From Candidatus Methylomirabilota bacterium (GTDB lineage: Bacteria > Methylomirabilota > Methylomirabilia > Methylomirabilales > 2-02-FULL-66-22), in assembly GCA_026387775.1 (NCBI GenBank), contig JAPLLC010000171.1, positions 1 to 34,518 on the forward strand: a stretch of 34,518 nt of DNA, read 5' to 3'. The notes under the pieces are model-generated. The model was not told the DNA's origin and did not search any database. It saw only the letters and a list, made by a program, of their open reading frames with translations. Positions within the stretch are counted from its first letter, which is position 1; every line of letters begins with the position of its first letter. Shown piece after piece: positions 1-34,518 of the stretch. A program made the position numbers and the translations under genes.

Positions 1-208
1 AGAAGGCCGCATAGCCAAAGGACATCAGGCCCGTCCAGCCGTTGGTGATGTTGAGCCCCATGGTCAGAATGACGTAAATCCCGGCCAGTACCCCCACGCT
101 CAGGATGTACTCGTTCTTAATCACCACCGGAAACGCCAGGAGCACCCCGAGGATCGGGAGCCAGATCCAGGCGTTGTCGCGCTGCGGTGTGAAGGCATAC
201 AGGGCCAT
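1..208 (-). CDS. livM: Branched-chain amino acid ABC transporter permease LivM (partial, N-terminus only)
   Basis: Reverse-strand translation from ATG at 208: MALYAFTPQRDNAWIWLPILGVLLAFPVVIKNEYILSVGVLAGIYVILTMGLNITNGWTGLMSFGYAAF; LivM-like N-terminus directly downstream of livH; runs off the window edge. Confidence 0.85.
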   Translation of the reverse strand, partial: MALYAFTPQRDNAWIWLPILGVLLAFPVVIKNEYILSVGVLAGIYVILTMGLNITNGWTGLMSFGYAAF

Positions 209-211
209 GGT

Positions 212-1084
212 CTAGACCACCCGCATCTTGCTGCCCAGGAGTCCCTGTGGCCGCATGATGAGCACGGCCACCATCACCAGGAACCCGATGATGTCCCGGT
301 ATCCGGAGGCGATGAACTGTACCGTCAGATTCTCCACCACGCCGATGATTAAGGAACCCAGAATGGCGCCGGGGATGCTCGTCAACCCGCCAAAAATACA
401 GGCTGCGAACCCCTTCATGCCTGCCGTGCCGCCCATCGTGGCCGACACAGCATTGTAGTAGACGCCGACCAACACCCCGCCTGCCCCGCCCAACAGCGAG
501 GCCAAACCAAACGCGATGTTAAAAACACGATCCGCATTCACCCCCATGGCTTGAGCCGCCTCGTGATCTTGGGCCGTCGCTCGCATCGCCCGTCCGATCT
601 TCGTCCCCTGGATCAACAATTGCAACCCGACGATGAGCACAACCACGATGCCCATGATGACCAACTGGAGGAGCGAGATCTGCGAGTTTCCCAGTTGAAT
701 GGTCTGTCCATAGAGCGACGGGACCGGCCGGTTTTCGGCCCCCCACACGATCATCACCGCCTCCTTGAGAATGATCGACATGCCGATGGTGATGAGCAGG
801 GGAGGCATGTGCCCCACGTTGCGCATCGGCCGGAAGGCGATCTTCTCCATCAGAACGCCGAGAATCCACCCCGCCGCCATCCCCATCATCAAGGCCACGG
901 GCCACGGGAGATTCCAGAGTGTCAGGGCGAAGTATCCCATAAACGCCCCGACCATGTAGACCTCCCCGTGGGCGAAGGTGACCAGGTTCATGGTACCGAA
1001 GATGATAACGAAGCCGATGGCCACTAGGGCGTAGAGGCTTCCTTGCGTCAGGCCGTTGATGAGTTGTTGTAGGAGCATGGACAT
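212..1084 (-). CDS. livH: Branched-chain amino acid ABC transporter permease LivH
   Basis: 290 aa ORF, MLLQQLINGLTQGSLYALVAIGFVIIFGTMNLVTFAHGEVYMVGAF is characteristic of LivH. Confidence 0.93.
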   Translation of the reverse strand: MSMLLQQLINGLTQGSLYALVAIGFVIIFGTMNLVTFAHGEVYMVGAFMGYFALTLWNLPWPVALMMGMAAGWILGVLMEKIAFRPMRNVGHMPPLLITIGMSIILKEAVMIVWGAENRPVPSLYGQTIQLGNSQISLLQLVIMGIVVVLIVGLQLLIQGTKIGRAMRATAQDHEAAQAMGVNADRVFNIAFGLASLLGGAGGVLVGVYYNAVSATMGGTAGMKGFAACIFGGLTSIPGAILGSLIIGVVENLTVQFIASGYRDIIGFLVMVAVLIMRPQGLLGSKMRVV

Positions 1085-1106
1085 TCCAGGGCTACGGTTA
1101 ACGTAT

Positions 1107-1136
1107 CACGGCGGGAGGGGACGCCCTCCCGCCGTG
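1107..1136. other. Perfect 13-bp intergenic hairpin between SBP and livH
   Basis: cacggcgggaggg-gacg-ccctcccgccgtg; no T-tract. Confidence 0.8.
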
Positions 1137-1161
1137 CGGGTGACATCCGGACAGGCCAATC

Positions 1162-2286
1162 CTACTTGTCGAGCAAGCTCCACGCCCCGTTCTTGACCAC
1201 CAAGTAGCGGTAGTCGCGCTTCACATCCCGTCGCTCGGTGAAGCTGAACTTCCCTGTCATGCCGACGAAGTTCTGCATCTTGGCCAGCTCGTCCCGAATG
1301 GCTTTGCGATCGGTTCCGGCCTTCTCGATCGTGTTCGCCATGATGGTGATCGCATCATACGCGATGGCGGCGAACATGTTGGGGGCCACATCGTTGTTTC
1401 GCGCCTTGAAGGTCTTGATGAACTCTTGCACTTCGGGCCGCGGATCGGTTTCCATGAAGATAGTACTGCTGCGCAGCCCTTCCACCGAGCTGCCGCCCAG
1501 CTCCAGCAGTTTCGGCGAATAGAGCGAGCCGGGCCCGAACACCGTGACGTCATTCCAGCCCAGTTTCTCGCGCTGCTTGCTCATCAGGGCCCCGTCGTTA
1601 TACATGGTGGCGATATACAGGGCGTCAGGCTTGGATCCGCGCAGCTTGGTCAGCACTCCCGTGAAATCTTTGTCACGGTCGAAATAGTTCTCGGTGGCCA
1701 CGATCTCGGCCCCGTCCTCCTTGGCGCGCTTGATGTAATGCTGCTGCGCGGCGATCCCCCAGTCGTTGTTGATGTAAAGCACGGCCACCTTCTTCTTGCC
1801 GTCCTTCTTCACCGTGTAGTCGGCCATGAAGGCGCCTTCTTCCGCCTGCGTCCCGATGATCCCGAAGCTCCACTGGCTCTTGGGCGCAAATTCGGGGTGC
1901 GACGCCGTCGGGGAGAGTTGCACGAGACCGGCCCGGTCGTAGATCGGTTGCGCGGCCATGCAGGCCGTGCTGGTGAAGTCGCCGATGGTGGCCACGATCT
2001 TCGGATCGGAAGAGAACTTCTGGGCGATCTGGGCCGAGTCCTTGGGGTCGCTCTTGCTATCCTCGGCGACGATCACGAGCGGGCGCCCCTTGACTCCCCC
2101 CTTCGCGTTGATCTTCTCGACGGCGATATCCATCGCCTTCTTCCAGTTGGTCCCATACTCGGAATAGTTGCCCGTCAGCGGCGCGCTCAGACCGACATAG
2201 ATCGGCTCCCCACTCCAGCCGACAGATGCAACGGAGAGTGCCACGACAAATGCAGCCACGATCACCCCAGCCCACTTGCTCCTCAT
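1162..2286 (-). CDS. Branched-chain amino acid (LivK-like) ABC transporter substrate-binding protein
   Basis: MRSKWAGVIVAAFVVALSVASVGWSGEPIYVGLSAPLTGNYSEYGTNWKKAMDIAVEKINAKGG: signal peptide plus periplasmic binding type-1 fold; start chosen at 2286 because GGAGG lies just upstream (GGAGGATCGTATG). Confidence 0.92.
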   Translation of the reverse strand: MRSKWAGVIVAAFVVALSVASVGWSGEPIYVGLSAPLTGNYSEYGTNWKKAMDIAVEKINAKGGVKGRPLVIVAEDSKSDPKDSAQIAQKFSSDPKIVATIGDFTSTACMAAQPIYDRAGLVQLSPTASHPEFAPKSQWSFGIIGTQAEEGAFMADYTVKKDGKKKVAVLYINNDWGIAAQQHYIKRAKEDGAEIVATENYFDRDKDFTGVLTKLRGSKPDALYIATMYNDGALMSKQREKLGWNDVTVFGPGSLYSPKLLELGGSSVEGLRSSTIFMETDPRPEVQEFIKTFKARNNDVAPNMFAAIAYDAITIMANTIEKAGTDRKAIRDELAKMQNFVGMTGKFSFTERRDVKRDYRYLVVKNGAWSLLDK

Positions 2287-2406
2287 ACGATCCTCCTTGT
2301 TGCGCGGATCTATCCGCTTTTCTTGCGCTCTTGGGCGATCGCTCGAAAGCGAAACCCTATAGCGACACCCCATCTGGGTCCAAGACCTGTCCATGGACTG
2401 CGTAAG

Positions 2407-3606
2407 CTATGAAGTCGCGGAACGCCCAAGGCGTCGCAATCGTTCTAGGTATTCCAGGAAGAAAGCGAGGAACACCCCGACCAAGAGACTGATCCCGCCT
2501 GCGATCACCATGTTCAACTTAATTTGCGGTCTTGACCTCTGCTCTGCCGGGACTGCCCTGTCGAGGAGTTGCACCAAGGGTGTATCCCGCGCCTCGGTGA
2601 TCTTCGCCTGTTCGTATTGCTGGGTGAGAAGCGCGAAAACCGTCTCTTGAATCTTGACCTCCCGGAAAAGGCGTCCGGACTCCATCGCAATCTCCGGGAC
2701 TTTCACCGCTGGAATGCTAAAGTCCTGACGGTTCTGTCCTGGCTGCTTTGTTTCTGAGGGAAGGTCCCGCCCTGCGCTATACTGCATCTGGGCAAGTTGG
2801 CGCTTCAGCTCCTCAACGCGAGCCTTTTGCTGCAGAACCAGCGGGTTGTTCTCTGTCCCATACCCACGCAACGCCTCCAAAGCCACTTCCGCGGCAATAA
2901 CTTGTCCCCTCAACCGAGAAGTCTCCGTAATGCCATCTCTGGCCTGCTCCTGCACACCTATTGCTTTATGCGTCTCCTGGAATCGACGAAGCGCGTCTTC
3001 CGCTTGCCGCAATGCCTTCTCGGTCTTGTCTAGCCGATCCCCAATAAAGGCCTTCTGCCGACTTCCCTCCGTCGTCCCGAACTTGGCGTACATTCGGTCC
3101 AGGTTCGCGATGAACGCATTGGCAAGATCGGCCGCGAACTTCGGATCTGGGTCTGCAACCTTCACCGTGATGACGCCTTCTTTCGATGTAGTGACATCCA
3201 TCGAACCCCGAACGGCATTTATCGCCTGACTAGCAGACGTCGCCTTGTAGTGATCCGTCAGATTGAATCGATTCACAAGCTCCTCGGCCATCGTGCGGCT
3301 CTTCAGGATGGCGACGAACGTATCCTTGCTTGATCCGCTAGAAGTCAGAAGTCCGCCAGGGAATTGCGCGGCTCCTGCCCCACTGAGGGCCGATGACAGG
3401 GCACCGCCGCCCGACTCCTTGGGCGGGAGGATGGATGCCCGAGATTCGAAAATCCTTGTCGCAAAGAAATAGTCGTTGATTCCCGAGTAGAGAACCGCCA
3501 CAACACACAGGCCGACGATCATCCAGCCGCGCTTCCTAAGCACCCACCAGTAGTCCAGCAGATTGGATCCCTCATCCCGCCAGTCTCTTTGAACGTCTGC
3601 CATCAT
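2407..3606 (-). CDS. Wzz/GNVR-type polysaccharide chain-length determinant-like protein
   Basis: N-terminal TM (LLDYWWVLRKRGWMIVGLCVVAVLYSGI), central coiled coil (TEKALRQAEDALRRFQETHKA), GNVR-like segment and C-terminal TM (LNMVIAGGISLLVGVFLAFFLEYLE). Confidence 0.87.
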   Translation of the reverse strand: MMADVQRDWRDEGSNLLDYWWVLRKRGWMIVGLCVVAVLYSGINDYFFATRIFESRASILPPKESGGGALSSALSGAGAAQFPGGLLTSSGSSKDTFVAILKSRTMAEELVNRFNLTDHYKATSASQAINAVRGSMDVTTSKEGVITVKVADPDPKFAADLANAFIANLDRMYAKFGTTEGSRQKAFIGDRLDKTEKALRQAEDALRRFQETHKAIGVQEQARDGITETSRLRGQVIAAEVALEALRGYGTENNPLVLQQKARVEELKRQLAQMQYSAGRDLPSETKQPGQNRQDFSIPAVKVPEIAMESGRLFREVKIQETVFALLTQQYEQAKITEARDTPLVQLLDRAVPAEQRSRPQIKLNMVIAGGISLLVGVFLAFFLEYLERLRRLGRSATS

Positions 3607-3924
3607 GAATGAATATCCCCCTCATCGGGAATGCGATGTTTTTGATCCGTATTAAGCGGCGGAAAGCCGGACGCGGCTCTGTCCAGATCCATAATCAAGT
3701 GAGCATACAGGAAGTGAGGGAGAGCGGCAAGCAGTTTGGATCTTTCGGAAAAGCAATTGATCGTCATTCCCCACCAATTCGGCGGCGCGCGCCAATACGA
3801 ACATCCCGCAAGCCGGTTTCTGATTTCCATTGACGCGCAGGCAAAGGTCGGAGGAAACTCAGGCGTAGATCTGCCAAGTCCGAGACCCTATTGCTCAGGA
3901 ATTCCCAGGAACAAGGAGAAGATC

Positions 3925-5199
3925 ATGCGACGAGGTGGCTGGTTGATGCTGGTGATTCTGGCGGCGGTGCTGGTCGCCGTGGCGCTCCCTGGCTCTAGCT
4001 TCGCGCAACAGAAGAAGATCGTGTTCTGGACCCACTGGGAGCAGAACCCCGAATTCAACAAGTGGTACGAGACCAAGGGCAAGGAATTCGCCAAGAAAAC
4101 CGGGTTTGAAGTGGAACTGGTCACCGTTCCATACCAGGGATACGAGGCCAAGTATCTCGCCGCCTTCATGGCCAAGAACGGCGCCCCTGACATGTTCATG
4201 GGGATGACGCACCACTGGTGCGGACAGTACGATTTCTGCGACAAGATGCCCGCCGATCTGGCCAAGACCTGGGAGGATAATCTGCCCAAGTATATGTTGC
4301 CCGTTGGCATGTGGAAGGGTGTCCGCTACGGGATGCCGATCGAGCATGGCAATTTCCAGCAGATGTACATCAACGTGGATATGTTCAAGAAGGCCGGCCT
4401 GAACCCCGATCGGCCGCCCAAGACCTTCGACGAGTGGCTGGCGGCCATGAAGAAGTTGACCATTGCCGACCCCAAGGGAGGTGAGCCGACACAGGTGGGC
4501 TTCGCCATCCGAAGCAAGGGGCATCCCGTGGGGATCACGGATAAGTTCCTGCCCTTTGCCCACGCCTGGGGCGCCCGGATGCTGAGCCCGGATCTGGACA
4601 AGGCCACCGGCTATGCCAACAGCCCGCAGATGGTGGCCGCTCTCACCTTCTTTAGCGATCTGGTCCTGAAGGACAAGGTGGCCAGCCTGGCGTTCGGGAA
4701 TCCCGAAGATGCCTTTGGCCAAAAGCGCGCTGCCGTGATCTTCCGCGAATCCTGGTTCTTCGGCTGGGCGAAGAAGAACGCGCCTGATGTGAGCGTCAAG
4801 GTGTTCGCCCTCCCGTGCGCCAAGGCGTGCCCGGGCGCCGGCGCGCTGTTCCCCTGGACGGACCTGGTCTACAAGAACAGCCCAAACAAGCAGATGGCCT
4901 GGGAATTCCACAAGTTCATCAGCAATGCCAAGGACGATCTGGAGCATCATCAGGTCGAGGGAATCCTCCCGGTCTGGACGGCGAATCTCGAGACCGCCTA
5001 CGTGAAGTCTCGGCCCGACTACCAGTCCACGAAGGATATGCTCGCCCAACCGGTGCCACCGACCTACTTCCACCCGAAATCGAACGAGTTGGCCACCGCC
5101 TTCGGCGAAGCGGTTGTAGGCGCCCTGTTCGGCAAGGGCCAGCCAAAGCCCCTGCTGGACGACGCAGCCGCCAAGATGGATCGCATCCTCAAGGACTAG
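3925..5199 (+). CDS. Carbohydrate (CUT1-type) ABC transporter extracellular substrate-binding protein
   Basis: MRRGGWLMLVILAAVLVAVALPGSSFAQQKKIVFWTHWEQNPEFNKWYETKGKEFAKKTGFEVE: signal peptide plus SBP family 1; SD aaggag upstream of ATG 3925. Confidence 0.92.
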   Translation: MRRGGWLMLVILAAVLVAVALPGSSFAQQKKIVFWTHWEQNPEFNKWYETKGKEFAKKTGFEVELVTVPYQGYEAKYLAAFMAKNGAPDMFMGMTHHWCGQYDFCDKMPADLAKTWEDNLPKYMLPVGMWKGVRYGMPIEHGNFQQMYINVDMFKKAGLNPDRPPKTFDEWLAAMKKLTIADPKGGEPTQVGFAIRSKGHPVGITDKFLPFAHAWGARMLSPDLDKATGYANSPQMVAALTFFSDLVLKDKVASLAFGNPEDAFGQKRAAVIFRESWFFGWAKKNAPDVSVKVFALPCAKACPGAGALFPWTDLVYKNSPNKQMAWEFHKFISNAKDDLEHHQVEGILPVWTANLETAYVKSRPDYQSTKDMLAQPVPPTYFHPKSNELATAFGEAVVGALFGKGQPKPLLDDAAAKMDRILKD

Positions 5200-5226
5200 G
5201 GAGGCAGTTCGGCGGTTTGACGGTTC

Positions 5227-5265
5227 GGCAACTTGGCAACTGGGCTCACCGGTTGCCAGGTTGCC
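5227..5265 (+). other. Strong intergenic stem-loop between sugar SBP and first permease
   Basis: ggcaacttggcaactgg-gctca-ccggttgccaggttgcc: 17-nt arms, 15/17 Watson-Crick plus G:U pairs, 5-nt loop. Confidence 0.8.
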
Positions 5266-5319
5266 TATTCCCCCGATCGCCCGATCGCCCACTCGCCCGA
5301 TTAGAGGGTTTCTACTCCC

Positions 5320-6228
5320 ATGCGCCACTGGTTTCGCATTGCGTTTCCCAAGAGCTACATGGATCGCCAGCACCGTGCGGGGTTCCTGTTCGTCCTCCCC
5401 GCCCTGCTGTTCTTCGGCTCCGTCTTCATTCTGCCGCTCGCCCAATCCGTCATGTACTCGTTCTACCGGATCGCCCCCGGTGGAGCGAGCCAGTTCGTGG
5501 GCCTGCGCCTCTATGAAAAGGTCCTCACCGACTCCACCTTCTGGGTCGCCATAAAGAACACCGTCCAGCTCTTGCTCTTGTCGGTGCCCACCACGGTGAT
5601 CTGCGCCCTGGCGGTGGCACTCGGTCTCAACCGGATCGCCAGCCTGAAGTGGCGGAACGTCTGGGCCGCCATGTACTTCTTGCCCTTCGCCACTTCGCTG
5701 GTCGCGGCCGCCCTCATCTGGCAATGGATCTACGACCCGGTCTATGGCTTCCTGAACTACGCCCTGTCGTTCGTCGGCATTCCGCCCCAGAAGTGGCTGC
5801 AGAGCCTGTTCCAGGTGCGCCCGGCCATCGCCGCCGTGAGCGTCTGGGTCCGGATCGGCTTCGACACCATGATCTTCCTGGCCGCGCTCCAAGCGATCCC
5901 GGAGCAGTATTACGAGGCGGCCAGCATCGACGGGGCCAATCCCGTCCAGCAACTCCGGCACATCACCTTGCCGCTGCTCAACCCGCAGATCCTGATGGTC
6001 TGCATTCTCGAACTCATTTTCAACTTCAAGATCTTCGATCAGGTGTACGCCACGACCCAGGGCGGACCGGCAAGCGCCAGTCAGACCGTCATCATGCTGC
6101 TGTATGACACGGCCTTCAAGTTCTTCCGATTCGGTGACGCCTCCGTCATGGCCGTGTTCGTCTTCATCACACTCTTAGTGGTGACCCTAGTGCAATGGCG
6201 CATCTTCCGGAAACCCGTCGAGTACTGA
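5320..6228 (+). CDS. Sugar ABC transporter permease (MalF/UgpA family)
   Basis: Multi-TM; EAA loop EQYYEAASIDGANPVQQLRHITLPLLNPQI. Confidence 0.93.
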   Translation: MRHWFRIAFPKSYMDRQHRAGFLFVLPALLFFGSVFILPLAQSVMYSFYRIAPGGASQFVGLRLYEKVLTDSTFWVAIKNTVQLLLLSVPTTVICALAVALGLNRIASLKWRNVWAAMYFLPFATSLVAAALIWQWIYDPVYGFLNYALSFVGIPPQKWLQSLFQVRPAIAAVSVWVRIGFDTMIFLAALQAIPEQYYEAASIDGANPVQQLRHITLPLLNPQILMVCILELIFNFKIFDQVYATTQGGPASASQTVIMLLYDTAFKFFRFGDASVMAVFVFITLLVVTLVQWRIFRKPVEY

Positions 6229-6238
6229 AGAACTGCTT

Positions 6239-7114
6239 ATGAATTCCGCCGCTCCATCTCGCGACCGTTCTCCCCGCGCGGCCCTCACCGTTCGCCGTGT
6301 CTATTTTCGCTGGCTCACCGCTCTCTTGGTCGCGTGCGGTGCCATCACGATCTTCTTCCCCTTCTTCTGGATGGCGATCACCTCGCTGAAAACCGCCCCC
6401 GAGATCCAGCGTGTGCCGCTCCAGATCGCCCCCGACCACTGGTTCAACCTGACCAACTACTTCGAAGTCTTCAAGCGCGAACCCTTCATGCGGTACCTGC
6501 TGAACAGCGCCATCGTCGCCTCGATTGCCGCCGTGAGCAGCCTGGTGGTCTCCTCGCTGGCAGGATTCGGATTCGCGAAGTATCACTTCCCCGGACGGGA
6601 CGTCTTCTTCCTCGCCATCGTCGGCATCCTGATGGTCCCCTTCCAGTCCGTGGTGGTGCCGCTGTACACCTGGATAAACCGCCTCGGGCTGCTCGACACC
6701 TACCTGGGCATCGTGGCCCCGGACTTGGTCAGCGTCTTCGGCGTCTTCCTGATGCGGCAGGCGATCGAGATGATCCCCAACGATTACATCGACGCGGCCC
6801 GCATCGACGGCTGCAGCGAGCTCCGGATCTTTTTCTCGGTGATCCTGCCTTCGGTGAAGCCGGCCATGGCCACCTTGCTGATCATTAAGTTCATGTGGAA
6901 CTGGAACGAGTTCTTCTGGCCGCTGGTGGTGATCAACAGCGCCAAGATGAAGGTGGTCACCATGGGCCTGATGAGCTTCACCAACATGTACTTCATCGAA
7001 TATAACCTCCTCACTGCCGCCGCCGTGATCAGCATCCTGCCCATCTTGCTCATCTTTCTCACGCTGCAGCGCTGGGTGGTCCAGGCCGTGGTGATGAGCG
7101 GCCTGAAGGGGTGA
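6239..7114 (+). CDS. Carbohydrate ABC transporter permease (MalG/UgpE family)
   Basis: Multi-TM; EAA loop NDYIDAARIDGCSELRIFFSVILPSVKPAMAT; directly follows the first permease. Confidence 0.93.
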   Translation: MNSAAPSRDRSPRAALTVRRVYFRWLTALLVACGAITIFFPFFWMAITSLKTAPEIQRVPLQIAPDHWFNLTNYFEVFKREPFMRYLLNSAIVASIAAVSSLVVSSLAGFGFAKYHFPGRDVFFLAIVGILMVPFQSVVVPLYTWINRLGLLDTYLGIVAPDLVSVFGVFLMRQAIEMIPNDYIDAARIDGCSELRIFFSVILPSVKPAMATLLIIKFMWNWNEFFWPLVVINSAKMKVVTMGLMSFTNMYFIEYNLLTAAAVISILPILLIFLTLQRWVVQAVVMSGLKG

Positions 7115-7123
7115 GGCGTTTGG

Positions 7124-7189
7124 GATTTTAGATTTACGATTTTCGAGTGGGGGACCGGACTTCAAATCGAAAATTGCAAATCTAAGATC
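7124..7189 (+). repeat. AT-rich imperfect inverted repeat (intergenic hairpin)
   Basis: gattttagatttacgattttcga (7124-7146) vs tcgaaaattgcaaatctaagatc (7167-7189): 20/23 complementary at DNA level, 22/23 with G:U. Confidence 0.8.
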
Positions 7190-7208
7190 GAAAATGGGGG
7201 GTGATCGG

Positions 7209-8891
7209 ATGCCAGCACGAAAAACGACGGTCGAGGCATTCAACCAGCCGGGGATGGCGCGGACCCGCGCCCTGGTGAAGGCCATGGGTTACGACACCGA
7301 GGATCTGCGCCGGCCGCGGATCGGCGTGGCCAACTCCTGGAGCGAGACCAGCCCCGGTCACATCCATCTGCGGGCTGTGGCTGACGCGGTCAAGGCTGGC
7401 ATCTGGCAAGCGGGAGGCACCCCCTACGAGTTCGGGGGTTTCGGCCAGTGCCCCATGGACGTGGGGCACGGAGGTATACGCTACGACACCCCGACCCGTG
7501 ACGTCATCGCCGCCGATGTGGAAACCTGCACCGAGATCCACTGCTTCGACGGCCTAGTCCTGATCAGCAGCTGCGACAAGAACGTCCCCGGCCATCTCCT
7601 GGCGGCGGCCCGGCTCAACCGTCCCGCCATCCTGATCTCAGGCGGGCCGATGCTGGCAGGACGGCACCAGGGAAAGGATGTGATCATCACCGATCTGGAC
7701 GCCGAGACCTGGGCCTGCGGCGTGGGACACCCGCGACTCTCCGACGATGCCCTCGCGGAGCTGGAGGAAGCCGTCTGTCCCACCGCCGGCTCCTGCGCCC
7801 TGCTCGGAACCGCCAACACCATGCAGTGTCTGGCGGAGGCGGTCGGCCTGGCGTTGCCGGGTTCCGGGACGGCCCCCGCCGTGTCGGCCCAGCGCCTCTG
7901 GTTTGCCAAGCAGACCGGGCGTCGGATCGTCGGCATGATCCAGGAGGGCCTCCGGGCCCGTGACATCCTGACGCCCGCCGCCCTGCAGAACATGATCCGC
8001 GTGCTGCACGCCATCGGCGGATCGACCAACGCCGTGCTGCACATCCTGGCCCTCGCCCAAGAGCTCGACCTCGGCGCGTCGATCACGCTGGAGACGGTGG
8101 CGCAGCTCTCCACCGAGATCAGCTGTCTCGTGAACGTCCGACCCAACGGCGCTTACACCATGGCCGACTTCGACGAGGCCGGAGGCGTCCCGGCCGTGAT
8201 GGCGACGCTGGGGGACCGCCTCGATCGGAGCTGCCGCACCGTGACCGGCAAGACCGTCGCGGAGAACCTGCAGCCCGCCCGGGTTCGCCGGGCCGAGGTG
8301 ATCCGCCCCCTGGATCAGCCGGTCTTCCGGGGCGGCCTGGCGATCCTGCGCGGGAGCCTCGCCACCTCCGCGGTCGTCCGTCCCACCGTCGTGCCCGAGC
8401 AGATGATGACCCACACGGGACCAGCCCGGACGTTCGACTCGATGGAGAGCTGTCTGCAGGGACTGGAGAATGGTCGGGTCAAGGCAGGCGAGGTGATCGT
8501 GCTCCGCTACGAGGGGCCCCGGGGCGGACCGGGCCTGACCGAGGTGTTCAAGGTCCTGGGGTACATGGGCGCTCTCGACCTCGATAAGACCTGCGCGCTG
8601 GTCACCGACGGGAAGATCTCCGGCTTCGCCAAGGGGCCCTTCATCTGCCAGGTCTCGCCCGAAGCCGCGCTGGGTGGCCCGATCGCCCTGGTCCGGGGCG
8701 GCGACCAGATCGAGGTGGACATCCCGGGTCGTCGCCTGAACCTTCTCGTTCCGCCCGAGGAACTGGAGACCAGGCGCCGAGGCTGGACCTGCCCGCCTCC
8801 TCGCGTCGCCCACGGCTTCCTCAGCCTTTACGCCCGTCTGGCCGAACCTGCCGAGCGCGGTGGGGGACTCCCTGCCCGATTAAACGGCTGA
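7209..8891 (+). CDS. IlvD/Edd family dehydratase (dihydroxy-acid or sugar-acid dehydratase)
   Basis: MPARKTTVEAFNQPGMARTRALVKAMGYDTEDLRRPRIGVANSW, SSCDKNVPGHLLAAARLNRPAIL, TANTMQC; long IlvD/Edd fold. Substrate not determinable from sequence alone; start could be 7194. Confidence 0.9.
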   Translation: MPARKTTVEAFNQPGMARTRALVKAMGYDTEDLRRPRIGVANSWSETSPGHIHLRAVADAVKAGIWQAGGTPYEFGGFGQCPMDVGHGGIRYDTPTRDVIAADVETCTEIHCFDGLVLISSCDKNVPGHLLAAARLNRPAILISGGPMLAGRHQGKDVIITDLDAETWACGVGHPRLSDDALAELEEAVCPTAGSCALLGTANTMQCLAEAVGLALPGSGTAPAVSAQRLWFAKQTGRRIVGMIQEGLRARDILTPAALQNMIRVLHAIGGSTNAVLHILALAQELDLGASITLETVAQLSTEISCLVNVRPNGAYTMADFDEAGGVPAVMATLGDRLDRSCRTVTGKTVAENLQPARVRRAEVIRPLDQPVFRGGLAILRGSLATSAVVRPTVVPEQMMTHTGPARTFDSMESCLQGLENGRVKAGEVIVLRYEGPRGGPGLTEVFKVLGYMGALDLDKTCALVTDGKISGFAKGPFICQVSPEAALGGPIALVRGGDQIEVDIPGRRLNLLVPPEELETRRRGWTCPPPRVAHGFLSLYARLAEPAERGGGLPARLNG

Positions 8892-9027
8892 GGCGATTGG
8901 GAGCAGGGGGGCAGGGGAGCAGGGGAGCAAGGGAGCGGAGGAGAAGGGGATTCACGGTCCGAGGCCTAAATCTCAGTATGGCGATCCTCTGGTTGTCCTG
9001 CTCCCCCGCTCCCCATAGCCTCAGCCG
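8885..9027. repeat. Inverted repeat embedding both stop codons of a convergent gene pair, with G-rich arms
   Basis: cggctgaggc (8885-8894) and gcctcagccg (9018-9027) are perfect inverted copies; inner arms are gggagcaggggggcagg... and ...cctgctcccccgctcccc. Confidence 0.75.
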
Positions 9028-10013
9028 CCGATGGCCGACATGGACCGATCCGGTTTGACGAAATCTGGCTGGTTGATCTTGTGACCCGCTTCCTTCTTCC
9101 AGACGGTGGCGATGATAAAGTCCGCAAGATCCTCGTCGGAGGCGCCCGACCGGAGAAGTCCTTTCAGGTCGTGCTCGGTCAGCGAAAAGAGGCAGGTCCG
9201 GAGGTGGCCATCCGCCGTGATCCGGACCCGGTTGCAGCTCTCGCAGAACGGCTGGCTGACGGAGGCGATGATCCCGATCGATCCGCGTCCGTCGGCGAAG
9301 TGATGGACGGTCGCCGGCTCCGACCCGTTGCCCTGTTCGCTTCGCAGCGGATAGACCGCATGCACCCGGGCGTGAATCTCGGCGCCGGGCACGACCGTGT
9401 CCATGGTCCACCGCCCCTGCGCGTCGAGAGGCATATACTCGATGAAGCGGACCTGAACGTCCTGTTCGCGCCCCAGACGTGCGAAATCGGCGATCTCGTC
9501 GTCGTTGTAGCCCCGCATGATGACGCAGTTCAGCTTGATGGGGTTCAGACCGGCTTCCCGCGCGAGCCGGATCCCCGCCAGGATCTTCGACACCAACTGG
9601 CCGTCCCGCCGCACCATGCGCTCGAAGCGCTCCGGCCGGAGCGAATCCAAGCTGACATTGATGCGCTTGAGGCCCGCATCCGCCAGACGCTGGACCTTCT
9701 CAACCAGGAAGAACCCGTTGGTGGTCATGGAGAGGTCCAGGGTCGCATCCAAACGGAGCAGCCCGGCGATCAGCACCTCGACATCCTGCCGCATCAGCGG
9801 CTCCCCGCCGGTCAGTCGGATCGTGTGGATTCCGAGACCGATGAAGATGCGCGCCAGATGCAGGATCTCCTCATAGGTCAGGATCTCGCGTCTGGGAAGC
9901 CAGGGCAAGCCCTCGGCCGGCATGCAGTAGATGCAGCGGAAGTTGCATCGATCTGTGAGGGAGATCCGGAGGTCGTCGATGGTTCGCCCGAACGTATCCT
10001 TCAATCGAGACAC
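9021..10013 (-). CDS. moaA: GTP 3',8-cyclase MoaA (radical SAM, molybdenum cofactor biosynthesis)
   Basis: DTFGRTIDDLRISLTDRCNFRCIYCMPAEGL (CxxxCxxC), LTGGEPLMR, C-terminal DRSMSAIGG. Start uncertain (GTG 10013 or upstream to 10058). Confidence 0.95.
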   Translation of the reverse strand: MSRLKDTFGRTIDDLRISLTDRCNFRCIYCMPAEGLPWLPRREILTYEEILHLARIFIGLGIHTIRLTGGEPLMRQDVEVLIAGLLRLDATLDLSMTTNGFFLVEKVQRLADAGLKRINVSLDSLRPERFERMVRRDGQLVSKILAGIRLAREAGLNPIKLNCVIMRGYNDDEIADFARLGREQDVQVRFIEYMPLDAQGRWTMDTVVPGAEIHARVHAVYPLRSEQGNGSEPATVHHFADGRGSIGIIASVSQPFCESCNRVRITADGHLRTCLFSLTEHDLKGLLRSGASDEDLADFIIATVWKKEAGHKINQPDFVKPDRSMSAIGG

Positions 10014-10082
10014 AACGCACTTCCTATTCCGGAATGGCCCGGCACCGCGGCGAGCCAAGACGCGCCGCCGTGAATCCTGCCG

Positions 10083-10613
10083 TTATGGGGTCGCGGCGTC
10101 CTGCGCTCCGGGTTGTCCAGCGGCCACGGGCTGCTGCGCCGGCGCCGCCACCAGGGCCGGCGTATCCGGGGTCGGATAGAACCCCTCGGCGTGCAGCGCC
10201 GTCTGATCGAACACCAGCCCCAGGCGGTTGAAGGCCCCGATCTCGAAGTTCCCGGTCCACATGGTGATGGCGTCGAAGGGGCAGGCCTCGACGCACAGAT
10301 TGCAGTACATGCAGAGATTGTGGTCAATCACGAACTCGACCGGGTGTCGCTCCTTCCCCTTCCCCGCCCCGACAATCGCGATGCAGCGCGTGGGGCAGAC
10401 CTTCGCGCACGCGTCGCATGCGGTACACTTGAGCTTCCCGCTGCCAAGATCAACGGTCAGCACGTGCCGATTGAGAGAACGCAACGGAAGCGTCCGTCGC
10501 ACGGTCGGATACTGCACCGTCACTGCGTGGCTGAACAGGTGGCGCAGGGTGACCCGCATCGCTCCCAGGATGGTGAATAGCCCAGCCCAGACATCGCACG
10601 CAAAGCCAATCAT
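10083..10613 (-). CDS. nuoI: NADH-quinone oxidoreductase subunit I-like ferredoxin (2x 4Fe-4S)
   Basis: LKCTACDACAKVCPTRCIAIV and HNLCMYCNLCVEACPFDAI; N-terminal LRHLFSHAVTVQYP like NuoI. Confidence 0.85.
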   Translation of the reverse strand: MIGFACDVWAGLFTILGAMRVTLRHLFSHAVTVQYPTVRRTLPLRSLNRHVLTVDLGSGKLKCTACDACAKVCPTRCIAIVGAGKGKERHPVEFVIDHNLCMYCNLCVEACPFDAITMWTGNFEIGAFNRLGLVFDQTALHAEGFYPTPDTPALVAAPAQQPVAAGQPGAQDAATP

Positions 10614-10708
10614 GCATGCCCCTCCGCTTCGTCATCGCCGGCGCCCCGACCGCCCGCCACGTCCTCACCCCTCGACCGGCCCGAAATCAGGACCACGCTC
10701 CGCCCTCC

Positions 10709-11245
10709 CTACAGGTCCGTCTCTGCCGGCGTCACCTCTGGCACAAGCACCGGTGGATGCTTCTTCTTGGCAATCGTCTCCTGGGATATTTTCTCTTGGA
10801 GCTTCATCACCCCGAAGAGCAGCGCCTCCGGTCGGGGAGGACATCCCGGAACGTACACATCCACGGGTATGACCCGGTCGACTCCCTTCACCACGTGGTA
10901 GGCGTCCCAATAGAAGGGACCGCCCGAGATGGCACACGCCCCCATGGCGATGACCCACTTGGGATCCGCCATCTGCTCGTATAATGTCTTGATCCGCGGG
11001 GCCATCTTCTCGGTGACCGTCCCGGCCACGATCATGACATCCGACTGTCGCGGCGAGGGACGAAAAACGCCGGCGCCGAACCGATCCATGTCGAACCGGG
11101 CCGCACCGGTGGCCATCATCTCGATGGCACAACACGCCAGGCCGAAGGTGACCGGCCAGGGCGAATTCCGTCGTGCCCAGTTGAAGATCAAGTCCAGCGA
11201 CGTGGTCACCACACCGGGCTCGAATCGTCCTTCCAGTACACTCAT
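10709..11245 (-). CDS. nuoB: NADH-quinone oxidoreductase subunit B
   Basis: [56 protein letters not shown]...[10 protein letters not shown]...[16 protein letters not shown]; cluster-ligand cysteines present. Confidence 0.94.
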
Positions 11246-11372
11246 ACGGAAACTCCTTTACCTTCGGCCCAGGTGATCGCGCCTTGTCCCCTCACCCCGC
11301 CACCTTTGCGTTCGGTCGCGCACTCCGATGAGGTAGCATCCGTAAATAAACTCTATTCCACCAAGATGCGAA

Positions 11373-11401
11373 AGTACAACAGAACCTGATACGACTGTCA
11401 A
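11373..11401 (-). promoter_or_regulatory. Candidate sigma70 promoter for nuoB-nuoI
   Basis: Minus strand TTGACA-N17-TGTACT. Confidence 0.5.
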
Positions 11402-11424
11402 GCCAGAATGGCTCGTCCCGGTCG

Positions 11425-12427
11425 TCACGCCGCGCACCCTCCACTGGAATTCTCCGTCGATTTCAGGGAAATCGGAGCTTGGTCGGGATTCTGGCCCGCG
11501 GCAAACGCAGCCATCGCTTCGGAGAGGAGCTCGCCCGGGCAGGCTCGGTACTTCGGAGACAGATGGAATACCGCAAGATGGCGGGCCCCGGCAGCGGTCG
11601 GGATACGCCGCCTCACAGTAGAACAACTCCGCCCCACGCGCCAGGTCGACGATCCGCTCCCGGTTCTCGGCCGAATCCACGGCGTCCGTGACGTAGGCAA
11701 GTTTCTGGCCGGGGCTTACCCGGACCACCTCACGTCGTAGCGTTTCGACCGGGAAGATCCGCTCCCTGCGCTCCCCCTCGCAGGACCACGCGATCCGGAT
11801 CGGATACTCATCCGCCTCTCCGCGTCGCAGGGCGCGCTTGAGGTCCATCAGCCACGGCCCGACGGATAGCCCCAGCGCCTCCAGCCGCACCTTGTCCACG
11901 TTGAGGTGCGCCGGCTCCTCCAGGGCAAAGGCGAGACACGGAATCCGGTGGTCGAGATGCGTCCCTCGAACACGGAGTCGCGCTTCCGCCAGGATGAGCC
12001 CCGAGAACGGGACCACCTCCGGATCGTCCCGGCGCAGGAAGCCTTCGGGGCACGAGAAATGCGCGCACAGGATGGAGTCCGGACGGATCTCCCGGACCTC
12101 GATGCTCAGGCTGTACCCCTCCACGAGGTTCCAGGTGTACCCACGGAGCTTTCCCTCCATGTGGTCGATGAACCCCGGAGGGCCGTACATCCGCAACCCC
12201 TTCTTCCGGCCGAGGAGCACTCGCAGGAGGTGGTCAAACCCGATGAGGTGGTCGAGGTGGGCGTGGGAAACGAAGACATCCGAGATCTTGAGGAGGCGTC
12301 CGGCGGAAAGGCTGCTGATATCTCCCAGGTCAAAGAGGAGGGCGCGGCGCTCCCAAGGGAGTCCCACGTAGAGCGCCGGATCCCCGAAGACGTCGTTGAC
12401 GAGGAATGACCGGAAGCTGCTCGCCAT
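11425..12427 (-). pseudogene. MBL-fold metallohydrolase (ribonuclease Z-like), apparently frameshifted/deleted
   Basis: Frame 1 (ORF 11258..12427) carries VSHAHLDHLIGFDHLL and YVTDAVDS...LFYCEAAYPD. The expected C-terminal homology (ARHLAVFHLSPKYRACPGELLSEAMAAFAAG) is in another frame (ORF 11425..11700), and the HLTA-type segment between is missing. Confidence 0.75.
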
Positions 12428-12449
12428 CCGCTCTCCCGCCTTCCGGCCG

Positions 12450-12695
12450 CTACTGACCTGACACCTGATTCGCCCCCTCCACCCGTTTCCGCTCCATCTC
12501 GATAGTCGGCGCCAGTCGCTGCTCCAGCCCGCTCTTCGTCAGATCTACCGGTGCGCCGGATTGCGCGCCCGCCGGGCCTCCGGGCACCGTCCGGAGGGCA
12601 TCCTGAGCCCGACCCGCCTCGCCCAGATATCCCACGATCAGGTATCCGACAAGGGCCAGGGCCAGGAGGAGACCCGCGATGCCGAGGATCCTCAT
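12450..12695 (-). CDS. Small single-TM hypothetical protein (81 aa)
   Basis: MRILGIAGLLLALALVGYLIVGYLGEAGRAQ: clear N-terminal hydrophobic segment; lies just upstream of the MBL gene on the same strand. Confidence 0.6.
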   Translation of the reverse strand: MRILGIAGLLLALALVGYLIVGYLGEAGRAQDALRTVPGGPAGAQSGAPVDLTKSGLEQRLAPTIEMERKRVEGANQVSGQ

Positions 12696-12744
12696 CCGCC
12701 ATCCTTTCGATCGGTCCTATGCATTCGACCGCATCCTGTTCGCT

Positions 12745-12871
12745 CAGGCTGCTCAAAAAGGTCCAGATGCAAGGCGGCGCGCGAAGGGCCGAGCGAGGCG
12801 TACTCTAGGTACGCCGCAGCGAGTGCCCGAGCGTGCCAACGCAGCAGATGGGCCTTTTTCACAGCCTGCTA
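12745..12871. repeat. ~125-bp palindromic dispersed-repeat-like element
   Basis: Ends caggctgctcaaaaagg... / ...ggcctttttcacagcctg are inverted; symmetric centre gcgtac-tctag-gtacgc (12798-12814). Confidence 0.75.
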
Positions 12872-13204
12872 AACCTCGACCGGGAACCCTCGCGACATCC
12901 ACTCCTGGATACCACCCTCCAGGTTGTAAATGTCCGTCAGCCCGACTGCGGCTGCCATGTCGCACGCCACCGCGCTCCGAATGCCCTGGGCGCAGTAAAA
13001 CACGACGCCATCCCCGGTCAAGTACTGTCGGGGGGACAGGAGCAGGTTGTTGAGCGGCACCAACGTGGCACCCGGGATGTGTCCCTGCTCCCACTCGGCG
13101 GGCTCCCGCACGTCGATCCACTTCAGGCGATTCTTCTCCAGGAGATCCTTCCCGTCCACGACATCGATTCGCTCGAAGGGCTCACCGCTCTGCTGCCTCG
13201 GCAT
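12869..13204 (-). CDS. Rhodanese-like domain protein (single-domain sulfurtransferase)
   Basis: IDVREPAEWEQGHIPGATLVPL, active-site loop YCAQGIRSAVAC, NLEGGIQEW; SD GGAGG upstream. Confidence 0.92.
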   Translation of the reverse strand: MPRQQSGEPFERIDVVDGKDLLEKNRLKWIDVREPAEWEQGHIPGATLVPLNNLLLSPRQYLTGDGVVFYCAQGIRSAVACDMAAAVGLTDIYNLEGGIQEWMSRGFPVEV

Positions 13205-13275
13205 CACTCCTCCTTTGAGGCCGCCGTCGTGGTCTTGAACTCTTCCTGGGTCTTGTAGGCACCGCCGATCTTCAT
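13204..13275 (-). CDS. Possible 23-aa micro-ORF overlapping the rhodanese start (TGATG)
   Basis: MKIGGAYKTQEEFKTTTAASKEE*; stop TGA (13206-13204) shares its A with rhodanese ATG (13204-13202). Confidence 0.3.
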   Translation of the reverse strand: MKIGGAYKTQEEFKTTTAASKEE

Positions 13276-13299
13276 CGTCTCTCGCTCACAGCCGCCGTC

Positions 13300-14130
13300 T
13301 CACACGAGCCCGGCCCGGCGCAACACGGCCAGGCTCGATGCCCGCGCCTCGCGAGCAACTCGGAGAGGCTCCTGCTTCCAGTATTGCGGCCGGAAGATCT
13401 CCACCGAAAACCCGCCGGTGTACCCGATCGCGCGCAGATTCTGGAGGATCCCGTTCAAGGGGAGGATACCCTTTCCCGGATAGAGGCGCAGCGCGTCATG
13501 CATCTGGCGGCGCGGGGCGCGCTCCACGTCGTTGATGTGGACGATGAAGATCCGGCGCGGATCCACCTGCCGGATGGAGGCGAGGGTGGACCCTCCGGCG
13601 AAGAAGTGAAAGGTGTCCAGCACCAGCCCGACGTTTGGGCGGGCCACCTTCTCGACGATGGCCGCGCACTGCGCCAGCGTGTTCACCGTACAGTCGGCAA
13701 ACCCCAGGAACTCGTAGGCCAGACGAACCCCGTGCGGTGCGGCGATGCGCGAGAGCTCGCGCAAGATCCGGACCGACTCACGATCGATCGCCGCCCCGGA
13801 GACCCCCTTGGGGCGCGGGCTGGGGACCACCAGCACCGTCTCGCAGCCGATGGACTCGGCAACCCGGCAGAGCCGCTGGAACTCCTCCAGCATCCGGATG
13901 TGGCCCGCCGGGTCGTTGAAGATGATTCGCTCGACCGAATTCAGCGTGGCCGGCCGCACCCCCGCCCGCTTGAGGTCGCGCCGCAGTGCCGGCAGCCCTC
14001 CCGTGTCCAGGTAGCCGATCAGCTTTGCCGCCCAGATCTCGACGAAGTCGAATCCTGCCTTCCCTGCCACGGCAATGTCCGTAGCCAAGTCCGCCGTGAG
14101 TGTCGTAGCCCCGTTCAGTCCAAGCTCCAT
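13300..14130 (-). CDS. Sugar phosphate isomerase/epimerase (xylose isomerase-like TIM barrel)
   Basis: MELGLNGATTLTADLATDIAVAGKAGFDFVEIWAAKL...VRLAYEFLGF...NVGLVLDTFHFFAGG...FIVHINDVERAP...GYTGGFSVEIFRPQYW; SD GGAGGG before ATG 14130. Confidence 0.9.
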   Translation of the reverse strand: MELGLNGATTLTADLATDIAVAGKAGFDFVEIWAAKLIGYLDTGGLPALRRDLKRAGVRPATLNSVERIIFNDPAGHIRMLEEFQRLCRVAESIGCETVLVVPSPRPKGVSGAAIDRESVRILRELSRIAAPHGVRLAYEFLGFADCTVNTLAQCAAIVEKVARPNVGLVLDTFHFFAGGSTLASIRQVDPRRIFIVHINDVERAPRRQMHDALRLYPGKGILPLNGILQNLRAIGYTGGFSVEIFRPQYWKQEPLRVAREARASSLAVLRRAGLV

Positions 14131-14175
14131 ATGGATTCCCTCCAGTACAACGAGAAGCGAATAAGCGACTGCCAC

Positions 14176-14204
14176 ACTCTAGTCAGGCTGCCTCCGGCGG
14201 TCAA
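14176..14204 (-). promoter_or_regulatory. Candidate sigma70 promoter for the sugar-isomerase/rhodanese operon
   Basis: Minus strand TTGACC-N17-TAGAGT. Confidence 0.45.
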
Positions 14205-14270
14205 GCCCTTTCCGCCCCCTCGCGGCCTCCCCCGTTCCGCCTTTATGAAAAGCGCTGGCGGCAGACGGAC

Positions 14271-14299
14271 TTGACAATTCGGCAAGAGCGCGGTATTCA
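14271..14299 (+). promoter_or_regulatory. Candidate sigma70 promoter for the D-threonine-aldolase-like gene
   Basis: Plus strand TTGACA-N17-TATTCA, 58 nt upstream of ATG 14357. Confidence 0.5.
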
Positions 14300-14356
14300 C
14301 CCAGCGCACTGTCCGTGCGGAACCCGAACTTCATGCACCCCAGGAAGGGAGATACC

Positions 14357-15481
14357 ATGCATATGCACCCCGCCGCCGAGATCGGAATGCCGCTTGACGC
14401 CGTGGATACGCCCGCCCTCCTCGTGGATCTCGATGCGCTCGAGCGAAACATCCAGCGGATGGCGAAAGCCGTGACTCAGTCTTCGGTCACGCTGCGCCCG
14501 CACGCCAAATCCCACAAGTGTCCCGTCATCGCCCTCCGCCAGATGGCGGCCGGTGCGATCGGGGTCTGCTGTCAGAAGGTCGGCGAGGCCGAGGCGATGG
14601 TATATGGCGGCGTCCCGAACGTGCTGGTGAGCAACCAGATCGTGGGGACCGGCAAGATCGCCAGACTGGTCGCACTCGCCAAGCAAGCGTGGGTCGCGGT
14701 CTGCGCTGACCACCCCGCCAATGTGCAGAGCCTGAACGAGGCCGCACCCGCCTTTGGCGTGCGTCTCCCCGTCCTGGTCGAGAGCAACGTCGGGATGGAC
14801 CGTTGCGGCGTCGAGCCCGGAGAGCCCGTCGTGGCTCTGGCGAAGCAGATCGCGGCCTCGCCCGGGCTTCGCTTCGCCGGGCTCCAGGCCTATCACGGTT
14901 CCGCACAGCACCTCCGAGAGTACTCCAAGCGAGAGGAGGCCATCGGCCTCGCCGTCGCCAAGATCTCTCAGAGCGTAGAACTCCTGAGCCGCCACGGGCT
15001 CGCGTGCGAGATGATCACGGGCGCCGGGACCGGCACCTACCGGTTCGAGGCCGCCAGCGGTGTCTACACCGAACTGCAGGCTGGCTCCTACATTTTCATG
15101 GACGCCGATTACGCAAAGAACCTCGCACTGGACGGCAACCCAACATCCGATTTCGAGCATAGTCTTTTCGTCTGGGCCACCGTCATGAGCCGCCCGACGA
15201 AGGAACGCGCCGTATTGGACGCCGGCCACAAGGCGCTCAGCATTGACGCGGGGTTGCCTTGGGTCGCCGGAATGCCAGACGTCGAGTATATCCGGGCGGC
15301 GGACGAACACGGTAAGCTCACTCTCCGCGACCCGAATCGCGCCTTGGAACTTGGGAGTAAGCTTCGCTTGATCCCGGGACACTGCGACCCCACCGTGAAC
15401 CTGTACGACTGGTTTGTCGGCTACCGCAAAGATCGGGTGGAGGCAATCTGGCCCATCGCGGCCCGCGGCGCTAGTCGCTGA
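14357..15481 (+). CDS. DSD1-family PLP-dependent enzyme (D-threonine aldolase / alanine-racemase-fold)
   Basis: LDAVDTPALLVDLDALERNIQRMAKAV...LRPHAKSHKCP (PLP Lys region)...ITGAGTGTYRFEA...IPGHCDPTVNLYDWFVGYR. Confidence 0.9.
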   Translation: MHMHPAAEIGMPLDAVDTPALLVDLDALERNIQRMAKAVTQSSVTLRPHAKSHKCPVIALRQMAAGAIGVCCQKVGEAEAMVYGGVPNVLVSNQIVGTGKIARLVALAKQAWVAVCADHPANVQSLNEAAPAFGVRLPVLVESNVGMDRCGVEPGEPVVALAKQIAASPGLRFAGLQAYHGSAQHLREYSKREEAIGLAVAKISQSVELLSRHGLACEMITGAGTGTYRFEAASGVYTELQAGSYIFMDADYAKNLALDGNPTSDFEHSLFVWATVMSRPTKERAVLDAGHKALSIDAGLPWVAGMPDVEYIRAADEHGKLTLRDPNRALELGSKLRLIPGHCDPTVNLYDWFVGYRKDRVEAIWPIAARGASR

Positions 15482-15547
15482 CGGATGTCTACCGGACGCC
15501 CACGATAACCTCTGGGCCTCGATCTTTCGAGGACTCCGCCGGGAATC

Positions 15548-15587
15548 AGAACGCCCCGGTCGCCATGTGGCGGCCGGGGCGTTCTTG
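15548..15587. terminator. Bidirectional intrinsic terminator between convergent genes
   Basis: agaacgccccggtcgccatgtggcggccggggcgttctt: long GC stem flanked by A/T-containing ends. Confidence 0.8.
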
Positions 15588-15618
15588 TCTTCATCAGATG
15601 GTCGTAATCGAGGAGTTC

Positions 15619-16794
15619 TCAGCCCTGAGCGTAGACGGCGTTGGCCGCCGCGATTCCCGAGCCGCAGGAGAATCCCTCGTTCGGCAAGATCCGCTCCAAC
15701 GCGGCGAGCAGGAGCAGGACGCTGTTCGGCCGGGAGTTCACCCCCATCAGCCCGATCCGCCACACCTTACCCTTGAGCACACCCAGCCCGCCGCCGATCT
15801 CGATCCCGAATTCTCGGAGCAGCCGCCCCCGCACCTTGGCATCATCCACGTCCGCGGGAATCTTCACGGTGTTCAACGTCGCAAGCCGATACGGCGCCTC
15901 GACGTGCATCTGAAGCCCCAAGGCCTCCAGCCCAGCCACCAGCGCCAGATGGTTCAGCCGATGGCGCGCGAACCTCGCCTCCAGCCCCTCCTCCTCTACG
16001 ATCCGGAGCGCCTCCAGTAGCGCGTAATAGAAAGTGATCGGCGGGGTGTGGTGGTAGGCCTGATGTGTCTCCCAGTACTCCGCAAACAGCGGCACGTCGA
16101 AATAGAAGCTCTGGAGCTTCCGCTTGCGGCCCCGAGCCAGCTCCATCGCCCGCGCCGAGAGGGTGATGGGGGCCATCCCCGGCGGGGCGCTCAAGGCCTT
16201 CTGGGTCCCCGAATAGCACACGTCCACCCCGTGCCGATCCACCTCGACCGGATGCCCGGCCAGGCTGGTCACGGCATCGAGCACAAAGGTGGTCTGGTAA
16301 CGCTCCGCGACCTGTCGGAACCCCTCCAGCGGCTGCAGCACGCCGGTGGACGTCTCGGCATGGACGACGGCGAACAGCTTGGCACCGCTCGCCTTTTTGA
16401 GGGCGGCCTCGATCTGCTCGGGAAAGATCGGCCTTCCCCATTCCGCGTCGATCCGGATCAGCGTGGCGCCACACCGCTCGACGATCTGCGCCATCCGGTC
16501 CCCAAAGGCGCCGTTGACTCCGATGATCGCTCGATCCCCTGCCTCCAGGAGGTTGATCAGCGCCGCTTCCATTCCGGCCATCCCCGTTCCCGAGAGGGGA
16601 AACGTGGCGGCGTTCAAGGTTCCGAATGCCAGGCGAAGCAGCCGCGTGATCTCGCTCTTCACCTCCACCAGGCTCGGGTCGAAGTAGCCGACCATCTGGG
16701 CGCTCATGGCCCGCAACACCCGGTCCTCCACGTTACTGGGACCCGGCCCCAGCAGCAACCGCGCCGGGGGATGGAACGTCGTGGATGTCGTCAT
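15619..16794 (-). CDS. Class V aminotransferase (alanine/serine-glyoxylate aminotransferase family)
   Basis: LLLGPGPSNVEDRVLRAMSAQMVGYFDPSLVEV..., DAVTSLAGHPVEVDRHGVDVCYSGTQKALSAPPGMAPITLS (PLP Lys), GGLGVLKGKVWRIGLMG. Confidence 0.92.
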   Translation of the reverse strand: MTTSTTFHPPARLLLGPGPSNVEDRVLRAMSAQMVGYFDPSLVEVKSEITRLLRLAFGTLNAATFPLSGTGMAGMEAALINLLEAGDRAIIGVNGAFGDRMAQIVERCGATLIRIDAEWGRPIFPEQIEAALKKASGAKLFAVVHAETSTGVLQPLEGFRQVAERYQTTFVLDAVTSLAGHPVEVDRHGVDVCYSGTQKALSAPPGMAPITLSARAMELARGRKRKLQSFYFDVPLFAEYWETHQAYHHTPPITFYYALLEALRIVEEEGLEARFARHRLNHLALVAGLEALGLQMHVEAPYRLATLNTVKIPADVDDAKVRGRLLREFGIEIGGGLGVLKGKVWRIGLMGVNSRPNSVLLLLAALERILPNEGFSCGSGIAAANAVYAQG

Positions 16795-16811
16795 GATTCG
16801 CTCCTCTCTGC

Positions 16812-19800
16812 TCAGGAGATGTTGAAGTATTTTGCCTCCGGGTGATGCACGATGATCGCCGAGGTGGATTGCTCGGGGTCGAGCTGGAACTCCTGGCTCA
16901 GCTCTACCCCGATCCGCCCCGGATCGAGCAGCGTGAACAGCTTGGCTTGATCCTCCAGGTTGGGGCAGGCGGGATAGCCCGGGCTGTACCGCGACCCTCG
17001 GTAGCCCTGCCGAAAGACTCGCGTGAGATCAGGGGAATCCTCTCCCGCGATTCCCAGCTCCTCCCGCATGCGCCGGTGCCACAGCTCCGCCAGCGCCTCC
17101 GCCGATTCCACCGATAGCCCGTGCAGGTACAGGTAGTCGGTGTAGTTGTGCTCCTCGAACAACTCGCGCGTGGCCTCGGACGCCTTCCGCCCGATCGTCA
17201 CCAGCATGCACCCCAGCACATCCATCCGGCCAGACTCCATGCCGGCGAAGAAGTCCGCCAGACAGAGCCGCCGGCCCCCGGCCTGACGGGGGAAGGTGAA
17301 TCGCACCCGAGGCGTCCGCCCGTCCTCGGCAAACACCACTAAGTCGTTGCCGTCCGACTGGCACGGGTAGTAGCCGTACACCACCTGCGGCTGGAGGATC
17401 TGCTCCGCGTGGCATCGCGCCTTCCAGCGCTCGTAGATCGGCCGAACGTGGGTCTGGATCAGCTCATCGAAGTGATCCCGGTCTCCCCTTCCCCGGTGGA
17501 ACTGCCATTGCGTCCGGAAGAGCGCCACCTCGTTCACGAAGCCGAAGACGTCGTCCAGAGAGATGCCAGTCATCACCCGAGAGCCGAAGAATGGCGCTAC
17601 CGGGATGGGCACGTCCGCTCGCACGTCGCTTTGGACTCGCGCCGCGGACACCGCCGGAGCCGCCGGCCGCAACACCTCCGCCTGGGCCGCGCGCTTCCGC
17701 GGCGCCGCGACCCGCTGGGCCTGCCCCTCCACACGGTCGCGCGCCATGATCTCTTCCATCAGGCGGAGTCCATCGAAGGCATCGCCGCCATAATGGACTT
17801 CCCCCTTGTAGATCGCGCGCAGGTCTCCCTCCACATAGCCGCGGGTAAGCGCGGCCCCGCCCAGGATCACCGGGAACCGGTCCAGCTCCCTGGCGTTCAG
17901 CTCCTCCAGGTTTTCCTTCATCACCAGCGTCGACTTCACCAGCAGGCCGCTCATCCCGATGGCGTCCGCCCGGTGCGTGAGCGCCGCCTCGACGATGTTG
18001 TGGATGGGCTGCTTGATGCCGAGGTTGATCACGCTGTATCCGTTGTTGCTCAGGATGATGTCCACCAGGTTCTTCCCGATGTCGTGGACGTCCCCCTTGA
18101 CCGTGGCCAGGACGATCTTGCCCCTGCTCTGCCCGTCCGACTTCGACATGAACCGGTCCAGATATCCGACGGCGGTCTTCATCACCTCCGCCGACTGGAG
18201 CACGAAGGGAAGCTGCATCTGGCCGCTGCCGAACAGCTCTCCGACCGTCTTCATGCCGTCCAGCAGGATCTCGTTGATGATGATCAGGGGGTCGTGCCTC
18301 CGGAGCGCCTCGTCCAGGAGGAGCTCCAGCCCCGGCTTCTCCCCCTCGACGATCCGCGCCTTCAGACGCTCCTCCAGGGTCCGGGAGACCTCGCTCGCCA
18401 CCGTCGTCTTGCCCGTCCCCGCCTTCTCGAACAGGCCCATGAACTCCGTGAGGGGGTCGTAGTCGTCCCGTCGCTCGTCGAAGATGAGCTGGCGCGCCAC
18501 CTCTCGCTGTCTGGGATCGATCCGATGCAGGGGCAGGATGCGCATGGCGTTGACGATGGCCGCGTCCAGCCCGGCCTCGATCGCCAGATGCAGGAATACG
18601 CTGTTCAGAACCTGGCGTGCCGCCGGCTTCAGGCCGAAGGAGACGTTGCTCACCCCCAGGATCGTGAAGACCCCCGGCAGTTCGTCCTTGATCCGGCGGA
18701 TGGCCTCCAGCGTGGCGATGCCGTCCTTTCGCAGCTCCTCCTGGCCGGAGCTCAGCGGGAAGGTCAACGCATCGAAGATGAGGTCGGAAGGTTCCAGACC
18801 GTAGCGCTTGACCGCCAGGTCGTGGAGACGGTGAGCCACCTTCAGCTTCCAGTCCAGCGTGCGAGCCTGCCCCTCCTCGTCGATCAAGAGGGCGACGACC
18901 GCGGCGCCGTAGCGCTTGGCCATAGGGAAGATACGGGCCGGCCGGCCGGCATCCCCATCCTCCAGATTGACCGAGTTGATGACCGCCCGCCCACCGATTC
19001 GTTTCAGCGCCGTCTCGATCACGGGCACCTCGGTGGAGTCGATGACCAGGGGAAGGGTGCACTGGGTGACGAAGCGGCGCACGACCTCGTCTACGTCCGC
19101 CACGCCGTCCCGGCCGACATAGTCCACGCACACGTCCAGAACGTGTGCACCCTCCCTGGCCTGCTCCCGGGCCATCCCCACCATGCCGTCGTAGTCGCCG
19201 GCCAAGAGATACTCCCGGCACTGCTTCGACCCATTGGCGTTCGTCCGCTCTCCCACGATGAGGAAGCTCTTATCCTGTCGAAACGGGGCGCTCTGATACA
19301 GGCTGGACGCGCCGGGCACGTATTCTGGCCTCCGGAGTCGCGCTTCGCGCCGGCCGATCATCTCCACCACGCGCTTCAGGTGGGCGGGCGTCGTCCCGCA
19401 GCAGCCGCCGATGACGGAGACGCCGTGCTCTTCAACAAAGATCTTGTGGAAGGCGGCCAGCTCGTCCGGGGTGAGGAGGTATCTCGCGTGTCCGCCCTCC
19501 ATCCGCGGCAGTCCCGCGTTTGGCATGCAGGAGATGGCCGTGCGGCAGTGCCGGCTCAGGTAGCGTACGTGCTCCATCATCTCCTGTGGGCCCGTGGCAC
19601 AATTCAGCCCGATCACATCCAGACCATAGGGCTCGAGCGTGGTGAGGGCCGCACCGATCTCGGTCCCCAGGAGCATGGTCCCGGTCTTCTCCATCGTCAC
19701 CTGGACCATGAGGGGGACGTCGGCACCGGACGCCCGCATGGAGTCTCGGCAGCCCACGATTGCCGCCTTGGCCTGCAGGAGGTCCTGGCAGGTCTCGATC

Positions 19801-20276
19801 AGGAGTACGTGCGCCCCGCCTTCCAGGAGGCCCCGCGCCTGCTCCGCGTACATGGAGACCAGCTCGTCCCAGCCGATCTGCCCCAGGGACGGCAGACGCG
19901 TGCCGGGACCCATCGAGCCCACCACGAACCGGGGATGCTCCGGGGTCGTGAAGTCGTCCGCGACCTCGCGAGCCAGTTTCGCGGCGATCCGGTTGATCTC
20001 GTAGGTTTGATCCGCCAGGTCGTACTCCCCCAGGACCAGACGGCTCGCGCCGAAGGTGTCGGTCTCCACCGCATCGCAGCCGACCGTGAGAAAGCTGGCA
20101 TGGATCTCGCGAATCACCTGCGGGCGGGTCAGGACGAGATACTCGTTGCACCCCTCCTTTCCCCCGAAGTCGTCCAGGGCGAGACTCCGGTCCTGGATGG
20201 ATGTGCCCATGGCCCCGTCGAAGATGAGCACGCACTCGCGCAGTCTCTGTCGGAACTCTGCGGTCGCTCTCGTCAC
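16812..20276 (-). CDS. metH: Cobalamin-dependent methionine synthase MetH (1154 aa)
   Basis: Hcy-methyltransferase domain (IGGCCGTTPAHL), pterin-binding domain (IVGERTNANGSKQCREYL), B12-binding motif (KGDVHDIGKNLVDIILSNNGYSVINLG), activation domain (ALAELWHRRMREELG...YRGSRYSPGYPACPNLEDQ). GTG start. Confidence 0.96.
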   Translation of the reverse strand: MTRATAEFRQRLRECVLIFDGAMGTSIQDRSLALDDFGGKEGCNEYLVLTRPQVIREIHASFLTVGCDAVETDTFGASRLVLGEYDLADQTYEINRIAAKLAREVADDFTTPEHPRFVVGSMGPGTRLPSLGQIGWDELVSMYAEQARGLLEGGAHVLLIETCQDLLQAKAAIVGCRDSMRASGADVPLMVQVTMEKTGTMLLGTEIGAALTTLEPYGLDVIGLNCATGPQEMMEHVRYLSRHCRTAISCMPNAGLPRMEGGHARYLLTPDELAAFHKIFVEEHGVSVIGGCCGTTPAHLKRVVEMIGRREARLRRPEYVPGASSLYQSAPFRQDKSFLIVGERTNANGSKQCREYLLAGDYDGMVGMAREQAREGAHVLDVCVDYVGRDGVADVDEVVRRFVTQCTLPLVIDSTEVPVIETALKRIGGRAVINSVNLEDGDAGRPARIFPMAKRYGAAVVALLIDEEGQARTLDWKLKVAHRLHDLAVKRYGLEPSDLIFDALTFPLSSGQEELRKDGIATLEAIRRIKDELPGVFTILGVSNVSFGLKPAARQVLNSVFLHLAIEAGLDAAIVNAMRILPLHRIDPRQREVARQLIFDERRDDYDPLTEFMGLFEKAGTGKTTVASEVSRTLEERLKARIVEGEKPGLELLLDEALRRHDPLIIINEILLDGMKTVGELFGSGQMQLPFVLQSAEVMKTAVGYLDRFMSKSDGQSRGKIVLATVKGDVHDIGKNLVDIILSNNGYSVINLGIKQPIHNIVEAALTHRADAIGMSGLLVKSTLVMKENLEELNARELDRFPVILGGAALTRGYVEGDLRAIYKGEVHYGGDAFDGLRLMEEIMARDRVEGQAQRVAAPRKRAAQAEVLRPAAPAVSAARVQSDVRADVPIPVAPFFGSRVMTGISLDDVFGFVNEVALFRTQWQFHRGRGDRDHFDELIQTHVRPIYERWKARCHAEQILQPQVVYGYYPCQSDGNDLVVFAEDGRTPRVRFTFPRQAGGRRLCLADFFAGMESGRMDVLGCMLVTIGRKASEATRELFEEHNYTDYLYLHGLSVESAEALAELWHRRMREELGIAGEDSPDLTRVFRQGYRGSRYSPGYPACPNLEDQAKLFTLLDPGRIGVELSQEFQLDPEQSTSAIIVHHPEAKYFNIS

Positions 20277-21322
20277 GTGGTCATCCTCGGGTGGCCCGCC
20301 TTCGGGAGCGCGGAGGCCATCTCGGCCGCCTCGACCCCCTGGATCACGCGGAAGAGGAGCTGAAGCTTCGGGATGGCGACGCCGTGTGCGTCCGCCAGGC
20401 GGACGACGTGGCCGATGACATGATCGGCCTCGGTCTTCCGTCCCCGCTCCAGATCCTGCAGGGTAGAGATCTTCACTCCGGTCATCCCCCGCTCCTGCAT
20501 GATCCGCCCGCGGGCCATGACCGACTCCACCGCGACGTCAACCGGCTGGGAGCATAGCGTCTTCACCGGGAAGCCCTGACAATCCACCAGGGGAATCCCC
20601 AGCCGCTCGGCCACCCGGGCTACCTCGTGGCTCAGCTCCACGAAAAGCGTGGCCAGCGTCAGATCCTGATACATCTCGTGGATATGCAGACGGGTCACGC
20701 AGGACAAGGCGGCAGCCGGCACCATCTGGTTCAGCTTGCACCAGATCACGCTTCGGATCTCGTCCCGAACCTCGATGGGCAGCCCGGCCTTGCGGAACAC
20801 GTCGGCGATCGCCTCGATCCGCTCCGACCGTCGCCCATCAAACTCGCCGATCCAGGTCCCTCCCTCGTTCGTGTGGATCACCCGGCCCGGCTCCGGCATC
20901 GCGGCCCCCACGATCGTGGCCGCACCCACCACTGCTTCCCGTCCAAATGCCTCGCCCAGCGCCTCGTCTTTCCGTCCCCCGTTCTGGACCGAGATCGCCG
21001 CACCGATCCGGCCGCGGAGGTGCCCGAGCGACGCCAGCGTCTCCCGGGTGTCATAGCTCTTTACCCCCAGGATCAACAGCTCCGCCGAGGTCACCTCCGC
21101 CGGCTCCCACACGGCCCGGACCCCGAGGATCACCTGATCCCCCCGCATCCCCCCGATGCGAAGCCCCTGTTTCCGAATCGCCTCCGCGTGCGCCCGGCGG
21201 GTCAGCAGCGTCACATCCTCCCCCGCCAGGGCGAAATATCCTCCGAGGACGCTGCCCAGCGCCCCCGCCCCCACGATCACCGTCTTCACGTCATGGCTCC
21301 CAACGTGCTCCGCACTATTCAC
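20273..21322 (-). CDS. panE: 2-dehydropantoate 2-reductase family protein (PanE/ApbA)
   Basis: VKTVIVGAGALGSVLGGYFALAGEDVTLLTRRAHAEAIRKQGLRI (Rossmann), LGVKSYDTRETL, GRKTEADHVIGHVVRLADAHGVAIPKLQLL; 4-nt overlap with metH start. True start probably GTG near 21289. Confidence 0.9.
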   Translation of the reverse strand: MNSAEHVGSHDVKTVIVGAGALGSVLGGYFALAGEDVTLLTRRAHAEAIRKQGLRIGGMRGDQVILGVRAVWEPAEVTSAELLILGVKSYDTRETLASLGHLRGRIGAAISVQNGGRKDEALGEAFGREAVVGAATIVGAAMPEPGRVIHTNEGGTWIGEFDGRRSERIEAIADVFRKAGLPIEVRDEIRSVIWCKLNQMVPAAALSCVTRLHIHEMYQDLTLATLFVELSHEVARVAERLGIPLVDCQGFPVKTLCSQPVDVAVESVMARGRIMQERGMTGVKISTLQDLERGRKTEADHVIGHVVRLADAHGVAIPKLQLLFRVIQGVEAAEMASALPKAGHPRMTT

Positions 21323-21429
21323 AAGCTATGCGACCAAGCAGAGCGCATTCATTCGAGCGGCCCCCAATCCTCACGACAAGACGTCCGTCATGCCCCGCCC
21401 GCCGGCGCAATCACTGCAATTTATCACTT

Positions 21430-22446
21430 TCAGAGTCCCTCCACAAATCGATTGCTAAAGACTGCTCCGACGTCCACCGGCTTCTTCAGCAGACCCAGCT
21501 CCAAGTACGTCTTCCCCACTTTCCGGAGAACGTCCATCTCGAACCAGCCCAGCCCGTGCTGCTTGGTTCCCTCGCTCACGGTGGACGCGTTTCGGATCTT
21601 GATGATCTCCAGGTTTCGCTTGACGTCCTGCCCGTCGGTCGCGTACTTCACCGCCAGCTCGGCCGCCTTGGCCGGGTTGTCCAGCATCCACTGGCTCCCC
21701 TTCCGGTACGCGCGCAGGAACCGTCGCACCAGATCCGGCTGTTTCAGGGCCGTCTCGGTACGGACCGCGAATACGTCCGTGGGGATGTCCAGATAATCGC
21801 GCGCCCAGATCGCGTTGACCTCGCCCAGCCCCTTCTGCTGCGCCGCCCAGAGGCCGGTATCTGTCGCCGCCGTGGCATCCACCTTCCCCTCCAGCAGGGG
21901 TCCGAAGTTCAAGACACCGGTCGCCACCACCTCCACATCCGACTCCTTCAACCCCACCGAGTGCAGGATGACGAGGAGATTGTGCCGCGTGCCGCTCGCC
22001 ATGCTGTAGACACCAATTCGTTTCCCCTTGAGTTCCTGGGGCTTGGTGATATTCCTCCCTTTCAGGGATACCACGTTGAAGACGTTCTTCGGATAGATGT
22101 TGTAGACGGCCTGGACCTGGGCCCCCTGCTCCACGCCGAATAGGATCGGCTCGACGTTGGTGAAGGCGAAGTCGGCGTTTCCGACCAGCACATGCTTCAA
22201 GGCCTCGCCCCCGCCCGCCCCCGGCACGAATTCACACTCAAGTCCTTGCTCCATAAACCAGCCGAACTCCTGCGCCGCGAAGATGTTGGCCTGCTCCGAG
22301 ATGGCCTGGCTCCAGCAGGCCATGCGGACCTTGTCCGCCGCCTCCACCCGACGAGCCCCCCATCCGACCGCCATCGTCGCACCCAGGATCCCTCCCGCAC
22401 GCAGAACCTCTCGACGCGACCACACACTCAACCGCTCCGCACTCAT
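21430..22446 (-). CDS. NitT/TauT/Thi5-NMT1-type ABC transporter substrate-binding protein
   Basis: SRREVLRAGGILGATMAVGW (Tat-like signal), KVRMACWSQAISEQANIFAAQEFGWFMEQGLECEFVPGAGGGEALKHVLVGNADFAF; start at 22446. Confidence 0.88.
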   Translation of the reverse strand: MSAERLSVWSRREVLRAGGILGATMAVGWGARRVEAADKVRMACWSQAISEQANIFAAQEFGWFMEQGLECEFVPGAGGGEALKHVLVGNADFAFTNVEPILFGVEQGAQVQAVYNIYPKNVFNVVSLKGRNITKPQELKGKRIGVYSMASGTRHNLLVILHSVGLKESDVEVVATGVLNFGPLLEGKVDATAATDTGLWAAQQKGLGEVNAIWARDYLDIPTDVFAVRTETALKQPDLVRRFLRAYRKGSQWMLDNPAKAAELAVKYATDGQDVKRNLEIIKIRNASTVSEGTKQHGLGWFEMDVLRKVGKTYLELGLLKKPVDVGAVFSNRFVEGL

Positions 22447-22570
22447 CACCACCCCTCCTCGCACCCCCGCAGTTCTCCCCGTCCCCCAATCGCGCAATTT
22501 CCAATTCACAATTCGAAATTCGAAATCGCCTCCCCCTCTGCTCCCTTGCACCCCCGCACCCCCGCGCCTG

Positions 22571-23356
22571 TCAGTCCCGGTATCGCCTGGCTAGACACCG
22601 CCGCTCCAGGAAGCCGATCATCTCGTACAACACCACACCCAGGACGATCAACACGACGAACACCGCGAACATGAGCGGAGTATCCATCATCCCCTGCGAC
22701 CCGATGATGAGCGCCCCCAGGCCCCGATTGGCCCCCACGTACTCCGCCACCACCGCGCCCACCAGGCTCAGAATCATGCCCACCCGGAGCCCCGCGACGA
22801 CATAGGGCGCCGCGTTGGGCAGCCGCAGCCATCGCAGTGTCTGCCACCGGCTCGCCCGCAGGGCGGCGAACAACTCCAGGGCCTCGCCGTCCACTTCGTT
22901 CAGGCCCGTCACCGTGTTCTCGAACAAGGGGAAGAAGGCGATGAGCGCGGTAATCAGGACCTTGGGCAGGATGCCAAAGCCGAACCACATGACGAAGATG
23001 GGAGCCAAGGCCAGTTTGGGCATCGCCTGGGAGGCGATCAGGTATGGGTGGAGGATCCCGCGCAGTCGGGGCGAGAGGGCCACGCCGACCCCCAGACCGA
23101 TGCCGAGGATGCTCCCACCCAGGAAGCCCAGCAGGATCTCGACGAGCGTGACGCCCAGGTGGATGAGCAGGAACCCGCTTCGTGTGTGGCTGACCAGACT
23201 CTCCCACACCAGGCTTGGCGCGGGCAGGACGAGCGGCGGGATGTCTCTCAGCCGCACCACAGTCTCCCAGATCGCGACAAACGCCACGAACAGAAGCGCC
23301 GGGCCGAGAACATTCCCGCCCGTCCACGGGATCCGCCAAGGCGAGACCGCCTTCAT
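22571..23356 (-). CDS. ABC transporter permease (SsuC/TauC/ThiX family)
   Basis: EVDGEALELFAALRASRWQTLRWLRLPNAAPYVVAGLRVGMILSLVGAVVAEYVGANRGLGALI; start overlaps ATPase stop (ATGA). Confidence 0.9.
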   Translation of the reverse strand: MKAVSPWRIPWTGGNVLGPALLFVAFVAIWETVVRLRDIPPLVLPAPSLVWESLVSHTRSGFLLIHLGVTLVEILLGFLGGSILGIGLGVGVALSPRLRGILHPYLIASQAMPKLALAPIFVMWFGFGILPKVLITALIAFFPLFENTVTGLNEVDGEALELFAALRASRWQTLRWLRLPNAAPYVVAGLRVGMILSLVGAVVAEYVGANRGLGALIIGSQGMMDTPLMFAVFVVLIVLGVVLYEMIGFLERRCLARRYRD

Positions 23357-24126
23357 CCCTCTCCTTCCCCGTTCGTCTGCATCGCGTGTTTTACCTCGCG
23401 GCACGTGGCGGCAAATACCGGGTCGAAGCGCTGGTCGGGAACCCTCGGCCGCTGCAGAGGAACCTCGAACACTTGGCGTACCGTCCCGGGCCGCGGGCTC
23501 AAGAGGACCACACGGTCCGCCAGGAAGACCGCCTCGGCGATGTCGTGGGTAACGAACAGGATGGTAGGTCTCCGCGCCCTCCACACGTTCAAGAGGTCCA
23601 GATGCATCTGCTCGCGGGTGATGGCGTCCAGGGCGCCGAAGGGTTCGTCCATCAGGAGGATACCCGGCTGAAGCAAGAGGGCCCGCGCGATCGACACCCG
23701 CTGCTGCATCCCTCCCGACAGATGCCGGGGAAAACGGTCCAGGAACTCCCCGAGGCCCATGCTGGCAAGCAAGGCCTCCGCCTCCGCGCACGCCTGCTCG
23801 GGGGGCAGCCCGCGCACCTGGGCGGGGAGCAGGACGTTCTCCATCGCCGTCCGCCATGGCAGGAGAACCGGCTGCTGGAAGACGATGCCGACCTCCCTGC
23901 TCGGGCCGGTGACGGCCACCCCGTCGATCCGCATCTCACCGCGATTCGGCGGCAGCAATCCCGCCACGATCCGCAGGAACGTGGTCTTCCCGCAGCCGCT
24001 CTCCCCCACCAGCGCCACGAACTCTCCCGCCTGCGCCGTGAGATCCACGTCTCGCAGTGCCAGCATCGGGCCCGAGGGGGTCGCGAACTCACTCGAGATG
24101 CCGCGCGCCTCAATCTTGGTCGTCAC
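23353..24126 (-). CDS. ABC transporter ATP-binding protein (SsuB/TauB/ThiZ family)
   Basis: Walker A GESGCGKTTFLRIV, LSGGMQQRVSIARALLLQPGILLMDEPFGALD; probable GTG start at 24126 (ORF open to 24159). Confidence 0.92.
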   Translation of the reverse strand: MTTKIEARGISSEFATPSGPMLALRDVDLTAQAGEFVALVGESGCGKTTFLRIVAGLLPPNRGEMRIDGVAVTGPSREVGIVFQQPVLLPWRTAMENVLLPAQVRGLPPEQACAEAEALLASMGLGEFLDRFPRHLSGGMQQRVSIARALLLQPGILLMDEPFGALDAITREQMHLDLLNVWRARRPTILFVTHDIAEAVFLADRVVLLSPRPGTVRQVFEVPLQRPRVPDQRFDPVFAATCREVKHAMQTNGEGEG

Positions 24127-24216
24127 GGGTATGCCCGATACGCCATGACCATATCCCACTCCACCACTTCACCAATTCACTCTTCCCCAACTGCACCCCT
24201 CGCCTCTTGTCGCGCA

Positions 24217-25587
24217 TCACCCATCGATCCCAACCCAGCGGAGCAGCGGAAGCAGGTTCTGAGCGCCGTCGTGGTGCCAGGCCAGCGGTGGATGCGGCAT
24301 CTCGCCGATCGGGCAGATCCGGCAGACTCCCAGCGGAGCCAGGGCCTCCGCCAGGCGCTCTCGCCGCTGGCGACTCACGGCCGTCCCCACGCTCTGCAGA
24401 TGGCGGCTGAAGGGTCGAACCAGCCCGGCCACGTCGGCCAGGTCCGTCACCGCCTTGACCCGCACGACGCGGTTCAGGCAGGAAGGGACAAACGCCGGGT
24501 CGTCCTGGTAGATCACCGTCCAGGCTGTTCCCCCTTCGCTGGCGAAGAGCCGCACCGCCTCGTCGCGCAGCTCGCTGAACTCCGCCGCCGTCCTCGCCTG
24601 CTGGATCGCCGCGGCCTCCTCGACCGTGAGGAGCCCGCGGGGCATCGCCCGCTCGAAGCCCGCCATGGCAACCGCCAGCCGCTCCGCGAAATCCTGCGGC
24701 GTGATCTGACCGCCCCGCTCTACGTACACCAGATGGGCCGAGACGCAGCCCTGCTGGTCGAAGAGCGACACGTCGTAGGCCAGGCGGTCCGCCAACTGGT
24801 CGGCCGTCGCCGGGTCAAGCGCCTCGCGCCCGATCACCGCGAAGCTCAGCTTGTGGCCGTGGCCCACGAAACGCACAGGGGGCGGAACGCGCCCGCGAAT
24901 GCTCTCGATGGCCTCGTCGCTTCCCGACGCGACCACCGCCTGCGACGCCCCGAAGGCCGCTTGCTCGACGGCGTGGTTTCCCCCAGGCCAGGGTAAGATG
25001 GCCACCGCCCTCGCCAGCTTCGCATCCACTGCCGCGATGGACCGCGCGAACAGGGCGGGGAAGACCGGCTCCTCGGAGGCCGGCTTGCCGAGGCAGGCAG
25101 ACTTCACCAGCAGAGCGTGGATCAAACTGATGGCGGGTAGTCCCGGCACGTTTCCGGAGAAGATGTGGGTGGTGAGACTGGGACCGCAGGCCCGGTGCAA
25201 CCCACCGACCGCCCGCCTTGGCCGAAACCCGTCCAGCACATCCGGATCCCCCAGCTCCTCGGTCAACAGGTCGAGCAGCGCGTCCTTCCGACAGCCTTGC
25301 AACAGCCGTCGGATCCCTGTCTCCACCATCTGCCCGCTGTAGGGCGTACCGCCGGCGATCCGGCGGCGCGCCGACGCCATCCAGAGGGAATCCGGCGTGA
25401 GCCAGGCGTCCACGACGCGATCCAGGATCTCCACGATCTCGCGAACGGGCAGTCGCGCCAGATACGCCTTGCGCGCCGCCCAGAGCTTGGCCGCAACCTC
25501 TCCCACCAAGATGGCGGTGGGGCCCTCGCCGGCGCGCGTCTGAAGTTCCGGCGGGAGAAACCAGGGCTGCTCCGCGTCCCAGCTCAT
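24217..25587 (-). CDS. Acyl-CoA/acyl-protein reductase, LuxC family
   Basis: THIFSGNVPGLPAISLIHALLVKSACLGKPASEEPVFPALFARSI, VLPWPGG-like segment, FDQQGCVSAHLVYVE (LuxC catalytic Cys context). Start at 25587 overlaps luxE stop (ATGA). Confidence 0.88.
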   Translation of the reverse strand: MSWDAEQPWFLPPELQTRAGEGPTAILVGEVAAKLWAARKAYLARLPVREIVEILDRVVDAWLTPDSLWMASARRRIAGGTPYSGQMVETGIRRLLQGCRKDALLDLLTEELGDPDVLDGFRPRRAVGGLHRACGPSLTTHIFSGNVPGLPAISLIHALLVKSACLGKPASEEPVFPALFARSIAAVDAKLARAVAILPWPGGNHAVEQAAFGASQAVVASGSDEAIESIRGRVPPPVRFVGHGHKLSFAVIGREALDPATADQLADRLAYDVSLFDQQGCVSAHLVYVERGGQITPQDFAERLAVAMAGFERAMPRGLLTVEEAAAIQQARTAAEFSELRDEAVRLFASEGGTAWTVIYQDDPAFVPSCLNRVVRVKAVTDLADVAGLVRPFSRHLQSVGTAVSRQRRERLAEALAPLGVCRICPIGEMPHPPLAWHHDGAQNLLPLLRWVGIDG

Positions 25588-26705
25588 GGCCTGGTCTCTT
25601 CCGTGGCCGCGAGCATCTCGTCCACCGAAACCGAGCATCCCCGGGACTCCGCTCCCTGGATCCGGCCCAGCAGACGAAAGCCCAGCGACGTCGCCACGCC
25701 GACATCCTCGGTCAGGATGCCGATGACGGAGGAACAGTTGGCCAGACCGTAGTGGCAGAGGATCCCCCGCACCCCCTCTGGGACCGGTCGGAGCGTCTCG
25801 GCATCCAGGACGAGGGTCCGCGCCCACGGAGGCGCCTGCATGATGGGCTCGTCGGGCAGCCCGACGGCACGGCGGCGGAGGGGGGAGTCGTAACACTGCA
25901 TGCTCAGCTCGGTCATGCCGTACATGTTGACGCACGCATCCCGCCCGACGCCGAAGTGCTCGGCAATCAAGGTATACAGTTCGGCCTGGGGGATCTCTCG
26001 GGATTTCCCCTTGAATCCCCCGGTGTCCATCACCCGGCTGCCCGTGGGCAGCCGGAACCGCAGACCGTCGGCCCGGCAGCGATCCAGGAAGTGAACGAAG
26101 GCGAAACTCGCCCCGAGCAGGCAGACCGGCTCCCCCTCGTGTTCCACAGCGCGAAGATCCCCCCGCAGACGCTCGGCCTCCAATCCTTCCGTCCCGATGT
26201 AGAATCCGCTGCCGGGGCCGCCGAACCGATCCCGCATCAGACCCAGGTAATGAGCGAGAGAGGAGTTCGGCGAAAGCTCCGGCGGGCTCCCCAGGATCAG
26301 CAGCCGCATCCGATCCAGCTCGGGAAGGAGATTGGCCTTGAAGAAGGTCGCCGCCGAAGCGTCGTAAACCTCCAGCGTGAAGTGATAGTGGCGCCCCCGC
26401 TTGGCCGGGTTGGTCGTCCCGCTCGTCATGAAGCAGGCCACGGCCTGCTCGGCGGCACCGCAGGCCAGCGTAAACTCCTTAAACGCGGCGATGGGGACCG
26501 TGGGAATCTCGCCCCACGCCTGCACGGTCGCCGGGGTCTTGCCGCGCCGCTCGCAAAACCTGCGATACGTCGCGTTCGCCTGGAACTGGTAACCAAAGAG
26601 TCGCAGCGCCAGGTGGCCCCACGCGTCATCGTCCCGGGGCTGATCCGCCCCCCGTCCGATCATCTCGAGAATCGCCGCCCTCAGTTCCACCACGCTCTCA
26701 ACCAC
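25584..26705 (-). CDS. Acyl-protein synthetase, LuxE family (adenylate-forming)
   Basis: YRRFCERRGKTPATVQAWGEIPTVPIAAFKEFTL, FMTSGTTNPAKRGRHYHF, LPTGSRVMDTGGFKGKSREIPQAELY, NMYGMTELSMQCYDSP, ESRGCSVSVDEML; GTG start at 26705. Confidence 0.88.
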   Translation of the reverse strand: MVESVVELRAAILEMIGRGADQPRDDDAWGHLALRLFGYQFQANATYRRFCERRGKTPATVQAWGEIPTVPIAAFKEFTLACGAAEQAVACFMTSGTTNPAKRGRHYHFTLEVYDASAATFFKANLLPELDRMRLLILGSPPELSPNSSLAHYLGLMRDRFGGPGSGFYIGTEGLEAERLRGDLRAVEHEGEPVCLLGASFAFVHFLDRCRADGLRFRLPTGSRVMDTGGFKGKSREIPQAELYTLIAEHFGVGRDACVNMYGMTELSMQCYDSPLRRRAVGLPDEPIMQAPPWARTLVLDAETLRPVPEGVRGILCHYGLANCSSVIGILTEDVGVATSLGFRLLGRIQGAESRGCSVSVDEMLAATEETRP

Positions 26706-26760
26706 GCCCCCGCTCCTCTGCTCCCCAGCACCCCTGCCCCTCCGCACCCAGCTCCCCCGC

Positions 26761-27786
26761 TCAGGGGAACACAACCACCGCCCGGCCCACGATCTCTCCC
26801 CGCTGCAACGCTTCCAGAGTGGCCGGCAGCTCCTCCAGGGCGACTCGACGGTCCACCACGGCCCGGATCCTCCCCGCCGCCGCCAGATCCACCGCCTGGA
26901 GCAGCTCTTCCAGTGTGTTTCCCACCGCCGCCGTGACGGTGATCTCCCCGATGACGAGCTGGAGTGGGCTGACAACGAGCTGGTCCGCGGAGTAGCCGAC
27001 GAACACCAGGCGGCCCCGCCGCCGCAGCGCGTTGATCGCCTCGCCCATCGTGGCGCGGACACCCGCCAGCTCGAACACCACGTCCGCCCCCTCGCCCCGC
27101 GTCTGGGCGCGAACTTCCTCCGCCACCGATCGCGTCCCGTCGAGGACGACGTCGGCGCCCAGCTCGGCCGCCTTGGCCCGGCGCGCCGCCGATCGGGTGA
27201 CCGCGATGACACGCGCCCCCGCCAGCTTGCAGTACTGGATCAAGCCAAACCCGACTCCCCCGGCCCCGTAGACCACCACCGTCTCCCCGAGCCGCACGCG
27301 GGCGATCGTCCCCGCAGCATGGATCGCCGTGGTCACGCTACAGCCGAGCGTCGCGGCCTCCGCCAGGTCCAGAACGGCCGGAATCCTCACCAGGTTCGCG
27401 GCGGGCACCACGACGTATTCCGCATAGCCTCCGTCCGCCGTGAACCCGTACTCCGCCACCACCTGCGGGCACAGGTTGGCGCGATCAGTCCGGCACCAGT
27501 GACAGCGCCCGCAGGTGGCGTAGTAGGAGACCAGAACCCGATCGTCCACGGTCACGCCGACGCTCCCCTCCCCTAATTCGGCCACCTCGCCGGCAATCTC
27601 GTGGCCCAACGTGAGCGGGGAGATCCCCAGGTTGAGCACCCCGTTCAGGAAGTGGAGGTCGGTGTGGCAGATCCCGGCCGCCTTCACCCGCACGAGAACC
27701 TCACCATACGCCGGCGGGCGAACCGCCACACTCTCCAGACTGAGGGGTTTCCCGGGACCGTGATACCGTGCCGCGCGCATGTTCAT
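26761..27786 (-). CDS. Zinc-dependent alcohol dehydrogenase (MDR superfamily)
   Basis: GICHTDLHFLNG, LGHEIAGEVAELG, structural Zn motif CGRCHWCRTDRANLC, VYGAGGVGFGLIQYCKLAGARVIAV. Confidence 0.93.
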   Translation of the reverse strand: MNMRAARYHGPGKPLSLESVAVRPPAYGEVLVRVKAAGICHTDLHFLNGVLNLGISPLTLGHEIAGEVAELGEGSVGVTVDDRVLVSYYATCGRCHWCRTDRANLCPQVVAEYGFTADGGYAEYVVVPAANLVRIPAVLDLAEAATLGCSVTTAIHAAGTIARVRLGETVVVYGAGGVGFGLIQYCKLAGARVIAVTRSAARRAKAAELGADVVLDGTRSVAEEVRAQTRGEGADVVFELAGVRATMGEAINALRRRGRLVFVGYSADQLVVSPLQLVIGEITVTAAVGNTLEELLQAVDLAAAGRIRAVVDRRVALEELPATLEALQRGEIVGRAVVVFP

Positions 27787-27862
27787 GGCAAGCCCCCCCG
27801 GGGCGGCGCGGACGCCTCACAGTCCGAACTCCCCGCCCCACACGACGCGCCCATATCGGATA

Positions 27863-27889
27863 AACAAAAAACCGCCACGAGGGGCGGTT
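27863..27889 (-). terminator. Intrinsic terminator of the TPP riboswitch expression platform
   Basis: Minus strand AACCGCC-CCTCGT-GGCGGTT followed by TTTTTTG, between the aptamer and the ADH start. Confidence 0.88.
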
Positions 27890-27894
27890 GCGGT

Positions 27895-28000
27895 GCGTTC
27901 GCTGTTCCCTACGCTGGCATTACCCAGGTCAGGTTCGAACGGTCGGTGAGGGAACCGCCCCACCCTCTCAGCCCGGCATCCCGGGCTCCCGTTTGGCTTT
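27895..28000 (-). ncRNA. TPP riboswitch (thi-box aptamer)
   Basis: Minus strand CGGGAGCCCGGGATGCCGGGCTGAGAGGGTGGGGCGGTTCCCTCACCGACCGTTCGAACCTGACCTGGGTAATGCCAGCGTAGGGAA contains the conserved CTGAGA, ACCTGA and GGGTAATGCCAGCGnAGGGAA blocks. Confidence 0.96.
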
Positions 28001-28007
28001 GAGATTT

Positions 28008-28037
28008 ACCCTAACATCCTTCCCCGACGGCCGTCAA
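28008..28037 (-). promoter_or_regulatory. Candidate promoter upstream of the TPP riboswitch
   Basis: Minus strand TTGACG-N18-TAGGGT just upstream of the aptamer. Confidence 0.4.
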
Positions 28038-28090
28038 GAGAAAGCCCTCGCTCCTCGCATCCGGGGCCGCGCAGCATCAGGCTCCGCGAT

Positions 28091-28882
28091 TCAGATCATC
28101 GCACGGTGAAGACCACCGTCGACGATCACCAGACTGCCGGTGATGTAGCTCGCGCGCTCGGACGCCAGAAAGGCCACCACGTCGGCCACCTCCTCCGGCC
28201 GCCCCATCCTTCTCAACGGAATCGCGCCGGTGGCTTCGCGCTCCGCCGCTTCGACAGTGGTCCCCTTGGCGCACGCGGCGTCCCGGAGGAGCAGCGTCTG
28301 CCGCTCGGTCAAAATCGGCCCCGGGCAGACGGTCGTCACCAGAATGTTGTGCGCCGCCTCTGCGTCGGCTAACGCCTTCATGACATTCAGGATGCCGGCG
28401 TTGTTCAAGCCGACCGGCATAGACAGCGGGCTCGGCTGGAGTCCCGCGACACCGGCGACGTTCACAATTCGCCCCCACCCGTTCCGCCGCAGATGTGGGA
28501 GGACCAATCGAGCCATGCGGAGGTAGCCGAAAAGCTTGAGCCGAAGGTTTTCCAGCCAGAGTTCCTCCGTCAGCTCGTCAAAGGGGATCCCGCGCGCGGC
28601 CCCGGCATTGTTCACGAGGATGTCAATCCGCCCCCAAGCCGCCGCCGTCATCTCGACCACACGCCCGGCCGCGGCGGGCTCCGTCAGATCCGCCTCGACC
28701 GTTAAGACTCGTCCGCCGACGATGGTCTCGAGCGCGCGCTTCGCCTCTGCGAGCGACTCTCGATTTCGCGCACACAGCGCGACATTGGCCCCCTCGCGGC
28801 ACAGACGCTCCGCCACGGCTCGGCCGATGCCGCGACTCGCGCCGGTGACGATCGCCACTCGTCCCGCTATCTCCAAATCCAT
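28091..28882 (-). CDS. SDR family NAD(P)-dependent oxidoreductase
   Basis: VAIVTGASRGIGRAVAERL, NNAGAARG, AFLASERASYITGSLVIVDGGLH. Confidence 0.92.
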   Translation of the reverse strand: MDLEIAGRVAIVTGASRGIGRAVAERLCREGANVALCARNRESLAEAKRALETIVGGRVLTVEADLTEPAAAGRVVEMTAAAWGRIDILVNNAGAARGIPFDELTEELWLENLRLKLFGYLRMARLVLPHLRRNGWGRIVNVAGVAGLQPSPLSMPVGLNNAGILNVMKALADAEAAHNILVTTVCPGPILTERQTLLLRDAACAKGTTVEAAEREATGAIPLRRMGRPEEVADVVAFLASERASYITGSLVIVDGGLHRAMI

Positions 28883-28976
28883 CTTTTTCTCCTGCTGACA
28901 CTGTTACCCCCCCCACAATGGGGGACCCGGCCACGTATCTCAGTCGATCGCCGATCGCGGAAACGTCGCGGGAGTC

Positions 28977-31793
28977 TCACCTTCCGGCGGGGCGAGCAGT
29001 GATCACGCGAATCACTTCGAGCAACTCTGCGAGCCGAACGGGCTTCCCGAGGATGCGGTCTACGAGCCCCTCCCCCGCCTCCCCATCGGGAAGATGCTCT
29101 CCCCATCCCGTGAGCAGGATCACCGGCAGGCCGGGTTTCCTGGCGCGCACGATCCGGGCCACGTCCCATCCGGTCATCTCCGGCATTCCCAGATCGGTGA
29201 GGACGAGCTCCGTCGGCCATTGCTCCAGATGCAGCAGACCCTGCGGACCGCTCTCCGCCTCCATCACCTGGTGGCCCGCTGCCCGCAGAAGACTCGCCAT
29301 GGTCTCACGCACCGCCGTCTCGTCCTCGATCAACAGGATGCGGCGCGGTGACCCCGCGACCAGCGCGGCCGGCTCTGCGGCCGCCGATGGCACACCCGCC
29401 GTTGCCTGCAGGCGTAAGGTCACCGTGGTGCCCACCCCTGGCGCAGATCGCACCGTCACACCTCCGCCATGCCGTTCCATGATCCCGTACACGACGGACA
29501 GCCCGAGACCCGTGCCCTTCACTCCTTTGGTCGTAAAGAATGGATCGAAGACGCGTCGGCGGACGTCCTCCGACATGCCGATCCCGGTATCCGTCAGGCT
29601 GCATTCCACCCAGGGCATGCCTCGCTTGTCTCGCTCGGCCACCGATCCGGCGCGCACCGTAAGCGTTCCTCCCATGGGCATGGCATCCACCGCGTTGAAG
29701 ATCAGATTCGTCAGCACCTCGCGGATCTCGGCCGGGTGACCCAAGACCTGCAGATTCGGGGCAAGGTCCGTCCCCACGCGAATTGTCGCGCCACGGCGCT
29801 GCGGTTCATCCTCCCATCGGGGGCGGGTGAGATCGACGGTTTCCTGGATGACCTGGGTGAGGTCCACCTGGCCGAGCGCGGACTGGACGCGCTGTCGGGC
29901 GAAGTCTTGGAGCCGCCGAACCACCTGCGCGCCGTCCATCGTGGCCCGCTCCAGCACGGCGAGGCCCTCGCGGACATCCGGATCCCGGACCCTGAACTTG
30001 AGAAGTTCCACCTGTCCCAAGACGGCGGCCAGCATGTTGTTCAGATCGTGGGCGATGCCGGCACTCATCTGTCCCAGGGCCCGAAGCTTCTCCGATCGGA
30101 CCAGCTCGTCCTGCGCCTGCTCGAGCCGAGTCACGGACTGCCGTAGCTGCTCGAACAGGCCCGCGTGCTCGATGGCGATGGCGGCGTGCACCGCCAGCGA
30201 GGTGAGGAGCCCCAGGTGCTCTTCGGTGAAGACGTACCCCGGACGCGTGGTGTGCGAGGCGAGCACCCCCAGCAGCCGATCCTGGTAGAGGAGGGGAACG
30301 CCGATGTTCGCGACAAGTTCGGTGAACTCTGGGACCCGATGGGGAAAGGCCTGATAGTCGTTCACGATCAGGGGCTGCCTCGTCTGGGCGACGATTCCGT
30401 TCACGCCTTCGCCCAGCCGGAAGGTCTGCTCTTTGATGAGGTCGACCTCCGTGCCACGGGCCGCCCCCAAACGAAGAGTCTGGGACGCGTCATCCCAGAG
30501 CACCACCTGTGCATGCGTGGTCCCCAGAACCTCCATGATCTGCTCGCAAATCAGGCGGAGCACCTCGTCGAGATCCAGGGAAGTCGTCAGGCTGTGGGCG
30601 ATCTCGTAGAGGCTCCTCGTCTGCCGGGCCGCCCGCCCGCTGGCTTCGTAGAGCCGGGCGTTCTCGATGGCAATGGCGGCGTGCGTGCCCAATAGACGGA
30701 GAAGCTCGCGGTCTTGGTCGCTGAACGCGTGCCCGGGGACCTGGGTATGCAGGTTCAGCACGCCGATGAGTCGGCTGTGGTACAGAAGGGGTTCGGCGAT
30801 CGCGGCGGTGATCTTGGTCTGCTCCAGGACCAATCGTCGCGCTTGCGGCCAGTTCTGGTAGTCATTCACACACATCCCCTCGTGGCTCGCCGCGACACTG
30901 CCGATGAGGCCTTCACCAGGCTGGATGGGATTCCCGCGCATGAGCGGGTCGAAGTGGGTCCAGACCGTGGGAACCACGGCCTGTATCGTGTCATCCCACA
31001 GACACACCGCGCCCCCCTCGGCCTCCACGAGCAGCCGAGCCCGCTGCAGGATCAAGTTGAGGACGCGTGAAAGATCCAGCTCCCGCGTCAGCTCGGCACT
31101 CACGGAGCGCACCGCTTCGAGTTGTTGCGTGCGCGCCTGGAGCGCCGCCTGAATCCGCTCCCGCTCTGCCAGCTCGCGCTGCGCCGCCGCGTAGAGGCGG
31201 GTGTTCTCGATGGCGATCGCGGCCTGATCCGCGAAAAGGCGCAGCAGCTCCCCGTCCCGCTCGCTGAAGGCTCGGCCCGTGTCCCCGTTGTGCAAGTTGA
31301 CGACACCGATCAATTGGTCGCGGTAGAGGAGGGGCTCGACGACACCAGCGGTGATCGGCGTGTGCTCGATGATCGGACGGAGCGCCCCCGGCCAGTTCCG
31401 GTAGTCGTTGATGATGAGCCCCTTGCGCTGCGCCGCAGCCGCTCCGCAGAGTCCCTCGCCGAGGCGAATCCGCGTTGTCACGCTCGCGAACGGCTGTTCG
31501 ATCCACACCCGCGCAGCGAGCGCCTGTGCTTCTTCGTCCCAGAGGAGAATCATGCCCCCCGCCGCCCCGATCAGGGCAATTGCCTTTTGCAGGATGAGTT
31601 CCAGTAGCGCTGTCAGGTCCGACGAACCGCCGGATGCGGCAAGACCGCCCGCATCGATAGCCGGTCCCCGGTCGTGGGAGCATTCGACCCGGTTGCCATC
31701 TGGTTGCGCCGATGCAGGCCCTTCCAGCGCCGCAATCCGGCTGCGCAGATGGACGATCTCGGCCAGGAGTTCGTCTTTTGTCTTCGTCGTCAT
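28977..31793 (-). CDS. Hybrid sensor histidine kinase with three tandem GAF domains and a C-terminal receiver
   Basis: Three GAF units each ending in HAAIAIE/QAAIAIE(N/H), HisKA GIAHDLNNMLAAVLGQVELL, HATPase (NLIFNAVDAMP, DTGIGM, GTGLGLSVVYGI), REC ILLIEDETAVRETMASLLRAAGHQVMEA...LVLTDLGMPEMTG. Start at MTTKTKDEL (31793). Confidence 0.93.
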   Translation of the reverse strand: MTTKTKDELLAEIVHLRSRIAALEGPASAQPDGNRVECSHDRGPAIDAGGLAASGGSSDLTALLELILQKAIALIGAAGGMILLWDEEAQALAARVWIEQPFASVTTRIRLGEGLCGAAAAQRKGLIINDYRNWPGALRPIIEHTPITAGVVEPLLYRDQLIGVVNLHNGDTGRAFSERDGELLRLFADQAAIAIENTRLYAAAQRELAERERIQAALQARTQQLEAVRSVSAELTRELDLSRVLNLILQRARLLVEAEGGAVCLWDDTIQAVVPTVWTHFDPLMRGNPIQPGEGLIGSVAASHEGMCVNDYQNWPQARRLVLEQTKITAAIAEPLLYHSRLIGVLNLHTQVPGHAFSDQDRELLRLLGTHAAIAIENARLYEASGRAARQTRSLYEIAHSLTTSLDLDEVLRLICEQIMEVLGTTHAQVVLWDDASQTLRLGAARGTEVDLIKEQTFRLGEGVNGIVAQTRQPLIVNDYQAFPHRVPEFTELVANIGVPLLYQDRLLGVLASHTTRPGYVFTEEHLGLLTSLAVHAAIAIEHAGLFEQLRQSVTRLEQAQDELVRSEKLRALGQMSAGIAHDLNNMLAAVLGQVELLKFRVRDPDVREGLAVLERATMDGAQVVRRLQDFARQRVQSALGQVDLTQVIQETVDLTRPRWEDEPQRRGATIRVGTDLAPNLQVLGHPAEIREVLTNLIFNAVDAMPMGGTLTVRAGSVAERDKRGMPWVECSLTDTGIGMSEDVRRRVFDPFFTTKGVKGTGLGLSVVYGIMERHGGGVTVRSAPGVGTTVTLRLQATAGVPSAAAEPAALVAGSPRRILLIEDETAVRETMASLLRAAGHQVMEAESGPQGLLHLEQWPTELVLTDLGMPEMTGWDVARIVRARKPGLPVILLTGWGEHLPDGEAGEGLVDRILGKPVRLAELLEVIRVITARPAGR

Positions 31794-31882
31794 GAAAGAT
31801 CTCGATGATTCGATGCGCGGCCGCAGCGGCGGTGCCCTCACAGGATCCCGCTCCCGCCCCATGCACACGTGTAGCGGCCCGC

Positions 31883-32650
31883 TTAGCTCATGAACGAGCC
31901 GCCGTTCACGTCGATGCAGGCTCCCGTGATGTACGACGCATCCTCAGAGGCCAGGAAGAGGATGGCCGCGGCCACCTCTTCGGGCTGCGCCGGGCGACCG
32001 AGGGGGATATTGCGCAGGATCTTCTCACGCTCCTCGGCGCCCCGCAACTCCCACTTCTTCGCCACTCGGTCCACCATGGTCGGGCCGGGCGCCACCGCGT
32101 TCACGCCGACGGCGTACGGACCCAATTCCACCGCGATGTGCCGCATGAAGGCCAGCATGCCGCCCTTGGCGGCGCTGTATTCCGGCCCCGACAGCCGGCT
32201 CATGTTCCGTCCGGCGACCGAGGCCACCATCACGATCCGACCGCGCCGGCGCTCCCGCATCTGCGGAACCACCGCCTTGGTCACCAGAAACGTTCCCGTG
32301 AGGTTGAGCTGGAGGCTCTTGGTCCAGCCGGCTTCATCCAGGTCGTCCAGCCAGCGGGCCATGGTGCCCCCGCCCGCATTGTTCACCAGGATATCGATGA
32401 CCCCGAACTCGGCCAGAGTCTGTTCCACGATCCGGGCGACGTCCGCCGCCTGGCTCACGTCTCCCACGGCCGCCAGGGCCCGACCCCCCTCCTGCTCGAT
32501 CCCCCGCACCACCGCGGCCACCGCCTCCGCATCCCGGCCGTTCACCGCGACGGCGCCCCCTTCCCGGGCCAGACGCTGCGCCGTGGCCCGCCCGATCCCC
32601 TTGGAGGCGCCCGTGATCAGGGCCACCCGATTTTGAAAACGCATCTTCAT
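31883..32650 (-). CDS. SDR family oxidoreductase (FabG-like)
   Basis: VALITGASKGIGRATAQRLAREGGAVAVNGRD, NNAGGGTMARW, YSAAKGGMLAFMRHIAVEL, FLASEDASYITGACIDVNGGSFMS. Confidence 0.93.
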   Translation of the reverse strand: MKMRFQNRVALITGASKGIGRATAQRLAREGGAVAVNGRDAEAVAAVVRGIEQEGGRALAAVGDVSQAADVARIVEQTLAEFGVIDILVNNAGGGTMARWLDDLDEAGWTKSLQLNLTGTFLVTKAVVPQMRERRRGRIVMVASVAGRNMSRLSGPEYSAAKGGMLAFMRHIAVELGPYAVGVNAVAPGPTMVDRVAKKWELRGAEEREKILRNIPLGRPAQPEEVAAAILFLASEDASYITGACIDVNGGSFMS

Positions 32651-32727
32651 CTCCTCTCCGATTCTTTGCCGCCTGGCCGCTGATTCATGCGGTGCCGCGC
32701 CGGTCATCCGCGAGGCGGAGGGGGGCT

Positions 32728-33582
32728 TCACGGCGCCTGCGGCTTCGGCATCTGTGTGTCCGTCTGGGCCAGCCCGATCTCGCGGCGGCTCAGCGTCGAC
32801 ACGATGCTGCCGATCTTGATCTCGGTCTTCATCAGCACGGGGGTGCGTTCCGCGTCGTTCGTCAGCCAGACGATCACGCGCCCCTTCTGCTGGAAGATTC
32901 CCTCGAACTTGAGCAGCGGCTCCACGATCAGCGTGTCGCGCCTCCCCAGAACCGTGTCCAGGGTCTCGTGGCCAAGTACCTTCACCTCCAAGTCCCAGTT
33001 CTTCCGGCTGGCGAACACCTTGGCCGTCACCACTCGCCCCTCGACCAGGGACAAACCTCGCACATAGTAGAGGATAGACAGCTCATCCAGTGCGCCCGGG
33101 CTGAGCGGATACTCCTCGTGGGTGTACTTGCCGTACTTCTCCGCCTCCTCCAGGCGCGAGATGCCCTTCGGCACCGGCGTGAAATCCAGGTAGCGGTAGG
33201 AGACTTGCCTCCTGTCGTGGTCGTACTCGGTGAAGCTGCTGTGCCGGTAGCGCCCCTCGCGCAGATGCTTCTCGAAGCGAAGCGCGCGTTGCGGGTTGAC
33301 CTCGAGATATGACTCATTCCGATCGTCTATGCGATAGAAGGCGGAGACGTATGGGGCCGACTGGGCGGTGGTCACGAGATGATATGCCTCTTGCCCATTC
33401 ATCTGCACGACCCCGCGAACCTCCAGCGTCGCCTGACCCGCCTTGATGCCCATCCAGGTTACATCATAGACGAGCCGTTCGCCCTCGCGGAACACCCGCA
33501 CCGTCTCCGGCGGCGGCGCCGCGGCGGCGCCGACTTCCCCCGCCAAGAGCCAGCCAACCGCGAGCAGAAACGCCCCGAGCAT
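32728..33582 (-). CDS. DUF3108 domain-containing exported protein
   Basis: MLGAFLLAVGWLLAGEVGAAAAPPPETVRVFREGERLVYDVTWMGIKAGQATLEVRG...; start inferred at the signal peptide (long ORF extends into the upstream gene). Confidence 0.82.
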   Translation of the reverse strand: MLGAFLLAVGWLLAGEVGAAAAPPPETVRVFREGERLVYDVTWMGIKAGQATLEVRGVVQMNGQEAYHLVTTAQSAPYVSAFYRIDDRNESYLEVNPQRALRFEKHLREGRYRHSSFTEYDHDRRQVSYRYLDFTPVPKGISRLEEAEKYGKYTHEEYPLSPGALDELSILYYVRGLSLVEGRVVTAKVFASRKNWDLEVKVLGHETLDTVLGRRDTLIVEPLLKFEGIFQQKGRVIVWLTNDAERTPVLMKTEIKIGSIVSTLSRREIGLAQTDTQMPKPQAP

Positions 33583-33634
33583 CGCCAGGCGCCTTCCACA
33601 CCGATCGCACCGCCGCTTCCAGGTTACCTCCAAC

Positions 33635-34518
33635 TCATTTCTCCCCGGCACGCAGGGCCAGCAACTCTCGCGCCGCGCGCGCCACGGCCTCGACGTCGAG
33701 GTCCCGCATGCATCGGTAGGTGTCCGCGATCCGGCACCGGCGCTGCAGACACGGACTGCATGGCAGGGGCTGCCGCAAGACCGTGCCGAGTCCCAGCGGG
33801 CCGGTCCGCGCCGGATCAGTGGGTCCGAACAGGGCCACGACCGGCGTCCCCATGGCGGCCGCAATGTGCATGGGACCCGAGTCCACGCTGATCATGAGAT
33901 CCACCGTCCCGAGCACCGCCGCCAGTTGTTTGAGCGAGAGCTTCCCGACCAGCGACCTGAGCGACGGCTCCATTCCCTGCGCGATCTCCCCCGCCACCCC
34001 CTCGTCCGCACCGCTCCCCGTCAGGACGACCGCCACCCCGTCGGCCGCCAACGACCCCGCGAGCCGCCGCCACCGCTCAACTTCCCACAGCTTGGTGGGC
34101 CAGCGCGTCGCGGGGTGCAGCACCACCCGCGGGCGCGGGCAATCCGCCAGCAAGTCCTCGGCGATCTTCAGATCCTGCGGCCCGATCGGGATCGTGAACT
34201 CGCGCACCGGCTCCCCGGCGTCGACGGCTGCGGCCAGGGCGAGGTAGCGCTCCACCGCGTGCACCGGCTGGGGAGGCACCGGCACCCGATGGGTGAGCGC
34301 CCACCGCGACCCCTCGCGCCCGTCGGCGAGGCCGACCCGGATCGGAGCCCGCGTCGCCAGAACGTAGAGGGCGCTCTTGAACAATCCTTGCAGGTCGAGG
34401 ACCGCATCATACCGCCGCCGCAGCACGCGCCGAAACGCCGAGATCTCGCGGAGCGTGGGCCGGATCTGCCGCCCCCGCCGCAACTGGTCGAGCCAGCGCC
34501 GCCGCCCCGAAACGATCA
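33635..34518 (-). CDS. Glycosyltransferase family 9 (ADP-heptose:LPS heptosyltransferase-like), 5' partial
   Basis: RRRYDAVLDLQGLFKSALYVLATRAPIRVGLADGREGSRWALTHRVPVPPQPVHAVERYL...RVVLHPATRWPTKLWEVERWRRLAGSL...DLMISVDSGPMHIAAAMGTPVVALFGPTDPARTGPLG; frame open through window end. Confidence 0.9.
   Translation of the reverse strand, partial: IVSGRRRWLDQLRRGRQIRPTLREISAFRRVLRRRYDAVLDLQGLFKSALYVLATRAPIRVGLADGREGSRWALTHRVPVPPQPVHAVERYLALAAAVDAGEPVREFTIPIGPQDLKIAEDLLADCPRPRVVLHPATRWPTKLWEVERWRRLAGSLAADGVAVVLTGSGADEGVAGEIAQGMEPSLRSLVGKLSLKQLAAVLGTVDLMISVDSGPMHIAAAMGTPVVALFGPTDPARTGPLGLGTVLRQPLPCSPCLQRRCRIADTYRCMRDLDVEAVARAARELLALRAGEK

Follow-up and report, generated by a model that had tools for sequence, protein, structure and literature searches.

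An RNase Z-like gene of a Methylomirabilota genome with a 65-nucleotide gap that most likely arose in assembly

The locus

The window, by which we mean the whole analysed stretch of 34,518 nt, carries on its minus strand an ORF of 389 aa that begins as an RNase Z-like protein of the metallo-beta-lactamase (MBL) fold and ends in a different reading frame. Its parts are as follows.

11258..12427, minus strand: called ORF of 389 aa, chimeric; the 278 N-terminal aa are RNase Z-like, and about 110 aa form a frame-shifted tail.
11594..12427, minus strand: N-terminal homologous part, containing the metal ligands in SHAHLDH, the motif III His in LDHRIPC and the motif IV Asp in YVTDA; 74–75% aa identity to same-genus homologues, Ka/Ks 0.165.
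11584..11598, minus strand: zone in which the 65-nt deletion has its breakpoint, the exact base being ambiguous; the missing stretch codes in the relatives for a segment with HLTA.
11425..11590, minus strand: what is left of the original C-terminus, now in the shifted frame, ARHLAVFHLSPKYRACPGELLSEAMAAF..., with a stop at 11425; 79% identity over 28 codons.
11258..11424, minus strand: end of the called ORF, a tail with no homology that crosses the former intergenic stretch before nuoB.

The called ORF, with the sequence ...LFYCEAAYPDRCRGPPSCG..., runs to 11258, and Pfam gives only a partial Lactamase_B_2 match on it. An alternative frame over the same DNA reads PTAAGARHLAVFHLSPKYRACPGELLSEAMAAFAAG... 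and stops at 11425, which is the expected C-terminus.

The gene order in relatives is rhodanese, small ORF, MBL gene, MerR regulator, (IDH), nuoB, ferredoxin-type protein and MoaA-like protein. The window has the same order without the MerR and IDH genes, which in the loci L032 and L033 separate the MBL gene from nuoB. Past the old stop, the DNA at 11250–11425 still seems similar to the relatives' MerR promoter region (CTTGACAGT...GTTCTG), and beyond the MBL gene the window may thus have a larger deletion, whether real or not. Of the neighbours, nuoB and the ferredoxin, MoaA-like and rhodanese ORFs are whole. The IDH gene of L032 is apparently reduced to a short remnant. Elsewhere in the window (24217–27212), a LuxC-type acyl-CoA reductase gene adjoins that of a LuxE-type acyl-protein synthetase; genes for a zinc alcohol dehydrogenase and for SDR enzymes are close by.

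Family assignment and conserved motifs

The damaged ORF scores 332.1 bits with the NCBIfam model NF002558 (PRK02126, ribonuclease Z, subfamily model; cut-off 315), its aa 1–277 matching model positions 1–279 of 345. Intact homologues score higher (410 bits for L032, which is matched to the model end, and 382 for Nitrospira defluvii), whereas positions 280–345, with HLTA and FHxSP, are missing from the window ORF. The model of true RNase Z, TIGR02651 (cut-off 292.95), gives only 62 bits for the window ORF and 119 for intact L032. The HxHxDH, motif III His, TD and FH.S.(R/K)Y blocks of true RNase Z/ElaC (TIGR02651; PDB 1Y44, 2CBN, 3ZWF) align with the intact homologue; however, the intact homologues, at 119–131 bits, stay far below the cut-off of about 293. 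Because of these low scores, the NF002558-type genes are best classed by sequence as a subfamily that is RNase Z-like and separate from TIGR02651 RNase Z. The gene in the window is best seen as an ordinary NF002558-type RNase Z-like MBL-fold gene from a bacterium of the Methylomirabilota (NC10).

The gene is closest to three homologues of 336 aa, at 74–75% aa identity, in Methylomirabilota/NC10 MAGs of the same genus. A wider alignment of 106 rows (105 locus ORFs and the L032 reference row, some genomes being present twice) covers Methylomirabilota, Nitrospira, Desulfobacterota-type bacteria, Binatia, Proteobacteria and others. SHAHLDH, the HxHxDH metal-binding motif of the window ORF, is aligned with all 106 rows, and LDHRIPC and YVTDA also match the homologues. 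The His of HLTA and that of FHxS are both present in 103 rows; the remaining three rows, all ORF fragments, do not extend to this region. A strict regular expression for the motifs recovered only 16 homologues and was replaced by the alignment.

We take HLTA to be the HST loop and FHxS to be motif V, on the basis of an alignment to RNase Z chains of solved structure and of general knowledge. The product as assembled lacks HLTA, the counterpart of the RNase Z HST loop, which is kept in all rows covering the region. It also lacks the FHxSxxY metal-ligand His near the C-terminus, which is encoded in the DNA out of frame. With both elements lost, the assembled product should be inactive. An earlier note, made from the letters of the window, had described the ORF as a chimera lacking both motifs, and this description agrees with the alignment. 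It had also asked whether any homologue shares the tail of the called frame: none of the 106 rows does, and the deletion reading stands.

A single gap of 65 nt

DNA alignment with the three same-genus homologues revealed a single gap inside the MBL gene. In an ungapped breakpoint scan, a deletion of 65 nt gave 78–79 matches out of 110, and other lengths between 60 and 70 gave at most 55; the breakpoint falls at 11598–11584. Since 65 nt equals 21 codons plus 2 nt (3 × 21 + 2), the frame is shifted: HLTA is removed and the FHFSPKY end is swapped for an unrelated tail. The old frame 3′ of the break still reads ARHLAVFHLSPKY, and FHLSPKY is still encoded in the window, out of frame. HLTA does not occur in any frame of the window, and we found neither an N run nor a long repeat at the deletion junction. 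The earlier note had anticipated most of this: the out-of-frame deletion in an RNase Z-like gene is confirmed as one gap, of 65 nt only, the predicted loss of about 20 codons with a frame-changing remainder corresponds to the 21 codons plus 2 nt, and the predicted place, near 11590–11610, was right. The note had left the choice between pseudogene and assembly deletion open; the survey described below favours an assembly error.

There is no sign of relaxed selection when Ka/Ks is compared with that of intact relatives: 5′ of the break it is 0.165 for the window against L032, and 0.157 for the intact pair L032 and L034. Beyond the break, 28 codons of the old frame are aligned with L032, and they show 2, 4 and 20 differences at codon positions 1, 2 and 3, respectively. 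No further stop or indel was found ahead of the old stop codon. These three observations indicate normal selection until now, and hence a deletion that is either very recent or nonexistent in the cell. No second, intact copy was found in the same genome, in which the other RNase Z-like proteins are distant.

The segment that is missing here has strong self-complementarity in the closest relatives (in the lowest 1% of 100-nt windows for L032 and 4% for L034), which favours a deletion in vivo and also sequencing drop-out.

Comparable indels in the same MAG

The MAG consists of 312 contigs and is rated 100% complete, with 6.18% contamination. A sample of 60 other contigs or contig starts (717 kb) was compared with 80 of the same-genus genome G006, ORFs being matched both ways at an identity of at least 60%; the focal gene lay outside the sample. 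The comparison yielded about 107 gene pairs (32,433 aa), a few of them antisense shadows. Breaks in antisense shadow ORFs, N gaps and two ambiguous pairs (L151/L130 near 5331 and L183/L235) were left out of the count. Similar short indels are scattered over the conserved genes of this assembly, six in the gene pairs with G006.

purB, contig C10 (L133), 6335–7728: +71 nt, imperfect tandem duplication of neighbouring sequence.
gcvT, contig C54 (L264), near 11926: –44 nt, frame-shifted.
lolC/E, contig C13 (L136), near 18940: –31 nt, frame-shifted.
MacB-like permease, contig C59 (L269), near 4461: –16 nt, frame-shifted.
yoaA-type helicase, contig C7 (L130), 6479–9402: –66 nt in frame; 22 aa lost, including the helicase motif VILTSATLS.
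mazG, adjoining yoaA on contig C7 (L130): +10 nt, frame-shifting insertion.

Among these, purB and gcvT count as essential or core genes; no intact equivalent of either was found in the assembly, where the next best matches are 25–26% identical. The two copies in the purB duplication are not quite identical, a few bases being different, which fits an end-to-end placement of overlapping contig ends from strain variants. An IDH-family gene on contig C60 (L148, 4897–5814) lacks about 35 aa in frame, including the AIHKAN block, relative to a homologue of 51% identity; this gap is weaker evidence than the six surveyed indels. The missing segments have strong or fairly strong hairpins for the MBL gene, yoaA and gcvT. 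Those of the MacB-like and lolC/E genes do not, so that no general hairpin rule emerges.

G006 itself has about two comparable breaks (+5 and –35), so part of the indel signal belongs to this relative. Its nuoB (contig C19, L169, 9216–9800) contains an N run between repeated GVLKLQEKIS stretches, in all appearance a scaffold join with the overlap unmerged. A hexamer-based scan for frame switches over 303 kb of the genome was dropped as a frameshift count, its calls being confused by antisense shadow frames even in whole-looking genes.

Origin of the deletion

We consider it probable, at roughly 0.73, that an intact gene was damaged in metagenome assembly, and an assembly error is favoured over a real deletion by about 3 to 1. 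The 65 nt would have been lost most likely through a wrong contig-end join or gap closure; the HLTA segment would thereby have disappeared and the frame shifted, and the 389-aa product would be an annotation artefact. At the locus itself, the same picture would result if the dominant strain truly had the deletion. A very recent pseudogene, formed when 65 nt were deleted spontaneously from a hairpin-rich stretch, with no time for further decay, fits the single clean gap, the Ka/Ks values and the codon-position bias equally well, and the self-complementarity of the missing stretch in L032 and L034 favours it. The gene also seems dispensable in the genus, since the same-genus genome G003 (100% complete) has no detectable copy, and the MerR and IDH genes that accompany it in relatives are absent here. 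Against this stands the need for six more equally recent lesions in about 107 gene pairs, purB and gcvT included, and we regard a recent pseudogene as unlikely, though with a substantial minority chance. Several just-made lesions in core genes are improbable in a viable free-living bacterium, and for this reason an assembly error is preferred: a living cell would hardly tolerate such indels in six conserved genes, and scattered assembly errors would explain all surveyed lesions jointly. That the assembly, and not the cell, made the deletion is thus what we infer as most likely.

Two further explanations were considered. The contamination of the MAG and the diverged purB duplicate suggest mixed strains, and the assembler might have picked a branch carrying a deletion present in some cells; this would leave the lesions in essential genes as unexplained as the pseudogene does, and we give it almost no credence. 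A functional variant, whose short, frameshifted or recoded product would be, for example, a non-catalytic MBL protein or the result of programmed frameshifting, could invoke the frame that stays open for about 110 codons past the break. However, chance long open frames are common at about 66% GC (the window has many antisense ORFs), the tail is found in no homologue and crosses former intergenic DNA up to nuoB, and frameshifting could not restore the missing HLTA segment; such a variant is highly improbable.

The pattern of the surveyed indels matches published local assembly errors in metagenome assemblies. Such errors in public MAGs lead to incorrect protein-coding sequences, are prominent in IDBA-UD assemblies and take two forms, a local consensus that reads do not support and overlapping ends left unmerged where scaffolds are joined (Chen et al. 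2020, PMC7111523). The likeness lies in short segments missing or duplicated, in broken coding genes and in scaffold joins with unmerged overlap; the published errors are defined by lack of read support, whereas the indels described here were recognized by sequence comparison.

Significance

Whether it is an assembly error or a real deletion, the lesion is no new biology. It is improbable that the deletion is real and that this lineage undergoes unusually frequent short internal deletions in core genes; if true, this would suggest that a mutational or genome-decay process is at work in the Methylomirabilota species. The finding is chiefly a warning: a public MAG rated 100% complete appears to hold short assembly indels in about one in 20 of the conserved genes sampled, and errors of this type, left in place, spread wrong protein-coding sequences through databases (Chen et al. 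2020, PMC7111523). Apparent pseudogenes, domain losses and odd C-termini of this MAG should not be taken as biology until they have been checked against the reads.
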